From NCBI GenBank assembly GCA_024998815.1, contig JACEUQ010000001.1, positions 558,001-622,000 on the forward strand: a stretch of DNA of 64,000 nucleotides. Direction: 5' to 3'. The position numbers and the translations under genes are program-made. Below, piece after piece: positions 1 to 64,000 of the stretch. This stretch comes from Opitutus sp. (lineage in GTDB: Bacteria > Verrucomicrobiota > Verrucomicrobiia > Opitutales > Opitutaceae). Numbering within the stretch: the first letter of the stretch is position 1; every line of letters starts with the position of its first letter. Under the pieces are notes generated by a model that had not been told where the DNA came from, did not search any database, and worked only from the letters and a program-made list of their open reading frames with translations.

Positions 1-424
1 CCACCAAGTTGCCAATGATGCCGCCACAGAGCAGGCCGAAGGCGAGTTGGACGGGGCGCTGTTTGAGTTCAAGGGCGTGCCGCCAAAAATAAATCCCAGT
101 CAGAGTGAGCAGCGCGGCCAGGGCTAGTAGGGTTGTTTGGCCTGTGAACAGGCTCCAGGCCGCTCCCGTATTCCCCACGTGAATGATGTAGAAAAAACCG
201 TCGATCACGGTGACGGGGTGAACATGGTAGTTGGCCCCGTCGAAGGGGATCGCTAGGGCGATCCAGACCTTGGTGATTTGGTCGAGCACGAACACGCCAA
301 GACTCAGCCACCAGAACAGTTGGTAGGCTTGAATTCGTTGCCAGCGGGAAACCACGGATGGGGTAGGCACCGAGGTTTCCTGAGTGTGGCTTGGCGCGAA
401 AGGAGTAGCCTTGGGCTGGCTCAT
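1..424 (-). CDS. lspA: Lipoprotein signal peptidase (signal peptidase II), 3' end cut by window edge
   Basis: Inner-membrane aspartyl protease that cleaves the signal peptide of diacylglyceryl-modified prolipoproteins. About 141 codons are visible. Family motifs seen: VLDQITKVWI in the first membrane segment, HVGNTGAAWSLF (the NTGAAFS block) and GLLCGGIIGNLV, which begins the catalytic GNxxDR box; the next codon starts with G, as expected for the Asp, but is beyond the edge. The cytoplasmic N-terminus (about 30 residues) is longer than usual. Its ATG overlaps the stop of the upstream DksA-like gene by ATGA (421-424), so the two are translationally coupled. Confidence 0.93.
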   Translation of the reverse strand, partial: MSQPKATPFAPSHTQETSVPTPSVVSRWQRIQAYQLFWWLSLGVFVLDQITKVWIALAIPFDGANYHVHPVTVIDGFFYIIHVGNTGAAWSLFTGQTTLLALAALLTLTGIYFWRHALELKQRPVQLAFGLLCGGIIGNLV

Positions 425-1752
425 TCGTCGTCGCCGTCGCCACCGCTACCGGGGCTGAGCGTCGCACCTTCTTCGCCCATCTCGCCAAACAAGCCGGCTT
501 GGGAGCGCGAGCGCATGCGGTTTTTCTCGATGTCCTTCTGCGCCTCGGCCGAGTAACGGGTAAACGGCACCGCAACCAGACGCTCCTTGGCGATCGGCTT
601 CTGGGTGTTTTCGCAGATGCCGTACGTGCCGTCCTTAATTCGCTTGATGGCGGATTCGACCTCGGAGAGCGCCTCCTGCTCGGAGGAAACCAACGACAGG
701 GCGAAGTCGCGGTCGAAGGTGTCGGTGCCCGCATCGGCCATGTGTTGGCCGTAGCTGGAGAGATCGCCGGCATCATCTTTGGAGGAACGCTTGAGGGTCT
801 CTTCGGAGTGGGTATCAATCTGGCCCGTCAAGTGGTTGCGGAGCTCAATGAGGAGTTTGTAGTAGCGGCGATACTTTTCCGGAATGGATTCGCTCTCGTC
901 CACGGGAACCTGTTTTTTCTTGGGGTTAAAGCCCAAGATGTCGGCTAATGACGCAGCCTTGATGTGGTTGGGCTGCGAGGGCTTAAGCAATTTATCGTCG
1001 GCAAGCAGTTTGGTCGTCTTGTTGGTGACTTTGGTGCTTGCGGCCTTCAGTTCTTCTTCCTGCTTGGTCGCGGTTTTGGCGATCTCTCGGATTTCGTCGA
1101 GGGAGAACGCGATCGGACGAACCGGACCCTTCTTTTGCAGGATACGGGTGCGCAGGTCGCTCAGTGCTTGCGACTTGGTGGACATGGGTTTGGTCGCGCC
1201 GGTGTCCTTGGTTTCAACGCTCTTGACCAGAGGTTTAAGGGGTTTTTGCACGGTGGGGGTGGGGGGCGGGGTTGGCTTCTTGGGAAGCGGGGCGGGCTTG
1301 GCGGCCGGTTTGGCTTCGGGCGCGGACTTCGGCGCCGATTTGGCAACGGGTGCGGGCTTACTCGTCTTAACGGCCGTTTTGGCGTTGGACTTAAGCGCTA
1401 AAGGCTTCGTTGCTGATTTTTTTGGTGCAGGCGAAGGGGCCGGCTTTGCAACCTTGGTGGTTTTCGCGGACTTTTTGGGTTTCACGGGTTTGAGGTTTTT
1501 GGCTGACTTAGCTGCGGGGGTGGGAGCTACGCGCGATGCTGACTTGGCAGCCGCTGCGGGTTTAGCCGATTTGGCCGTTTTGGCGATCGTAGCGCGTGCA
1601 GCGGGTTTGGCCGACTTGGCGGACTTGGCAGGGGCAACGCGGGGGGCGGGCTTGGCCGGTGGTTTTTTAGCTGCCGGTTTTGCCGTATTTTGCGGCTTAA
1701 CTGCGGGCATCTTTTTTTGCGTGGGCGTGGGCTTTTTCGCTTTTTTGGCCAT
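421..1752 (-). CDS. DksA/TraR-like protein with long histone-H1-like Lys/Ala/Pro N-terminal tail
   Basis: 443 aa from the ATG at 1752 (MAKKAKKP); an in-frame extension up to 1872 runs into the end of ileS and is less likely. Residues about 1-210 are almost entirely K, A, P, S and T in repeats of the KPAAK/KSAKP type, like histone H1 or chlamydial Hc proteins, and probably bind nucleic acid. The C-terminal ~130 residues are a DksA/TraR coiled coil (GTDTFDRDFALSLVSSEQ) followed by the YGIC box. DksA proteins bind RNA polymerase through the secondary channel. The usual four-Cys zinc finger keeps only its first Cys; the other positions read Thr, Phe/Thr and Ala. The gene follows ileS and overlaps lspA by 4 bp, the common ileS-dksA-lspA order. 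Confidence 0.85.
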   Translation of the reverse strand: MAKKAKKPTPTQKKMPAVKPQNTAKPAAKKPPAKPAPRVAPAKSAKSAKPAARATIAKTAKSAKPAAAAKSASRVAPTPAAKSAKNLKPVKPKKSAKTTKVAKPAPSPAPKKSATKPLALKSNAKTAVKTSKPAPVAKSAPKSAPEAKPAAKPAPLPKKPTPPPTPTVQKPLKPLVKSVETKDTGATKPMSTKSQALSDLRTRILQKKGPVRPIAFSLDEIREIAKTATKQEEELKAASTKVTNKTTKLLADDKLLKPSQPNHIKAASLADILGFNPKKKQVPVDESESIPEKYRRYYKLLIELRNHLTGQIDTHSEETLKRSSKDDAGDLSSYGQHMADAGTDTFDRDFALSLVSSEQEALSEVESAIKRIKDGTYGICENTQKPIAKERLVAVPFTRYSAEAQKDIEKNRMRSRSQAGLFGEMGEEGATLSPGSGGDGDDE

Positions 1753-1778
1753 GATTGATCGAGGGTATGTGGTTAAAC

Positions 1779-4640
1779 TTAAAGTGAGTGGAGCGCTTCG
1801 GCGCAGCGCGGGCAGACTTCGCCATGTACGGTCGTTTCCAAGCTTGGCACCCAGCGCCAGCAGCGAGGACAACGCACATACCCGAGTTCCTCGCCGTGAC
1901 GCACTGACACCTCAAAGGCGGGGTTGGTGCCGTCCTGAATGACAACGAGAGAAACAATGAAGAGTTCAGGCAGGAAATCGTGATGTTTTGCCAAAATCGC
2001 ACGGAGCGGATCGGTCGGGGCGAGCGACAGGGTGATGACCGCGTCGAGCGACTTGCCGAGTTTGCCCGCGGCACGCAGCGGCTCGATGGCCTCGTTGACC
2101 TTCGCGCGGACTTTGAGCAGCGCGGCCATATCGGCTTCGAGCTCCGGATTGGTCCAGGCTGCGTCCGCCTCGGGCCAATTCTGCAGGTGGATCGGGTCGT
2201 TGGTGAACTCAGTCTTGGTCGTCGCGTAGGACCACGCTTCGTCGGCCGTGAAGGTCAGCACGGGGGCGAGGATTTTAACTAACACTTCGAAGATGTGGTG
2301 GATCGCGGTCTGCGAAGAGCGGCGCAGCGGGTGCGCCGTACCAAGGGTGTAGAGCCGGTCCTTGAGGATGTCGTGATAAACCGCCGACAGCGTGACGGCG
2401 CAGAACGAGCTCACCGCTTGGATCACGCGGTGGTATTCGTAGGCATCGTACGCGGAGGTGGCCTCGGCGAGCAGTTTTGCGGTCTGGTGAAGAGCCCAGC
2501 GGTCGAGCGTGTCGAGTTGGGAGTAGGGCAGCGCGTCTTTGGCCGGATCGAAGTCGCACAGGGTGGCTAGCTGGTAACGCAGGGTGTTGCGTAGATTGCG
2601 GTAGCCTTCGGCCGCGTTGTTGAGGATTTTCTCCGAGAGCGTGATGTCCTGGGTGAAATCCTGCGAGGCGATCCAGAAGCGGATAACGTCCGCACCGTAC
2701 TGCGCGATATAGTTGTCCGAGGTCGGGGGCTTTTCGTACTGGCCGGACTTGGAGATTTTTTTGCCGTCTTCACCGACGATGAAGCCGTGGGTGAGCACCG
2801 CCTTGTAGGGCGCTCCACCTTGGGAAATCACGCCGGTCCACAGCGAGGACTGGAACCAGCCGCGGTGTTGGTCGGAGCCTTCGAGGTAAAGGTCGGCGGG
2901 CCACTGGGTGGCGCCCTGGTGGTTCTTCAGCACGGCGGCGTGCGAAGAACCGGAGTCGATCCACACGTCGAGCGTGTCGCGCCCGATGGTGAGCGCGGTG
3001 GCGGCAGGCCAGCCGGCGGGTAAAGTCACGCCGGCGAGAATTTCGCTGGTGGTGGCGTCGTACCAGAAGTTGGTGCCTCGGGTCGCAATTTTGTCGGCGA
3101 CGGCGCGGATGACCGAGGCGTCAATAAACGCGTTTTTGTCGGTGTCGTAGAACGCGATGATGGGCACGCCCCAAGAACGTTGGCGGCTGATGCACCAGTC
3201 GGGACGGGCCTCGACGGCACCACGGATGCGAGTCTCGCCCCAGATGGGGATCCATTGGACTCCGGCGATGGATTTGAGCGCAGTCTCGCGCGGGGACGGC
3301 GCGGCGGCGTCGGCCTTGCGGTCAAGGCCGACAAACCACTGGTCGACAGCGCGGAAGATGATCGGAGTCTTGGAGCGCCAGCAATGCGGGTAGCTGTGGG
3401 TGTACTTGGCTTTGGCCAGCAAGGCACCTGCGCCGGCGAGTTTTTTCAGGACTGCGAGGTTGGCGGGAGAGGTTTTTTTGGCGGCGATATCCTCGACGGT
3501 TTCAAGTGTGCTGATGCCGACCAAGTCGGCGGGGACTTGTCCGTCGTCGAGGTAGCGACCATCGGCACCGACGGGGCAGTAAATTTCCAACTTGTAACGC
3601 AGTCCGGTGAGGTAGTCGTCGGCGCCATGTCCGGGAGCGGTGTGGACGCAACCGGTGCCGCTGTCGGTGGTGACGTAATCGCCCAGCACAACCGGCGACG
3701 CGCGGTCTACGAACGGGTGGCGAGTGGCCAGGCCTTCGAGCAATGAGCCTTTAACCGTCGCTGCGATGGATGGGGCGGCCTCGATTTTGGCGGCGGCGAG
3801 CACGGCTCCGAGCAAGGCCTGCGCAACGACGATGCGCTCGGATCCGAGGTCGGCGACCACGTAGTCCACGTCGGCGTTAACAGCGATCGCGAGGTTGGCC
3901 GGAATGGTCCACGGCGTAGTGGTCCAGATGACAATAAACAGCGGTTTTTCGGTGGGGAGGTTGAACTTGGCTGCTTCGGCGGCGGGGACCGCGAACTTAA
4001 CCCAAATGGCCGTCGAGACGTGGTCTTTGTATTCGATTTCGGCCTCGGCCAGAGCGGTCTCGAAGGGGATCGACCAATACACCGGCTTCTTGGAGCGGTA
4101 AACCAAGCCGTTTTCGACGAACGAGGAGAAAGTGCGGATAATGTCCGCCTCGTAGGCCGGGGCCTTGGTTTTGTATTCGTTCTTCCAATCGGCTTGGACG
4201 CCGAGGCGTTTAAATTGTTTGGTCTGGGTGGTGATCCAGCTCTCGGAGAAGGCGTCGCACAGCGAGCGCATCTCGGCGGTGGAGACCTGCTTGTTCTCGG
4301 CCTGCAAGGAGCGCATCACCTTTTGTTCGATGGGCAAACCATGGCAGTCCCAGCCCGGCACGTACGGGGTGCGGTAGCCACGCAGCGACTTGTAGCGCAG
4401 GGTGATGTCCTTGAGGGATTTGTTGAGCGCGGTGCCGATGTGGACATCGCCGTTGGTGAACGGCGGGCCGTCGTGCAGGACGAACGTCTTGCCGGTGTTG
4501 GCGTTCTTGCGCTGGATAGCGGCGTAGAGATCGAGTTTGTCCCAATGGGCGAGGCGAGAGGGCTCGCGCTGCACGAGATTTGCCCGCATGGGGAAATCTG
4601 TTTTAGGGAGCTGGAGGGTGTCTTTCAGTTCTTGCGCCAT
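1779..4640 (-). CDS. ileS: Isoleucyl-tRNA synthetase
   Basis: Class I synthetase, 953 aa, charging tRNA-Ile, with an editing domain (CP1) that hydrolyses Val-tRNA-Ile. HIGH motif is HIGT at residues 67-70, the KMSKS loop reads KISKS near residue 626, and the editing-site region (TTTPWTIPANLA) is intact. The C-terminal zinc module is present as RCPRCWRW and CPRC. Length and motif order match bacterial type 1 IleRS. The next gene on this strand is the DksA-like gene, whose chosen ATG lies 26 bp past the ileS stop. Confidence 0.98.
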   Translation of the reverse strand: MAQELKDTLQLPKTDFPMRANLVQREPSRLAHWDKLDLYAAIQRKNANTGKTFVLHDGPPFTNGDVHIGTALNKSLKDITLRYKSLRGYRTPYVPGWDCHGLPIEQKVMRSLQAENKQVSTAEMRSLCDAFSESWITTQTKQFKRLGVQADWKNEYKTKAPAYEADIIRTFSSFVENGLVYRSKKPVYWSIPFETALAEAEIEYKDHVSTAIWVKFAVPAAEAAKFNLPTEKPLFIVIWTTTPWTIPANLAIAVNADVDYVVADLGSERIVVAQALLGAVLAAAKIEAAPSIAATVKGSLLEGLATRHPFVDRASPVVLGDYVTTDSGTGCVHTAPGHGADDYLTGLRYKLEIYCPVGADGRYLDDGQVPADLVGISTLETVEDIAAKKTSPANLAVLKKLAGAGALLAKAKYTHSYPHCWRSKTPIIFRAVDQWFVGLDRKADAAAPSPRETALKSIAGVQWIPIWGETRIRGAVEARPDWCISRQRSWGVPIIAFYDTDKNAFIDASVIRAVADKIATRGTNFWYDATTSEILAGVTLPAGWPAATALTIGRDTLDVWIDSGSSHAAVLKNHQGATQWPADLYLEGSDQHRGWFQSSLWTGVISQGGAPYKAVLTHGFIVGEDGKKISKSGQYEKPPTSDNYIAQYGADVIRFWIASQDFTQDITLSEKILNNAAEGYRNLRNTLRYQLATLCDFDPAKDALPYSQLDTLDRWALHQTAKLLAEATSAYDAYEYHRVIQAVSSFCAVTLSAVYHDILKDRLYTLGTAHPLRRSSQTAIHHIFEVLVKILAPVLTFTADEAWSYATTKTEFTNDPIHLQNWPEADAAWTNPELEADMAALLKVRAKVNEAIEPLRAAGKLGKSLDAVITLSLAPTDPLRAILAKHHDFLPELFIVSLVVIQDGTNPAFEVSVRHGEELGYVRCPRCWRWVPSLETTVHGEVCPRCAEALHSL

Positions 4641-4782
4641 GCCTGTGGAAAGCGGCGCAGGCTACCCCCGCGCCCCCCGTAGTCAAGGGAAGAGGCAGGC
4701 CTGTTTTTGGCGCGGGAAAACATCGGCCGATTGGCCGGGCTTACGAAGACTTCCTGTGTGCAAATGGGGCACCCAATTCAAC

Positions 4783-4804
4783 CAGACTGGAAGTCGCGCT
4801 ACTT
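4783..4804. repeat. Degenerate single copy of the AGACTGGAAGTC repeat
   Basis: CAGACTGGAAGT followed by CGCGCTACTT differs from the copy at 7504-7527 by one missing C. It lies in the 200-bp spacer between ileS and the gene downstream of clpS, which otherwise holds nothing I recognise. Confidence 0.7.
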
Positions 4805-4840
4805 AAAAAAACACTCCGAGCGGGCTCGACTTGCTTTTGC

Positions 4841-5311
4841 TCAATCCTCTTCGGGCGACATCGGATCGAGGTACTTCAGGATGATTTTCTGGAGTTCATC
4901 CAAAAACATGAAGCACGCGAAGGCCTTCTGCTCCGCCGGATCCCAATTGCCGATGTTACTGCTGGCTTCGAGGGCCTCCAGGGTGTCGTCGGTGATTTGC
5001 GCCAGGTGGGTCTTGCGGAAGCGCAACCGCAGGGCGGCGCAAGCGCGCAGCACCGCCTCAGCATTTTCACGGTCGAAGGAAACAACGCCTTCGCTGAAAA
5101 ATTCCTGGTCGAAGAGCGAAAAGAGGCGGTCGCAGTCCTCGCGTTGCGACTCGAGTAGGTCCTCGCGCCACACTGCGGCGAGTTCAGCATCGGCCTCGGC
5201 CAACGCAATCGGCACGGCCAATTGCGTGCGCAATTCATCGGCCACCGACTTGATCAAGTCGAGTAACGGGGCGACCGCAGGAATGCTCAAACGGACATCA
5301 ACTCGCTTCAT
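4841..5311 (-). CDS. Conserved protein of unknown function downstream of clpS
   Basis: 156 aa, starting at the ATG at 5311 (MKRVDVRL), which overlaps the clpS stop by 14 bp; a longer in-frame start at 5371 would run 74 bp into clpS and is less likely. No signal peptide or membrane segment. The protein is acidic and mostly helical, with a central ALRLRFRKTHLAQITDDTLEALE stretch and an ELQKIILKYLD helix near the end. The position directly after clpS and the size recall the DUF2017 proteins that follow clpS in Actinobacteria, but I cannot show homology by eye. A link to the ClpS/ClpP degradation pathway is an inference from context only. Confidence 0.7.
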   Translation of the reverse strand: MKRVDVRLSIPAVAPLLDLIKSVADELRTQLAVPIALAEADAELAAVWREDLLESQREDCDRLFSLFDQEFFSEGVVSFDRENAEAVLRACAALRLRFRKTHLAQITDDTLEALEASSNIGNWDPAEQKAFACFMFLDELQKIILKYLDPMSPEED

Positions 5312-5570
5312 GGGGCTCGATGGTGGCGCAAAGGTGCCACTGTTGAAGTGAAAAGGCGTAGGCTTCGGCATTTTCGCGCACCCCCGCCCAAACGATGGAG
5401 CGGCCTGATTCGTGTGCCTCCATCATGTGTTGGACCGCGGTGGCTTCGTCGAAACCAAACAGCTTGCGCAGCACCATCACCGCATAGGACATGCGTGTTA
5501 CTGCGTCGTTAAGGAAAACAACGCGCCACGCCTGCGGCCCTGAATCGGTGTGATCAGTTGAACCGCTCAT
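5298..5570 (-). CDS. clpS: ATP-dependent Clp protease adaptor ClpS
   Basis: 90 aa. ClpS binds the N-domain of ClpA/ClpC and delivers N-degron substrates. Recognised from VVFLNDAVTRMSYAVMVL (the family VxLxNDxxTxMxFVVxVL block, with the Asn-Asp pair that contacts the substrate amino terminus), then AVQHMMEAHESGRSIV and a C-terminal WHLCATIEP strand matching the usual LLCTMEP. Its ATG overlaps the proS stop by ATGA (5567-5570), and the following gene overlaps its end by 14 bp, so the three form one operon. Confidence 0.93.
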   Translation of the reverse strand: MSGSTDHTDSGPQAWRVVFLNDAVTRMSYAVMVLRKLFGFDEATAVQHMMEAHESGRSIVWAGVRENAEAYAFSLQQWHLCATIEPHEAS

Positions 5571-7333
5571 GCTTGGGCAAACGCGTCACGGACGACAGCG
5601 GCGATGTGTTCGGCAGCCTCGGCGACGGGCACTTTGATGACGTCCTTCTTGGAGCGCCATTTCAGCTCGATGACACCGGCCTGCAGGCCTTTGCCTCCGA
5701 TGGTGATGCGTAGCGGAATACCAATAAGGTCGGCATCCTTGAATTTAACTCCGGGGCGCTCCTCGCGGTCGTCGATGATCACATCGGCACCGGCTTGTTC
5801 GGCGACTGCGGCCAGTTTCTTGGCGAGCTCCGCAGGTTCAGCTACCGAGGGATCTAGCAGCGTGATGATCACTTGGAACGGGGCAACCGACCAGGGCCAG
5901 ATGATGCCGTCGTTGTCGTGGCTTTGCTCGATCACGGCCTGCATCGTACGGCTGATGCCGATACCGTAGCAGCCCATGACCATCGGGTGGGATTGCTTCT
6001 GGTCGTCGGTGTAGACCGCGCCGAATTTCTCCGAGTACTTGGTGCCGAGTTTGAAGATATGGCCGACCTCGATGCCGCGTTTAACTTGCAGCGGTTGACC
6101 GTTCTTGGGGTCGGGCTCGCCGGGACGCACGCGGCGAAAATCGCCAAATTTGGTGATCTCGAGGTCGCGGGTCACGTTGACGTTGCGCAGGTGGAAACCG
6201 TCCTTGTTGGCACCGGTCACACCATTGCCGATCAGGCGAATGGCATGGTCGGCGAACACACCGACGAGGGCTGACGGATCTTTGATCGAGCCTTTGACGG
6301 CGCCAAGGCTGCCGGGTTTGGCACCGAGGACGGGCTCGATTTCTTCGGCGGTGGCGGCGCGGCACAGGGTGAAACCGAGCGAGCCCAACTTGGCCTCTTC
6401 GAGCTCGTCGTTACCGCGAATGATAACGATGAACGGTTTGCCGTCGCCGATGTAGACGAGGGTCTTGAACTGCTGGTCGGCCTTCACGCCGTAGGGAGCG
6501 GCTTCGAGCGCGGCGATGGTCAGAGCGCCAGGGGTGGGGAACTCCTCGACTAGACCGATCGGGGCTGCATCGACTAGGTCGGCAGGCACCAGAGCACTGG
6601 TGGCTTTTTCGCGGTTGGCCGCGTAGCCGCTGGCCTCGTTGTAGATCACGTCGTCGTCGCCGATTTCGGCGGGGACCATGAACTCGTGGGAAAAACTGCC
6701 GCCCATCACGCCGGTGTCGGCCTCGACTGCGATGGCGGTTACACCGATGCGTTTAAAGAAGCGCACGTAGGCGTCCTTCATCGCCATGTAGCTCTTGATC
6801 GCGCCGTCGTCGGTGGCGTCGAACGAATACGAATCCATCATGACGAACTCGCGGGCGCGCATCAGGCCGAAGCGCGGGCGGATCTCGTTACGGAATTTGG
6901 TGGCGATCTGGTAAAAGTTTTTCGGCAGGTCGCGGTAGCTGGTGATCTCGTTTTTGACCAGCGGGGTGATGATTTCCTCGTGGGTCGGCCCGAGCACGAA
7001 CTCGGGTTCGCGGGAGCGTCCTTTGTTAGCGCCGGCGTTGTCGACGCGGAACATGATCTCGCGGGCGGCGGCCCAGCGCGGGCCCTGTTCCCAGTTTTCC
7101 ACGGGATGGATGTGCGGCATCCACAGTTCGATGGCGTCGGCGACTTCAAGTTCATCCCGGCAGATCTGTGAGATCTTCTGCATGACACGCAGGCCGAGCG
7201 GCATGTAGGAATAGAGGCCGCCGCCGAGCTTGCGCACGATGCCTGCGCGCATGAGCAGCTTATGGGAGGCGATTTCTGCATCGGCCGGGCTATCGCGCAG
7301 GGTGGAAATGTGGAACTTGGTCCAAGTCTTCAT
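5567..7333 (-). CDS. proS: Prolyl-tRNA synthetase (bacterial type with editing insert)
   Basis: 588 aa from the ATG at 7333 (MKTWTKFHIST); a start 39 bp upstream would add a 13-residue extension of no known kind. Class II synthetase for proline. Motif 1 region IVRKLGGGLYSYMPLGLRV, the motif 2 segment RNEIRPRFGLMRAREFVMMDSYSF and the motif 3 segment GCYGIGISRTMQAV are intact. Between motifs 2 and 3 lies the INS editing domain that removes Ala-tRNA-Pro. Length fits the E. coli-type ProRS. Translationally coupled to clpS. Confidence 0.97.
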   Translation of the reverse strand: MKTWTKFHISTLRDSPADAEIASHKLLMRAGIVRKLGGGLYSYMPLGLRVMQKISQICRDELEVADAIELWMPHIHPVENWEQGPRWAAAREIMFRVDNAGANKGRSREPEFVLGPTHEEIITPLVKNEITSYRDLPKNFYQIATKFRNEIRPRFGLMRAREFVMMDSYSFDATDDGAIKSYMAMKDAYVRFFKRIGVTAIAVEADTGVMGGSFSHEFMVPAEIGDDDVIYNEASGYAANREKATSALVPADLVDAAPIGLVEEFPTPGALTIAALEAAPYGVKADQQFKTLVYIGDGKPFIVIIRGNDELEEAKLGSLGFTLCRAATAEEIEPVLGAKPGSLGAVKGSIKDPSALVGVFADHAIRLIGNGVTGANKDGFHLRNVNVTRDLEITKFGDFRRVRPGEPDPKNGQPLQVKRGIEVGHIFKLGTKYSEKFGAVYTDDQKQSHPMVMGCYGIGISRTMQAVIEQSHDNDGIIWPWSVAPFQVIITLLDPSVAEPAELAKKLAAVAEQAGADVIIDDREERPGVKFKDADLIGIPLRITIGGKGLQAGVIELKWRSKKDVIKVPVAEAAEHIAAVVRDAFAQA

Positions 7334-7453
7334 GAAGTTCGTCAACGAAACATCCGCGTCGGCCCGGGGCAATGGTTATCCTCGCGCTAAGGAAAATTGG
7401 GCTTTTCCGGCAGGCCGATCGTCCGGAAACGGGTGCGCCCTTCGCCGGTTAAA

Positions 7454-7556
7454 AGTAGCGCAGACTTCCAGTCTGCTCCGAGAATGGCTGACGCAGGCAT
7501 GATGCAGACTGGAAGTCCGCGCTACTTGCCGGAGCAGACTGGAAGTCTGCGCTACT
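7454..7556. repeat. Inverted repeat cluster of AGTAGCGCAGACTTCC type (three copies)
   Basis: A 27-bp sequence at 7454-7480 is repeated as an exact reverse complement at 7530-7556; a third, slightly diverged copy is at 7504-7527 in the same orientation as the second. Each copy contains its own hairpin, GCAGACTTCCAGTCTGC, with 7-bp arms and a 3-nt loop. They fill most of the 236-bp spacer between proS and the exoribonuclease gene. A degenerate fourth copy is at 4783-4804. REP-like or MITE-like; no open reading frame lies between the arms. Confidence 0.9.
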
Positions 7557-7569
7557 CACTGACGGTCGG

Positions 7570-8565
7570 CTACGTTTTTGGCGTGAGCGGTTTGGTCAGT
7601 AGCACGGTGCTCAAGCCCGGCAGGCGTTCGGAAAAATCCGAGCTGTCGTTGGCCTGCCGCAGCGTGCGCTGGACCATGCCCATCTTGGCGTCGAGGTTGT
7701 CGATCATCGACACAAACACCGCCTCCGGCGTCGCCGCATACACCGCCGCTCCCCACTCGGGTTCGCCCTGGTGGCTGAGCACGATGTGCTCCAGGCGCTC
7801 CAGGCGCTCGGAGTCTAGACGCGACTTGATCCCGTGTTTACGCGCGAGTTGGTAGCCCAAAACCACGTGGCCTTGCAGGATTCCCTTGCGGCTGCGTTTG
7901 GTGGCGAGCGAACCCTCGTATTCGACGGTTTTGCCGGTGTCGTGAATCAGGATCCCGGCCATGGCCAGGTCCGCGTCGACTTCAGGGTAGAGCGGCAACA
8001 GGGCTTTGCAGGCGCGCGCCATGTGGATGGTGTGCTCCAACAGGCCGTGGCGGTAGGCGTGGTGCATGGCCACTGCCGCCGGCGTCCACTTGAACACCTC
8101 GCCGACCTCCTCGAAAATCCCGCGCACGGTCATGCGTAATTCGTCGTGCTTAATCGCGTCGATGAAGTGCTGGAATTCAGCCCAAAGTTCGCCGACGGGT
8201 TCGGGCGCAACTTCGACCAGGTTGTCGATCAATCCCGGGGCGCCGAGTTCCTCCTCGGAGAGCGCCGCCACTTTGAGTAACTTCGGCGAAAGCCTGCCCT
8301 GGTAATAATCGATGCGGCCCTCCACGCGCAGCACTCCTCCCTCGCCGGCCGCTTTGACCGTGTCGAATACCGCGCCGTCGCTAAACAGCGTGCAGCCGAA
8401 GGATCCGGTGCGGTCGCCCAAGTCGAGGGTGAGAAACGGATTGCCGTTGGACGCGTTCTTGCTGGTGAGTTTTTTAACCACCAGAACACTCGCGAAGGGG
8501 CGCCCGGAGGCGTCGACTAGCGCCTTGAGTTCGCGGACAGAAAGCAGGGGGAGTTCTTCGGTCAT
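7570..8565 (-). CDS. 3'-5' exoribonuclease of the YhaM family (OB-fold plus HD domain)
   Basis: 331 aa. N-terminal OB-fold (about residues 15-110, with DLGDRTGSFGCTLFSDG and GRIDYYQGRLSPKL) joined to a C-terminal HD phosphohydrolase domain. HD signature residues visible: HHAYRHGLLEHTIHMA, ILIHDTGKTVEY (the paired HD) and HIVLSHQGEPEWG. This is the layout of Bacillus YhaM, a cytoplasmic 3'-5' exoribonuclease. The next gene on the strand begins upstream with a 9-bp gap, so it is likely co-transcribed with the isochorismatase-type gene. Confidence 0.85.
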   Translation of the reverse strand: MTEELPLLSVRELKALVDASGRPFASVLVVKKLTSKNASNGNPFLTLDLGDRTGSFGCTLFSDGAVFDTVKAAGEGGVLRVEGRIDYYQGRLSPKLLKVAALSEEELGAPGLIDNLVEVAPEPVGELWAEFQHFIDAIKHDELRMTVRGIFEEVGEVFKWTPAAVAMHHAYRHGLLEHTIHMARACKALLPLYPEVDADLAMAGILIHDTGKTVEYEGSLATKRSRKGILQGHVVLGYQLARKHGIKSRLDSERLERLEHIVLSHQGEPEWGAAVYAATPEAVFVSMIDNLDAKMGMVQRTLRQANDSSDFSERLPGLSTVLLTKPLTPKT

Positions 8566-8574
8566 GGGGTGGGG

Positions 8575-9132
8575 TCAGGTGTATTTTTTAACCAGCTGGG
8601 TGTAGCCTTTGAAAAACGGGTGCGTGGCGTCGTGAAGTAACGCATAAAACACGCTTTCCGAGGGCAAGAGGTGAACGCCCGCGCGCACCAAGGCGCTCAG
8701 GCAGAACGCGGCGTCCTCGGGGCGGCGCGCACCCACTGCATCGCTGAGTACGGTGACTTGAAGGTTTGCGTTAATCGCCCCCAGCGCGGTTTGGTAAACA
8801 CAGATCGGCGTCTCGATGCCGCAGATAATCAGGTGGTCGAGTTCGAGCGCTTGAATGGTTTCGGCGATGCCATCGTCGCCGAACGCCGAGAAGGTGCTTT
8901 TCGCATGAACCGGGGCGTCGGGGGCGAGCGCGAGCAGTTCGGGGGCGGTGCCACCGAGTTTGCGCGGGAGTTGCTCGGTGAAGGCGACTTGAATGCCGAG
9001 ACCAGCGGCCGCCTCAATGGCGAAGGCGCAGCGTTTTTGAACCGTCTCGGTCTGGTGGATGCCCTTGAGAAAGGCGGGTTGCAGATCGACGACGAGCAGG
9101 AGGACACCGGCAAGGGGAGTGGGCGTGGACAT
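8575..9132 (-). CDS. Isochorismatase-family cysteine hydrolase
   Basis: 185 aa single-domain cytoplasmic hydrolase. The catalytic triad of the superfamily is visible: Asp in LLLVVDLQPAF (near residue 16), Lys in PVHAKSTFSAF, and Cys in GIETPICVYQTA (family GxExxxCVxxTA). The AFTEQLPRKLGG segment and overall length fit the YcaC-like or nicotinamidase-like branch acting on an amide or ester, but the substrate cannot be set from sequence. Followed after 9 bp by the YhaM-like gene. Confidence 0.88.
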   Translation of the reverse strand: MSTPTPLAGVLLLVVDLQPAFLKGIHQTETVQKRCAFAIEAAAGLGIQVAFTEQLPRKLGGTAPELLALAPDAPVHAKSTFSAFGDDGIAETIQALELDHLIICGIETPICVYQTALGAINANLQVTVLSDAVGARRPEDAAFCLSALVRAGVHLLPSESVFYALLHDATHPFFKGYTQLVKKYT

Positions 9133-9449
9133 GGTGGTTTAAGGCGGCTCCTCGACGTTTTCGTTCGGTAGCCCCCAAACCATTGGCCACAAAAAACACA
9201 AAATGACACAAAAAAGGCCAACGTTGACGCCTTCGCAGTTAATAATCCGCCCAGATGATTTAGCCGCAAAAAAGCGCAGAAGTCGTAAAAATAAAACCCT
9301 GCAGAAGCCACTCCGTTTTTTGCGCTGTTTGCGCCTCTTTGCGGCCACCCGCCGTTTATGGGGGTGTAGGGATTGCTGACCACGGCTTGGCTTTGCGGCC
9401 TTTGCGAGGGTTTGGCGGTCTTTGCCCTAAAAATTCGCTCCTGTCATTT
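9133..9449. repeat. 317-bp gene-free spacer filled with degenerate 9-bp NNCGCAAAG units
   Basis: No credible gene. The spacer holds at least four blocks of short-period sequence: CAC-AAAA units at 9185-9219, CGCAAA-like units at 9259-9291, and reverse-complement TTTGCG units at 9316-9347 and 9390-9426. Blocks 9259-9291 and 9316-9347 are in inverted orientation and resemble the arms of the hairpin at 38257-38336. It looks like several decayed copies of that element. A possible 69-codon minus-strand frame at 9139-9348 is low-complexity and overlaps the repeats, so I do not call it. Confidence 0.65.
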
Positions 9450-10115
9450 TCAGGGATAATAACGGCGGCGGGCTTTGACCTGCACGAACCGTTTTTCAGG
9501 CAGAATGTAGGCGGTGAGCTGGCCGCCCATCACGCAGGCCGTGTCGATGCCGACCGACCACTTGCGCTTATAGACCTCGGGGCGCGGCGTGTGCCCGTAA
9601 ACGACGAAGGGCGGGCCGGTCCACAAGTCGGCCCACGCCGGTGCATCGGGCGCGTCGGCGCGTTTGCACGGCCGCCCTTGGGCGTTAATCGACTGGATAC
9701 GGGTAACGACCTCCGCCTTCTGGCGCTGCCAGGGCTCGTTGGGCATGAATCCGCCGTGCACATACACGGTGTTCAGCTCTGCTTCGAAATAGGTGAGCGG
9801 CATGGCGGCCAGGTAGTCCCAGTCCGACGGCCGCAACTTTTGAAAGGTATCGGCGTCTGTTTCGCGTGAAATCGAAGCAATCGGGGTTTTATTTTTGCGG
9901 TACTCGAGCAAACGCAGCTCGTGATTACCCAAAAGTGAGATGGCTCGGTGCTGGCGGGCGAGGTCGATGACTTTACAACTATCGGGGCCGCGGTTGACCA
10001 GATCGCCGACCAGGACCAGACGGTCGTCCTTTGTGAGTACGAGCTGTTCGAGCAGCTCGGCAAACTCCTGGTGACACCCATGGATGTCGCCGATGGCGAT
10101 GATTCGTCCGTTCAT
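9450..10115 (-). CDS. Metallophosphoesterase, bacterial PrpA/ApaH-like
   Basis: 221 aa, cytoplasmic. Calcineurin-like dinuclear-metal motifs are all present in order: GDIHG (residues 8-12), GDLVNRGPDS (about 37-46), GNHE (about 63-66), then later His residues in YVHGGF and VVYGHTPRPEV. This set is shared by serine/threonine phosphatases of the PrpA type and diadenosine tetraphosphatases (ApaH); the sequence does not settle which. It stands alone, divergent from the gene at 10175. Confidence 0.88.
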   Translation of the reverse strand: MNGRIIAIGDIHGCHQEFAELLEQLVLTKDDRLVLVGDLVNRGPDSCKVIDLARQHRAISLLGNHELRLLEYRKNKTPIASISRETDADTFQKLRPSDWDYLAAMPLTYFEAELNTVYVHGGFMPNEPWQRQKAEVVTRIQSINAQGRPCKRADAPDAPAWADLWTGPPFVVYGHTPRPEVYKRKWSVGIDTACVMGGQLTAYILPEKRFVQVKARRRYYP

Positions 10116-10174
10116 TCGTGCAAATGCGCAAATTTGCTAGCGTCCCCCCTCGGTGGAAGTAAACAAGAAAGCCT

Positions 10175-10717
10175 ATGGATTTAAATCTGCAGCCCCTCGC
10201 CAGCTCCTGTTTTGTCACCGGAACTCCCTTTGGTGACGGCGAGCGAGTGATTAGTTTTTTGATGCGCAGCGAGACCAGCGAGGAAGTGATGCGCTACGAC
10301 GTGGCGGTGTCGGCCCGCGAGCGCTTAACGGTCCCAGGCACCGTGGCCTGCAGTTGGGGGCATGTGTTCAAGGCGCGCAAAGTCGGGGAAAATCCCGAGC
10401 GTGAGCTCAAGCTGACGGCCGAAAACCTGTTCGTCACCCTGGCCGATCCGGCGAACGAAATCGCCCCAGAAAACGAGCGCCTAGTGCAGTTTCTCGCACT
10501 GATGCTGGAGCGCAAAAAGCTGCTGCGACCCAAGGGCCGGGCGGCGGACGGCGCGCGCAATCTCTACGAACACGCCAAGACCAAACTCATCTACGCGGTG
10601 CCCGCCGGAGAGTTGAATCCGGAGTTTTTTATGGCGATTCAGGACCAGTTGAGCGCGCTGGTGGGTGGCGGCAAGAAGCCGGCCGAGGCCAAACCAGCGG
10701 CGGCTAAGGCGGGCTGA
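10175..10717 (+). CDS. Conserved protein of unknown function
   Basis: 180 aa, no signal peptide or membrane helix. The N-terminal half looks like beta strands (CFVTGTPFGDGERVISFL, YDVAVSARERL) with a conserved-looking SWGHVFKARK; the middle contains a helical ENERLVQFLALMLERKKLLRPKGRA; the tail is Lys/Ala/Pro-rich. I do not recognise a domain. Divergent from the metallophosphoesterase, sharing a 59-bp spacer that must hold both start regions. Codon use looks like that of its neighbours. Confidence 0.75.
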   Translation: MDLNLQPLASSCFVTGTPFGDGERVISFLMRSETSEEVMRYDVAVSARERLTVPGTVACSWGHVFKARKVGENPERELKLTAENLFVTLADPANEIAPENERLVQFLALMLERKKLLRPKGRAADGARNLYEHAKTKLIYAVPAGELNPEFFMAIQDQLSALVGGGKKPAEAKPAAAKAG

Positions 10718-10927
10718 TTTGCCCCCTCCGCAGCGCAGCGGGCATTCCCTCCTCCCCGTAAGCCTCGCGATCAAAAACCGCGCAGCCCTGTGTTTTTCAC
10801 CCTGACCATCAACTGCGGAACTCAGGCTAATGCATAGGACAGGTCGAAAAGATTCGATTGCATTGTGTCGTCGCAGCTCTTTCTGCCTCTTGGCGAATTT
10901 GCGAAAAAGGCCGGATTTTGATCATCG

Positions 10928-12169
10928 ATGAACTTAAGAAATTACATTCTCGTTACCGGCGCCTATTGGGGGTTCACCCTCACCGATGGGGCGTTGCGCA
11001 TGCTGGTGTTGCTCCACTTTTTCAATTTGGGCTACGCGCCGGTGACCTTGGCGTTTTTGTTTTTGCTCTACGAATTCTTTGGCATCGTGACCAACCTGCT
11101 GGGGGGGTGGCTGGCATCGCGGCTGGGGTTGCGCTTCACCTTGGTTGCGGGACTTGGGTTGCAAGTGGGCGCGCTGGCCATGCTGGCATTATTGAACCCT
11201 GCCTGGCCGGAATTGGGCTCGTTGGCGTGGGTGATGGTTTCGCAGGCGCTTTCAGGCATCGCCAAAGACCTCACCAAGATGAGCTCCAAGAGCGCCATCA
11301 AGGTGTTGGTTCCCGCTGACGCCAAGGGAACGCTATTTAAGTGGGTGGCCGTGCTCACGGGATCCAAAAACGCGCTCAAGGGGGTGGGCTTTTTCGTTGG
11401 TGGGTTCTTGCTCACGACCGCGGGTTTTTCTGGTGCGCTCTGGATCATGGCTGGTGTTCTTGGGTTGGTCTGGCTCGGGTCCTGGGCGTCGCTTCCCCGT
11501 GAGCTAGGCAAGGCCAAGACCAAGGCGGTTTTTGCGGATCTGTTTTCGAAAAGCCGCGAGATTAACGTGCTTTGCCTCGCCCGGTTTTTTTTGTTCGGCG
11601 CACGCGACATCTGGTTCGTGGTGGGGGCGCCGGTTTTCCTGCGAGGGGTGCTCGGTTGGAGTTTTGAGCAGGTGGGAGCGTTTATGGCCTTTTGGGTGAT
11701 TGGCTATGGCATCGTGCAGGCCACCACGCCGGTGCTACTGCGGGGGCGAGCACCCGCTCGCGGCACGGCGGTGGCAGGTGCGCTGAGTCTGGCTGCGGTC
11801 GCCGGAGCCATTCCCTTGGCGCTGGGGGCTGGTGGGCCGGCGAATGTCGTGATTGTGGGCGGATTGGCGGTTTTTGGCGCGGTGTTTGCGCTGAATTCGG
11901 CGGTGCATTCCTACCTGATTTTAGACTATACCGACGGCGACAAAGTCGCGCTCAACGTGGGGTTTTATTACATGGCCAACGCGGGCGGACGGTTGGTGGG
12001 TTGCCTGCTTTCGGGGGTTCTCTACCAGCTCGCCGGGCTGTCGGGTTGTCTTTGGGGCACCTTTGCCTTTGCCGCAGTCGCCGCAGGGGTGGCGTTCAAA
12101 CTCCCGGCCGAAGCGCTGCATGCCGATAAACTGGCGCAAGCCCGGGTTGGGGCCGACAGCGGAGATTAA
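10928..12169 (+). CDS. arsJ: Major facilitator ArsJ, 1-arseno-3-phosphoglycerate exporter
   Basis: 413 aa with about 12 predicted membrane segments. Family-specific stretches are strong: VTGAYWGFTLTDGALRML, LLYEFFGIVTNLLGGWLAS and ALSGIAKDLTKMSSKSAIK all match ArsJ. ArsJ exports 1-arseno-3-phosphoglycerate, the unstable product made from arsenate and glyceraldehyde-3-phosphate by a dedicated GAPDH. Normally arsJ sits next to that gapdh gene; here gapdh is 22 kb away at 35568. The next gene is an ACR3 arsenite permease 123 bp downstream on the same strand. No ArsR gene is adjacent. Confidence 0.92.
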   Translation: MNLRNYILVTGAYWGFTLTDGALRMLVLLHFFNLGYAPVTLAFLFLLYEFFGIVTNLLGGWLASRLGLRFTLVAGLGLQVGALAMLALLNPAWPELGSLAWVMVSQALSGIAKDLTKMSSKSAIKVLVPADAKGTLFKWVAVLTGSKNALKGVGFFVGGFLLTTAGFSGALWIMAGVLGLVWLGSWASLPRELGKAKTKAVFADLFSKSREINVLCLARFFLFGARDIWFVVGAPVFLRGVLGWSFEQVGAFMAFWVIGYGIVQATTPVLLRGRAPARGTAVAGALSLAAVAGAIPLALGAGGPANVVIVGGLAVFGAVFALNSAVHSYLILDYTDGDKVALNVGFYYMANAGGRLVGCLLSGVLYQLAGLSGCLWGTFAFAAVAAGVAFKLPAEALHADKLAQARVGADSGD

Positions 12170-12292
12170 CGCCTTTGTTTTTGGGGACGCGAATTCGCAC
12201 CGGCCCCTCCACGCGAGGTTTTTCGGAAGGGGGGCGCGGTTCGAATCTTTCGGGCTGTTCGTTCTGAGGCTTTGGTGTGAATACTGTGGGCT

Positions 12293-13369
12293 GTGAGCAA
12301 ATTGACCCAACGACTTTCGTTTCTGGACCGCTGGCTTACGGCGTGGATTTTTGCCGCGATGGCGCTCGGCGTGGCCCTCGGGCGGTTCGCCCCGGCGCTG
12401 GCCGAAACGCTCACTGGCTGGAGCGTGGGCACCACCTCGGTGCCGATCGCGATCGGCCTGGTGCTGATGATGTATCCGCCGCTCGCCAAGGTGCGCTACG
12501 AGGAGCTACCCGATGTGTTCCGCGATAAAAAGGTGCTCGGCCTCTCACTGGTGCAAAACTGGCTGATTGGGCCGGTGCTGATGTTCGCTCTGGCAGTGGT
12601 TTTCCTGCGCGACCAACCCGAGTATTTCGCCGGGCTGGTGCTGGTGGGCATCGCGCGCTGCATCGCCATGGTGATCGTGTGGAACGACCTCGCTGGCGGC
12701 AGCCGCGAGTATTGCGCCGGCCTGGTGGCGGCCAACGCGCTGTTTCAGGTGTTCGCCTTCGCCCCGCTGGCTTGGCTGTTTTTGAAAATCCTGCCGCCGC
12801 TCGTCGGGGTGGATTTGGGCGTGCTCGATCTGTCGGCCATCACCATCGGCAGCATCGCGCAAAGCGTGTTCATTTACCTGGGAATTCCGTTTCTGGCGGG
12901 TTGGCTGACGCGCTTCACGCTGCGGCGTGGAGGGGCCGAGCGGCAGGCTTGGTTTGATCAAAAGTTTATGCCTGCGATCAGCCCGGTGACGCTCGGTGCG
13001 CTGCTGTTTACGATCGTGGTGATGTTTAGTTTGCAAGGAGAGCAAGTGCTGGCGCGGCCGCTTGACGTGTTGCACATCGCGGTGCCACTGGTGGTGTATT
13101 TTGCGATCATGTTCACGGCGACCTTCTGGTTGAGCGTGAAGGCGGGGGCTGACTACGCGAAGGCGGCCACCCTGGGTTTCACGGCGTCGGGTAACAACTT
13201 TGAGTTGGCGATCGCGGTGGCGGTGGGCGTTTTCGGGCTGACCTCGGGGGCGGCGTTTGCGGCGGTGGTCGGGCCGCTGGTTGAGGTGCCGGCGTTGATC
13301 GCCCTGGTGGCGGTGGCGCTGCGCTGGAAACGCCGCGTGAGCAGTGGCGTTTCGCTACGCGAAGGCTGA
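12293..13369 (+). CDS. acr3: ACR3-family arsenite efflux permease
   Basis: 358 aa, about 10 membrane segments, GTG start at 12293. ACR3/ArsB-type carriers expel arsenite using the membrane potential. The conserved Cys of the family is in [18 protein letters not shown], and the second signature is [19 protein letters not shown] with its conserved Glu. [20 protein letters not shown] and [10 protein letters not shown] also match. With arsJ it gives export routes for arsenite and, through GAPDH, for arsenate. No arsenate reductase (arsC) is found in the window. Confidence 0.93.
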
Positions 13370-13420
13370 GCGCCACTGGGCTTGCGCTGGTGGGGGAGAT
13401 GCGAAAGATCCGCCGCAATC

Positions 13421-14020
13421 ATGAAACTCGACATCCCTTCAGGTGAATTCGCCGGCTTTATCTTCGACCTCGATGGTACGCTCATCGACACCATGCCGCT
13501 GCACTACCGGGCTTGGGATGGCGCGATGCGTGAGCACGGGCTGAGGGAAACGTTGAACGAAGATTTGTTTTACTCGCTCGGCGGGGTGCCCACGGTGCGC
13601 GTGGCCGAGCTGATCGGCGCGCATTATGGGCTCCATGTGAATCCGCATGCGGTGGAGGTGACCAAGGAGCGGTTGTTTTTGCAGCGGCTGGATACGGTCG
13701 AGCATATCGCGCCGGTGGTGGCGTTTGCCCGGCGCATGGCGGTCTCGCACCCGGTGTCGATTGCCACGGGTGGAATGCCCGAGGTGGCGATGCCAGCACT
13801 CCGCGCCGCAGGACTGCTGGATTTGTTTAAAATCGTAGTGACTCCGCAGGATGTGGCGCAGGGGCGGGGCAAGCCCGCGCCGGATATGTTTTTGTTGGCT
13901 GCTGAGAAGATGGGCGTGCCGGCCAACCAGTGCCTCGTGTTTGAGGACGCCGAGCCGGGCATTCGCGCCGGGCTGGCGGCGGGCATGCAGGTCGTGCGGG
14001 TGCCAAGCCGGCTGGTGTGA
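13421..14020 (+). CDS. HAD-superfamily phosphatase, beta-phosphoglucomutase-like
   Basis: 199 aa from the ATG at 13421; an upstream in-frame start at 13382 adds an unconvincing leader. Motif I is FDLDGTLIDT, with the nucleophile and acid Asp residues; motif II Thr lies in SIATGGMPEVA; motif III Lys in GRGKPAPDMFLLAA; motif IV in CLVFEDAEPGIRAG. A helical cap between motifs I and II places it with subclass I (CbbY/YqaB/PGM-like). Substrate unknown; a sugar phosphate is the usual guess. It precedes hisC by about 45 bp. Confidence 0.88.
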   Translation: MKLDIPSGEFAGFIFDLDGTLIDTMPLHYRAWDGAMREHGLRETLNEDLFYSLGGVPTVRVAELIGAHYGLHVNPHAVEVTKERLFLQRLDTVEHIAPVVAFARRMAVSHPVSIATGGMPEVAMPALRAAGLLDLFKIVVTPQDVAQGRGKPAPDMFLLAAEKMGVPANQCLVFEDAEPGIRAGLAAGMQVVRVPSRLV

Positions 14021-14066
14021 CAAAAGGCTTTTGATGGAGGGCGGGATCAGCTTGGCTGCTCGCTTC

Positions 14067-15161
14067 ATGAAGCTGGACACACTCGTCAATCCCTCCGTCC
14101 TCACGCAGCCGGTCTACGAACCGGGTAAACCGATCGAGGATGTCGCGCGCGAACTCGGGCTCGACCCGACGACAATCATCAAGTTGGCCTCGAACGAGAA
14201 TCCGTTCGGTCCTTCGCCGCTGGGCAAGGCGGCAGCGCTGCGGGCTATCGAGCAAAGCGAGCTGTATCCGGACGGTGGTTGCGTGGCGCTGCGCGCGAAG
14301 CTGGCCCGGGTCTACGGGTTCGAAGCGAATCAGTTCGTGATCGGTAATGGTTCCAACGAGCTGATCGAGCTGCTGGGGCATGTCTTTTTACAGCCGGGCG
14401 ACGAGGTGGTCATGGGCAATCCGTCGTTTGCGGTGTATAAACTGGTCGCGCTGCTCTTCGGGGCAAAGCCGGTGGAGGTGCCGCTGGTGAACCACACCCA
14501 CGATCTGGCGGCGTTGGCGGCGGCGGTGACCCCGCGCACCAAGCTGGTTTTTGTGCCCAGCCCGAACAACCCGATGGGCACGGCCAACTCCGAGGCGGAG
14601 CTGCTGGCGTTCGCGCGCAGCCTGCCCGAGCACGTGGTGTTTGTCTTCGACGAGGCCTATGCGGAGTACTTGGACAACCCGCCCGACCTGCGTCCGCTCA
14701 TCCGCGAAGGTCGCAAGGTGGTGTGTTTGCGCACGTTTTCCAAGATCTACGGCCTAGCCTCGCTGCGGGTGGGTTTTGGCTACGCGGGGCCGGAGTTGGC
14801 GGGGCTGCTCACCCGGGTGCGGCAACCGTTTAACGTGAATGCGATCGGCCAGGCGGCGGCACTGGCGGCCTTGGACGACCATGAGTTTATCCAGAAATGC
14901 GGCCGGGAAAACCGCGTGGGGCTGGTGCGGCTGGAGAGCGGGTTCCGCGCCCTGGGGCTGGAGATCGTCCCGAGCGTGGCGAATTTTTTACTGGTGCGGG
15001 TCGGCGATGGGGCGCGGGTGTTTATGGAGCTGCAAAAGCGCGGGGTGATCGTGCGGCCGATGCGGCCCTACGGCATGCCGGAGTGGTTGCGCGTCACCGT
15101 TGGCACCGCTGCGCAAAACGAGCGGCTGCTGGAGACATTGGCTGCGGTTTTAGGCCGCTGA
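14067..15161 (+). CDS. hisC: Histidinol-phosphate aminotransferase
   Basis: 364 aa, fold-type I PLP enzyme of histidine synthesis converting imidazole-acetol phosphate to histidinol phosphate with glutamate. Landmarks: KLASNENPFGPSP near the N-terminus, GNGSNELIELL, SPNNPMGT, FDEAYAEY, and the PLP lysine in TFSKIYGLASLRVG (near residue 226); the C-terminal Arg lies in WLRVTVGT. An ATG at 14034, 11 codons upstream, is also possible and has an AAGG about 9 bp before it. No other his genes are nearby, so it may also serve as a general aromatic aminotransferase. Confidence 0.93.
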   Translation: MKLDTLVNPSVLTQPVYEPGKPIEDVARELGLDPTTIIKLASNENPFGPSPLGKAAALRAIEQSELYPDGGCVALRAKLARVYGFEANQFVIGNGSNELIELLGHVFLQPGDEVVMGNPSFAVYKLVALLFGAKPVEVPLVNHTHDLAALAAAVTPRTKLVFVPSPNNPMGTANSEAELLAFARSLPEHVVFVFDEAYAEYLDNPPDLRPLIREGRKVVCLRTFSKIYGLASLRVGFGYAGPELAGLLTRVRQPFNVNAIGQAAALAALDDHEFIQKCGRENRVGLVRLESGFRALGLEIVPSVANFLLVRVGDGARVFMELQKRGVIVRPMRPYGMPEWLRVTVGTAAQNERLLETLAAVLGR

Positions 15162-15249
15162 GCCGGGCTGCTTCTTGGAGTCGGGGACGTGAAGAGGGGC
15201 GAGTGAGTCGCAAGGAATGGGTGTCGGGTTTCCCCTTCCAGTTAACCCT

Positions 15250-16917
15250 TCACGAGGTCGGCAAGGTGACCGAGAGTGCGGCGCGCAAGTCTTGGAGCAG
15301 GCTGGTGCGCTCGGGCGAGAACAGGAACAGGTCGCTGCCCAACTCGGCGAAGGCGGCGCGTAGTACGGTCTGCGAGGGCTTACGCATGGTGAGGAGCTTG
15401 CGGACGTTGGTGGCGAGCGGGGCTGTGTTGTTTAACTCCAGATCCAACTGCACCAAGTTGGTCAGGGCGGCCTGATTGAGAGCGTCGGCCTGCACTGCCT
15501 GCTCGAGCACCTTTCGGGCTTGGGCCTTAGCTCCGACGGAAAGCAGGCGCTTGGAAACGGCGATCAGGTTGTCGGCGCGCACATTGTCCTGCTTGAGGAA
15601 GTTGTTGAGGAAAAGTTGTCCAGCCTCGGCATCGCCTAGGCCGTAGTGGGCGATGGATTGCAGGCCGTTAAACACCGCGTAAAAGCGTTTACCCCATTCA
15701 GGGTTTTCCTTTAACAGATCGCGGACCAACTCGAGGGCGCTCTGGTATTGTTTAGACACGATGCACGCCTCCACGGTCATCAGCGCGGCACCGTCCCAGT
15801 TGAGGTTATTAGACCGGGTGTGGTCATAAATGCGGCGGGCGAGCAAAATGTCGCCGGTGTTGGCTGCGAAGTCTGCGAGCGCGAGCAAAGCGGAAGGCTC
15901 GTTGCTGAAATCGCGGTAGATTTCCTCCACGTTGGTGCGCAGCGAGGCGGTGTCGCCCTCTTTTTGGTAGGCGTAAAGCAGGTCGATACGAGCGCGGGCG
16001 TTGCGGGGATTGGCGAGGGTGCGTACGAAGCTCTCCCGACGGGCCTCGTTGTCACGGCCAAGATCGCGCAGGTAGGTGATGGTGAGTGCGTAGATTTCGC
16101 CGTCATCGGGGCGTTCGGTGGCCAGTTTCTTGACCTGATCCAGCGCTAGATCCTTGGCTCCGCGATCCCAGTTGATTCGCGCCAGCAGTAGGCGACCATC
16201 ACGGGATGAGTCGACTTGGTAGCGGCGCAGAATCGTCTCGGCCTCGTCGAAATTGCCGCGAAAGTAACAGGAGGAGGCGGCCGCCAGCGCGACCAATTGA
16301 TTGCGCGGGGTCAGGGCTTCGTTGTTACCGAGAAGCTCGTGGTAGAACGTCAGGACTTGTTTGTCCTCTTGTTGTTGAAGAAGGAATGCAAAGAGGGTTT
16401 TGAGGTACTCGGAGTCTTCTTTGTGGTAGGTGAAGCCTTCGAGCAGAGTGGTGCGACTTAGGTCGGGGCGCTTCCTGAGGGCGTAAATCTGTGCGAGTAG
16501 CAGGCGGCCTTCTTTGTTGGCCGGGGATTTGATAAGACCTAGGCGTAGGCCGTCATAGGCTTCGCGGTAGTTTTGTTTTTTTAGATCGGCTTGGGCCTTG
16601 GCGATAAGGAAGTCGCCCCGTGAGACCTCGTAGGCATGCCAACGGGCGGGTAAAAGGAGCATGTCGGTAAACCGTACGTCAGTGAAGCCGCGGTTGTATT
16701 TCACGAAAAAGTAGGCGGCCGAGGCGGTTCCTATCCAGCCCAGCAGGCCGACGATTACCGTAAAAAGTGCGAAGCGCTTCCAGTAAATTTGAATCTGCCA
16801 GCCACGGTCATGGCGCCGGAACGAAAAGGGCGTAAAGCGGCGCATACCCTGCGCTTTGCTCGAGCTGGGTGATGAGGACAGCTTCAAACTGGAGGAGGAT
16901 GTATCTTTTACGGACAT
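15250..16917 (-). CDS. Membrane-anchored TPR protein beside the exopolysaccharide genes
   Basis: About 555 aa from the ATG at 16917; a GTG at 16989 would add 24 residues. A Ser-rich cytoplasmic start is followed by one membrane segment (FALFTVIVGLLGWIGTASAA), the stretch VRFTDMLLLPARW, then at least eight helical TPR-like repeats to the end. The same order (membrane segment, TDLILPTRW, TPR array) occurs in the protein at 53834-55876, so the two are paralogues. It is divergent from the outer-membrane barrel gene at 17154, which suggests a role in envelope or polysaccharide assembly, but no function is shown. Confidence 0.82.
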   Translation of the reverse strand: MSVKDTSSSSLKLSSSPSSSKAQGMRRFTPFSFRRHDRGWQIQIYWKRFALFTVIVGLLGWIGTASAAYFFVKYNRGFTDVRFTDMLLLPARWHAYEVSRGDFLIAKAQADLKKQNYREAYDGLRLGLIKSPANKEGRLLLAQIYALRKRPDLSRTTLLEGFTYHKEDSEYLKTLFAFLLQQQEDKQVLTFYHELLGNNEALTPRNQLVALAAASSCYFRGNFDEAETILRRYQVDSSRDGRLLLARINWDRGAKDLALDQVKKLATERPDDGEIYALTITYLRDLGRDNEARRESFVRTLANPRNARARIDLLYAYQKEGDTASLRTNVEEIYRDFSNEPSALLALADFAANTGDILLARRIYDHTRSNNLNWDGAALMTVEACIVSKQYQSALELVRDLLKENPEWGKRFYAVFNGLQSIAHYGLGDAEAGQLFLNNFLKQDNVRADNLIAVSKRLLSVGAKAQARKVLEQAVQADALNQAALTNLVQLDLELNNTAPLATNVRKLLTMRKPSQTVLRAAFAELGSDLFLFSPERTSLLQDLRAALSVTLPTS

Positions 16918-17153
16918 GAGTGTGCGAGCTAGAAGCGAGCCTTCAACGGAGGCAATCGGGATATTGGGCTGATTTTTTGGGGGCTGCACGTCGGGGATAA
17001 ACCGGATGCCGAAAAAGTTTCAGTACAAGACTTGCATTCGGCTTATTTTTAGGCTTTCAGCTTGTTTGATTGGTCTGATTCAAGCTGCGGAAGTAGCTCC
17101 CATTCAGGGTCTAGCCATTTAAGTTCTTAATTGCTTTAGTTTAAATATTATAC

Positions 17154-18305
17154 ATGAAAAAAACAGTACAACACCTTGTTATTCTTGGAGGTATGGGATC
17201 TGCTGTGTTTGCAGCTCCATTTTTGGCGATTGGTGACAACGCCGAACTTTTTGCCACCGCAAACTCCAGCGTCGCCTATAACGACAACTTGCTTCTGGGC
17301 CGTGATGGCTCTGAGCTCACCGACACCGTTTTTGTAGTCACTCCTGGTTTTGATCTGAAGTACGGCAAGGATTCCGCCGTGAGTGGCGATGTGTTCGCTA
17401 ACTCCACGCTCTCCAGCTATGCCGACAACGTTAAGCTCAATAACCAGTTGTTCGCAACCGGTGCCACCGCCGCCTACGCTTCCGAGCGTGCTAAACTGAA
17501 CGCCAATCTTTCGTTTGCCGAACTGGACCAGCCCACAGCCGATAACGCAGCCGCTACCGCGACTCAGGGTACGCTGCTTGAGCACCACGACACTGCCGCC
17601 GGCATCAATGGCGAGCTGCGTTACTCCGAGAAGATCAGCTTCGGCTCTGGCGTCAGCTACGCGAGCAACGATTACAAATCGAGCACTTCAACTGAGCAGA
17701 AGAGCTACTCGGTTCCGGTTAATGTCTATTACGAACTGACCCCCAAGGTGGACGTCAGCACCGGTCTGACCTACACCCATACCGAATTGTCAGGCAACAT
17801 CGGTGCCGGTAATCCCGATCTCTTCGACGCCTACTACTATAACGTCGGTACTCGCGGTACCTTCACCCCCAAGCTGTCCGGTTCGTTCAGCGTCGGTTAC
17901 AATACCCGCAACGGTAACGTCGGTCAGGATGAGGATGGTTCGGTCGGTAGCAAAGCCTCATTGGCCTACGCCTACTCGGAAAAAACCCAACTCACCCTGG
18001 GTTTTAACCGTGACTTCGCTAATTCAACCTCGGGCGGTAACTCTTACGAGACGACCGACCTCACCCTCGGTGCCAGCAGCGCGATCACGGTGGACTGGCG
18101 CCTGAGCGCTGGACTGACTTACCGCACCATGGAGTTTACCGACAGAACTAACGACTATGTCGAGGGTAAGCTCGGTGCTACCTACACGATTAACGAGTAT
18201 CTTAGCGCTGGCATCGACTACGTGAAGCGCGCGCAGACCTCGGATAATGCGGCTTTTGAGTTCGCTGGTAACGTGGTCTCATTGTCCCTGTCCGCTCGTT
18301 ACTAA
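17154..18305 (+). CDS. Outer-membrane beta-barrel protein of the exopolysaccharide locus
   Basis: 383 aa. N-terminal signal peptide with a charged start and a hydrophobic core ending near AVFAAPFLA. The rest alternates short amphipathic strands with turns rich in Gly, Asn, Asp and Thr, and it ends in SLSARY, the aromatic C-terminus recognised by the BAM machinery. An early SVAYNDNLLLGR segment is typical of the barrel proteins that precede Wza/Wzc-type genes in this kind of locus. The upstream 160 bp is AT-rich and likely the divergent promoter region. A strong terminator follows, before the Wza-like gene. Confidence 0.85.
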   Translation: MKKTVQHLVILGGMGSAVFAAPFLAIGDNAELFATANSSVAYNDNLLLGRDGSELTDTVFVVTPGFDLKYGKDSAVSGDVFANSTLSSYADNVKLNNQLFATGATAAYASERAKLNANLSFAELDQPTADNAAATATQGTLLEHHDTAAGINGELRYSEKISFGSGVSYASNDYKSSTSTEQKSYSVPVNVYYELTPKVDVSTGLTYTHTELSGNIGAGNPDLFDAYYYNVGTRGTFTPKLSGSFSVGYNTRNGNVGQDEDGSVGSKASLAYAYSEKTQLTLGFNRDFANSTSGGNSYETTDLTLGASSAITVDWRLSAGLTYRTMEFTDRTNDYVEGKLGATYTINEYLSAGIDYVKRAQTSDNAAFEFAGNVVSLSLSARY

Positions 18306-18327
18306 GGAGAGTAGCTTGACCATTTAC

Positions 18328-18371
18328 AAAGACGGAGGAGGATCGAATGATCTTCTTCCGTCTTTTTTTTT
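18328..18371 (+). terminator. Rho-independent terminator after the barrel gene
   Basis: A 17-bp stem (18328-18344 with 18349-18365, two G-U pairs), a 4-nt GAAT loop and nine T. It lies between the barrel gene and the Wza-like gene, only 13 bp before the latter's ATG, so the downstream genes need read-through or a promoter overlapping the hairpin. Confidence 0.93.
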
Positions 18372-18383
18372 AAGCCCGAGCCT

Positions 18384-18995
18384 ATGTTGTCCAATATCAA
18401 AATCACCCTTCTTGCAGGGTTTTCCCTGCTGATAGTATTTCCTGCGCAGGCTGAAGAGCCAAAGCCTTCAGCTGTTCCCGCCGCAGCGCTACTCGATTAC
18501 TTGCTGCAGCCGTCGGATCTCCTTGATGTTCAGATTTTTCAGGAGGAAAACCTGAAGCGTGCAGTGCGGGTTTCGCAGGAGTATTCCATCACGTTGCCGC
18601 TCATCGGTAAGGTCGACGTCAAGGGCAAGTCCCTGCGCCAAGCCGAGGATCTCATTCGCGAGCTCTACGCCCGTGATTATCTGGTCAACCCGCAGATCAA
18701 CGTGGTGGTGATCGAATACGCGAAGCGCTCGGTCAACGTGATCGGCCAAGTCAATCAACCCGGAGCGGTCTTGTTTCCCCAGGAGCAGGGTCTGACTCTG
18801 TTGGACGCGGTGTCGCGTGCGGGCGGATTTAGCCGTCTGGCTAACCGTACTCAAGTGAAGCTCACGCGGACGAATGCGGACGGTAAGTCCGATACGTACG
18901 TCATCGATGCGGACGACCTGATCAAAGGACGTTCCAGCAACACCTGGCCACTACTCGTTAACGACATTGTTTTTGTACCGGAGCGCATTCTCTAA
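18384..18995 (+). CDS. Wza/OPX-type polysaccharide export protein
   Basis: 203 aa. Cleavable signal peptide ending near PAQA-EEP, so periplasmic or outer-membrane associated; no lipobox Cys is seen. Domains: Poly_export (PES) at about 37-110 (LQPSDLLDVQIFQEENLKRAVRVSQEYSITLPLIGKV) and an SLBB domain at about 115-195 (VNVIGQVNQPGAVLFPQEQGLTLLDAVSRAGGFSRLA). These proteins form the export channel for capsule or exopolysaccharide in Wzx/Wzy pathways. The size fits a minimal OPX protein. The Wzc-like gene follows after 17 bp. Confidence 0.93.
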   Translation: MLSNIKITLLAGFSLLIVFPAQAEEPKPSAVPAAALLDYLLQPSDLLDVQIFQEENLKRAVRVSQEYSITLPLIGKVDVKGKSLRQAEDLIRELYARDYLVNPQINVVVIEYAKRSVNVIGQVNQPGAVLFPQEQGLTLLDAVSRAGGFSRLANRTQVKLTRTNADGKSDTYVIDADDLIKGRSSNTWPLLVNDIVFVPERIL

Positions 18996-19012
18996 AGTTA
19001 AAGTTTTTTTCC

Positions 19013-21235
19013 ATGGATTCACATTCTAAGCAATCGTCAGGGCAACCAGGTGGCGGTTCGGGCGAACAGGGTTATGGCGGCGGGTACGGGGGCTACGACG
19101 CAGTCGGCTACGGTGGCGAAAGTTCGATGCAGCGCGGTTTTCAGGACTATGCTCTGATTCTGCGTGAGCGCATGTGGTACATCATCGTGGTGTTCCTCGT
19201 CGTGTTTTCTTCGGCGCTGGTTTACACGTTCAGCCAGACCAAGATTTATCAGTCTTCGGCCAGCGTACAGATCTTCCGCAGCGACCCGACCGTGATGAAA
19301 AACGTCGAGGCCGTGGTGGATAACACGGTTCGTGGTACCGAGGATCTTAATACGGTGGTCGAGGTGCTCAGCAGCGGTGCCATCATCCAGAAGGTGGCTG
19401 AACGCATCACTGGTGAAGACATGCGCCAATTCATGGCCCCTTATGAAAAGGGCAAGGGCAGTGATCCGGTTACGCCTTTGGAGGTTTTGGGCGACAATCG
19501 TAAAATCGTTCCCAAGCGCCTCAGCTTACTCATCAATGTCGTCTATCGGCACCCCGATCGTCTCATTGCGGCAAAAGTGGCCAATCTGTTCGTAGACGAA
19601 TTCATCGCCTACAACGCCCGCGTTCGCATCGATGAGTCGATGAAGGCGGTCGAAGAGCTTAAAATTCGTGCCGAGCAGCAGGAGCGCACGGTTAAGGATT
19701 TGGCTAACGAGCTTCAGTCCTATCTCGAGCGCAACAACATGGTCTCGCTCGACCAGCGCAAAGACATCGTGACCGAAAAGCTCAAGGCGCTGAATCTTTA
19801 CGTGACGTCGACGGACGCCAAATTCAAGGACGCAGGCATCCGGTGGAAACAAGTGCAGGAGCGACAAGCCGAAGGCGGCGATCTGACGCAACTATCCTTT
19901 ATTGCTGCGCAACCGCTTATCAGCCAACTGCTCAATGATGTTTCGTCGAAGAAGATAGTGGTCGCCCAGCTGCGGGATCGTTACCGCGAGAAACACCCCA
20001 TAATGATGGAGGCAATGAACTCGCTGGCACAGGCCGAGCGCGAGTTGAGCAAGGCCATCATCAATGCGGCCGCGACCATCGAGTCGGACTACCAAAGCGC
20101 ACGCCGCAATGATGAGCAGGCGAGGGGCTCTTTGGCCACAGCCAGCACGGAGACGATGGCGTTGGATCGTGCCGCCGTTGAATACTCCGAGCGTTCACGC
20201 AAACTTGTTATCAACGAGCAGCTTCTCCAAAACATTATCGTGCGTATGCGCGATACCACTATGATCTCCACCATGGAGACGCAGAATGCACGCGTCGTGG
20301 ACAAGGCGGCTCCCTCACAGGAAAGTGATTACGTTTCACCCAAAATCCCACTTAATCTCGGGCTTGGTTTTGTCGGTGGTCTCGGTCTCGGTTTGGCCTT
20401 CGCTTTCTTTGTCTCGTTTATCGATGACCGCGTTAAGAGTTCGTTTGATATCGAGTCGGTTGTCGGCCTTCCGCTGATCGGCATCATTCCGCAGATCAAA
20501 AAAATGGAGCAGCCGGATAAGGCGCAGATCGTCATTAACAATGCCGACCGCCAAGTCTGTGAGGCGTTTCTCACCTTGCATTCAAGCCTGCGGCTCAAGG
20601 ATGAGAGCAAGAATGCCCAGTGTATTCTGGTCACAAGTACCATTCCGGGTGAGGGCAAGTCGTTCACCACAACGAACTTGGCGCTTACTTTTGCCGCGCA
20701 TGGCGAGCGGGTTGCGATCATTGATTGCGACTTGCGAAAGCCCAACGTTCACAAGTCCTTCCGCTTGGAGAATCGCAAGGGGGTCATCGATATTTGCGCG
20801 GGAACGGCGACGATCGATGATGTGGTGGTTCGTGGCGTTCACCCCAATCTCGATGTGATCACGACGGGTGGTCGTGCCAAGAACCCGACCCAGATCCTCA
20901 ACGGTAAGAATTTCGAGTCGATGATCGCCGATCTGCGTAAACGCTATGACCGCATCTTCTTTGATACGCCTCCGCTGGCTGCGGTGAGCGATGCGTTGAT
21001 CGTTCTACCCTTGGTCGATGGTTCCGTCTTTACGGTTTTCTTTAATAAAGTCCGTCGTAAGGCAGCTCAGTTTAGCGCCAAGAAGCTGACTGAGTCCAAC
21101 GTGCCGGTATTTGGTGCGGTCCTTAACGGTCTTAATCTTGCCGTGTCAGGGTATTACTATGCCCAATATTACGACAAGTCGTACAAGGATTACTATGTGG
21201 TGATGTCCAAGGAGGACGCCACCCCTGAGCGGTAA
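19013..21235 (+). CDS. Wzc-like polysaccharide co-polymerase with BY-kinase domain
   Basis: 740 aa. Wzz-type chain-length domain with two membrane segments (about residues 45-65 and 440-465), a long periplasmic coiled coil between them, then a cytoplasmic bacterial tyrosine kinase: Walker A STIPGEGKSFTTTNLAL (near 545), Walker A' VAIIDCDLRKP, Walker B in RIFFDTPPLAAVSDAL. The tail carries a tyrosine cluster (SGYYYAQYYDKSYKDYYVV), the autophosphorylation site. It controls polymer length and export with the Wza-like protein. The N-terminus is an unusual Gly/Tyr/Gln-rich stretch of about 40 residues. Glycosyltransferases are not in the window. Confidence 0.95.
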   Translation: MDSHSKQSSGQPGGGSGEQGYGGGYGGYDAVGYGGESSMQRGFQDYALILRERMWYIIVVFLVVFSSALVYTFSQTKIYQSSASVQIFRSDPTVMKNVEAVVDNTVRGTEDLNTVVEVLSSGAIIQKVAERITGEDMRQFMAPYEKGKGSDPVTPLEVLGDNRKIVPKRLSLLINVVYRHPDRLIAAKVANLFVDEFIAYNARVRIDESMKAVEELKIRAEQQERTVKDLANELQSYLERNNMVSLDQRKDIVTEKLKALNLYVTSTDAKFKDAGIRWKQVQERQAEGGDLTQLSFIAAQPLISQLLNDVSSKKIVVAQLRDRYREKHPIMMEAMNSLAQAERELSKAIINAAATIESDYQSARRNDEQARGSLATASTETMALDRAAVEYSERSRKLVINEQLLQNIIVRMRDTTMISTMETQNARVVDKAAPSQESDYVSPKIPLNLGLGFVGGLGLGLAFAFFVSFIDDRVKSSFDIESVVGLPLIGIIPQIKKMEQPDKAQIVINNADRQVCEAFLTLHSSLRLKDESKNAQCILVTSTIPGEGKSFTTTNLALTFAAHGERVAIIDCDLRKPNVHKSFRLENRKGVIDICAGTATIDDVVVRGVHPNLDVITTGGRAKNPTQILNGKNFESMIADLRKRYDRIFFDTPPLAAVSDALIVLPLVDGSVFTVFFNKVRRKAAQFSAKKLTESNVPVFGAVLNGLNLAVSGYYYAQYYDKSYKDYYVVMSKEDATPER

Positions 21236-21272
21236 AACGCGGGTTTAATTAACCCGTTGGCAGTAAAAAAAG

Positions 21273-21301
21273 AGGCGGATCGCAATGATCCGCCTTTTTT
21301 G
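21273..21301. terminator. Bidirectional rho-independent terminator
   Basis: Stem AGGCGGATC (21273-21281) with GATCCGCCT (21287-21295), 5-nt loop, T run to 21301 on the plus side and an A run (21264-21271) that gives a T run on the minus side. It serves both the Wzc-like gene and the convergent tsaC/sua5 gene. Confidence 0.9.
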
Positions 21302-21303
21302 TG

Positions 21304-22320
21304 TCAGGCGAGTGCGCGCTTGGCGGCGGCGCGGCTGAGACGGTCGTTGATGGCAAGCGCCAGCGCGCTGTTGCCGGGCGCAAGTTCAGCATGGATTTGT
21401 TTCCATCCACCTGAATCCAGAATGCGCAGCTGATGGAAAAGGTTGTGAGCCGCCGTAATGAGCTCATCTCCATGATTCGCCAACCAGAAGACATTCGGGG
21501 CCGTTTGGCTGAGCTTGGGCTGATTGACAAATAGCACGGCCTCGTTGTTGGCCAGTTTACGCAGAAAGCCGGGTGCGAGTTTCTCGACCAATGTCAGCGG
21601 CGTACGGGGGCTATAGTGTCTCTCGAGCATCCCTGGTGCGGGGGCTGCGGTGTGGGCGGGCGTTTTCCTCGCATAGGCTGCGACTTTATGAACGAGCACC
21701 ATTTCCAGTGCCTCTCTTGAAATGGATCCGGGCCGAAGGATGGCCGGTTTGCTGGGGTTACGAAGATCAATGATGGTGGATTCGACGCCGATTTCGGCTG
21801 GGCCGCCATCCAGGATGTACCTGATACTCTGGCCAAGCCCATCTCTTACATGGGCAGCCGTGGTGGGGCTGATGTAGCCAAAGGGGTTGGCGCTTGGTGC
21901 CGCTAGGGGGCAACCGCTGCGTTCGATGAGCTCGCGAAAAAGCGGGTGTGCGGGCATGCGTATCGCGACGCTATCTAATCCGGAGGTCACGATCGACGGA
22001 ACTCCGGGCTGTTTGGGGAGCACCAGCGTGAGCGGGCCGGGCCAGAACGCTTTGGCAAGCAAGCGAGCGGCGTCGTTAATCGAGGCGACTTCACCAGCTT
22101 GGTCGAGCGAGTTAACGTGGACAATAAGAGGGTCGTTAGCCGGACGGCCCTTGGCGCGGAAAACGGCGCGGCACGCTTTAGCATTCCGGGCATCGGCCGC
22201 CAGTCCGTAGACGGTTTCAGTGGGGGCAGCGACGATGCCACCACCTGCGAGCACGTTGGCTAACAGGGCCAAATTGCGAGGGGTAGGGCGGTAGATACGG
22301 GCGGCAGGTGACGTGCGCAT
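21304..22320 (-). CDS. sua5: L-threonylcarbamoyladenylate synthase, Sua5 type
   Basis: 338 aa. Makes threonylcarbamoyl-AMP for the t6A modification of ANN-decoding tRNAs, working with TsaB/D/E. N-terminal TsaC/YrdC domain with APTETVYGLAADA, FRAKGRPANDPLIVHV and PLAAPSANPFGYISPTTAAHV. Longer than TsaC (about 190 aa): the extra C-terminal ~110 residues are the Sua5 domain, joined by APGMLERHYSPRTPL, the typical linker. Cytoplasmic. The next gene upstream on the strand is rpsR, whose terminator lies just before this ATG, so it probably has its own promoter. Confidence 0.95.
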   Translation of the reverse strand: MRTSPAARIYRPTPRNLALLANVLAGGGIVAAPTETVYGLAADARNAKACRAVFRAKGRPANDPLIVHVNSLDQAGEVASINDAARLLAKAFWPGPLTLVLPKQPGVPSIVTSGLDSVAIRMPAHPLFRELIERSGCPLAAPSANPFGYISPTTAAHVRDGLGQSIRYILDGGPAEIGVESTIIDLRNPSKPAILRPGSISREALEMVLVHKVAAYARKTPAHTAAPAPGMLERHYSPRTPLTLVEKLAPGFLRKLANNEAVLFVNQPKLSQTAPNVFWLANHGDELITAAHNLFHQLRILDSGGWKQIHAELAPGNSALALAINDRLSRAAAKRALA

Positions 22321-22326
22321 GGCATG

Positions 22327-22355
22327 AAAAAGGCCGGAGTGATTAGCTCCGGCCT
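22327..22355 (-). terminator. Terminator of rpsR
   Basis: Stem AGGCCGGAG (22331-22339) with CTCCGGCCT (22347-22355), 7-nt loop; read on the minus strand it is followed by T residues. It separates rpsR from sua5. Confidence 0.85.
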
Positions 22356-22380
22356 GCGCTGCGATTTCTCAACAGTTCGC

Positions 22381-22575
22381 TTAGAGAGCGAGCAAGTTGT
22401 TACGAGACTGTTTGATGGTCTTCGTAACCGCGCGCTGCTGCTTGGCGGAAAGGTGAGTGTACTTGCGCGGCAAGATCTTGCCGGTGTCAGTTACGTAGTT
22501 GCGCAAAGCCTGCGGCGTGGTGAACGGAATCTGCTCAGGCGTAAGGCTCTGCTGGGTGTTTTCGGTCGTGCTCAT
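22381..22575 (-). CDS. rpsR: 30S ribosomal protein S18
   Basis: 64 aa from the ATG at 22575 (MSTTENTQQ). The body matches S18: LRNYVTDTGKILPRKYTHLSAKQQRAVTKTIKQSRNNLLAL, including the GKILPRxxT and QRxxxxxIKxARxLALL signatures (here SRNNLLAL). S18 binds the platform of the small subunit next to S6. It is not accompanied by rpsF, ssb or rplI, its usual partners. Longer in-frame starts run through the complement of the tRNA-Arg gene and are artefacts. Confidence 0.95.
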   Translation of the reverse strand: MSTTENTQQSLTPEQIPFTTPQALRNYVTDTGKILPRKYTHLSAKQQRAVTKTIKQSRNNLLAL

Positions 22576-22667
22576 TTGAAAAAGAGGATCAGAAAAACCG
22601 GTGAAGCCAAAGGTTGTCAACCTACAATCCAATCTCCACGTTGAAGATCGATGCAGGCAAAGGGTTC

Positions 22668-22743
22668 GTCTCCGTAGCTCAACTGGATAGAGCAGCGCTT
22701 TCCTAAAGCGCCTATCCCGGTTCAAGTCCGGGCGGGGGCACCA
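22668..22743 (+). tRNA. tRNA-Arg (anticodon CCT)
   Basis: 76 nt folding into a full cloverleaf: acceptor GTCTCCG with CGGGGGC (two G-U pairs), D arm GCTC/GAGC, anticodon stem GCGCT/AGCGC with loop TTCCTAA (anticodon CCT, reading AGG), T arm CCCGG-TTCAAGT-CCGGG, discriminator A, and CCA encoded in the genome (22741-22743). Lies between rpsR (opposite strand) and gspG. Confidence 0.96.
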
Positions 22744-22814
22744 TTTCTTTCGCGTCGCCTTTGCTCGGCCCCCTCGCAACTTGGCTCAGCATTCTTAGTC
22801 TTAACGTTTTTCCC

Positions 22815-23261
22815 ATGCGTTCCTCCCTCCACAAATCCCTGCGCGCTTCCCAGCGTGCGTTTACCCTGCTCGAAATACTCGTGGTCCTGGCGATCATCGG
22901 CCTCCTTGTCGGCCTCGCCGTCACTAAGGTCGGCGGCATTTTTGGCGCCAAACAGGAGGACATCGCCCGGCTGTTTGTTAACTCCAGCATCAAGACTCCG
23001 CTCACCGCCTATCGCATCGACACCGGTGGTTATCCTTCAACCGCTGAGGGCTTGCAGGCGCTCGTCACCGCCCCGGCAACCCGGGCTGACTCATGGAAGG
23101 GCCCTTACATCGAAACGCCCGGTGGCAAGCTTCCGCTTGACCCTTGGCAGGAGTCCTACGTTTACCGCTTCCCCGGTGTGAAGAACAAGGACAGCTATGA
23201 CCTTTTCTCCAAGGGCCCGGACAAAGCCGAGGGCACATCTGACGATATCGGCAACTGGTAG
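22815..23261 (+). CDS. gspG: Type II secretion major pseudopilin GspG
   Basis: 148 aa from the ATG at 22815. Forms the main subunit of the T2SS pseudopilus in the inner membrane and periplasm. Class III signal SQRA-FTLLEILVVLAIIG with Glu5 of the mature protein; the residue before the cut is Ala rather than the usual Gly. The C-terminal half carries GspG hallmarks: IDTGGYPSTAEGLQALV, the DPWQESYVYRFPG loop, and the calcium-site motif DLFSKGPDKAEGTSDDIGNW. First gene of a G-H-I-J-K-L-M run on one strand. Confidence 0.95.
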   Translation: MRSSLHKSLRASQRAFTLLEILVVLAIIGLLVGLAVTKVGGIFGAKQEDIARLFVNSSIKTPLTAYRIDTGGYPSTAEGLQALVTAPATRADSWKGPYIETPGGKLPLDPWQESYVYRFPGVKNKDSYDLFSKGPDKAEGTSDDIGNW

Positions 23262-23296
23262 GACCGCCCCGTTCCGGCTAAACGGCGCGAGAACCT

Positions 23297-23818
23297 ATGT
23301 CTGTATCCATTCCTCGAATAGCCGCTGGCCGGTCGGGCTTCACGCTGCTCGAAGTGTTGGTGACAATCGCCCTGATCGCCTTGCTCACCGGGGTGTTGGT
23401 GGTAGGAACTTCTCGGCTGCTCGGCGATCGCCCCAAGACCCCGGACGAGTTGTTTTGGTCGGCCGCTTCGGCCGCTCGCAAGGAGGCACTGCTCCAGAAT
23501 CAATCGGTGCGTCTGAGCCTCGATGCGAAGTCGCGAAAATTTATCCTCGCCTCTTCGGCCGCAGAAACCCGCATGCCTTTCGTTCCCACTCAAATCGCGG
23601 AGATCGAGTTTCTCCCGCCGAAATCGCCGTCGACGTATTCGGCTATTCTCATCGCCGGTGAGCTCGTCGAAACGCGTACTCAACCCTTCGTGACGTTTTA
23701 TGGGGACGGGACATGTTCGCCATTTCGGGTGCAATTGAAGAGCCGCACTCAAACTCGGGTGCTTGAAATCGACCCGTGGACATGCGCCCCCATGCTTGCG
23801 CCCTTAGCCGACCGATGA
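23297..23818 (+). CDS. gspH: Type II secretion minor pseudopilin GspH-like
   Basis: 173 aa. Class III signal GRSG-FTLLEVLVTIALIALL with Glu5, then a periplasmic beta-rich domain of about 130 residues (AARKEALLQNQSVRLSLDAKSRKF), the general GspH/FimT outline. Assigned to GspH by order (second after GspG) and size. Its TGA overlaps the ATG of the next gene (23815-23818). Confidence 0.85.
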   Translation: MSVSIPRIAAGRSGFTLLEVLVTIALIALLTGVLVVGTSRLLGDRPKTPDELFWSAASAARKEALLQNQSVRLSLDAKSRKFILASSAAETRMPFVPTQIAEIEFLPPKSPSTYSAILIAGELVETRTQPFVTFYGDGTCSPFRVQLKSRTQTRVLEIDPWTCAPMLAPLADR

Positions 23819-24276
23819 ACCGCACGCCTCCCTCAGCTTTTACACTTCTGGAGGTACTGGTGGCCTTGGCGCTTTTCGCCATGGCCGCGGTGGTACTGGG
23901 GACGGGCTACGTCAACGTGCTCAACGGTTACCAGGTGGCGCGCCGGGCTACGGTGAGCGACCCCGAGGTTCAGTTTGCGAGGGCGCAGTTGCTCGCCCAG
24001 GCCGATGTGGAATTGGCGCGGCGGGGTGGGGATTTTGCGGCGGGGGACGGGCGGGCTGTACACTGGACGGCAACCATCGAGCCCACCTCACAGGCCGATC
24101 TCTTCGCCGTCACGTTCGATTGTGAAATCGCCGGTCAAGACACAATCAACAGCCAGAAAGTCCGTGAGGTTTTCCGGCTGCTACGGCCGACCTGGTCGGT
24201 GGCGACCGACCGCGCCACCCTGCGCACCGCCTCGCGCGATCGAATCCTTAAGCTGCAGGAGCGCGTCAACAAATGA
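23815..24276 (+). CDS. gspI: Type II secretion minor pseudopilin GspI-like
   Basis: 153 aa from the ATG at 23815, which overlaps the gspH stop by ATGA. Class III signal PPSA-FTLLEVLVALALFAMAAV with Glu5; again Ala, not Gly, at the cut. GspI forms the tip of the pseudopilus with GspJ and GspK. Identified by the N-terminal helix and by order. Coupled to the next gene by a 4-bp overlap (24273-24276). Confidence 0.82.
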   Translation: MNRTPPSAFTLLEVLVALALFAMAAVVLGTGYVNVLNGYQVARRATVSDPEVQFARAQLLAQADVELARRGGDFAAGDGRAVHWTATIEPTSQADLFAVTFDCEIAGQDTINSQKVREVFRLLRPTWSVATDRATLRTASRDRILKLQERVNK

Positions 24277-24914
24277 AGCGGCGCGGATTCACTCTTTTGG
24301 AGACATTACTCGCGCTCGCCTTGGCCGGGCTGCTGATGGTGGGGCTCAACACGTTTGTTTTTTCGATGGGCGAATTATGGGGACGCAACACCGACCTGCG
24401 CCTCTTCGATCAGCACATTCGGGCGGTCACGAGGTTTATGCAGCATGAGCTGCGTGCCGCGGCTCGACCTCCGGCGGCTTCCGCCGATGCCCCCCCGTTT
24501 ACCATGGCGGAGATTCGCACCCAGGCGGGCGTGACCGAGACGTTGCTCACATTTGAACTCTTCGAGGGCAGCCGCCTGTTCGTCTGGCCGGGGCAACCGC
24601 TGCCCGAAGTGGTGTGTTCGCTATCGGTGCGCGAGGGCGCAGGCCTTTTGTTGCTGTGGCATTCGCGGGTGGAAAAGGATTTTGCGGAACAACCCCCGCG
24701 CGAGACCGTGGTTTCGCCTTTGGTCACGGGCCTAGGGTACGATTATTACGACGCGGATTTCAAGAATTGGAAAAACGAAACCCAGCCTCGGCGCAACGCT
24801 CAGGGTGGGTATGACGCCCCGCAGCGGCTGCGCCTTAAGTTCACCTATCGCACCCGTTCGCAGGAAGTGTTGATTGTCTTGCCCGCAGGAACTCAGGGAA
24901 TCCCTGCTTTTTAA
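24273..24914 (+). CDS. gspJ: Type II secretion minor pseudopilin GspJ-like
   Basis: 213 aa. Very short leader MKRRG-FTLLETLLALALAGLLM with Glu5, then a long periplasmic domain with the GspJ-like ITRFxxHELRAA helix (here VTRFMQHELRAAARPP) and YDYYDADFKNW near the end. Length matches GspJ (about 200 aa). Overlaps gspI by 4 bp; gspK follows after 1 bp. Confidence 0.85.
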   Translation: MKRRGFTLLETLLALALAGLLMVGLNTFVFSMGELWGRNTDLRLFDQHIRAVTRFMQHELRAAARPPAASADAPPFTMAEIRTQAGVTETLLTFELFEGSRLFVWPGQPLPEVVCSLSVREGAGLLLLWHSRVEKDFAEQPPRETVVSPLVTGLGYDYYDADFKNWKNETQPRRNAQGGYDAPQRLRLKFTYRTRSQEVLIVLPAGTQGIPAF

Positions 24915-24915
24915 C

Positions 24916-26088
24916 ATGCGTCGCTTCTCTCGATTTCCATCCCCTTGCCGACGCGGTTCCGTATTGCTCATCGTGCTCGTCACGCTGGTGTTCGCCACCT
25001 CGGCCCTGCTTCTGTTCATAGAAAAAGCGGGTACCGATCTGCTGGTGGATATCCGGGAAGCCGATGCCGCCCGCTTGCGGCAGGAAGCCTACTCCGCTCT
25101 CGAGACGACCCTCGCCGTGCTGGAGGACTTCCGCGTGGTCGGGGACGGGCTTCACGGTCCGGCCGAAGGCTGGGGTGACCCGCTCGGCTTTGCCGGTTAC
25201 ACGCCTGCCGAGGGACGTACGGTGGAGGTTTCACTGGAGGACGAGAGCGCCAAGTTGCCGCTTCCCTCTGTGAAGGCGGAGATGCTCATCGCGGTGTTCA
25301 AGTCCTGGCAGGTGCCCCAAACCGATGCCGAGCGCCTCACGGACTCACTGCTGGGTTGGATCAAAAAGGATCACACCGCGACTGCGATTGGCGCACCGAC
25401 CTTAACGGATTACGAAAATACGGCACTGCCCTTTGTTCCTCCGGGACGGTCACTGCGCTCATTTGCCGAATTGGCTGCGATTGAGGGCGTGCGCCAGGTG
25501 TTTTTCGATGAAGTCACCGGTTTTCCGACAGAGATGTATCAACGCTTCACCGACACCTTTTCGCTTTATGATTTCGATTCGCCCAACCTGAACGGCAATC
25601 GGCTCGAGCCCCTGCTGGCACTTGAAACCATCGACGCGCAGCAGCAGCAGCGGGTGGCCGAATTCCTATCTGGCGCGGGCTCGTACCAAAGCCAAGGCCC
25701 AGGGTTTTTCAAAAGCGGGCGCAGCGTTGCCGCAGTCGCGGGAGGGCAACTCGCGAAACTGGGCTATGGGTACAAAGTGAGTGCGCTGCGGATTACCGTG
25801 ACGGTTCGGCAGGGCTTGGCTTCTTTCCGCTTGATGGCGGTGGTGGCTCCGGAGGGCGGCGCCAAGGTCGCCCCGGCCAGCTCAGCCAGCAGCGTAGCGA
25901 CCGAAGCGAGTCCAGCCGCGGTCAGTTCCAACAAAGCCGCCCAGAAGTCCGATCCCAGGCGTGCGCCCCCGGCAGATAAAACCTCCGGCCAGCCCGCCGA
26001 TCTCAAATACCCGTTTACGTTTCTCGAAATCCGTGAAAACGATAGTGCTGTTCCGCCCCCTGCCTCTACCGCTGAACCGTCTGCATGA
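24916..26088 (+). CDS. gspK: Type II secretion minor pseudopilin GspK-like
   Basis: 390 aa from the ATG at 24916. N-terminus CRRG-SVLLIVLVTLVFATSALL is a class III signal without Glu5, as expected for GspK, which caps the pseudopilus. The large periplasmic part contains the SAM-like fold region (VFKSWQVPQTDAERLTDSLLGWIKKD, and PFVPPGRSLRSFAELAAIEGV, the typical PYxxxNxPFxSxxEL block). An Ala/Ser/Pro-rich tail of about 60 residues is unusual. Overlaps the next gene by 4 bp. Confidence 0.88.
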   Translation: MRRFSRFPSPCRRGSVLLIVLVTLVFATSALLLFIEKAGTDLLVDIREADAARLRQEAYSALETTLAVLEDFRVVGDGLHGPAEGWGDPLGFAGYTPAEGRTVEVSLEDESAKLPLPSVKAEMLIAVFKSWQVPQTDAERLTDSLLGWIKKDHTATAIGAPTLTDYENTALPFVPPGRSLRSFAELAAIEGVRQVFFDEVTGFPTEMYQRFTDTFSLYDFDSPNLNGNRLEPLLALETIDAQQQQRVAEFLSGAGSYQSQGPGFFKSGRSVAAVAGGQLAKLGYGYKVSALRITVTVRQGLASFRLMAVVAPEGGAKVAPASSASSVATEASPAAVSSNKAAQKSDPRRAPPADKTSGQPADLKYPFTFLEIRENDSAVPPPASTAEPSA

Positions 26089-27269
26089 GCCTCACTTCGT
26101 TTAAACGCTTTTTACCCGCCGCACCACCTCGACACATTGTGCGGGTGGCCGACGCGTTGTTTTTTGTCCGTTCAGTTGCCGTGGCCGAGGGGACAAGCGC
26201 AGCCGACGTGGCGGCCCAAGCGGAGTTGGCCATCGAGGCCCTTGCGCCCTTTCCGGTGGCGCAACTTTACTACGGCCATTACTGGAAAGCGGGCGCGACG
26301 AGCGTGTTGATCTATGCCGCTTACCGGAAGCGTTTCACCGCCGACGAGGTTTCGACGTGGGCTGATGCCGAGGCGGTTTTACCGAACTTCGTTACGGTTC
26401 TTAATGGTAGTCCCGCTCCATTGTCCGCCACTGCAGTGGTGGTGCCGGGTGCGAGCAGTGTGACTGGACTTTATTTTGCCGATGCGAGCGGGGTTCCGTC
26501 GCAGGTGCGCGTCGAGCCGTTGCCCGTTGAGGCGACCGAGGCCGACCGTGAAGCGGCTCGTGCGGCCCTTCTAGGGGCGTTTCCCGAGAAACTGCACGTG
26601 GTGAAGCTGGAAGCAGAGCCGGTGTTCGACGCGGCGTCAGCACAAGAGCAGTTCGTTTTCCGCACGGGAGCGCAGGAATCGCGTTTTGGCGCCAACGAGG
26701 TCGCTCCGCTCGATGTGCGCGACAAGGGCGAGCTGGAATCCCGACGCCGTGCCCACGGCCGCGATGTGATCTTATGGCGCACGTTCTTGGGGTGCGCGGC
26801 GGCCATCGCGTTGTCTGCGCTCCTCGAACTGGGACTGGTGGGCACCTCGTTCTGGCAAAGCCGCCGCTTGGTGCTGGAGGCGCGGCAAAAGCCCGTGGTG
26901 GAGGCCATCATGACCTCGCAGGCTCTGGCGACGCGCATTGAAGAGCTTTCCAATAAGCGGCTGCTTCCTTTCGAGATGCTGGCGCTGGTTAATGGCGTTC
27001 GACCCGATTCGATTCAATTTATGCGTACGGTGACCAGCGGCCTTTATAAGCTGGAGGTCGAGGCTCAGACGAGTGCTTCGGGGGATATCGACGTGTTTCG
27101 CTCCGCGCTCAACAGGCTCGCCAGTTGTCAAAAGGCCGAGGTGGTTGACCCGCGCAGCCGTGACGGGGTTTCGACCTTCAAGCTAGTGGTGACCTTTCGT
27201 CCTGAGGCATTTAAAGAAACCGCACCGGATCCCGTGCCGGCGCCAACTGTTCCGGAGGTCACATCATGA
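26085..27269 (+). CDS. GspL-like type II secretion assembly protein
   Basis: 394 aa. The cytoplasmic N-terminal ~225 residues are followed by a single membrane segment (TFLGCAAAIALSALLELGLVG, about 230-252) and a periplasmic ferredoxin-like domain of about 130 residues. This is the bitopic GspL/PilM-PilN layout that links the ATPase to the pseudopilus. No clear actin-like motifs are visible by eye in the N-terminal part, so the call rests on topology and on its place between gspK and the GspM-like gene. Confidence 0.7.
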   Translation: MSLTSFKRFLPAAPPRHIVRVADALFFVRSVAVAEGTSAADVAAQAELAIEALAPFPVAQLYYGHYWKAGATSVLIYAAYRKRFTADEVSTWADAEAVLPNFVTVLNGSPAPLSATAVVVPGASSVTGLYFADASGVPSQVRVEPLPVEATEADREAARAALLGAFPEKLHVVKLEAEPVFDAASAQEQFVFRTGAQESRFGANEVAPLDVRDKGELESRRRAHGRDVILWRTFLGCAAAIALSALLELGLVGTSFWQSRRLVLEARQKPVVEAIMTSQALATRIEELSNKRLLPFEMLALVNGVRPDSIQFMRTVTSGLYKLEVEAQTSASGDIDVFRSALNRLASCQKAEVVDPRSRDGVSTFKLVVTFRPEAFKETAPDPVPAPTVPEVTS

Positions 27270-27790
27270 AAGCTTTTTTCCTTAGTCGCCTCCTGCGCGA
27301 AAAAATCCTGCTGCTGGCGTTCACCCTGCTTGGTGCGGCTATCTGGCTGTCCGGAGTGGGCGAACGCGTGGCCGCTCAGGTGCGCGCGATTCGGGTGACC
27401 TCGACCGACTTGGATGTGCAGCAGCGCTGGTTATTGCAACGTGACCGTATCGAGAAGGAAGCTACGCTGGCCGTCGAGCATCTCGACCCGTCGCGGAGTT
27501 TTGACAGCGTGCGCCTGCAGGGGGAATTGAATATGCTGGCCCGTTCGGCAGGGCTTTCCAACTACGACGTCTCTGACAGTCGCACCGTGCGCTCCAGTCA
27601 GTTCGCGGTGCACTCGGTTCAGTTTTCGGCCCGCAATTCCGACATGGGGGCGCTGATTGCGTTTTATCAATCGCTGACTCAACGCGCGCCGTACTTGGGG
27701 CTTGAGCAGTTTTCCTTGGCCAGTAACCGGGCCAATGCCTCTCAATTATCCGCCTCGTGGCGCGTGACCTCCGTCGAGATCGCGCGGTGA
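27266..27790 (+). CDS. GspM-like type II secretion assembly protein
   Basis: 174 aa. Short cytoplasmic start, one membrane segment (EKILLLAFTLLGAAIWLSGVG, about 12-32), a helical stretch, and a C-terminal ferredoxin-like domain. GspM partners GspL. Assigned by topology, size and final place in the run; overlaps the GspL-like gene by 4 bp. The secretin GspD, ATPase GspE, GspF and GspC are not in the window. Confidence 0.7.
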   Translation: MKAFFLSRLLREKILLLAFTLLGAAIWLSGVGERVAAQVRAIRVTSTDLDVQQRWLLQRDRIEKEATLAVEHLDPSRSFDSVRLQGELNMLARSAGLSNYDVSDSRTVRSSQFAVHSVQFSARNSDMGALIAFYQSLTQRAPYLGLEQFSLASNRANASQLSASWRVTSVEIAR

Positions 27791-27949
27791 TCGATCTAGG
27801 CTTCGCGCCCAACTCACTGAACGGTTCAGGCGCGCAACGCGTATTGGTGGCAAAGCTTTGGCTTCTTGGGCTGATTTTAGTCGCTTAGCGAAGCGGTGAA
27901 TAGGCGTTGGGCTACGGGTGTGGGGCGCGCAAAAACCGTGGCGCACCCC

Positions 27950-29026
27950 TCAGTGGCCGCCTTCGAGATCGCCGGGTTTGAGCAGGGCGGCGAAGGGCGG
28001 TTTGTTGGCCGCCTTGAGGTAGGCTTCCTTCGGCTCGATGCTGCCGTCTTGCACGCGGGCCAACAGGCTTTGGTCCATGGTAATCATGCCGTCGGCCCCG
28101 CCGCCTTCGATCAGGGCGCGGATGTTGTTGATCTGACCGCTGCGGATCGTGTTGGGCAGGGCTTCGTGCTGCATGAGGATCTCATGGACCGCGCAGCGGC
28201 CTTTGGGCACGCGTTTACAGAGCAACTGCGCCACCACGCCGGCGAGACAGCCGGCGAGCATCACACGGACCTGGTTTTGCTCCTGCGCGGGGAAGGCGTT
28301 GATGATGCGGTCGATGGTTTTTGGAGCGTTGTTGGTGTGTAGCGTGCCGAAGACGAGCATGCCCATGCTGGCGCAACTTAGTGCGAGCTTGATCGTTTCC
28401 AGCTCGCGCATCTCGCCGACGAGGATGATGTCGGGGTCGTGGCGCATCGCGCCTTTGAGGGCCGCACCGAAGGAGCGGGTGTGGTCGCCGACCTCGCGGT
28501 GGACGATGACCGACTTTTTGTTTTGGTGCACGAACTCGACTGGGTCCTCGATCGTGATGATGTGCCGCGCCGAGGTGTCGTTAATATAATCGATCATCGC
28601 GGCCAGCGTAGTGGATTTACCACTGCCGGTCGGGCCGGTCACCACCACCAGACCCTCGTTGAGATTACAGAGTTTTTTGAGCGCCGGGGGCAGCTTGAGG
28701 TCGTCGAAGGAGAGGATTTTCGAGGGGATCTGGCGGAAGACGGCGGCTTGCCCCCAGTGGTTATAGAGAAAATTGCCGCGGAAACGGGCCAGGCCGGGGA
28801 TTTCGTGGGCGAGGTCGAGGTCGCGTTTTTCCAAAAACTGGGCCCAGCGTGCCGGCGGACAGATGCCTTGCAGCAGTTCGGTCATGTAAGCTGCGGTGAC
28901 GGGCGTGTCGGCGAGCGGGATGAGGTTGCCGGAGATGCGGGATTTGGGGGGCAGTCCGACCGTGAGGTGCAGGTCGGAGCCGCCCTTTTCGAGCATGGTG
29001 CGGAGGAGTGAGTCGATGACGGCCAT
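27950..29026 (-). CDS. Type IV pilus retraction ATPase, PilT/PilU family
   Basis: 358 aa hexameric cytoplasmic ATPase. Walker A GPTGSGKSTT (residues 131-140), Asp box IITIEDPVEFVHQ, Walker B DPDIILVGEMRE, His box GTLHTNNAPKTIDRI. The N-terminal PAS-like domain starts GGSDLHLTVGLPPKSRI, as in PilT. The C-terminal AIRNLIRE motif of PilT reads NNIRALIEGGG here, nearer to PilU. Likely powers pilus retraction. Convergent with the T2SS run and followed upstream by a second PilT-family gene on the same strand. Confidence 0.92.
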   Translation of the reverse strand: MAVIDSLLRTMLEKGGSDLHLTVGLPPKSRISGNLIPLADTPVTAAYMTELLQGICPPARWAQFLEKRDLDLAHEIPGLARFRGNFLYNHWGQAAVFRQIPSKILSFDDLKLPPALKKLCNLNEGLVVVTGPTGSGKSTTLAAMIDYINDTSARHIITIEDPVEFVHQNKKSVIVHREVGDHTRSFGAALKGAMRHDPDIILVGEMRELETIKLALSCASMGMLVFGTLHTNNAPKTIDRIINAFPAQEQNQVRVMLAGCLAGVVAQLLCKRVPKGRCAVHEILMQHEALPNTIRSGQINNIRALIEGGGADGMITMDQSLLARVQDGSIEPKEAYLKAANKPPFAALLKPGDLEGGH

Positions 29027-29056
29027 TTAAAAAAAAGATGAGGGGGCGGGGGCTTT

Positions 29057-29165
29057 AACTCGTTCTCTTACTCTTACTCCTACTCGTTCTCGATGTTGTG
29101 GCGCTTGGGCCAAAGAAGGAGAACTGAAAGGAGAACGAGTAAGATTAAGAGAACGAGAACGAGTT
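29057..29165. repeat. Imperfect inverted repeat of ACTCGTTCTC / GAGAACGAGT type
   Basis: Left arm 29057-29092, right arm 29131-29165, 38-bp spacer. Both arms begin AACTCGTTCTC and end TACTCGTTCTC when read in the same direction, with a short-period CT-rich middle. It sits between the two PilT-family genes and has no reading frame inside. A different class from the NNCGCAAAG elements but the same general design. Confidence 0.85.
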
Positions 29166-29188
29166 GGCGGAGGGGGAGGGCGCGAGGC

Positions 29189-30649
29189 TCAGGTGATTTT
29201 GGCCTGGAGCATGCGGGTGCTGATGTTTTTGCGGGCGGTTTCGGCGGTGATCTTGCCCTGTTCCCAGAGCTCGAAGACGACGTTTTCCATCAAATACATG
29301 CCTTCGCGTTTGCCGGTTTCGAGGACGTTGCGCAGGCCCTGCGTCTTGCCGTCGCGGATGAGCGCGATCACCGCGGAGTTGGCCACGAGGAGTTCGCCGG
29401 CCAGCACGAGGCCGCCGTCGGTTGTGGGCAGGAGGCGTTGGCAGAGGATGCCGCGCAGGCTCTCGGCCACGCTGGCGCGGATTTGCGCCTGCTGGGCGGG
29501 AGGGAAGACGTCGAGCAGGCGGTTGAGTGTGGTGGCGGCGTCACTGGTGTGCATGGTGCCGATCACTAAGTGGCCGGTTTCACTCGCCGTGATGGCCATC
29601 TCGATGGTTTCCAGGTCGCGCAGTTCGCCGATCACGATGACGTCGGGGTCTTCGCGCAGGGCTCCTTTAAGGGCAGAGGCGAAGCTGGCGGTGTGCGCGC
29701 CGACTTCGCGCTGGGTGAGGTTGCACTGCTGGGCGGGCTGGACCACCTCGATGGGGTCTTCGACGGTTATGATGTGGTCCTGCCGGCTGGCATTGAGCTC
29801 TGCAACGAGGGCGGCGAGGGTGGTGGTTTTGCCGGAGCCTACGGGGCCGGTGACCAGGATCAGGCCGTTGTGATAATTGAGCAGCTTTTTGACGTCGTCG
29901 AGGTTGCGCAGGCCGAGCTCTTCGAGGCGTGGGATGCGGGCGGGCACCATCCGGTACGAACCGGAGGCGCCACCTTTGTGAAACATCAGATTCACCCGGT
30001 AGCGGTTGCTGGCGTCGAGGGCCAGGGCGTAGTCGAAGTCGCGGATCTCCTGATACAGGGCGCGTTGTTCGGGGGTGAGCAGGGCGAGGTTGAGCCGCAG
30101 GGCTTCCTCGGCGGTGAGCCGGTGCTGGCCGAGCGTAACCAGTGCGCGGTTACGCCGCATAAACGGAACCATACCGGCGGAAAGGTGCAGGTCGCTGGCA
30201 CCGTAGCGGGCGCAGTCGCGCAGGAGTTTATTCAACGCGGCGGCGAGGGCGGGTGCGTCCATCGAGCCAAGTTGCTCCCAGGCGAGCACGGGGAGTGACG
30301 CGGGGCCTGAGGCAGGGGGGGCGTCGGCAGGAGCCGGTGCGGCGGTTGCTGGCGGCGGCGTGGTTTTACGCAAGCTGAGGGTGGGCCCGGGTGCGGCGGC
30401 TGCCACCGTTGTGGCGAACGGGTCGTCGGCGGGCGGGCCGTCCTTTCCCTTGGTGAAAGCAAGGTCAAGGACCCGCTCCAGGGAGTCGAGCTGCTCGTCC
30501 GCCACATGGCCGTCGTCGATGAGTTTTTGGGCGAAATCCATCAACTCGACCTCGGTGCCGAGGGCCGCCTTAACGGCGAGGGCGTGGGCGCGGGTAAACA
30601 GGTTTTGATCGAGACCGATACGAACAAGCCAACGAATCTGATTTTGCAT
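29189..30649 (-). CDS. PilT-family ATPase with N-terminal extension
   Basis: 486 aa from the ATG at 30649 (MQNQIRWLVR). The first ~75 residues are a small helical domain of the kind found before some GspE/PilB/PilT ATPases, followed by a Pro/Ala-rich linker to about 130. The ATPase part has GASDLHLSAGMVPFMRRN, Walker A GPVGSGKTTT, Asp box ITVEDPIEVVQP, Walker B DPDVIVIGELRD and His box GTMHTSDAATTLNRL. It lacks the four-Cys zinc site of PilB/GspE, so it belongs with PilT/PilU. With the neighbouring gene it may form a PilT-PilU-like pair. Confidence 0.9.
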   Translation of the reverse strand: MQNQIRWLVRIGLDQNLFTRAHALAVKAALGTEVELMDFAQKLIDDGHVADEQLDSLERVLDLAFTKGKDGPPADDPFATTVAAAAPGPTLSLRKTTPPPATAAPAPADAPPASGPASLPVLAWEQLGSMDAPALAAALNKLLRDCARYGASDLHLSAGMVPFMRRNRALVTLGQHRLTAEEALRLNLALLTPEQRALYQEIRDFDYALALDASNRYRVNLMFHKGGASGSYRMVPARIPRLEELGLRNLDDVKKLLNYHNGLILVTGPVGSGKTTTLAALVAELNASRQDHIITVEDPIEVVQPAQQCNLTQREVGAHTASFASALKGALREDPDVIVIGELRDLETIEMAITASETGHLVIGTMHTSDAATTLNRLLDVFPPAQQAQIRASVAESLRGILCQRLLPTTDGGLVLAGELLVANSAVIALIRDGKTQGLRNVLETGKREGMYLMENVVFELWEQGKITAETARKNISTRMLQAKIT

Positions 30650-30817
30650 GGGGTGGGGCGGTGCCAGAGGCGGATCGTGAGTGTGTGAAGCGCAAGGACC
30701 GAGCCAAGCGCCAAAACCAAGCCCCACCGCCGATTCATTGAACAGCTAAACACCTGAATACTAACAAAGGAGCGGAATAAGCGGGACAAGCCCCAGGAAA
30801 TCATTTTGGCTGGGTGA

Positions 30818-32640
30818 ATGATGCCGGCCGAAACGAACCCGTCGAACCCCCAAGGGGAGGTGATTTCGCTGCGCCACTTGCAGGTGCAGGTGCTAGACAG
30901 CCCCGAGTTAAACGCCCGAGCGCAGGGGCTGCTTGAGGAGCATCACTATCTGGGCGCGGTGAAACCGGTGGGCGAGCGGCTGCTGTACGCGGTGAGCGAT
31001 GCGCAGGGCACCTGGGTGGCGGTGCTGGTGTTTGCGGCGGCGGCGCTGCACCTGCGCGGCCGGGAGGCGTGGATTGGCTGGAGTGGAGAACAGCGCCGAC
31101 GCCGATTGGCGCTGGTGGTCAACAACGTGCGGTTCCTGCTGCTGCCCAAGCCGGCGGTGCCCAACTTGGGCTCGGCGGTTTTGAGCCGGGTGCTCGGCCG
31201 GCTCAGTGCCGACTGGCAGTCGCGTTACGAGCACCCCGTGCTCGTCGGGGAAACCTTCGTCGACCCCGAGCGTTTTACGGGAAGTGTATACAAGGCATCC
31301 GGGTGGACCGAGTTGGGCCTGACCAAGGGCAACACGCGTAAGTCGCGCGATTACTACGAGCACCACGCCAAGCCCAAGCGCTTGTTTGTGCGCGAGCTGG
31401 AGCCCCGGGCCCGGAGAGCTCTTCAGGCAGGGCAGATCAAACCCTCGCTGGCTGCGGTGGAGGCGAAAGTTCCGGTGCGAAGTACCCTGAAGGCCCCCGA
31501 TTTAATCAGCCTGGCGGAGGCCTTCCGGCAAGTGCCTGAATACCGCGCCTACATCGGGGCCTATCCCTTGCACGCGCTGCTGGCGATCACGGCGGCGGCC
31601 TATCTGGCCGGAGCACCCCGCGGCCAACGTGACCTGGCCGCTTTCGCCCGCCGGCTCTCCCCGGTCCAACGCCAAGCCCTCGGGGTGATCCGCCGCCGCG
31701 GCAAATACGGCGCTCCCAGCCAGCCCACCTTCAGCCGTCTGTTCGCCCGTGTGCAGGCCGCGCGCATCGAGGAGGTTTTACTCGCCCACCAACGCCAGGT
31801 GCGAGGCGAGCCTCCCGCCACCGAGATCGTGGTCATCGACGGCAAAGTCCCCAAGCACAGCGGCGGACAAAACGTCGTGACCGCGGTTACCTCGCCGAGC
31901 TTGTTTTATCTCGGCAGCGAGGTCGTCGCCGAAAAAAGTAACGAGATTCCCGCCGCCCGCGCCCTGTGTGAGAGACTCGATTTGGTCGATAAACTCGTGA
32001 GCCTTGATGCCCTGCATACCCAGGCGGACACCGCGCGGGCGATCGTACTGGAGCATGGCGGCGACTACCTGTTCACCGTCAAAGGCAATCAGCCCGGCTT
32101 GCAGAAAATCGTAGCAGCGCAAGTGCCCGATCCGGGCGCCCCTTTTTTGACCCGTTAAAAGATCCCGCTGCCGAGCAACGTACCACCCAGGAAAAGAAGC
32201 ACCCCGTGACGCGCACCCTGGTGGCGCGCGAGTTGAGCGCGGAAAGCGCCTGCTTCCCCCTGGTGGCGCAAGCCGCGAGAATCTGCCGAAAACGCCACGG
32301 CAAGCCCACCGAGACCGTGGCGCTGATCACCAGTCGCCCCGCCGCCGAGTTGACTCCCGCCCAATGGCTGGAGGTCAACATTGCGCACTGGGGAATCAAG
32401 ACCGGTTTGCATGCCCGCCTCGACGCCTCGCGCCAGGATGATCGCTGCCGATTACGCCGCCCGAACGCGGTGCGCATCCACGGCATGTTCAACCGCTGGG
32501 CCAACAGCCTGTTCATGCACTGGCGCGGTCAACGAACTAAAAAACGCCACCTTTATACCTCCGACTTTATCGCCCACATGTCCGAAAATCATGACCGTCG
32601 CGCGCTCCGCGCACTTACCTCGGTAAACTTCCCGCTATGA
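30818..32640 (+). pseudogene. ISAs1-family transposase fused to a DruA-like (DUF4338) domain, frameshifted
   Basis: Two reading frames make one protein. The first (30818-32158) encodes a DUF4338/DruA-type domain (about residues 35-165: HHYLGAVKPVGERLLYAVS, EAWIGWSGEQRRRRL, VGETFVDPERFTGSVYKASGW), then the ISAs1 helical domain and most of the DDE catalytic domain (EIVVIDGKVPKHS, SLDALHTQADTARAIVLEHGGDYLFTVKGNQP). It stops after a CCCCTTTTTT run at about 32138-32150; moving one base back continues the protein to 32640 (RTLVARELSAES to the end). The usual catalytic Glu in HWGIExxLH reads Lys (HWGIKTGLH, codon AAG for GAG). Two lesions point to a dead copy. I see no clear terminal inverted repeats. 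Confidence 0.85.
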
Positions 32641-32728
32641 ATCGGCGCTGACCAAGCCCGGGGCGGCCACATCGAAGGTTGCAAAGCCGGGGGTTTCGCT
32701 GACGCTGGCCGCTTCAACCCGTTCATTC

Positions 32729-34315
32729 ATGTTAAGAAAGATCATCTCGAAGCTGCGCGCCACGTTCGCTCCTTCGGCCAAGGCCAAGCCCGAACTCAAG
32801 GGCGGCCATCCCGCTTACGACGTTAAACCCCGTCCCTCCAAACCTCACGCTCGCAGCGATAAGTCGCCTCACGAGCGCGGGCCTAAGTCCGAATTCAAGC
32901 CAGCGCACGCCAAGCCCAAACCCCAGGGCCAGCCTAACGCGCCTGCGCGCCTCGCCCGCGACGCCAACGAGAGTGCTTCTCGCCGCAACGCTCCCCGCCA
33001 GCCCGAGCGCGGTGAAAAACGCGAGCGTCCCGCCATCGACCAGTCCTTCGACGGTCCGACTCGCGCCCCGATCAAACCGGTCGCGCCCATCGAGATTCCC
33101 AAGCAGGACACCTCTTTCACCCAGCTCGGGCTAAACGACGCCATCGCCTTTGCGGTGGCCGAGATGGGGTATACCGAGCCGACTCCGATCCAGGCCCAGG
33201 CCGTCCCCGTGGTCCTCGCCGGCCAGGATGTGATCGGTTCGGCGCAAACCGGCACGGGTAAAACCGCCGCCTTTGCCCTGCCGCTCATGCACCGCCTCGG
33301 TTCGCATCAGAAAAAAACACGCTGCCTCGTGCTCGAGCCCACCCGCGAACTCGCGCTGCAAGTCGAAGAAGCGTTTCAGAAATACGCCAAGTACACCGAC
33401 CTGACCGTGACTGTCGTTTATGGTGGAGTGGGTTATGGTAAACAACGCGATGACTTGGCCCGTGGCGTGGACGTGATCGCTGCCACCCCCGGCCGTCTGC
33501 TCGACCATATTGAGCAGGGCACCGCCAGCCTGGCCGACGTGGAAATTCTCGTGCTCGACGAGGTCGACCGCATGCTCGACATGGGCTTTTTGCCCGATGT
33601 GAAGCGTATCATCCAGCGCTGCCCGCAGGTGCGCCAGACCCTCTTTTTTAGCGCCACCATGCCGCCCGAACTGGCCCAGCTGGCTGGTTGGGCGCTCAAA
33701 GATCCGGTCGAAATCAAGATCGGCCAGCGCCGCTCGGCCGCCGAAACCGTTTCGCACGCGTTTTACCCGGTCGTCGCCAACCAGAAGTTCGACTTGCTCA
33801 TCGAGCTGCTGCGCCGCACGGAGTTCAAGAGCATCATTATCTTCACGCGCACCAAGATGGGCGCCGACCGCATCGCCCACCGTCTGCTGGCCGAGAAACA
33901 CACCGTCGGGGTGATCCACTCAGACCGCAGCCAACGCGAACGCGTCGAGGCGCTGCAGGGCTTTAAGGACGGCCGTTTCGAGGTGCTGGTCGCCACCGAC
34001 ATCGCCGCCCGCGGTTTGGACATCGCCGGCGTGTCGCATGTGATCAACTACGATGTGCCCGAGAACGCCGAGGATTACGTGCACCGCATCGGCCGCACCG
34101 GCCGCGCCCAGGCCACCGGCGACGCCTTTACCTTGGTGACCGAGGAAGACGTGCGCGACGCGCGGTCGATCGAGCGCTTCATCGGCGCGACCATTGAGCG
34201 CAAAAAACTGGAAGGATTCCCCTACGTTTATTCAGCCCTGTTTGACGAGAAGGCGATCGCCGAGGCCGCACCGCTGGCCAAGCCGAAGAGCCGCTTGATG
34301 CGCGGCTCGCGTTGA
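32729..34315 (+). CDS. DEAD-box RNA helicase, RhlE-like, with basic N-terminal extension
   Basis: 528 aa. Residues 1-125 are a disordered Lys/Pro/Arg-rich extension. Then Q motif (FTQLGLNDAIAFAV to PTPIQAQAVP), motif I AQTGTGKT (172-179), Ia PTRELA, Ib TPGRLLDH, motif II read as LDEVDRMLDMGF, so DEVD in place of DEAD, III SAT, IV IIFTRTK, V ATDIAARGLDI and VI HRIGRTGRAQ. Probably cytoplasmic, acting in RNA folding or turnover and cold growth, as known for RhlE-type proteins. The extension may bind RNA. A strong terminator follows. Confidence 0.95.
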   Translation: MLRKIISKLRATFAPSAKAKPELKGGHPAYDVKPRPSKPHARSDKSPHERGPKSEFKPAHAKPKPQGQPNAPARLARDANESASRRNAPRQPERGEKRERPAIDQSFDGPTRAPIKPVAPIEIPKQDTSFTQLGLNDAIAFAVAEMGYTEPTPIQAQAVPVVLAGQDVIGSAQTGTGKTAAFALPLMHRLGSHQKKTRCLVLEPTRELALQVEEAFQKYAKYTDLTVTVVYGGVGYGKQRDDLARGVDVIAATPGRLLDHIEQGTASLADVEILVLDEVDRMLDMGFLPDVKRIIQRCPQVRQTLFFSATMPPELAQLAGWALKDPVEIKIGQRRSAAETVSHAFYPVVANQKFDLLIELLRRTEFKSIIIFTRTKMGADRIAHRLLAEKHTVGVIHSDRSQRERVEALQGFKDGRFEVLVATDIAARGLDIAGVSHVINYDVPENAEDYVHRIGRTGRAQATGDAFTLVTEEDVRDARSIERFIGATIERKKLEGFPYVYSALFDEKAIAEAAPLAKPKSRLMRGSR

Positions 34316-34327
34316 AGGGTGGATATG

Positions 34328-34362
34328 AAAAAGGCCGGACGAATTTCGTCCGGCCTTTTTTT
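34328..34362. terminator. Rho-independent terminator after the helicase gene
   Basis: Near-continuous palindrome with GGCCGGACGAA paired to TTCGTCCGGCC, flanked by five A and seven T. Works in both directions, also ending transcription from the convergent MIP channel gene. Confidence 0.93.
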
Positions 34363-34414
34363 GTTTCCTGAAGCTTGTAGCCCCGACCAGACGTCGAGGT
34401 GTTTCAGGATCGGT

Positions 34415-35544
<1,130 letters not shown>

Positions 35545-35567
35545 CCCATTTTTAAGAAGGAAAAATC

Positions 35568-36593
<1,026 letters not shown>

Positions 36594-36640
36594 GGGATCA
36601 GGAATAAGCCAAAATGCCGGTTGGGCTCTCAGGCCTTGAA

Positions 36641-36674
36641 CCGTGCTTCAGCACGGACGACACGGAGGTCGTCC
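36641..36674. repeat. Two overlapping hairpins in the gapdh-gltX spacer
   Basis: CCGTGCTTCAGCACGG (36641-36656, 6-bp stem) shares two bases with GGACGACACGGAGGTCGTCC (36655-36674, 7-bp stem). There is no T run after either, so a classic terminator is unlikely. The rest of this 201-bp spacer is featureless apart from a G-rich tract. Confidence 0.6.
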
Positions 36675-36794
36675 CGCCGAGGGAGGGGGCTCCGCGGTGG
36701 GGACTTACCCGCGCACAGGCTTTGACAGCCACGGGTGGGTTACTTCTTGCTGCTGGTTTTCGCGCTTCGGCCCGAGCCCATTTTTTAAACCACC

Positions 36795-38174
36795 ATGTCC
36801 AACGTTCGCGTTCGTTTTGCTCCCAGTCCCACCGGTTTTTTCCACATCGGCAGCGCCCGCACCGCGCTGTTTAACTGGCTTTATGCCCGTCACACCGGCG
36901 GCACGTTTATCCTCCGCATCGAGGACACGGATCAGGCCCGTAACAGCGAGGAATTCCTCAACGTTATCTACGACAGCCTGACCTGGCTGGGCATGACCTG
37001 GGACGAGGGCCCTAAGGTCGGCGGCGCCTTTGGCCCCTATCGCCAAAGCGAGCGCGGCGAAATCTATAAGGAGTATCTGGCCAAGCTCACCGCCGCCGGC
37101 CGCACCTACGAAAAAGACGGCGCCATCTGGTTCAAGCTGCTCGGCGAACGCTCCGAGGTGTTTGACGACCACCGCAAGAAAACCGTCACCAAAGTCGCCA
37201 CCGCGCCCACGGTGATCGACGACCAGATCCGCGGCCGCGTCGAGCGCGTCGAGGACGAGGACTTCGTGATCTTCCGCTCCGACGGCAACCCGGTGTTCCA
37301 CTTCGTCAACGTGGTCGATGACATCGCCATGCAGATCACCCACGTGATCCGCGGCGAGGATCACCTTTCCAACACCAGCAAGCACGTCGAGTTGTTCAAA
37401 GCCTTCGGCGCGCCGGTGCCGGCCTTTGCCCACATCCCGTTGATTTTAAAACAAAACGGGCCAGGCAAGATGTCCAAACGCGACCAAGGCGCGCTGATCG
37501 AAGAGTATCAGAAACGCGGTTACCTGCCCGAGGCGCTGGTCAATTTTCTCTCGCTGCTCGGCTGGTCGCCCAAGGACGACCGCGAAAAGATGCCCATCGC
37601 CGACATCATTGCGCTGTTCGATTTCCCCGGGGTCAACCAGAGCAACGCGCGCTTCGACGACAAGAAACTCGCGCACATGAACATGGCCTACCTGCTGGAG
37701 TTGCCCGCCGACGACTTCGTGGCGCGGGCGCGCGTGTATTTCGAAAAACAGGCCAACCCGGTGACGGCGGCGGCGCTGGCGGCCGAGCCCGGTTACCTGC
37801 GCGAGGTGCTGTTGCTCAGCCAGCCGAAGATCAAATCACTGGAAGAGTTGCCCGCGTACACGGCGTACTTTTTCACCGATGATTTCGCGGTCGACGCCAA
37901 GGTGCGCGACAAAGTCATGGGCAAGGGCGAGCCCAAGCTGCGCCTGGCCGAGTTGAGCGAACTGCTGAGGACGGCCGATTTCTCCAGCGACACGGCGATT
38001 GAGGAAGCGATCAAGGCGCTGGCGGCGGAAAAGGGGCTGGGTTTTGGCGATTACCAGTCGGTAGCGCGCCTTGCGGTGAGCGGCACCAACGTGGGCCCGA
38101 GCTTGACCGGCCTGTTCCGCGTTCTCGGCCGCGAGCGCGTGCTGGCGCGTTTCGCCCGTCTGGCTGCGGCCTAG
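36795..38174 (+). CDS. gltX: Glutamyl-tRNA synthetase
   Basis: 459 aa class I synthetase. [24 protein letters not shown] holds the HIGH motif (HIGS), [10 protein letters not shown] binds the substrate, and KMSKRDQGA is the KMSKS loop. The WDEGP and [10 protein letters not shown] segments also fit GltX. The C-terminal anticodon-binding cage is present. Distinct from the glnS gene at 47927, so both Glu and Gln tRNAs are charged directly if this enzyme is discriminating. No operon partner; preceded by the double-hairpin spacer. Confidence 0.97.
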
Positions 38175-38256
38175 GCACTGACCGCGTGCTGACGCCCTAC
38201 AGCTCGGGCACGGGCGAAGTGTTGGATCTGCCAGTTCTTAAAAAAACTTCGATCCT

Positions 38257-38336
38257 TTTAGCCGCGAAAGAACGCATAGAACGCATAGCAATACAGGTCC
38301 TATTCTTTGCGTTCCTTGCGTTCTTTTGCGGCTAAA
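38257..38336. repeat. Cargo-less hairpin element built from 9-bp NNCGCAAAG units
   Basis: Two 32-bp arms (38257-38288 and 38305-38336) in inverted orientation match at 28 of 32 positions, with a 16-bp loop. Each arm is five bases plus three 9-bp units close to NNCGCAAAG, the same length and design as the arms that flank the GxxExxY gene at 61067-61548. It occupies the 313-bp spacer between gltX and the gene at 38488; the rest of that spacer shows nothing. Confidence 0.88.
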
Positions 38337-38487
38337 TTGCAGTGGTTTGATCCGACAAATTGAAGGGTACGGCCTACTCGAGCCAATATCCGTAAATTTT
38401 GGGCATGCTTCAGATTACCGCCTGAACGCAGGTTTGTTTAGCAAAGTGTTGCCAGCGGCGTGTGAGGCGTCTCCTTCTACGCGCATT

Positions 38488-39267
38488 ATGGCATGGCATT
38501 ACGCAATTGGCGGCCAACAAAACGGCCCGGTTTCCGATGATGAGTTTAACCGTCTGGTGAGCACGGGAACCGTGCAACCGGACACCCTAGTCTGGACGGA
38601 GGGTTGGCCTGACTGGCGTGCGTATCGAACCGTCACTTCGGGGAATTCAGGGGCAGTCGTGGCCAGCTCTGCCGATGCAGAGATGGCGGTTTGCGCCGTA
38701 AGCGGGAAACGTCTGCCTAAAAAAGACATGCTGGAGTTCGAAGGCCGCTGGGTGGGCTCCGAGCACAAAGAGGAGTTTTTCCAGCGTTTACGTGAAGGGG
38801 TAAGCCTCCCCCGCGACGTGGTCTATGCCAGTTTCGGACGGCGTTTTATGGCCAAGTTTGTCGACGGGGTAATCGTTGGGCTGATCAACCTCGGACTGAC
38901 GCTGCTGATTACCGCAGCCTTCGCTGCGCTGTTCTCAGGGGCCGCGGCAGGTGAAAAAAGTGCCTCGGCGATCCTCCTCCAGGTTGTCGTGCAACTTTCG
39001 GGTATCGGTTTCGCCCTGTGTTATGCGCTGTTTTTTATCCGTAAAAACGACGCCACCCCGGGTAAAAAGCTGCTTGGTTTGCGTCTGGTGCGAGCAGACG
39101 GCTCCAAGCTGAGCAAGGGGCGGATCGTGGGGCGTCATTTCGCCGAATATTTGAGCTCAATTACGTTACTGATCGGCTATCTGATGGCCGCTTTCGACAA
39201 GGAACAGCGGCGGGCTCTACATGATCGCGTGTGCGATACGCGGGTGCTCGACGTGCGCGGGCAATAA
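38488..39267 (+). CDS. GYF-like plus RDD membrane protein
   Basis: 259 aa from the ATG at 38488 (MAWHYAIGGQQNGPVSDDEF); longer starts run into the upstream repeat. N-terminal GYF_2-type domain (about 1-55: YAIGGQQNGPVSDDEFNRLVSTGTVQPDTLVWTEGWPDW), a middle segment with one Cys-containing turn, then an RDD domain from about 110 (RRFMAKFVDGVIVGLINLGL) with three to four membrane segments and TPGKKLLGLRLVRADG. RDD proteins are inner-membrane proteins of uncertain role, some linked to transport. First gene of a co-directional run to 47916. Confidence 0.85.
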   Translation: MAWHYAIGGQQNGPVSDDEFNRLVSTGTVQPDTLVWTEGWPDWRAYRTVTSGNSGAVVASSADAEMAVCAVSGKRLPKKDMLEFEGRWVGSEHKEEFFQRLREGVSLPRDVVYASFGRRFMAKFVDGVIVGLINLGLTLLITAAFAALFSGAAAGEKSASAILLQVVVQLSGIGFALCYALFFIRKNDATPGKKLLGLRLVRADGSKLSKGRIVGRHFAEYLSSITLLIGYLMAAFDKEQRRALHDRVCDTRVLDVRGQ

Positions 39268-39279
39268 GACTTTTCGGAA

Positions 39280-39867
39280 ATGTCCGCTTTCGTGCCTCCA
39301 GCGCTTCATCCCGTTGCGCCACCCTGCCCGAAATGCAAGGTGCCGCTCATCGGGATTGCCGGGCACGGCGAGGGCCTTTGCGACTCCTGTGCTACGCCGC
39401 TGGAGTTCGTTCTTTTTCCCGCGATGCACCGCCCAAGAACGGTGGCGCGGGTGGTGCGCTCCGTGGACGGCGACGCGACGTGTTTTTTTCATGCACAGAA
39501 CCAGGCGGCGGCGGTGTGCGACGGCTGCGGACGCTATGTCTGCGCCGTGTGCGAGGTCACTGGCGACGAGGGCCGTAAGCTGTGCCCGCCGTGCGTTTCG
39601 GCCGGCCGCAAAAAAACGACGGTGAAAGCCGATCAGTTGGTGGCTTACGATGCGATGGCGATGAGCCTGGCGATTCTGCCGATACTGGTCTGGCCGGTCA
39701 CTCTGGTAACGGCCCCCATGGCGATGGTCGTGGCGATCTACGGCTGGCGAAAACCGCGCAGCTTGGTGCGCCCGGGCTGCGCGCGCTTGGTTTGGGCGAT
39801 CCTGATCGCGGCGTTGCAGATGAGCGCGTGGCTGGCGCTGGGCATCGCCCTGTGGTTGAAAAAATGA
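39280..39867 (+). CDS. Membrane protein with B-box-like zinc-finger
   Basis: 195 aa. Cys pairs at the start (CPKCKVPL, LCDSCATP) and in the middle (CFFHAQNQAAAVCDGCGRYVCAVCEV to KLCPPC) form two likely zinc sites; the second has the CxxH...CxxC...CxxC spacing of a B-box. Two or three membrane segments follow (about 125-195). 12 bp after the previous gene. The same B-box pattern recurs in the gene at 40419. I know no defined function. Confidence 0.78.
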   Translation: MSAFVPPALHPVAPPCPKCKVPLIGIAGHGEGLCDSCATPLEFVLFPAMHRPRTVARVVRSVDGDATCFFHAQNQAAAVCDGCGRYVCAVCEVTGDEGRKLCPPCVSAGRKKTTVKADQLVAYDAMAMSLAILPILVWPVTLVTAPMAMVVAIYGWRKPRSLVRPGCARLVWAILIAALQMSAWLALGIALWLKK

Positions 39868-39894
39868 GACGGTTACCCGGAGCAACCTGACGAC

Positions 39895-40422
39895 ATGGCC
39901 CGCCAACCCAGACTTTACCAAAAACTCGTGCGACGTCGCGGCGGCGTGGGCACCTATTTCAGCCTTTGGCTGGCCTCCGACCATGTGTTGCAGATCGAGG
40001 CGACTATGGTGACGGAGCAATATCAACGCGTGTGGTTGCGCGATGTGCAGGGATTTTTCATTCGCCCCAGCCGGCAGGCGCGCTGGGTCACCCGGGTGAG
40101 TCTCGGCTTAGCACTTCTTTTTGGCGGACTGATTCTACTCGGCGACACGGCGGCCGTGGTGTTTTCCATTCTCACGGGATTGGCGGTGATGGTGCTCCTT
40201 TACGGCTTATTTTTGGCGCGCAATTGCCACTTTCACGTGGTCACGGCGGTGCAGAAGTCGGAATGGGTGAACGTTGCCCGCCACCGCCAAGCCCGCAAGT
40301 TGCTCGCACGACTGGTGCCGATGATTCACGAGTCGCAACGTGACGAGGCGGCTGCCCGTACCGCTGCCACGGTTCAAGCCGCTGCGAGCGGAATCGTAGC
40401 GGATGAGGCGCTACCGACATGA
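39895..40422 (+). CDS. Small membrane protein of unknown function
   Basis: 175 aa with two central membrane segments (VTRVSLGLALLFGGLILLG and AAVVFSILTGLAVMVLLYGLF, about 68-110) flanked by basic segments on both sides. The N-terminal part (HVLQIEATMVTEQYQRVWLRDVQGFFIRPS) could be a small beta domain facing the cytoplasm. No recognised domain. Overlaps the next gene by ATGA (40419-40422). Confidence 0.72.
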   Translation: MARQPRLYQKLVRRRGGVGTYFSLWLASDHVLQIEATMVTEQYQRVWLRDVQGFFIRPSRQARWVTRVSLGLALLFGGLILLGDTAAVVFSILTGLAVMVLLYGLFLARNCHFHVVTAVQKSEWVNVARHRQARKLLARLVPMIHESQRDEAAARTAATVQAAASGIVADEALPT

Positions 40423-40790
40423 CCCGGGGCGCGGTCATTCCGGCGGTTGCAACAGGGATTCCTGCCGCGCTGCGACGTCGGTGTGCGCGGCATGAGGAAC
40501 GGGAAGCCGTGGGACGTTGCTCGGTGTGCGCGGGAGGCTTCTGCCGCGAGTGTGTCACGGAACACGAAGACCGGTTGTATTGCGGGCCGTGTTTTACCTT
40601 GCAGGTGGCTGGGGTGCGACGGGTCGCAGCCCCGAGCAAATTCAACGGGCGCTTCTGGCGTCGCTTGGCCCTGACGCTCGGCTCGTTGGTTTGCCTGGTG
40701 GCCGGGGCCTATGCGCTGGGACGGTTACTGGCGGCGATTCCGGTGGATTTTCATGACGGCCAGGTGTGGAAAAAGACCTTTGGGCAGTGA
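40419..40790 (+). CDS. B-box zinc-finger protein with one membrane segment
   Basis: 123 aa. A single B-box-type zinc finger (CARHEEREAVGRCSVCAGGFCRECVTEHEDRLYCGPC, about 22-58) is followed by one membrane segment (LALTLGSLVCLVAGAYALG) and a short tail. Such fingers in bacteria often sit at the N-terminus of small membrane proteins; partner unknown. Its stop overlaps the next start as TGATG. Confidence 0.78.
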   Translation: MTRGAVIPAVATGIPAALRRRCARHEEREAVGRCSVCAGGFCRECVTEHEDRLYCGPCFTLQVAGVRRVAAPSKFNGRFWRRLALTLGSLVCLVAGAYALGRLLAAIPVDFHDGQVWKKTFGQ

Positions 40791-42478
40791 TGAAGGCCGT
40801 TAAAAAAAACACGGATCCGAGTGCCACCAAATTGATCGAGGAGGCGGTGCACCTCCTGCGGACGGCACCGCCTGCGGCGTGGGTGATCTACCTTGCGGGC
40901 GCGGTTCCCTGGGTGCTTGGGCTGGGGCATTTCTGGGCGACGGCCAGCTGGTTTGCGCCGCGACCGGAGACGATTTTGTGGCGAGCCGTGGGTCTGGCGG
41001 CGCTTTTTTTATGGCTGAAGGTCGCGCAGGCGGAGTTTTGCCGAAAACTGCGGGCGGTGCGATTTGGGGAGGCTGCGGCTCCGCTGTCGTGGCGCGGTCT
41101 GAGGCGCACGGCGGGCAGGCAGGCGCAGGTGCAGGGGTGGGCGTTGCCGCTGTTGCCCATTGCCGGCGTGCTGACGCTTCCTGCGGCGGCGACCTGGATG
41201 TTTTTCGAGAATGTCACGGCGCTGGCGGCCTCGCCGGATGCGGGCAACGAAAGTCTGGCGCGGCGGGCGTGGCGGGAGGCGTTGCGCTGGCCGGGGCCCC
41301 CGCACGTCGCGTTGCTGCTCTTCAGCGGCGTATGGCTGTGCGTGTGGATCAATATCGCGACCGTCTTTTACGCTGTTCCCTGGTTGGCGCGTGCGCTCTT
41401 GGGGCTGGATAATATGTTCGGCCTCAGCGGTTGGTCGGTGGTGAACAGCACCTTGCTGGCTCTGGTCACGATCCTGACTTGGCTGGCGGTGGATCCCCTG
41501 GTGAAGGCGTATCACGTGTTAAGGACCTTTTACGGTGAAGCGCGGCACACGGGGGAAGATTTGAGTCTGGAGCTGCGCCGTCCGGCGGGTAACGCGGGCG
41601 TCGCGAAGGCGGCGCGGCTGCTAGTGCTCGCGATGGGATTGAACCTGTTCACCGGAATGAGCTTGGCCCCGGGAGGCTTGCGGGCGGAGGAAGCGGTGCA
41701 GACCTCGCCTGCTCAAGTGGACAAGGCGTTGGACGAAGCGCTAAAAGGCCGTGATTTCCGCTGGAGCCTGCAGCCGCTGCCTGGCGTCGAGGACTCGGAT
41801 GGCGCGGGAGTTGAGGATGGTTTGATCAAGGGCTTCATTCGCCAAGGTTTTGAGGTGGTCGTGCAGGTGGTGAAGGATGTTTACGACGCCATCACCAAGC
41901 TCGTCGATTGGCTCAAGGATTTCGGTGGAAAAAACAAGGACTCGCCCAAGCCCAAGGAAACCAATGCGCAGGGGCCGGACCTGGGGGCGATCATGCGCGG
42001 CGTGCTCTACGTTTTACTGGGGCTGTGCCTGCTGACGCTGATTTGGATTTTGTGGGTGAGCTGGAGAAAAAAGACGGTTGCACGGCGCCTCCTGTCGCCG
42101 ATGTCGGCGGTGCCAGCAGCGCCCGATTTGAACGACGAGAAGCTGGAGGCGTCGCGGCTGCCTTCGCACGAGTGGCTGGAGCTGGCGCGGGCCCAGTTGG
42201 CGCGTGGTGAGTGGCGGCTGGCGCTGCGCGCGCTTTACCTGTGCTCGCTGGCCAATCTGGCGGCGCAAGGGCTGGTCAGCCTCGCGCGGGCCAAAACCAA
42301 TCTCGACTACGAGCACGAGCTCGCGCGACGCGCGGCGGGGCGCACCGAGGTGGTAACGGGGTTTCGCGCGCGCAGGCTTTCGTTTGAATGCGTGTGGTAT
42401 GGGCGTGCATACGCCGAGGAGGACCGGGTGCGGGCGTGGCTGGCTGAATTGGAACGTGAGGAGGGGCAAAAGCGATGA
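40790..42478 (+). CDS. DUF4129-type multi-pass membrane protein
   Basis: 562 aa from the ATG at 40790, overlapping the upstream stop by 1 bp. About five membrane segments in the N-terminal 250 residues, a stretch that may be exported (after GLNLFTGMSLAPGGLRAEEA, about 290), another membrane segment near 415-435 (VLYVLLGLCLLTLIWILWV), then a cytoplasmic DUF4129-like end: EWLELARAQLARGEWRLALRALYLCSLANLAAQGLVSL. DUF4129 domains accompany MoxR/DUF58 clusters; their role is unknown. Coupled to the next gene by ATGA. Confidence 0.8.
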   Translation: MKAVKKNTDPSATKLIEEAVHLLRTAPPAAWVIYLAGAVPWVLGLGHFWATASWFAPRPETILWRAVGLAALFLWLKVAQAEFCRKLRAVRFGEAAAPLSWRGLRRTAGRQAQVQGWALPLLPIAGVLTLPAAATWMFFENVTALAASPDAGNESLARRAWREALRWPGPPHVALLLFSGVWLCVWINIATVFYAVPWLARALLGLDNMFGLSGWSVVNSTLLALVTILTWLAVDPLVKAYHVLRTFYGEARHTGEDLSLELRRPAGNAGVAKAARLLVLAMGLNLFTGMSLAPGGLRAEEAVQTSPAQVDKALDEALKGRDFRWSLQPLPGVEDSDGAGVEDGLIKGFIRQGFEVVVQVVKDVYDAITKLVDWLKDFGGKNKDSPKPKETNAQGPDLGAIMRGVLYVLLGLCLLTLIWILWVSWRKKTVARRLLSPMSAVPAAPDLNDEKLEASRLPSHEWLELARAQLARGEWRLALRALYLCSLANLAAQGLVSLARAKTNLDYEHELARRAAGRTEVVTGFRARRLSFECVWYGRAYAEEDRVRAWLAELEREEGQKR

Positions 42479-43713
42479 AACGAGGCGGACTTTGGCTGGT
42501 GGTCTTCGTGCTGACGTTGGGTCTCTTTTTTGGGGTTGCGGCGCTTTACCGGCTGCGGATTTCGCGTGGAGACGTGTTTCCCGAATATTCGAGCTTACGG
42601 GCTGATCCGCTCGGGCTTCGCGCCTTGCACGATGCGGCCCTGCTGTTGCCCGAGCGCGACGTGGTGCGGTGGATGCGACCAATCGAACGCTTGCAGGCAG
42701 GCCCAGGGTCGCTGGTGTTCGTGGTCGGTCTTCAGGAAAACTCCGAGGCGGGGCTCAATGAAGAGGACTGGACCGCGTTGGACCGGTTGGCGATCGAAGG
42801 GGCCCGCGTGGTCGTGGCGTGGCATGCGGAAGCGGCGCAGCCGAATGACAACCGGCGTATGCTGGAAATTCGCGCCGATCCGTGGCTGCTTCCCGATGAA
42901 AAAACGACAGGGGAAAAGTCCGCGAAACCCGACGCCAGCCAAAAGTCCTCCAAAGCGTCGGCCGAGCCCCCGGCGCGGTCACCGCACTTGGCGACCCAGC
43001 ACGAGCGTCGTTGGGGTTTTCGTCTGGGCCGCCGCGAGCTCGTCCAGCACAACGGGGAGGCCGATGCGGTCAAAGGCGGGCAGGCGCACGCCACGTGGCC
43101 GGCCAAGTTGACGAGCTGGCGCTCGGATTTGTTTTTTATGCCCCGTTCCGGTGATGGCTGGCGGGTGCTTTACCGGCGGGGCACGGAGCCGGTGATGATG
43201 GACTGTGCGCGGGGGAAAGGCTCGGTGACGGTGTTGGCGGACAGTTTTGTGCTCAGCAACGAGGCGGTGCAACGCGAGCGGGCGACCCCTGTGCTTGCGG
43301 CCCTGTTCGGAGACTCGAAGCGGATCGTTTTCGTTGAAACCCATCTTGGCATCGAGGTTGAGTCCGGCGTGGCCGTGCTGGCGCGGCGTTACGGTTTAGG
43401 CGGGGCGGCATTGATCGCGCTGGTGCTTGCGGGGTTGTGGATATGGCGCAGCGCGACGCCGCTGACACCGATCCTTGAGGAGGACGAAGAGGTGCGGATA
43501 ACCGTCGCGCCCACGGCAGGCCTTGAGGCGCTGCTGCGCCGCGCGGTTGCACCGGAAAAACTATTCTCCTCTTGCGTCGATGCCTGGCGACCGAGCGCGA
43601 CGGCGGGCGACCAACGCCGACTTGTCGGGGCGCCACCACCCGAAAACGAGACCGACCCGGTCGCGGCCTACAACACGACGACACGCACCCTTTCACCTAA
43701 ACGAATCCCATGA
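42475..43713 (+). CDS. DUF4350-type membrane protein
   Basis: 412 aa. N-terminal membrane segment (LWLVVFVLTLGLFFGVAALY), a large extracytoplasmic domain with a GATase-like fold typical of DUF4350 (SSLRADPLGLRALHDAALLL, VVVAWHAEA, GKGSVTVLADSFVLSNEAV), a second membrane segment near 325-345 (GGAALIALVLAGLWIW) and a cytoplasmic tail that ends in a disordered stretch. Member of the DUF4129-DUF4350-MoxR-DUF58 set. Overlaps both neighbours by 4 bp. Confidence 0.78.
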   Translation: MKRGGLWLVVFVLTLGLFFGVAALYRLRISRGDVFPEYSSLRADPLGLRALHDAALLLPERDVVRWMRPIERLQAGPGSLVFVVGLQENSEAGLNEEDWTALDRLAIEGARVVVAWHAEAAQPNDNRRMLEIRADPWLLPDEKTTGEKSAKPDASQKSSKASAEPPARSPHLATQHERRWGFRLGRRELVQHNGEADAVKGGQAHATWPAKLTSWRSDLFFMPRSGDGWRVLYRRGTEPVMMDCARGKGSVTVLADSFVLSNEAVQRERATPVLAALFGDSKRIVFVETHLGIEVESGVAVLARRYGLGGAALIALVLAGLWIWRSATPLTPILEEDEEVRITVAPTAGLEALLRRAVAPEKLFSSCVDAWRPSATAGDQRRLVGAPPPENETDPVAAYNTTTRTLSPKRIP

Positions 43714-44675
43714 ACGAAGAACTCCAGTCAGCGACCCAGACTCTCAACGAAGCCCGTGCCGAAATCGCCAAGGTGATCATTGGCCAAGACGCGGTCGTGG
43801 AGCTTGCGCTGATTACCCTGCTCACCCGCCAGCATGCGCTGATCGAGGGCGTGCCGGGCGTCGCTAAGACGCTGCTCGTGCGCACGCTCGGCCATGTGCT
43901 GGGCGTGCCTTCGGGCCGCGTGCAGTTCACCCCGGACCTGATGCCCGCGGACATCACGGGCACGAACGTGTTTAACCTTCAGGCCAACACGTTCACGCTG
44001 GTGCGCGGACCGGTGTTCACGAGCTTCCTGCTAGCGGACGAAATCAACCGCGCGCCGGCCAAAACGCAGGCAGCCTTGCTGCAGGCGATGCAGGAGCGCG
44101 TGGTGACCATCGACCGTGAAACGCACGCGCTCGACGAGTCGTTCACCGTGTTTGCGACGCAAAACCCGGCCGACTCCGAGGGGACCTATCCGTTGCCCGA
44201 GGCGCAGAAGGACCGGTTCATGGTCAAGATCCGCATGGATACGCCCGGGCGTGACGACGAACTGGAGCTCGCCCGCCGGGTGCTTGCCGGCGAGAGCCCC
44301 GAGCAACGCCTGCTCGGGGGCGCGGTGCGGCCGTTACTCGGCGCGGGCGAATTCAAGCGGCTGCGGGCGACTCTGGAGCAAGTGCTGCTACGGGAGGAAC
44401 TGGTGGCCTACGCAGTCGATCTGGTGCGCGCCACGCGCACCCACGAAAGCGTGCTGACAGGCGCGGGACCGCGCGCGACCCAAGCGTTGCTGCTTGGCGC
44501 GCGCGCACGGGCGGCGCTCGCCGGACGTGATTTCACCACGCCGGATGACGTTCGCGGCCTGGCCATCGCGGTGCTGGCGCACCGCATCGTGCTGCGGCCG
44601 GAGTTTGAAATCGAAGGGGTGACGGTTGAGGAAGTGCTGGCGCGCATCCTCGAACAGGTGGCGGTCCCTCGTTGA
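43710..44675 (+). CDS. MoxR-family AAA+ ATPase
   Basis: 321 aa cytoplasmic AAA+ chaperone-like ATPase. Walker A GVPGVAKT (residues 47-54), Walker B FLLADEINRAP, sensor 1 FATQNP, and the YPLPEAQKDRFM box with the Arg finger region, as in MoxR/RavA proteins. These ATPases are thought to help assemble or activate partner vWA/DUF58 proteins. Partner gene DUF58 follows after 15 bp; overlaps the DUF4350 gene by ATGA. Confidence 0.95.
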   Translation: MNEELQSATQTLNEARAEIAKVIIGQDAVVELALITLLTRQHALIEGVPGVAKTLLVRTLGHVLGVPSGRVQFTPDLMPADITGTNVFNLQANTFTLVRGPVFTSFLLADEINRAPAKTQAALLQAMQERVVTIDRETHALDESFTVFATQNPADSEGTYPLPEAQKDRFMVKIRMDTPGRDDELELARRVLAGESPEQRLLGGAVRPLLGAGEFKRLRATLEQVLLREELVAYAVDLVRATRTHESVLTGAGPRATQALLLGARARAALAGRDFTTPDDVRGLAIAVLAHRIVLRPEFEIEGVTVEEVLARILEQVAVPR

Positions 44676-44690
44676 ACCGACGACCTTGCG

Positions 44691-46118
44691 ATGACCCCAT
44701 CCGGCCCCCAGGCGCAGCGGGAGACGCACGACGGCGCGACGATTCGCCCCGTTGCGGGTGTCGTCGTGCCGTCACCCGGGAAACTCCATGTCGTGCCCGC
44801 GCCGCGCCTACTCGCGTGGACTCTCGGCTTGCTGGGACTCGCTGTGCTGACGGGGCCGTTGCCGGAGCTGGCGCCGCTGGGGTTGATCGCAAGCGGCGCA
44901 CTCGGGCTGGTGGTGTTGCTCGACCTTGCCATGGGTCTGCGGCGGGATGATTGGCAGCAGGTGGAAGGCCCTGCGGTCCTGCGTTTGACCAAGGACCGCC
45001 CAGGCACCTTGACGTTGGTTTTTTTCGGTATCCAGGGGAGTCGGACAGGCATTCGAATCGCGCTGGCAACGCCGTCGGTCTTTACCGTTGAGGATGCGGA
45101 GCGCGACGTGGTGTTTCCGCCGGAAGCGGCGAGGGCAACGGGGCAGTGGCGAATCACCCCGGCAAGGCGGGGACGCTTCGGCGGCCTGTTGGTTTGCTTA
45201 GCTCGCCCCAGTCCGTGGGGATTTTGGGAACTGCGGCGGCGCACCGCGCTGGCGACCGAGGTGCGGGTGATGCCGAACTTACTCTCCGAGCGGCGTGCCT
45301 TGTCGGTTCTGTTCCTTGATCGCGGACCGTGGGGCATGCGTGCGCGCAGGCAGGTGGGACGCGGGCGGGATTTCGAGAAATTGCGCGAGTACATGCCGGG
45401 CGACGGGTTCGATGAGATCGATTGGAAGGCGACGGCCAAACGGGGGAAGCCGATCACCAAGGTTTTTCAGGTCGAGCGAACCCAGGAAATTCATGTCGTG
45501 ATCGACGCCTCGCGGCTGAGCGCCCGCACGGTGGTGCATGAGGGCAAAGAGGTGACGGCGCTGGAGCGGAGCATCACGGCGGCGCTGGTTTTGTTGTTGG
45601 CGGCGCAACGGCAAGGCGACCGGTTCGGTCTGGTGGTCTATGATGACCGCGTGCGGGTGTTCCTGCCGTCGGGCGGCGGCACGCGCCACTATGGGGCGTG
45701 CAGGGACGCGGTGCATGCGCTGCAACCGGGGCAGGCGAGTCCCGATGCGGCGGAGGTGGTGCGATCACTGCGGCAGCGGCTGCGGCGGCGCGCGCTGGTG
45801 TTTATCCTGACTGATCTGAGCGATCCGGTGGTGGCGGAGGACTTTTCAAAACACCTGCCCCTGCTGGCGCGGCAGCACCTCGTGCATGTTAACCAATTAT
45901 GTCCACGGGAGGTGGCGCCGTTATTCACCGGGGCGGAGGCGGGCTCGGCCGACGAGGTCTATCGCCGGCTCGCCGGGCACCTGCGCTGGACGGAGGCGCG
46001 CGCGCTGGCGCAACGGCTGAAGCCGACCGGCGTGGCGGTGCAGTTGTTGCGCAACGAGTCGTTTGCGGCGGAGTTGCTGACCCAATATTTGAAAGTGAAA
46101 CAAAGGCAGGCGCTGTGA
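44691..46118 (+). CDS. DUF58 protein (vWA-like), MoxR partner
   Basis: 475 aa. Two membrane segments near the N-terminus (about 40-85), a beta domain, then the DUF58 signature GRGRDFEKLREYMPGDGFDEIDWKATAKRGKPITKVF and a vWA-like fold with a partial MIDAS (VVIDASRLS; later FILTDLSD). Works with MoxR ATPases; exact process unknown. The stop overlaps the GTG of the next gene (GTGA, 46115-46118). Confidence 0.92.
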   Translation: MTPSGPQAQRETHDGATIRPVAGVVVPSPGKLHVVPAPRLLAWTLGLLGLAVLTGPLPELAPLGLIASGALGLVVLLDLAMGLRRDDWQQVEGPAVLRLTKDRPGTLTLVFFGIQGSRTGIRIALATPSVFTVEDAERDVVFPPEAARATGQWRITPARRGRFGGLLVCLARPSPWGFWELRRRTALATEVRVMPNLLSERRALSVLFLDRGPWGMRARRQVGRGRDFEKLREYMPGDGFDEIDWKATAKRGKPITKVFQVERTQEIHVVIDASRLSARTVVHEGKEVTALERSITAALVLLLAAQRQGDRFGLVVYDDRVRVFLPSGGGTRHYGACRDAVHALQPGQASPDAAEVVRSLRQRLRRRALVFILTDLSDPVVAEDFSKHLPLLARQHLVHVNQLCPREVAPLFTGAEAGSADEVYRRLAGHLRWTEARALAQRLKPTGVAVQLLRNESFAAELLTQYLKVKQRQAL

Positions 46119-47155
46119 TCATTAATCTTGAGCGATTTATCCAGGCGGAACGGCCCAGGTGGGAGCGACTGGATGGCATGCTTCGCCAGTTGGCGGAGGA
46201 CCCTTGGCGGGTGCTACCGGTGGACGAGGCGCGCGAACTGGACGGTCTTTATCAACGCGCCTGCGCGGATCTAGCGCGCCTGCGCACGTATGCGGCCGAC
46301 CCGGGCGTGCGGGGATATCTCGAGGGATTGGTGGCGAGCGGATATGCGGAGATCCACGGGCAACGTTCACGTGGGGTACGGGTTCAGCCCTGGACATGGC
46401 TGGCGAGGGGGTTTCCGCAGGCCGTGAGACGCCGGGCGGCAGCGTTTTGGTTTGCGCTGGCGTTAATGGTGGCGGGTTCGGTTTTTGGCGGGCTGGCGCT
46501 GGCTTTTGATGCGGAGGCGAAGGAGGTCATCATGCCGTTTTCGCATCTCCACGGGGATCCTGCGAAGCGAGTCGAGGATGAGGAGAAGCGCGAGAATGGG
46601 GCTGAAGCGAAGAGCGCGCGGGCGACCTTTGCCGGACAGCTCATGGTGCATAACACGCAGGTGACGCTCAGTGCGATGGCACTGGGGTTGAGCGCGGGCG
46701 TGGGAACGGTGGTGCTGATGTTTTACAACGGCGTAATCCTCGGTGCGGTCGTGTTCGATTACGTGAATGCGGGCCAATCGGTGTTTTTGGCCGGCTGGCT
46801 GCTCCCGCATGGCTCGGTGGAGATACCGGCGATGTTGATCGGCGGGCAGGCGGGCTTCGTGATCGCGGGCGCCCTGATCGGGCGGCGGGAACGCAAGCCG
46901 CTCGGGGCGCGGTTGCGCGCGGTGGTGCCGGATGTGGCGACGCTTTGCGGCGGAACCGCGCTGCTGCTGGTGTGGGCGGGGATTATCGAGTCGTTTTTAT
47001 CCCAGCACCATGAGCCTGCGCTGCCCTATGCGGCCAAGATCGCTTTCGGGGCGGCTCAACTGGTGGCCTTGATCTGGTGGCTAACGCGCTCGGGTGCGGC
47101 AACCCAAGCAAACCCGCCGGCCATTAAAACAGACAGCAAGGAGGAGCGGTTATGA
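46115..47155 (+). CDS. SpoIIM-family (stage II sporulation protein M-like) membrane protein
   Basis: 346 aa from the GTG at 46115, chosen because it gives VIINLERFIQAERPRWERLD, the family start, and couples to the DUF58 gene by 4 bp. Five to six membrane segments after residue 105; the family feature is a long periplasmic loop and HNTQVTLSAMALGLSAGVGTVVLMFYNGVILGAV. The name comes from Bacillus; this organism need not sporulate, and such genes are common in MoxR/DUF58 clusters. Overlaps the RDD gene by ATGA. Confidence 0.88.
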   Translation: MIINLERFIQAERPRWERLDGMLRQLAEDPWRVLPVDEARELDGLYQRACADLARLRTYAADPGVRGYLEGLVASGYAEIHGQRSRGVRVQPWTWLARGFPQAVRRRAAAFWFALALMVAGSVFGGLALAFDAEAKEVIMPFSHLHGDPAKRVEDEEKRENGAEAKSARATFAGQLMVHNTQVTLSAMALGLSAGVGTVVLMFYNGVILGAVVFDYVNAGQSVFLAGWLLPHGSVEIPAMLIGGQAGFVIAGALIGRRERKPLGARLRAVVPDVATLCGGTALLLVWAGIIESFLSQHHEPALPYAAKIAFGAAQLVALIWWLTRSGAATQANPPAIKTDSKEERL

Positions 47156-47916
47156 GAACAAGCGGGAGACGGTTGCGGGTGACGACGCCGGAGGGCGTTT
47201 CATTTGCGTTTCGCATTGCCAGTCCGGTGCTGCGTCTTGGGGCCTTGATGATCGACTGGGCACTGATCTCAAGCGCATGGAGTCTGCTCGCACTGATCCT
47301 CGCGCCGCTGAAGTTGATCAGCCATGACGCGAGCCAAGGGGTGATGATCGTGATGTATTTCGTGTTATCGCGCTCTTACGACGTGGTCATGGACTATTTT
47401 TGGCGCGGACAGACCCTGGGCAAGCGGGTGATGCGCTTGAGAGTGGTGGATGCGCAAGGGCTGCGGCTCACGTTTGCGCAGTGTGTGGTGAGAAACCTGA
47501 TGCGTTTTGTTGATTGTCTACCCTTTGCCTATGCGGTGGGCGGAATTGCCTCGCTGGTGAGCGTGCGCGGGCAGCGCTTGGGTGATCTCGCGGCGGGCAC
47601 GATCGTGGTGCATGAAGCGCTGGAGCCCGCCCCGGATGCCGCAGTGATGGGCGAGCAGCGCTATAATTCATTGCGTGGACAGGCTGGGCTGGTGGCCCGC
47701 TTGCGACGCGAGGCCTCACCCGAGGCGGCCCGGGCGGCATGGCAGGCGTTGGCGCGCAGAGAACAGATCGAGCCCGCCCCGCGCCTGAAACTCTACGCGG
47801 AACTGGCGGCCCATTTTCGCCGCTGCGGACAGATCCCCGATGCGCTGCTGGACGGGCTGACCGACGAGCAGCAAATCCGAAACGTGGTCGACGTGCTGTA
47901 TCGGGAGAAATCCTAG
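47152..47916 (+). CDS. RDD-family membrane protein
   Basis: 254 aa. RDD domain in the first ~160 residues: VLRLGALMIDWALISSAWSLL, then QTLGKRVMRLRVVDAQG and RGQRLGDLAAGTIVV. About three to four membrane segments. The C-terminal ~90 residues are a soluble helical tail. A second RDD protein heads the same gene run at 38488. Last gene of the run; convergent with glnS, 10 bp apart. Confidence 0.9.
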   Translation: MRTSGRRLRVTTPEGVSFAFRIASPVLRLGALMIDWALISSAWSLLALILAPLKLISHDASQGVMIVMYFVLSRSYDVVMDYFWRGQTLGKRVMRLRVVDAQGLRLTFAQCVVRNLMRFVDCLPFAYAVGGIASLVSVRGQRLGDLAAGTIVVHEALEPAPDAAVMGEQRYNSLRGQAGLVARLRREASPEAARAAWQALARREQIEPAPRLKLYAELAAHFRRCGQIPDALLDGLTDEQQIRNVVDVLYREKS

Positions 47917-47926
47917 GGGGCTGTGA

Positions 47927-49735
<1,809 letters not shown>

Positions 49736-49900
49736 AAAGGCGCAACTTGCAGGGCGCGGAGGCCGTCGGCAACGCTACATTTAGAGTTCCTTACGGGGAC
49801 GTATCCGGTTCAGGGCGGACTTCGGCGCGGGTTGTGAATAAGGTCCCGAAATTTGCGTTTGCCGCAGGCGGGGGCGGCGTCTCAATGCCCGTCTCTTTTC

Positions 49901-52900
49901 ATGTATCTCAAGGCCCTCAAGCTCCACGGTTTCAAGTCCTTTGCCGACCCCTCGACTCTGCGTTTCGAACCCGGCGTCACCGCTATCGTCGGGCCCAACG
50001 GTTGCGGTAAATCCAACGTGGCCGACGCCATCCGTTGGGTGCTGGGTGAGCAGTCCGCCAAGGCCCTGCGCGGCGGCAAAATGCAGGATGTCATTTTCGA
50101 GGGTGCCGACACCCGTAAACCCGCCCAAATGTGCGAGGTTTCGCTGCTGCTCACCGATTGCGAAAAACAGCTCGGCAGCGAGTTTCACGAGATCGAAATC
50201 ATGCGCCGCGTCCACCGCGACGGCCAGGGCGAGTACTTTTTCAACGGTCAGCCGTGCCGCCTTAAGGACATCCAAAAGCTGTTCATGGATACCGGCATCG
50301 GCCGCACGTCCTATTCGATCATGGCCCAGGGTCAGATCGACCAGATTTTGTCCTCCAAACCCGAGGAGCGACGCGCCGTGTTCGAAGAGGCCGCTGGTAT
50401 CACCAAGTACAAATCTCAGCGCAAGGAGGCCCTGTCCAAGCTCACGCTCACCGACGCCAATCTCGTCCGCGTGGCCGACGTGGTGACGGAAATCGCCCGC
50501 CAGATCGGCTCGCTGCGGCGTCAGGCGACCAAGGCCCTGCGCTATAAAAAACTCATCTGGCGCCTGCGTCACCTCGCGCTGGCTCATCACGGTTGCAACT
50601 ACGCTCAGGTCAGCACGACCTTGGCGCATTTGGAGGAGCAGGTCATTCAGTTGCGCGCCGCCGCCGAGACTCGTCGCACCCACCTGCACCAGCAGCAGTC
50701 CGCCCTCGAGGGGCAGAAGGCCCGTCGTACCCAGCTCAACCAGCGCGTGCAGGAGGCCCAGCAGGCGGTCTTCGATCTACGCTCGGAAAAGGAACAGGCT
50801 GAGAATGCCGCTAACCTTTCCATGATCAAACGCTCCGGGCTTTCCGATCGCTTGGAGGCTTCGCGCGCCAACTTGGGCGAGCTCGATATGCAACTCCACG
50901 AACTGTCGTCGCAGGTCGACACCGGTGCGCAGGATAAACAGATGCAGTTGGCCTTGCTCGGCGGCTCCGACGCCGTTTTCCAAGACCGCAACCGCGAGCT
51001 CGCGGTGGTCGAGGCTGAAGCCACCAAGCTCGAGCAGGAGTTGCAGCAAACCAAGTTCCAGATCCTCCAGTTTGAGAGCAATGTGGCCCGCTTGCGTACC
51101 GATTGTTCCAGCTACGAGGTAGACCAAAAAACCTCCGCGCACCGGCACGAATCCGTCGCCAACGAACTGGAAAGTCTGCGCCAGCAGCAGTCATCTGCCG
51201 CGCAACAACTCTCCGAGCTCAGTGCTCGCGTGGAGGAGGCCACGGTCGCCAAAGCCCGCGCCCACCAAGAGGCGCAGGACGTGCAGATCCAAATAGGTGA
51301 TCTCACTCGCGAATTCCGCGACGGGCAGAAGAAACTCCAGGATATCGACCGCCAACTCGCCCAGCGTACCGCGCGCTTGAACCTGCTCAAACAGTTGGCG
51401 GAAAAGTTCGAGGGCTTCGGCGAGGGCGCGAAAGCGATTCTCCAAGGCCGCCTCGCGCCTGCCTTGGGCGAATCCAAGGCGACCCCGATCACCCACGGCT
51501 TGGAAATCCAGCCCGTTCATGCCAAGGCGGTGGAAGCGCTGCTCGGGTCCGCCGTTGAGGCGATTAACGTGGCCGATGTCGGCACTGCCCAGAAAATCCT
51601 CGCCCAGCTTGAGGTCGAGCAGATCGGCGCCGCCGTCCTGCAAATTTCCACGCTCAAGTCCGAGATTTCCAATGTCACCGCGCTGCCGCCGGGGCTCACT
51701 CCGGCCACCGCCGCACTGGTTAACTACGACCCGGCGCATCCTGCGACCGCGCTTCTTGGCGCCTGTTATGTGGCGGAAAACCTTCACGCATTCCTCGATT
51801 TCTGGCGCGATAATCCGACCTTCCAATTCCTCGCTGTGGCCACCGCCAAGGGCGAAGTGGTCGACCGGCGCGGACTTATTTTTGGCGGGTTCGCCAAAAA
51901 ATCCAACAACAGCATCGTCCAGCGCGAGATCGATATGCGGGAGACCGCGCGGCTACTCGCCGACGACCAACTCGCCCACGATAGTCAAAAGGCGGTCATC
52001 GAAAGTCTCAGCACGCGTCTGGCTGAAGCCGAGTCCACGCTCGAAGAAAAACGCGCCGAGGTGCTCGAGGCCTCGCAGAACGTTGCCACCGTGCAGTCCG
52101 AGGAGCGCAACGCCCAGCGTTCACTCGACGAGCTCGGCACCAAGGCCAACCGCATGGAATCGGAGCTGCAGGGACTCGAAGCCCAGCGCAACGAGACCCA
52201 GACCCGCTTCGAGCGCGCCCGCACCGCGCTCACTGATGCCAACGCCGCAGTTGAGGCCGGTCGCGCCCGCATCAACGAAATGGAGACGCGCCTCACCGAG
52301 TTGCGTGCCGATCGTGACATGAAGCGTGAAAACCTCGGTCAGGCCCGGCTTGATCTGGCTGATTGCCGCCAGAAGGTCGAAGTGCTCGACCGCGGTATCG
52401 CCGACATGGAACGCCGCCGCAACCAGCTCTCGGCGATTCTTGTGCAGCGCCAGCAAGAGGTGGAGGTGTGGACCGACCAGATTGCCTCGCTGGAAGTGGA
52501 AAGCGGCAACCAGAAGTCGCGCGCCGCGCAGATCGCCGAAACCCTCGTGGTTGCCCAGCAGCAGGTGGAGCATATCCGCATCGAACTCGGGGATGTTGAG
52601 CGCGAAATCGGTGGGGTGGAAAACTCGCAGGACGGCATCCGCACGGACGCGGAGAAGGCGCAGGCCGATTTCAGCCGTTGCGAAGTGGCGCTGGCCCAGA
52701 ACAAGTCGCGCGCCCAGTTCCTTGAGGAGGACGTGCAACGCGAGTTCCAGATCCGCGTCGGCCAGTACGACTGGCGGGCGATTTTGTGGCGCTCCGAAGA
52801 TGATCCCCCCGACCTCAAGATGCTCGATCTCGACGACGACGAGGATGAGGATGCCGAGCCGGCTGCAAAGAGCTCTGAGCTAAGAGCTGTGAGCTTGGAG

Positions 52901-53815
52901 TCCAAAGCCTTGAGTATTCAATCGGTACCATCTGGGCCGGAAGGCGAAGTTTCTGCCACGCCTTCCGATCAACCGTCCTCCGACTCCGCACCCGCTTCCG
53001 CCGAGGCTGCGCCGGTTAAACGTCGCAAGAAGAAGGGGCCCAAGCCCGATCCCACCGAGGATGATCTCGTCGCGTTGGAGAAATCCGCCGACTGGAGTTC
53101 GATCAAAGTCGAGGTGGACGCCCTGCGTCAGCGGCTGGCGAGCATGGGTGCGGTGAACACCGGTGCCATCGAGGAATACGCGGAGCTCAAGCAGCGCTAC
53201 GACTTCTTGAAGGGGCAAAGCGACGACTTGAACAACGCCAAGGCCGATTTGATTAAGACGATCGACGAGATCAATCAGACCTCGATGACGCAGTTCCAGA
53301 TCACCTTTGACCAGATCAAGAAGAACTTCGTTTACACCTTCCAGACGCTCTTTGGCGGCGGTATCGCAAACTTGGAGTTGGTTATGACCGACGATATTCT
53401 GGAGAGCGGCATCGAGATCACCGCTCAACCGCCCGGCACCAAGTTAAAGGGCATCACGCTGCTTTCCGGTGGCCAAAAAACCCTGACGGCGGTGGCGCTG
53501 CTCTTCGCGCTCTACATGGTGAAACCTTCGCCGTTCTGCTTGCTCGACGAATTGGACGCTCCGCTCGACGAATCGAACATCGGGCGTTTCACCAACCTGC
53601 TGGGCAAGTTCGTGGATAATTCCCAGTTCATCATCATCACGCACAACAAGCGCACGGTCTCGGCCGCGCAGGCGATTTACGGCGTGACGATGGAGGAACG
53701 CGGCGTCTCCAAGACCGTTTCGATGAAGTTCAGCGCCAACAAGGGCGACCTTGAAACCCATCAGGAAAACATCGCCGAGTCGGTGCGCGGCGCGAAAAGC
53801 ACGATTGGCGGCTGA
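49901..53815 (+). CDS. smc: Chromosome segregation SMC ATPase
   Basis: 1304 aa from the ATG at 49901 (MYLKALKLHGFKSF). Walker A GPNGCGKSN (residues 32-40), a Q-loop, long coiled coils, a central hinge (about 500-650, FGEGAKAILQG to GEVVDRRGLIFGG), the ABC signature LSGGQK and Walker B FCLLDELDAPLDE. Forms the condensin-like complex with ScpA/ScpB. About 100 residues longer than typical bacterial SMC because of an acidic then Ser/Pro/Lys-rich insert near 970-1060 (LDLDDDEDEDAEP to KRRKKKGPKPDP), part of which is encoded by a 7-bp repeat. The TPR gene follows after 18 bp. Confidence 0.97.
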   Translation: MYLKALKLHGFKSFADPSTLRFEPGVTAIVGPNGCGKSNVADAIRWVLGEQSAKALRGGKMQDVIFEGADTRKPAQMCEVSLLLTDCEKQLGSEFHEIEIMRRVHRDGQGEYFFNGQPCRLKDIQKLFMDTGIGRTSYSIMAQGQIDQILSSKPEERRAVFEEAAGITKYKSQRKEALSKLTLTDANLVRVADVVTEIARQIGSLRRQATKALRYKKLIWRLRHLALAHHGCNYAQVSTTLAHLEEQVIQLRAAAETRRTHLHQQQSALEGQKARRTQLNQRVQEAQQAVFDLRSEKEQAENAANLSMIKRSGLSDRLEASRANLGELDMQLHELSSQVDTGAQDKQMQLALLGGSDAVFQDRNRELAVVEAEATKLEQELQQTKFQILQFESNVARLRTDCSSYEVDQKTSAHRHESVANELESLRQQQSSAAQQLSELSARVEEATVAKARAHQEAQDVQIQIGDLTREFRDGQKKLQDIDRQLAQRTARLNLLKQLAEKFEGFGEGAKAILQGRLAPALGESKATPITHGLEIQPVHAKAVEALLGSAVEAINVADVGTAQKILAQLEVEQIGAAVLQISTLKSEISNVTALPPGLTPATAALVNYDPAHPATALLGACYVAENLHAFLDFWRDNPTFQFLAVATAKGEVVDRRGLIFGGFAKKSNNSIVQREIDMRETARLLADDQLAHDSQKAVIESLSTRLAEAESTLEEKRAEVLEASQNVATVQSEERNAQRSLDELGTKANRMESELQGLEAQRNETQTRFERARTALTDANAAVEAGRARINEMETRLTELRADRDMKRENLGQARLDLADCRQKVEVLDRGIADMERRRNQLSAILVQRQQEVEVWTDQIASLEVESGNQKSRAAQIAETLVVAQQQVEHIRIELGDVEREIGGVENSQDGIRTDAEKAQADFSRCEVALAQNKSRAQFLEEDVQREFQIRVGQYDWRAILWRSEDDPPDLKMLDLDDDEDEDAEPAAKSSELRAVSLESKALSIQSVPSGPEGEVSATPSDQPSSDSAPASAEAAPVKRRKKKGPKPDPTEDDLVALEKSADWSSIKVEVDALRQRLASMGAVNTGAIEEYAELKQRYDFLKGQSDDLNNAKADLIKTIDEINQTSMTQFQITFDQIKKNFVYTFQTLFGGGIANLELVMTDDILESGIEITAQPPGTKLKGITLLSGGQKTLTAVALLFALYMVKPSPFCLLDELDAPLDESNIGRFTNLLGKFVDNSQFIIITHNKRTVSAAQAIYGVTMEERGVSKTVSMKFSANKGDLETHQENIAESVRGAKSTIGG
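52869..52903. repeat. 7-bp repeat GAGCTNN inside smc
   Basis: Five degenerate units (four GAGCTNN and one GAGTCCA) in frame within the disordered insert of smc, translated as Ser/Glu/Leu/Val. Same unit as in glnS. Confidence 0.8.
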
Positions 53816-53833
53816 AGCTGAAGTCGAGCCGTT

Positions 53834-55876
53834 ATGAAGTTACCCAAGATCAAACTGTGCTGGAACGGATCGATGGTAGCGGCCGATTGGCGATTCGGGC
53901 TTTTTGGCGGTTATGCGCGCAGTCCCGGCGGCCGCAGGATCGGCTGGGTAATCAGCCTGCGTGGCGTCGTGGCCTGGTTATCGGTCCTGTTGGTGTTGGG
54001 GTATTTCTCCGGGGCGCTCGCGTTGTGGGTTTTGTTGGAACGGCGTCCGTATAACTACGTCACGTACACGGATCTGATTTTGCCGACGCGCTGGAGTGGG
54101 ATTGGGAAACTCCGTGGACAGGCCCAGATCGCGGAAGGGCTGGACGATATAAAGTCCAAGCGCTGGGGTGCGGGTGTGGCCAAGTTGCGAGTCGGCATTG
54201 CCCGTAACCCAGATGAAATCAAGGGGCGTTTGGTGCTCGCCGAACTCTACTTGGCCATGAAGGCGAGCAAGCAGGCGATGGCGGTGTACGACGGAGGATT
54301 GCAGGCGGTTTATCCTGGCCGCGATTACGTTGAGGCGATGATCAAGGTCGCGGCACAATCCGAGGATTTTGAGTGGTGGTTGCGCACCTGCGATCAGGCG
54401 CTCGCAAAGCTTTCCAATAATCCGGCGCTGGCCGGAGATCGCCGGTGGTTAATTCAAGAAAAGCTCCGTGCGCTCATCGCCGCCGAGCGCCCTGCCGAGG
54501 CCCTCGCCTTGGCGGAGGCTGAAGGTGAGAGCCGCAATCCGGCGATCAGCGAACTCCGTGTGTTGGCGCTGTTGTCCGCCCATAAACCGGGCGAGGCGGT
54601 GAGTTTTCTGCGCGATTGGGCCGAGCGAGTTGGGCCCAATCCCGACGCGCAAATTCTGCGGTTGCAAGTGCGGGCGTCACGGGAGGCCGGGGATTTGGCC
54701 GCGATGGGGCAGGCGTTGGAAACCCTGCGCCAATTAGCTCCAACCGATCCTCGTCCGTATGTTTATGGCATCGTGCAACGCGTCTTGGCCGGCCAACACG
54801 ACGAAGCACGGCGGGTTCTCGATTCGTTCTTTCTGCGGTTTGGAAGTACCGCCCAATACTTGCAGATGCTGGCCGCGCCCTTGGCTGAAATTGCCGAGCG
54901 GGATTTGATCGAGCAGGTGATCGTCTTTGCGCGCCAACAGGGCTTTGAGCTGACTGCGCTGCGGCGCTCGTTGGTGCAGTCGCTGATTTCCCGGGGGGAT
55001 TGGCGGGACGCTTCGGGAGTGCTCAGTGAACTGGCTGCAACGTCCAAAAAAGACCCGGCCTCGAATGCGTGGTATGAACTGATGAACGCGCAAATCCAAG
55101 CCGCGCTCGATCCCTCCGAGGGTACGCAATCGAACCTGGTGAGTTTGGTGCGGGGGCGGCAGTTCCCGCTTAGTTTATACAAAAGCCTGGTCGGTAATCT
55201 GCAGCGAGCTGGAAGGCTGACCACGGCGCGGGAGCTCATCACCTTTGCCCAAGGAGTTTACCCCAAAAACACGGTTTTGGAGTCGATGCGCAAGGAATTG
55301 GATACACGCATCGCCTCCGATGTCGTCACCAAGGAGCGTGAGACCACGCTCGCCACCGCGTCGCGCCGCAGGGAGTTGGATACCGCCCTGGCTGCGGCGG
55401 TGGCACGCCCACCGAGTCCGCCAAAATTGCCCCCGCTGAAAGCCGCTGCGGGCATTCCTTCGACGACGGCGGCAACCGCAGTGCGGGAGGTACTGGGCGA
55501 GGCGGACTTCTTCAAGCGCCTGGACGTGTTATCCCAGGAAAAAGACTTCGCCGGTGCGTTGCAGTCGATTCGTGATTTGCGCCGGGCAAAGCCGGCCTGG
55601 TTGAGCTCAAGGGAAGAGGATCTTTCGCTGGCCGAAGTGCGCCTCAACGGCCGCGCAGGGGACTCGCTTGCGCTGCGCTCGGTGGTGCGCCGTTACTTGA
55701 CGGGTGATCGCCTGCGGGGGGCGCAGGTCATTGAGGTCGCCCGCGAATTGCACACCAGTGGACTCAAGGACGAAGCGTTGCTGGTGCTGCGCGAGTTGGT
55801 CGCCAAAATGCCGGATTACCGGGTTGCCCAAAATCTTCTGGCAGAGTGGGGCGCCAAGCCCCCAGCGCAGCAATAG
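53834..55876 (+). CDS. Membrane-anchored TPR protein, paralogue of the one at 15250
   Basis: 680 aa. A soluble start of about 45 residues, one membrane segment (VVAWLSVLLVLGYFSGALALWVLLE), then YNYVTYTDLILPTRWSGIGK and a long TPR-like helical array reaching about 480, a charged and Pro-rich linker (about 500-560), and a further helical end. The order and the TDxxLPxRW motif repeat those of the exopolysaccharide-linked TPR protein. Probably faces the periplasm. Located 18 bp after smc, yet no functional tie to SMC is implied. Confidence 0.82.
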   Translation: MKLPKIKLCWNGSMVAADWRFGLFGGYARSPGGRRIGWVISLRGVVAWLSVLLVLGYFSGALALWVLLERRPYNYVTYTDLILPTRWSGIGKLRGQAQIAEGLDDIKSKRWGAGVAKLRVGIARNPDEIKGRLVLAELYLAMKASKQAMAVYDGGLQAVYPGRDYVEAMIKVAAQSEDFEWWLRTCDQALAKLSNNPALAGDRRWLIQEKLRALIAAERPAEALALAEAEGESRNPAISELRVLALLSAHKPGEAVSFLRDWAERVGPNPDAQILRLQVRASREAGDLAAMGQALETLRQLAPTDPRPYVYGIVQRVLAGQHDEARRVLDSFFLRFGSTAQYLQMLAAPLAEIAERDLIEQVIVFARQQGFELTALRRSLVQSLISRGDWRDASGVLSELAATSKKDPASNAWYELMNAQIQAALDPSEGTQSNLVSLVRGRQFPLSLYKSLVGNLQRAGRLTTARELITFAQGVYPKNTVLESMRKELDTRIASDVVTKERETTLATASRRRELDTALAAAVARPPSPPKLPPLKAAAGIPSTTAATAVREVLGEADFFKRLDVLSQEKDFAGALQSIRDLRRAKPAWLSSREEDLSLAEVRLNGRAGDSLALRSVVRRYLTGDRLRGAQVIEVARELHTSGLKDEALLVLRELVAKMPDYRVAQNLLAEWGAKPPAQQ

Positions 55877-56014
55877 CACCGCCGATTAAAGGGGGGCTTC
55901 CTTCATCCAAATTTGGCCATTCCCATTCGCCGTTCAGTCGGTCGTCGGAACTCGTCGTCAGGTTCGCTAAAGTTTGGTTGAAAACCCCGACCGCGTTCCC
56001 AACGTTGGCCCTTT

Positions 56015-56263
56015 GTGGAAGCCAAAACCAAGTCCGTCCCGTCCTTCGAGGTCGCCCTCGCCCGTCTTGAAACCATTGTTGAATCCATGGAATCAGGCGA
56101 CGTGCCACTGGCTGAACTCCTGGCTAAGTTTGAAGAGGGCAACGGCTTGCTGAAAACCTGCGAGGCTCGCCTCAAGGAGGCTGAGCTGAAGATCGACCAG
56201 CTTAAAAAAGCCAAGGATGGAGCCGCTTCCCTGCTGCCCTTCGAGACCAAACGCGAAAGCTGA
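56015..56263 (+). CDS. xseB: Exodeoxyribonuclease VII small subunit
   Basis: 82 aa with a GTG start at 56015. SFEVALARLETIVESMESGDVPLAELLAKFEEGNGLLKTCEARLKEAELKI is the classic XseB helical hairpin (usual LExIVxxLExGxxxLExSLxxFExG). It binds XseA to form the single-strand nuclease. xseA is not in the window. dxs follows 61 bp later, a common xseB-dxs arrangement. Confidence 0.93.
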   Translation: MEAKTKSVPSFEVALARLETIVESMESGDVPLAELLAKFEEGNGLLKTCEARLKEAELKIDQLKKAKDGAASLLPFETKRES

Positions 56264-56324
56264 GCCTGCCTTGCCGAACCAATCGCCTCCCACCGGCTTC
56301 ATTGCCCCTCCCGTTTTTTCGTTG

Positions 56325-58289
56325 ATGAACACGCTTCCTGCCGTTTCGGCCCTGGCACCTCATTCGCCCCGTCTGCTGGACGGCATTCGCGGTCCCGCCG
56401 ACGTCAAGGCCCTTGCGCCCGAGCAGCTCGCCCAGCTCGCCGCTGAACTGCGCAGTGAGATCATCGCGGTCACCTCCAACAGGGGCGGCCATGTCGGCCC
56501 TAATCTGGGCGTCGTCGAGCTGAGCATCGCGTTGCACCGGGTATTCACCACGCCTGACGACCAATTTGTTTTCGACGTCTCCCACCAGGGCTATGTCCAC
56601 AAACTGCTCACCGGACGCGGCGGTGATTTTTTTAAAAATTTGCGCACGACGGGTGGCGCCAGTGGGTTTCTTTACCGCGCCGAGAGTCCACATGACTCTT
56701 TCGGTGCGGGCCATGCCGGCACCGCGCTCTCCGCAGCGTTGGGCATGGCCACTGCGCGCGATTTGCGCGGCTCCAGTGAGCATGTGGTCGCATTGTGCGG
56801 TGACGCGGCGTTTACCTGCGGAATCACCATGGAGGCGCTCAACAACGTGGTGAGCTCGACCAAGCGCCTGGTCGTTATCCTCAACGACAACGAGTGGTCG
56901 ATCGCCAAGAATGTCGGTGCGCTTTCCAAGTACCTTAACCGCCTCTCCACCCACCCGACCTACAACAAGGTTCATCACGATTTGGAGAAGTTTTTCACCG
57001 GCCTGCCCGGCGGCGTGGACATGCACCGCATGTGGGTAAAGTGGAAGCGCGAGACTAAGGACTTCATCGTCGAGTCTTCGCTGTTTGAAAAATTCGGCCT
57101 GCGTTACCTAGGGCCGATCGACGGCCACAACATCGACGAGTTGGTCAAAAACCTGGAGTTCGCCAAACAGAGCGACACGCCGGTGATCCTGCACGTGCTC
57201 ACTAAGAAGGGCAAAGGCCTCGACGCCGCCATCGCCCATCCGGAGAAATTCCATGGCGCCAGCCCCTACGATCCGCTGACCGGGGAGAGCCTCAAACCCT
57301 CGGTTGCCCCCGCCACGCCGCCCGCTCCCAATTATCAGGATGTCATGGGCAAGGCCCTGGTGCGTTTCGCCCAGGCCGATCCGCTGATCGTCGGCATCAC
57401 CGGTGCCATGCCGAGCGGCACCGGGTTGTCGCACCTCGCCACGGCGTGCCCGAAGCAGTTTTTTGACGTCGGCATCGCCGAGGAACACGCGGTGTTGTTC
57501 GCCGCCGGTCTGGCGACCAAGGGCATCAAACCGGTGGTGGCGATTTACTCCACGTTTATGCAGCGCGGTTACGACCAGATTATCCACGACGTCGCGCTAC
57601 AAAACCTGCCCGTGACCTTTTGTATGGACCGCGCCGGCCTTTCGCCCAACGACGGCCCGACCCATCACGGCCTTTTCGACCTCGCCTACCTGCGCCCCGT
57701 GCCCAACGCCACGATCATGCAGCCCAAGGACGAGGACGAGCTCGTGGACATGTTGCACACCAGTTTACACCTGCCCGGGCCCGGCTTCATCCGCTACCCG
57801 CGCGGGGCCAGTATCGGGGTTAAAATCAAAACTCAGCCCGCCCTGCTTCCGGTGGGCCAAGCCGAGTTATTAAAGCCCGGTTCCAATATCATGATTTGGG
57901 CGTTGGGCAGTATGGTGCACGATGCGCTAAAACTTGCTGCCCGGATAGAAGCAGCCGAGGGGCTCTCGGTGGGCGTGGTCAACGCCCGCTTCGTCAAACC
58001 CCTGGACCGCACGCTCCTGCTCAGCCACGCGGCCTGTATTCCACTGATCGTTACGATGGAGGATCACGTCCTGGCGGGTGGCTTTGGCAGCGCGGTTCTG
58101 GAGGCGCTGCAAGACGCCGACTGTCCTGCGGCGGTCGAACGCATCGGCTGGCCGGACAGCTTTGTCGAGCACGGCACAAACCAGGAAATCTTGCGGGCTG
58201 CCTACGGGCTTGCGCCCGACGATATTTACCGGCGCGTGCTGGACCGCTGGCGCAATCAAGCGGCGAGCCGTCTTGATGCCAGCGCCTGA
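56325..58289 (+). CDS. dxs: 1-deoxy-D-xylulose-5-phosphate synthase
   Basis: 654 aa from the ATG at 56325 (MNTLPAVSALAPHSPRLLDGI); an upstream start would overlap xseB. First enzyme of the MEP isoprenoid pathway, joining pyruvate and glyceraldehyde-3-phosphate with thiamine diphosphate. Signs: GHVGPNLGVVELSIALHRVF, FDVSHQGYVHKLLTGR, the ThDP-binding GDAAFTCGITMEALNNV, IAEEHAVLFAAGLA, and GPTHHGLFDLAYLR. The usual GHSSTS box reads GHAGTA. Likely in an operon with xseB. Confidence 0.95.
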   Translation: MNTLPAVSALAPHSPRLLDGIRGPADVKALAPEQLAQLAAELRSEIIAVTSNRGGHVGPNLGVVELSIALHRVFTTPDDQFVFDVSHQGYVHKLLTGRGGDFFKNLRTTGGASGFLYRAESPHDSFGAGHAGTALSAALGMATARDLRGSSEHVVALCGDAAFTCGITMEALNNVVSSTKRLVVILNDNEWSIAKNVGALSKYLNRLSTHPTYNKVHHDLEKFFTGLPGGVDMHRMWVKWKRETKDFIVESSLFEKFGLRYLGPIDGHNIDELVKNLEFAKQSDTPVILHVLTKKGKGLDAAIAHPEKFHGASPYDPLTGESLKPSVAPATPPAPNYQDVMGKALVRFAQADPLIVGITGAMPSGTGLSHLATACPKQFFDVGIAEEHAVLFAAGLATKGIKPVVAIYSTFMQRGYDQIIHDVALQNLPVTFCMDRAGLSPNDGPTHHGLFDLAYLRPVPNATIMQPKDEDELVDMLHTSLHLPGPGFIRYPRGASIGVKIKTQPALLPVGQAELLKPGSNIMIWALGSMVHDALKLAARIEAAEGLSVGVVNARFVKPLDRTLLLSHAACIPLIVTMEDHVLAGGFGSAVLEALQDADCPAAVERIGWPDSFVEHGTNQEILRAAYGLAPDDIYRRVLDRWRNQAASRLDASA

Positions 58290-58386
58290 GTGTAACCAAA
58301 GTCTGCGTACGTCCGGCGTTTTCCGGCGTCCGTTGCGGGAAGTTTGCGTTTTGGTGGAGGCCTGTTTGCGTGCGGGGCCAATTCTT

Positions 58387-58833
58387 ATGATCAACGCCTT
58401 CGCTCCCAATCTCACTCAACATGCCCCGCGTAGTGCCCGCGTCCGCCTTGGCGGCTACGCCCACTTGCCACGCCTGCTCGACAAGGCCCGCGCAGTGCTC
58501 GCCGGCACTGGCGGCGAATATCACTACAACTGTTCGCTCGACCGGCGCTTCTTCGATTTCACCGGCATTGACCACGAGGCCATGCTGGCCGCCATCAAGA
58601 GCGGACTTACCGACTCCCAGATGCTCGCCTGGGTTAATGAAAAAGCCCGTAAATCCCCGGTCGAAGTCGTCGCCTGGTCGGCTTGGCTTGAGCAGAATGG
58701 GCCTGGTTCGGCGGATATGCACATGTGGATGGCTGGTCGCATCACGGAAACCGCCCCGGGTCGTGAGGACATCAAGACCTTCTTCGAGCTGCTCGATCTG
58801 GACGATTACGTCAGCTTCGGCGGCAAAGCCTAA
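58387..58833 (+). CDS. DUF5069 protein
   Basis: 148 aa, cytoplasmic, no signal. Matches the DUF5069 outline: RLGGYAHLPRLLDKARAVLAGTGGEYHYNCSLDRRFFDFTGI, followed by a helical end. The function of the family is not known to me. 97 bp after dxs on the same strand. Start chosen at 58387 (MINAFAPN); earlier in-frame codons lie inside dxs. Confidence 0.85.
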   Translation: MINAFAPNLTQHAPRSARVRLGGYAHLPRLLDKARAVLAGTGGEYHYNCSLDRRFFDFTGIDHEAMLAAIKSGLTDSQMLAWVNEKARKSPVEVVAWSAWLEQNGPGSADMHMWMAGRITETAPGREDIKTFFELLDLDDYVSFGGKA

Positions 58834-58856
58834 GAGCTCCTTAAAATACTGCGCTG

Positions 58857-59166
58857 CTATCGCCGGAAACTCCCGGTGAGAGTAGCTGCGGCGAGCAACA
58901 GGATGGGTGGGTAGCTATCGGCACGACGTTCATAGCGAACTCGAAGACGGCGAAAGCGAATAACCCAACTGATCGTCCGCTCAATCACCCATCGATTTCG
59001 GCCAAGACGCTCTGAGCTCTCGATGCCGCTTCGGATTATCCGAGGCACACTCCCATGTTTTCCCGGTTCGCGCCGGTTACCAGCGGAGTCATAGCCCTTG
59101 TCGGCATCAAGCTTTCTGGAATGACGACAAGGGCGATCAGGCGGACCATGAATTGAAGTGATTTTT
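58857..59166 (-). pseudogene. 3' remnant of an IS5-family transposase
   Basis: Reading the minus strand from about 59166 gives DADKGYDSAGN, then IESSERLGRNRWVIERTISWVIRFRRLRVRYERRAD and a stop at 58857, the last ~100 residues of an IS5-type DDE transposase (family VVERTLSWLNRYRRLxxRYER). The Asp and Glu regions are present but the N-terminal two thirds are missing and an in-frame stop lies just upstream. It fills most of the 358-bp gap between DUF5069 and resC, next to the resC stop. No terminal repeats are seen. Confidence 0.85.
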
Positions 59167-59191
59167 TTCTATCGTATCAGAGGGCTGGGCT

Positions 59192-61042
59192 CTAGCGCAG
59201 CAACGCGGCGCTGCGCCATTGGGCTTTTGGGATGTACGCCATGCTAATCAAGATGAGCTGGGAGGCGACAAACACCACCAGGGCAACGAAGGCCTGATCC
59301 ATGAAGCCGTAACTGTGCAGGCCGACGCCGAGCATGTTCGTGCCAAACCAGCTCCAACTGGTGACGATGTTGCCAAAAATCGCCAGGGCCATGATCCCGC
59401 GGGTACGAGCCAGACCGCCCCAGCGCGCGTGCAGGATGATGGCGTTCCAAATCACGATGATCAGCGCGCCGTTTTCCTTCGGATCCCAGCCCCAGAAGCG
59501 CCCCCAAGACTGGTCAGCCCAGATTCCGCCCAGGATCGTTCCCACCAGGCTGAACAGGGTGGCAAAACAGGTGATGCCGTAGACCATCCGGTTCAGCGAA
59601 TCGGCCGTGGCCTGATCAAGCGAGCGGGTGAACACACCGCGCCCCACGTAAATGATCGCCAGGAACCCGGCCAGATAAGTGGCCGAGTAGCCGATGGTGA
59701 TCACCACGACGTGCGTGGCCAACCAGAAGTTGGAATCGAGCACCGCGCGCATCATTTCCAGTGTGTCGCCAGTGAGCGAGAGGTGATGGGCGATTACCAG
59801 GGTGCAAAACCCGGTGAGCGCCGCCGCCACCGAACCGATGCCGTTGCGGAAGATTTTCTCCAAAATCAGGCAAAGCCCTACGCTGCCCCAACCCACGAAC
59901 AGCGCCGAAGAATACAGGTTGGTCACGGGCGGACGGCCCTCGATCCACATGCGCAAAAGGATGCCCGTGGTCGTAGCCACCCAAGCCAGCAACACCAAGT
60001 AATACGCGCTGCGCTGCAGGGCATCGGGCCACTTCAGCCACGAGAAGACCGCCAGCAAGAAGGCCAGCACGTAGAGCGTCATGCTGGTGTAAAACGGCTC
60101 GGCTTGGTTAAAGCGCACCTCGGCGTCGGTCTTTTTTAAAACATCCGCGTACGAGCTTTCGGCCTCGGCGCGCTGCTTGGCGAGCAGGGTGTTAAACTGC
60201 TCGGCGTTCTGTTGGGTCCACGTGCGCTGCAGCCCGGCGAAGGTCAGCGCGTGGACGTTAACTGAAGTGTTTTTGAACGTGCCGAGGAGCGCTTGGCCGG
60301 CCTTCGACCAGTGCGTGTCGGCGGCACCCGCTGCGGGCGGCACCACTAGCAGGCTGCCGATTTGGTCCATGCGCAGGAATTTGGATCCCATTTGCATAAC
60401 GAAACTGGCCAGTTCGGGGTTGGTCGACTTGCCGGTTTCACGACTCCGCACCGCCTCGATTCCCGCCTCAAGGTTGTCTTGCAGGCGCAGCAGTTCAGCG
60501 AGGAAATCCGAGCCGTCGGGCATGACCACGCTGTGTTTGAGCTGCTGGTAAAAGATGACGTGGTTGCGCAGGTTGACCACCGCGCGCTGGTACGGGGTGC
60601 GCACCGCTGACTCGACGCCCTCGGCCAGTCCGGCTTGGCGATCGAGCTCTTCGAGTTTGGGTGTTAGCTGGCGGTAGGAAAAACGCTTCTTGCCGTCACC
60701 GTCTTCGATCTTGAGGCCGAAGACATCGAGCAGGCCGGGGTTGACGATTTCAAAGTGCTGGTAGGTGTCGGCACGATCCGGGCGGAAAAACACGTCGAGC
60801 AACCAGGCCGAGGGCGTGAGGCTGGTGCCGTCGGGGGTGACGACCCGCTGGCGGCCTTGGAGGAGCAGCAGGGTGTTGCGCGCGACGCTGTCGAGCGGCT
60901 TGGTGCGGCCATTGGCGACAACGGGAATGCGGCCAAAGCCGTCGAGGTTGAAGTCTGATTTGGTCGGCCGCAGTAGCGGGCTGGCGAGGTAAAGCGCACC
61001 GAGCAGGAGAACGAGAGCAGGAATGAGGCGTTTGAAGGACAT
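59192..61042 (-). CDS. resC: Cytochrome c biogenesis protein ResC/CcsA
   Basis: 616 aa. Inner-membrane haem handling protein of the system II (Ccs) pathway, which brings haem to apocytochrome c outside the membrane together with ResB/Ccs1. About 8-9 membrane segments in the C-terminal half and the haem-binding WWD motif GGIWADQSWGRFWGWDPKEN. Conserved His residues are in IAHHLSLTG, THVVVITIGY and GLHSYGF. The N-terminal ~320 residues form a large extracytoplasmic domain, as in fused-type CcsA. resB lies upstream on the strand, separated by the inserted GxxExxY cassette. Confidence 0.95.
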   Translation of the reverse strand: MSFKRLIPALVLLLGALYLASPLLRPTKSDFNLDGFGRIPVVANGRTKPLDSVARNTLLLLQGRQRVVTPDGTSLTPSAWLLDVFFRPDRADTYQHFEIVNPGLLDVFGLKIEDGDGKKRFSYRQLTPKLEELDRQAGLAEGVESAVRTPYQRAVVNLRNHVIFYQQLKHSVVMPDGSDFLAELLRLQDNLEAGIEAVRSRETGKSTNPELASFVMQMGSKFLRMDQIGSLLVVPPAAGAADTHWSKAGQALLGTFKNTSVNVHALTFAGLQRTWTQQNAEQFNTLLAKQRAEAESSYADVLKKTDAEVRFNQAEPFYTSMTLYVLAFLLAVFSWLKWPDALQRSAYYLVLLAWVATTTGILLRMWIEGRPPVTNLYSSALFVGWGSVGLCLILEKIFRNGIGSVAAALTGFCTLVIAHHLSLTGDTLEMMRAVLDSNFWLATHVVVITIGYSATYLAGFLAIIYVGRGVFTRSLDQATADSLNRMVYGITCFATLFSLVGTILGGIWADQSWGRFWGWDPKENGALIIVIWNAIILHARWGGLARTRGIMALAIFGNIVTSWSWFGTNMLGVGLHSYGFMDQAFVALVVFVASQLILISMAYIPKAQWRSAALLR

Positions 61043-61066
61043 CGGGACGGGTGGAGAGAAACTGAT

Positions 61067-61098
61067 TTTTTAACGCAAAGATCGCAAAGGACGCAAAG
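61067..61098. repeat. Left 32-bp terminal inverted repeat of the GxxExxY cassette
   Basis: Five T followed by AACGCAAAG, ATCGCAAAG and GACGCAAAG. Exact reverse complement of 61517-61548. The same 5+9+9+9 layout is found in the hairpin arms at 38257-38336. Confidence 0.95.
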
Positions 61099-61108
61099 TA
61101 GAGAGGCC

Positions 61109-61513
61109 TTAGGGTTGGTCGGCACCCTTTAGTATGATCCGCGCCATACCGTTTTTAATGGTGGCTTCATGGAAGTTGAAGATGAGTCCAATGGGCGCGT
61201 TGAGAAGTCGCATGTAGCTTAGGAGTTGGGCACGGTGGACGGGCAGGATTTTTTCCACGACTTTGTTTTCGACGATGACACAGCCTTCGGCGTAAACATC
61301 CAGACGTAGGGGTTCTTCAAAAATGAAGCCTTTGTATTCAATCGGAACGACCAATTGGCTGACTGCAGTGATCCCGCGCAGTTGGAGTTCACGCATGAGG
61401 CATTTTTCATAAATGCTCTCGATCAGGCCGGGACCTTTATGCCTGTGAACCTCAATAGCCGCACCGATTATTTCGGAGCTGAGTGCTTGGGCTTTCTGGT
61501 AGTTCGGGTGCAT
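61109..61513 (-). CDS. GxxExxY protein, predicted PD-(D/E)XK nuclease-like
   Basis: 134 aa. The family motif is G29-L-I-E32-S-I-Y35 after an EIIGAAIEVHRHKGPG helix. A PD-(D/E)XK-like core follows: Asp72 in LRLDVYAEG and Glu82-x-Lys84 in CVIVENKVVEKI, then LLSYMRLLNAPIGLIFNF and a final MARIIL. Other members I recall read VIVELKAV at this place. The family often occurs in several copies per genome and its function is not established; a nuclease activity is an inference from the fold. It is the only gene in the inverted-repeat cassette and shares the strand of resB and resC. Confidence 0.9.
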   Translation of the reverse strand: MHPNYQKAQALSSEIIGAAIEVHRHKGPGLIESIYEKCLMRELQLRGITAVSQLVVPIEYKGFIFEEPLRLDVYAEGCVIVENKVVEKILPVHRAQLLSYMRLLNAPIGLIFNFHEATIKNGMARIILKGADQP

Positions 61514-61516
61514 GGC

Positions 61517-61548
61517 CTTTGCGTCCTTTGCGATCTTTGCGTTAAAAA
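61517..61548. repeat. Right 32-bp terminal inverted repeat of the GxxExxY cassette
   Basis: Exact reverse complement of 61067-61098. On the minus strand it ends 3 bp before the ATG of the GxxExxY gene, so it must contain or replace that gene's ribosome-binding region (a GCAAAGG tail is visible). Confidence 0.95.
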
Positions 61549-61561
61549 TGCCGTTCTTTCC

Positions 61562-62722
61562 TCAGGCGGTTTTGCGGCGCTTGTTGGCGAAGGCGAAGAG
61601 GTGGATGCTGAATTGGACGCTTAGGCCCAGGCCCATCAGGATGCAGGCAATGTAGGGGAGCAGCCAGCTGGGGTTGCGCACCACTTGGAGGATCGTGGTG
61701 GTGTCGTTGTTATCAAACCCCGCCTGATAAAAGGTCAGGCCGTCGTAGCGCAGCGGGTTGTTCATGTAGATGAGCGTCTCGCGGTCGGTGCTGCCGTCGG
61801 CAGAGTGCAGGCGCACTTTGCTGGCGAAGTTCTTGGGGATCTCGGTGCCCATGTAGCGGTCATGGGAAAATTTCAGCAGGGTGAGCGAGTAGGGCTTGTA
61901 GGCGCGGGTGGGGCGCAGCGCCATGCGGAAGGTCCGGCCGGCGTAGTCAAAGACCTGCGGCTGTGCCAGCATGCTCGAAACCACCCAGGTGCCCAGCGAG
62001 GCGTTGCCCGGGCCGATCAACTCAACGACCGCCGTGGGCAGGTTGCGCTCGTTCTGCTTATAGGTCATCGCCATCGGCATAACCACCAGCTTGGCCCCGA
62101 TGTCGCGGGTGGCCGGCGGGGGCGTGCTGACGTTGCCCAATTGTTCGCGCATCTGAATCGTTGCATTCGGGTAGTAGCTGCGGGAGACCACTCGGAAGGG
62201 CAGGCGCTCGTGCTGGATCGGCTCGTTTTTAAGCAGGTGTTCGGCGGGGATGGCGACCACTTGGTCCCACTGCGGATCGGTGACGTCGGTGATGGCCAGC
62301 TCGTTGTCACGGTAGCTTTCCGAGTAGTTGCGCGTCTGACCTTGATCGAGGCGCAGCTGGAACTCTTCCTGCCACAGGCCGGTGAGCAGTTCGCCCACGA
62401 GCAAAATGATCAGGCCGGCGTGGGTGAGGAAAATACCGGATTTTTTCCAGCTAAACTTGAATCGGTACAGGTGCGAGGCGACCAGGTTGAGCAGGAGCAG
62501 GCCGCCGATGAAGTAGCCGCCCGGAAACACCGGCACGGGGAAACCTTTGATGTCCCAGAGCACAAAAAAGGTGCGGAAATATTTCTCCTGCACCGCCCAA
62601 ATGCCCAGGTTCACTTGGTCGAGGGTGGCCGCGAAGATCAGCACGATCGACAGCGCCAGCAGGACGACCGTCACTTGCAACGAGGTGAAAAACTTCACGA
62701 ACGAATTCCAGATGTCGCACAT
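61562..62722 (-). CDS. resB: Cytochrome c biogenesis protein ResB/Ccs1
   Basis: 386 aa. Partner of ResC in system II cytochrome c maturation. Three N-terminal membrane segments (LQVTVVLLALSIVLIFAATL; YFIGGLLLLNLVASHL; IFLTHAGLIILLVGELLTG), a large extracytoplasmic domain with YNPLRYDGLTFYQAGF-like NNPLRYDGLTFYQAGFD, and a last segment near the end (LPYIACILMGLGLSVQF). The LDQVNLGIWAVQEKYF stretch fits the family. 3 bp separate it from the probable lipoprotein gene upstream. Confidence 0.94.
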   Translation of the reverse strand: MCDIWNSFVKFFTSLQVTVVLLALSIVLIFAATLDQVNLGIWAVQEKYFRTFFVLWDIKGFPVPVFPGGYFIGGLLLLNLVASHLYRFKFSWKKSGIFLTHAGLIILLVGELLTGLWQEEFQLRLDQGQTRNYSESYRDNELAITDVTDPQWDQVVAIPAEHLLKNEPIQHERLPFRVVSRSYYPNATIQMREQLGNVSTPPPATRDIGAKLVVMPMAMTYKQNERNLPTAVVELIGPGNASLGTWVVSSMLAQPQVFDYAGRTFRMALRPTRAYKPYSLTLLKFSHDRYMGTEIPKNFASKVRLHSADGSTDRETLIYMNNPLRYDGLTFYQAGFDNNDTTTILQVVRNPSWLLPYIACILMGLGLSVQFSIHLFAFANKRRKTA

Positions 62723-62725
62723 GGC

Positions 62726-63418
62726 TCAGTTGGTTTTGAGGGTTTGAAGAAAGCCGATGAAGTCGGTTTTTTTGGCGGCCACAAAGGCGTCGGGACCGGT
62801 TAACTTAAAGAACCAGGTCGAGCCCTTGACCGGCACGATGGCGCCGAGGACGCGTTTGCGCTCGGGGGCCTCGGGGCCGACGAGTTCGACCAGTTCCACG
62901 TGAAGGGTGTTGATGTCGAGGTGGGTCAAGGTGCTGTGCAAGGCTGCGGCATCGACGGGGGCGAGTTGGAGCTGGCCGCGCCAGCGGTTCACGTTGGCGA
63001 GCAGGCCGCCGACGTCGCCGGGGAATGCGGTGACGGCGAGTTCAGCCTGTTCGCCGGCCGAGGCGCCTGTGAGGATGAAGGTGGCCTTGCGCATGGCGGA
63101 GGCGGGGCGGGTTTGCCAGGCGGCGGGGGCAGTCCACGAGAGATCGGCGCCGCTGGCGGTGGGGACGGCCGTGGAGGCCATGTCGGTGCCGCCGGGAGCG
63201 GTGGCAGGGCCGGAGCCGGGAGCCGGGGCAGCACTGGAGTTAACCGGCGGAATGCCCAGGCCGGCGTGGGGATCGTTCGCCGGCGCGGGAGTGGCGGCAG
63301 CTGCAGGGGGGCCGGCCTCCTTGGGGGTTTTATAGGTGACGATCTTGGCTTCGCGGCAGGCCGGGGCGGTCAGGAGCACCACGCAGACCGGTATAAAGTG
63401 GAGGAGACGTGACGACAT
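62726..63418 (-). CDS. Probable lipoprotein, cytochrome-biogenesis operon
   Basis: 230 aa from the ATG at 63418 (MSSRLLHFIPVCVVLL), which gives a signal peptide ending in LLTAPAC, a weak lipobox; a start 31 codons upstream is less likely. An Ala/Pro/Gly-rich linker (about 35-90) leads to a C-terminal domain of about 140 residues (LSWTAPAAWQTRPASAMRKATFIL, LLANVNRWRGQLQLAPVD, STWFFKLTGPDAFVAAKK) of the kind seen in small exported proteins of this phylum. Function unknown. It heads the resB-resC operon with a 3-bp gap. Confidence 0.78.
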   Translation of the reverse strand: MSSRLLHFIPVCVVLLTAPACREAKIVTYKTPKEAGPPAAAATPAPANDPHAGLGIPPVNSSAAPAPGSGPATAPGGTDMASTAVPTASGADLSWTAPAAWQTRPASAMRKATFILTGASAGEQAELAVTAFPGDVGGLLANVNRWRGQLQLAPVDAAALHSTLTHLDINTLHVELVELVGPEAPERKRVLGAIVPVKGSTWFFKLTGPDAFVAAKKTDFIGFLQTLKTN

Positions 63419-63522
63419 AAGTATCGCGATTCCGATAGGCGTTAAAAAAACTGCAACCCAAACTGGTCGGATATTTTTCCCCAGCCTTGAGCTTTGCAGG
63501 TGGAGCCGCACAGTCGGCCGCC

Positions 63523-64000
63523 ATGCAATTGTTACCCCTAGGAGATTGCGCCATTTTGGTGGTGCTCACAGCGAAAACCCATGCCGCCGCGTTGGATGCG
63601 GTTGAGCGTTTGGCTTGGGCCTTGAATAACGACCCGCTTGTGGGTGTTTCCGACATCGTGCCTGCGTACACCACGGTGGTGGTGCATTATGATCCGGTTA
63701 AAGTGCCCCCCGGGCAGGGCGCCCCCTTTGAACGAGTGGAACGGTGGATCCAGGCCGCGCCCTCCGTGCCCTTGGCGACCAAACGACCGGCTGCGCGCGA
63801 GGTGGTCATTCCCGTGTGTTATGGCGGCGAATACGGGCCGGATTTGGCGGGCGTGGCGCAACATACCCGGTTAACCGAAGACGAGGTCATCCGGCTCCAC
63901 TCCAAGGGCGTTTACCGGGTCGCTGCGGTGGGCTTTTCGCCCGGTTTTCCCTACCTGTTGGGCATGGCCCAAAAACTGGCGACGCCACGTTTGCCCACGC
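63523..64000 (+). CDS. pxpB: 5-oxoprolinase subunit PxpB / KipI-type, 3' end cut by window edge
   Basis: 159 codons are visible from the ATG at 63523. LLPLGDCAILV at the start, VVHYDPVKV, VIPVCYGGEYGPDLAGVA and VAAVGFSPGFPYLLGM match the allophanate hydrolase subunit 1 domain (PxpB, formerly KipI/YbgJ). With PxpA and PxpC it opens 5-oxoproline to glutamate using ATP. The partners would lie beyond the edge. Divergent from the lipoprotein gene, sharing a 104-bp spacer. Confidence 0.9.
   Translation, partial: MQLLPLGDCAILVVLTAKTHAAALDAVERLAWALNNDPLVGVSDIVPAYTTVVVHYDPVKVPPGQGAPFERVERWIQAAPSVPLATKRPAAREVVIPVCYGGEYGPDLAGVAQHTRLTEDEVIRLHSKGVYRVAAVGFSPGFPYLLGMAQKLATPRLPT

Follow-up and report, generated by a model that had tools for sequence, protein, structure and literature searches.

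The GxxExxY gene between resB and resC in this Opitutaceae genome (4.24 Mb), together with the inverted repeats that close it off on either side, probably forms a minimal arm-gene-arm element. It would be a REPtron-like system, made up of a nuclease and its own repeats, in which a PD-(D/E)XK nuclease stands in place of an HUH transposase, a REPtron being a TnpAREP/RAYT gene with its REP/REPIN repeats (PMC8266576, PMC3733652). In a few hundred genes of the family, co-change between the words that make up the repeats and certain amino acids of the protein speaks for a minimal mobile element of an undescribed type, whose enzyme would read its own ends. The following features lie in the window, that is, the whole stretch of DNA analyzed (64,000 nt, C1:558001-622000):

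61067-61098, plus strand: left terminal arm, TTTTTAA and three CGCAAAG words (61074-61080, 61083-61089, 61092-61098)
61517-61548, minus strand: right terminal arm, identical to the left one in reverse complement (words 61517-61523, 61526-61532, 61535-61541)
61109-61513, minus strand: GxxExxY nuclease-like gene, 134 aa, PF13366/TIGR04256, from profile matches and an AlphaFold2 model (pLDDT 93.6)
61436-61501, minus strand: codons of helix alpha1, residues 5-26, which carries residues 9, 12 and 24 and is proposed to read the word, from predicted secondary structure and covariation
61262-61300, minus strand: codons D72 to K84, the D...ExK catalytic set, invariant or nearly invariant
38256-38336, no strand assigned: palindromic copy that lacks the gene (arm, short loop, arm), its words resembling CGCATAG/CGCAAGG/CGCAAAG, limits set by eye
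9259-9434, no strand assigned: degenerate composite of gene-free arm sequences, limits set by eye

The 482-bp unit is as the preliminary description had it: the arms are exact reverse complements across 32 nt, they stand 10 and 3 nt from the gene, and the flanking genes match ResB (PF05140) and cytochrome c assembly protein (PF01578). Only one inverted-repeat pair was reported in 60400-62200 (minimum 14 nt); it contains both arms and extends to 39 nt at 92% complementarity. The CGCAAAG words in each arm are spaced 9 bp apart. CGCAAAGNNCGCAAAG occurs 23 times in the genome, four of them in the window arms, and the reversed pattern not once. The protein passes the curated cut-offs of both PF13366 (E 7.7e-36, 123.4 bits, cut-off 22) and TIGR04256 (E 3.4e-37, 127.3 bits, cut-off 35), and at E 1e-3 it matched no transposase family in the Pfam and TIGR04256 searches and no Pfam family beyond PF13366. 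The conserved G29/E32/Y35 and D72/E82/K84 set named earlier is borne out by 31 aligned relatives, in which E32, D72, K84, Q96 and Y100 never vary and G29, Y35 and E82 hardly do; the G..E..Y motif and the D/ExK set are both conserved in the family.

In the AlphaFold2 model of the protein (pLDDT 93.6), residues 5-26 form the long helix alpha1. The best structural match is the Cas4 protein SSO0001 (PDB 4ic1; Z 9.2, rmsd 3.9, 104 residues, model residues 27-134), followed by 3ijm, an uncharacterized restriction-endonuclease-like protein (Z 8.0); VIA-align rows under Z 8, including Hjc (1gef, Z 7.3), were not counted as evidence of kinship. Some weaker matches cover part of helix alpha1 (e.g., Cas4 4r5q, residues 10-134, Z 6.0), so that the helix lies outside the best match without being established as an addition or as unique. 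The best Foldseek hit had E 2e-3, with nothing under 1e-3, and a profile search of the PDB sequences gave no match at E 1. As one part of the overall explanation and with the same likelihood, the protein is probably a small PD-(D/E)XK nuclease, in which a Cas4/RecB-like core is preceded by a long helix at the N terminus. Such a core would also suit a nuclease that acts against phages or in competition, the repeats being decorative, and one of two relatives submitted to PADLOC, L067, does match a Cas4 model of that defense library weakly (E 6.4e-4). However, the window protein itself has no match in PADLOC (Cas4 models included) or PHROGs, the unit has no partner gene, and the L067 query is rare on plasmids (8 of 72,556 records) and absent from phage records (0 of 50,697), though five loci of the family do lie on viral contigs. 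A defensive role is therefore extremely improbable.

Inverted arms accompany GxxExxY genes well beyond this one unit. Loci were drawn from relatives, from Verrucomicrobiota, from named genomes of other phyla and from viral contigs, and arms above threshold were found at 309 of 380 (306 of 377 without duplicates); about a fifth (71/380) had no arms at threshold. The threshold of 13.0 is the 95th percentile of cross-locus pairings, and a stricter one of 17.5 is the 99th; among 750 random gene-length intervals, drawn in 150 of the loci, six reached the former and four the latter. The counts above 13.0 and 17.5 were 7 and 7 of 7 loci in the own genome, 170 and 125 of 194 in relatives and the phylum, 53 and 38 of 75 in named genomes, and 4 and 4 of 5 on viral contigs (two of them identical). 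Together, these groups make up the 281 loci with enough flank, for which the counts were 234 and 174, a set that omits L008-L010 (degraded or split genes) and 7 of 288 loci with short flanks, and that includes three duplicate pairs (L068/L200, L089/L292, L283/L284). The first of these pairs joins a genome of the same genus (G008) and a named Opitutaceae record, which are identical throughout the gene and for about 310 nt to either side of it. A later set gave 47 and 27 of 66 (after 13 of 79 were omitted as already seen) and a mostly divergent set 28 and 19 of 33 (after 7 of 40 were omitted as fragments), for a pooled 309 and 220 of 380, the three duplicate pairs included.

The median arm length is 31 nt, and the median distances between the arms and the two ends of the profile match are 22 and 17 nt. 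The arms are exact, by alignment, at only 11 of the 234 armed loci, and most loci use words other than CGCAAAG. Arm self-similarity peaks at lag 9 (0.40) and lag 18 (0.32), compared with about 0.25. Consistent words were obtained for 212 of the 234, spaced mostly by 9, then by 8 and 10; each locus has its own 7-bp word, mostly of the form C-R-C-N-R-A-N, which occurs about three times in each arm at intervals of 8-10 bp. Phase was set in the word finder by a weak prior (C1, C3, A6 and a purine at 2 and 5), so that conservation at these positions is partly built in; the prior does not favor A or G at position 5, nor any base at positions 4 and 7. At least three of the five GxxExxY genes on IMG/VR contigs (L282-L284, two identical) have long inverted flanks with A/T-rich words, unlike most chromosomal ones.

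DUF559 (PF04480), which we take to be another small nuclease-like family, was used as a control. Four of ten stand-alone genes, picked for a short open frame out of 30 loci fetched, had flank palindromes above 13.0, two of them above 17.5. This control is not negative, and the random-interval and cross-locus controls were therefore used in its place. The GxxExxY family is not alone in having palindromes in its flanks, and DUF559 may be a second nuclease family with its own repeats. The palindromes that flank four of its genes (L528, L531, L536 and L537) are C/G-rich and CCCTCTCC-like.

Within the own genome, a profile search found PF13366 at ten places, two of which are the halves of one split gene. 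Inverted arms 27-42 nt long, scoring 19.5-32 within the locus, flank seven of the eight unsplit genes; cross-locus pairings mostly score 7-14, and the highest (25.5) comes from a pair of genes that share a word. The eighth, L008, is interrupted by an internal stop and lacks arms. The genes are diverse and not copies of one another, and their words are CACAGAG, CGCTAAT, CGCAAAG (three genes), CGCGAAT and CACAAAA. A single 32-bp arm common to all copies is thus ruled out, the arms differing from gene to gene with CGCAAAG in three of seven; the expectation that every GxxExxY gene would be flanked by such arms holds for these seven in the sense that each has arms of its own, and fails for L008. 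The split gene (L009/L010, C1:832422-834084) is interrupted by an insertion of roughly 1.3 kb with a transposase-like frame, and a palindrome of roughly 80 bp, seen by eye, lies outside each half.

Does the protein read these words? Covariation was followed in 167 of the 212 consistent-word loci, leaving out those with another phase or word class, a short protein match or an identical protein. Word distance tracks protein distance (Mantel r 0.513; highest value among permutations, 0.093). In 90 of 167 cases a protein and its nearest neighbor share a word, against 13.5 expected; taken alone, this correlation could be explained by shared descent. In tree-aware tests, in which branches are treated as equally likely and the p-values are accordingly rough, two pairs stood out among 2,730: Thr12 with G5 (12 co-changes in the same direction, none in the opposite, 1.9 expected, p 5e-9) and Asn24 with T7 (five co-changes, p 2e-8). 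Asn9 with A4 was weaker (p 1e-3). Arg24 with G7 was dropped, having p 3e-9 in training but p 0.09 in the hold-out.

The three pairs were written down as predictions before the first hold-out was fetched, a set of 66 loci, largely Bacteroidota, with 29 from the phylum of Tangfeifania and the others from twelve genomes of several phyla. All three were confirmed among its usable words (32 of 42): T12 went with G5 in 13/13 cases (other residues, 4/19), N24 with T7 in 4/4 (2/28) and N9 with A4 in 14/16 (5/16). In a second hold-out of divergent members (usable words, 17 of 30), N24 with T7 was the sole pair supported (7/7; others, 1/10), while T12 with G5 failed (0/1, and 8/16 without T12) and N9 with A4 was not significant (2/3; others, 6/14). 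Over the pooled 216 loci, the figures are 93/94 for T12-G5, 42/42 for N24-T7 and 71/85 for N9-A4, and the first two pairs rank at the top of 4,400 tree-aware tests (p 2e-8, and p 1e-5 with four co-changes). Residues 9, 12 and 24 are all placed on the N-terminal helix by the AlphaFold2 model. That the protein recognizes its own word, and hence its own arms, is well supported by these sequence comparisons. The preliminary description went further and had the protein acting on its terminal repeats or on a target site; for the repeats, recognition has strong support from covariation, partial failure in the second hold-out notwithstanding, and we infer that the protein also cuts and moves the arms from the conserved active-site residues, the spacing and the genomic pattern.

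MITEs typically have terminal inverted repeats and short gene-free forms, both of which are found here, and the repeat might accordingly be moved by an unrelated transposase with the gene carried along by chance. However, the link between the family and arms of their own word holds in Verrucomicrobiota, in Bacteroidota and, in the named set, across many other phyla, and the word is tracked by residues of the protein, which makes this reading very improbable.

Do the units move? In at least three relatives (G012, G010 and G003) resB and resC are joined by TGA-TCGCC-ATG, an element-free junction with a 5-nt spacer; the 37-nt spacer previously calculated from removal of the 482 bp is right as arithmetic but is not the empty state found. 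The resC protein of G012 is 96% identical, and flank identity between the own genome (G000) and the empty G012 is 90-96% right up to the element edge, which means either precise loss in G012 or arrival of the unit alone in G000; a short recombination tract is a possible source of the difference. Not all relatives, then, carry the gene at this place, but the element of G009, 82% identical to that of the window and about as similar as its flanks, looks vertically related to it. In the more distant G032 and G013, the junction holds gene-free palindrome-like sequences, seen by eye among the matches listed.

Two other sites show the same variability. At the L005 site, the element is full in G000, reduced to one arm and a gene piece in G007 and G012, and absent in G001, G002, G004, G005 and G011. 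Five other relatives (L450-L454) have an unrelated gene, pilin-like by eye, in place of the GxxExxY element. The L002 site holds a CGCTAAT element beside the leftovers of a CACTAAT element in G000 and G007, CACTAAT elements in G005 and G001 (the latter read from one side only), CACTGAT-type elements in G012 and G004 and a lone arm in G003 (on the side read); it is empty in G002, and G009, G010 and G011 have other sequence there. No clear target-site duplication was found at three filled/empty comparisons, in which the edges have diverged.

Flanks were common to 8/8 pairs of proteins at ≥95% identity (three of these being duplicate records), 6/7 at 90-95%, 22/38 at 80-90%, 26/80 at 75-80% and 37/174 at 70-75%, and they were not shared in 208 of the 307 pairs at ≥70%, all approximate counts since one null comparison scored 344, far over the threshold of 70. 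This gradient indicates slow turnover, as described for RAYT genes and unlike an active insertion sequence. A vertical, immobile gene as the sole account is ruled out by the element-free sites, although inheritance in the short term is vertical. The element-free, remnant and replaced states at orthologous sites support gene and arms coming and going as a unit. The self-spreading element first proposed is borne out in part: the genes of the own genome are diverse, and the homologues at ≥95% identity keep their neighbors in all eight cases, while 208 of the 307 pairs at ≥70% do not and the commoner copies are the gene-free arms.

These sites also bear on two other explanations. The gene could be an immobile, self-regulated resident whose arms are an operator or terminator bound by the protein and whose gene-free copies are its regulon. 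Covariation attests recognition and not cutting, the arms lie close to the gene (medians 22 and 17 nt), and short-term inheritance is vertical, all of which speaks for this reading; it is nevertheless unlikely, given the relatives that lack the whole unit with both arms, the inverted placement of the arms at both outer ends and the retention of the active-site residues. The protein could, on the other hand, be a homing-like or gene-drive-like nuclease: it would cut alleles that lack the element or carry a rival one and be copied into them through repair, with the arms as by-products or marks of immunity. Elements of different words occupy the L002 site in several genomes of the genus, and the flanks of the window element are 90-96% identical to the empty relative up to the edge, both in keeping with homing. 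But the protein co-varies with the words inside its own ends and not with the empty site, and gene-free copies lie at many unrelated sites, so that homing is decidedly unlikely.

The repeat of the window arms recurs elsewhere in the genome as inverted pairs. Away from the window gene, CGCAAAG pairs lie mostly in short palindromes, as judged by eye, and 11 of 19 own-genome sites pass a local palindrome control. Gene-free arms outnumber the gene-bearing copies, which are few and diverse in each genome. Tandem CACAGAG pairs number 3 in the 16 genomes without PF13366 and 555 in the 40 with it (p 2e-6), and tandem CACTAAT pairs 1 and 165 (p 4e-3), p-values that are uncorrected for the differences in kinship, size and completeness between the two groups; the reversed-pattern controls over all 56 genomes gave 9 and 3. 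Resident genes and gene-free copies were expected to agree word for word, and they do so only weakly (CACTAAT, p 0.012; CACAGAG, p 0.33). G042 has 220 tandem CACAGAG pairs, yet among the matches listed no GxxExxY gene with that word was found in it; CGCAAAG is the word of two of its genes, and CACGGAT words adjoin a gene fragment. At other places in the own genome (C2 and C3; L022-L027, L029, L031), a different repeat around AGCAGACTGGAAGTCTGCGCTAC recurs beside gene-free copies, and at L024-L027 the two occur together in units repeated at 148 bp.

How might such an element work? In the REPtron-like explanation favored here, helix alpha1 would read one word per protomer, and several protomers would bind each arm side by side, the words being about one helical turn apart. 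The nuclease would then cut at the ends of the T-runs, and cutting would lead to rare movement or loss of the gene-bearing unit. Short arm-loop-arm copies would move in trans and more often, in the manner of REPtrons, by means of an enzyme from a different superfamily. Tentatively, and with somewhat less than even confidence, GxxExxY units might be placed in a class of mobile DNA of their own, whose members, with one gene in about 0.45 kb, are possibly the smallest of all autonomous elements. A PD-(D/E)XK nuclease alone would move them, a simple helix-to-base code would give new elements new terminal words, and the family, spread over many bacterial phyla and some archaea, would be the source of a large share of their intergenic palindromic repeats.

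PF13366 genes are found in 40 of 56 related genomes, 104 of 194 in the phylum and 75 of 148 in Bacteroidota. In the literature searched, whose scope left aside most subscription journals and all bioRxiv preprints, no described function was found for GxxExxY/TIGR04256/PF13366/PDDEXK_3 and, judged by the listings, no paper related to the repeat words or to palindromes at DUF559 genes. The tie between the family and the intergenic repeats gives a role to both, and it can be tested directly through the handful of residues by which specific bases appear to be read. Should the protein cut and move the arms as well, the REP/REPIN lifestyle would have been arrived at a second time by unrelated means, and the protein would be a very small DNA-recognizing nuclease that can perhaps be re-targeted.

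Among known systems, the RecB/Cas4-like nuclease core is common to the window protein and Cas4 (SSO0001, PDB 4ic1). Cas4 requires a four-cysteine Fe-S cluster; with only two cysteines in its 134 aa, the window protein lacks the four-cysteine set, and it differs as well in that alpha1 lies outside the best aligned range (though within some weaker rows) and that no PADLOC Cas4 model matches. Classical insertion sequences and MITEs have terminal inverted repeats and short non-autonomous copies. The window unit shares these features but, unlike such elements, is 0.48 kb long and has no transposase family match at E 1e-3; at the three sites compared, with their diverged edges, no clear target-site duplication was seen. 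TIRtrons/TIRYTs are alike in that the gene is bracketed by long terminal inverted repeats, in some cases with a genomic repeat family, but their enzyme is a tyrosine HUH transposase, and a tandem word structure is not described in the portions consulted of PMC3733652. The likeness to REPtrons is closest, as far as the consulted portions of PMC8266576 and PMC3733652 describe them: a single small nuclease gene is flanked by repeats whose sequence is specific to the gene, gene-free repeat pairs occur genome-wide in an abundance tied to the presence of the gene, and the gene is mostly chromosomal and unamplified. By the same portions of those papers, the REPtron enzyme is of the HUH/tyrosine type, where GxxExxY proteins have a PD-(D/E)XK-like fold, and REPs are mostly GTAG-tagged and processed as single strands, whereas the window arms (TTTTTAA and CGCAAAG words) lack the GTAG tag and GxxExxY arms consist of three tandem 7-bp words, which suggests that they are read as duplex. 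Finally, it is stated there (PMC8266576, PMC3733652) that tnpAREP mobility lacks evidence, whereas for GxxExxY the sites that are element-free in relatives indicate that the unit has been gained or lost.
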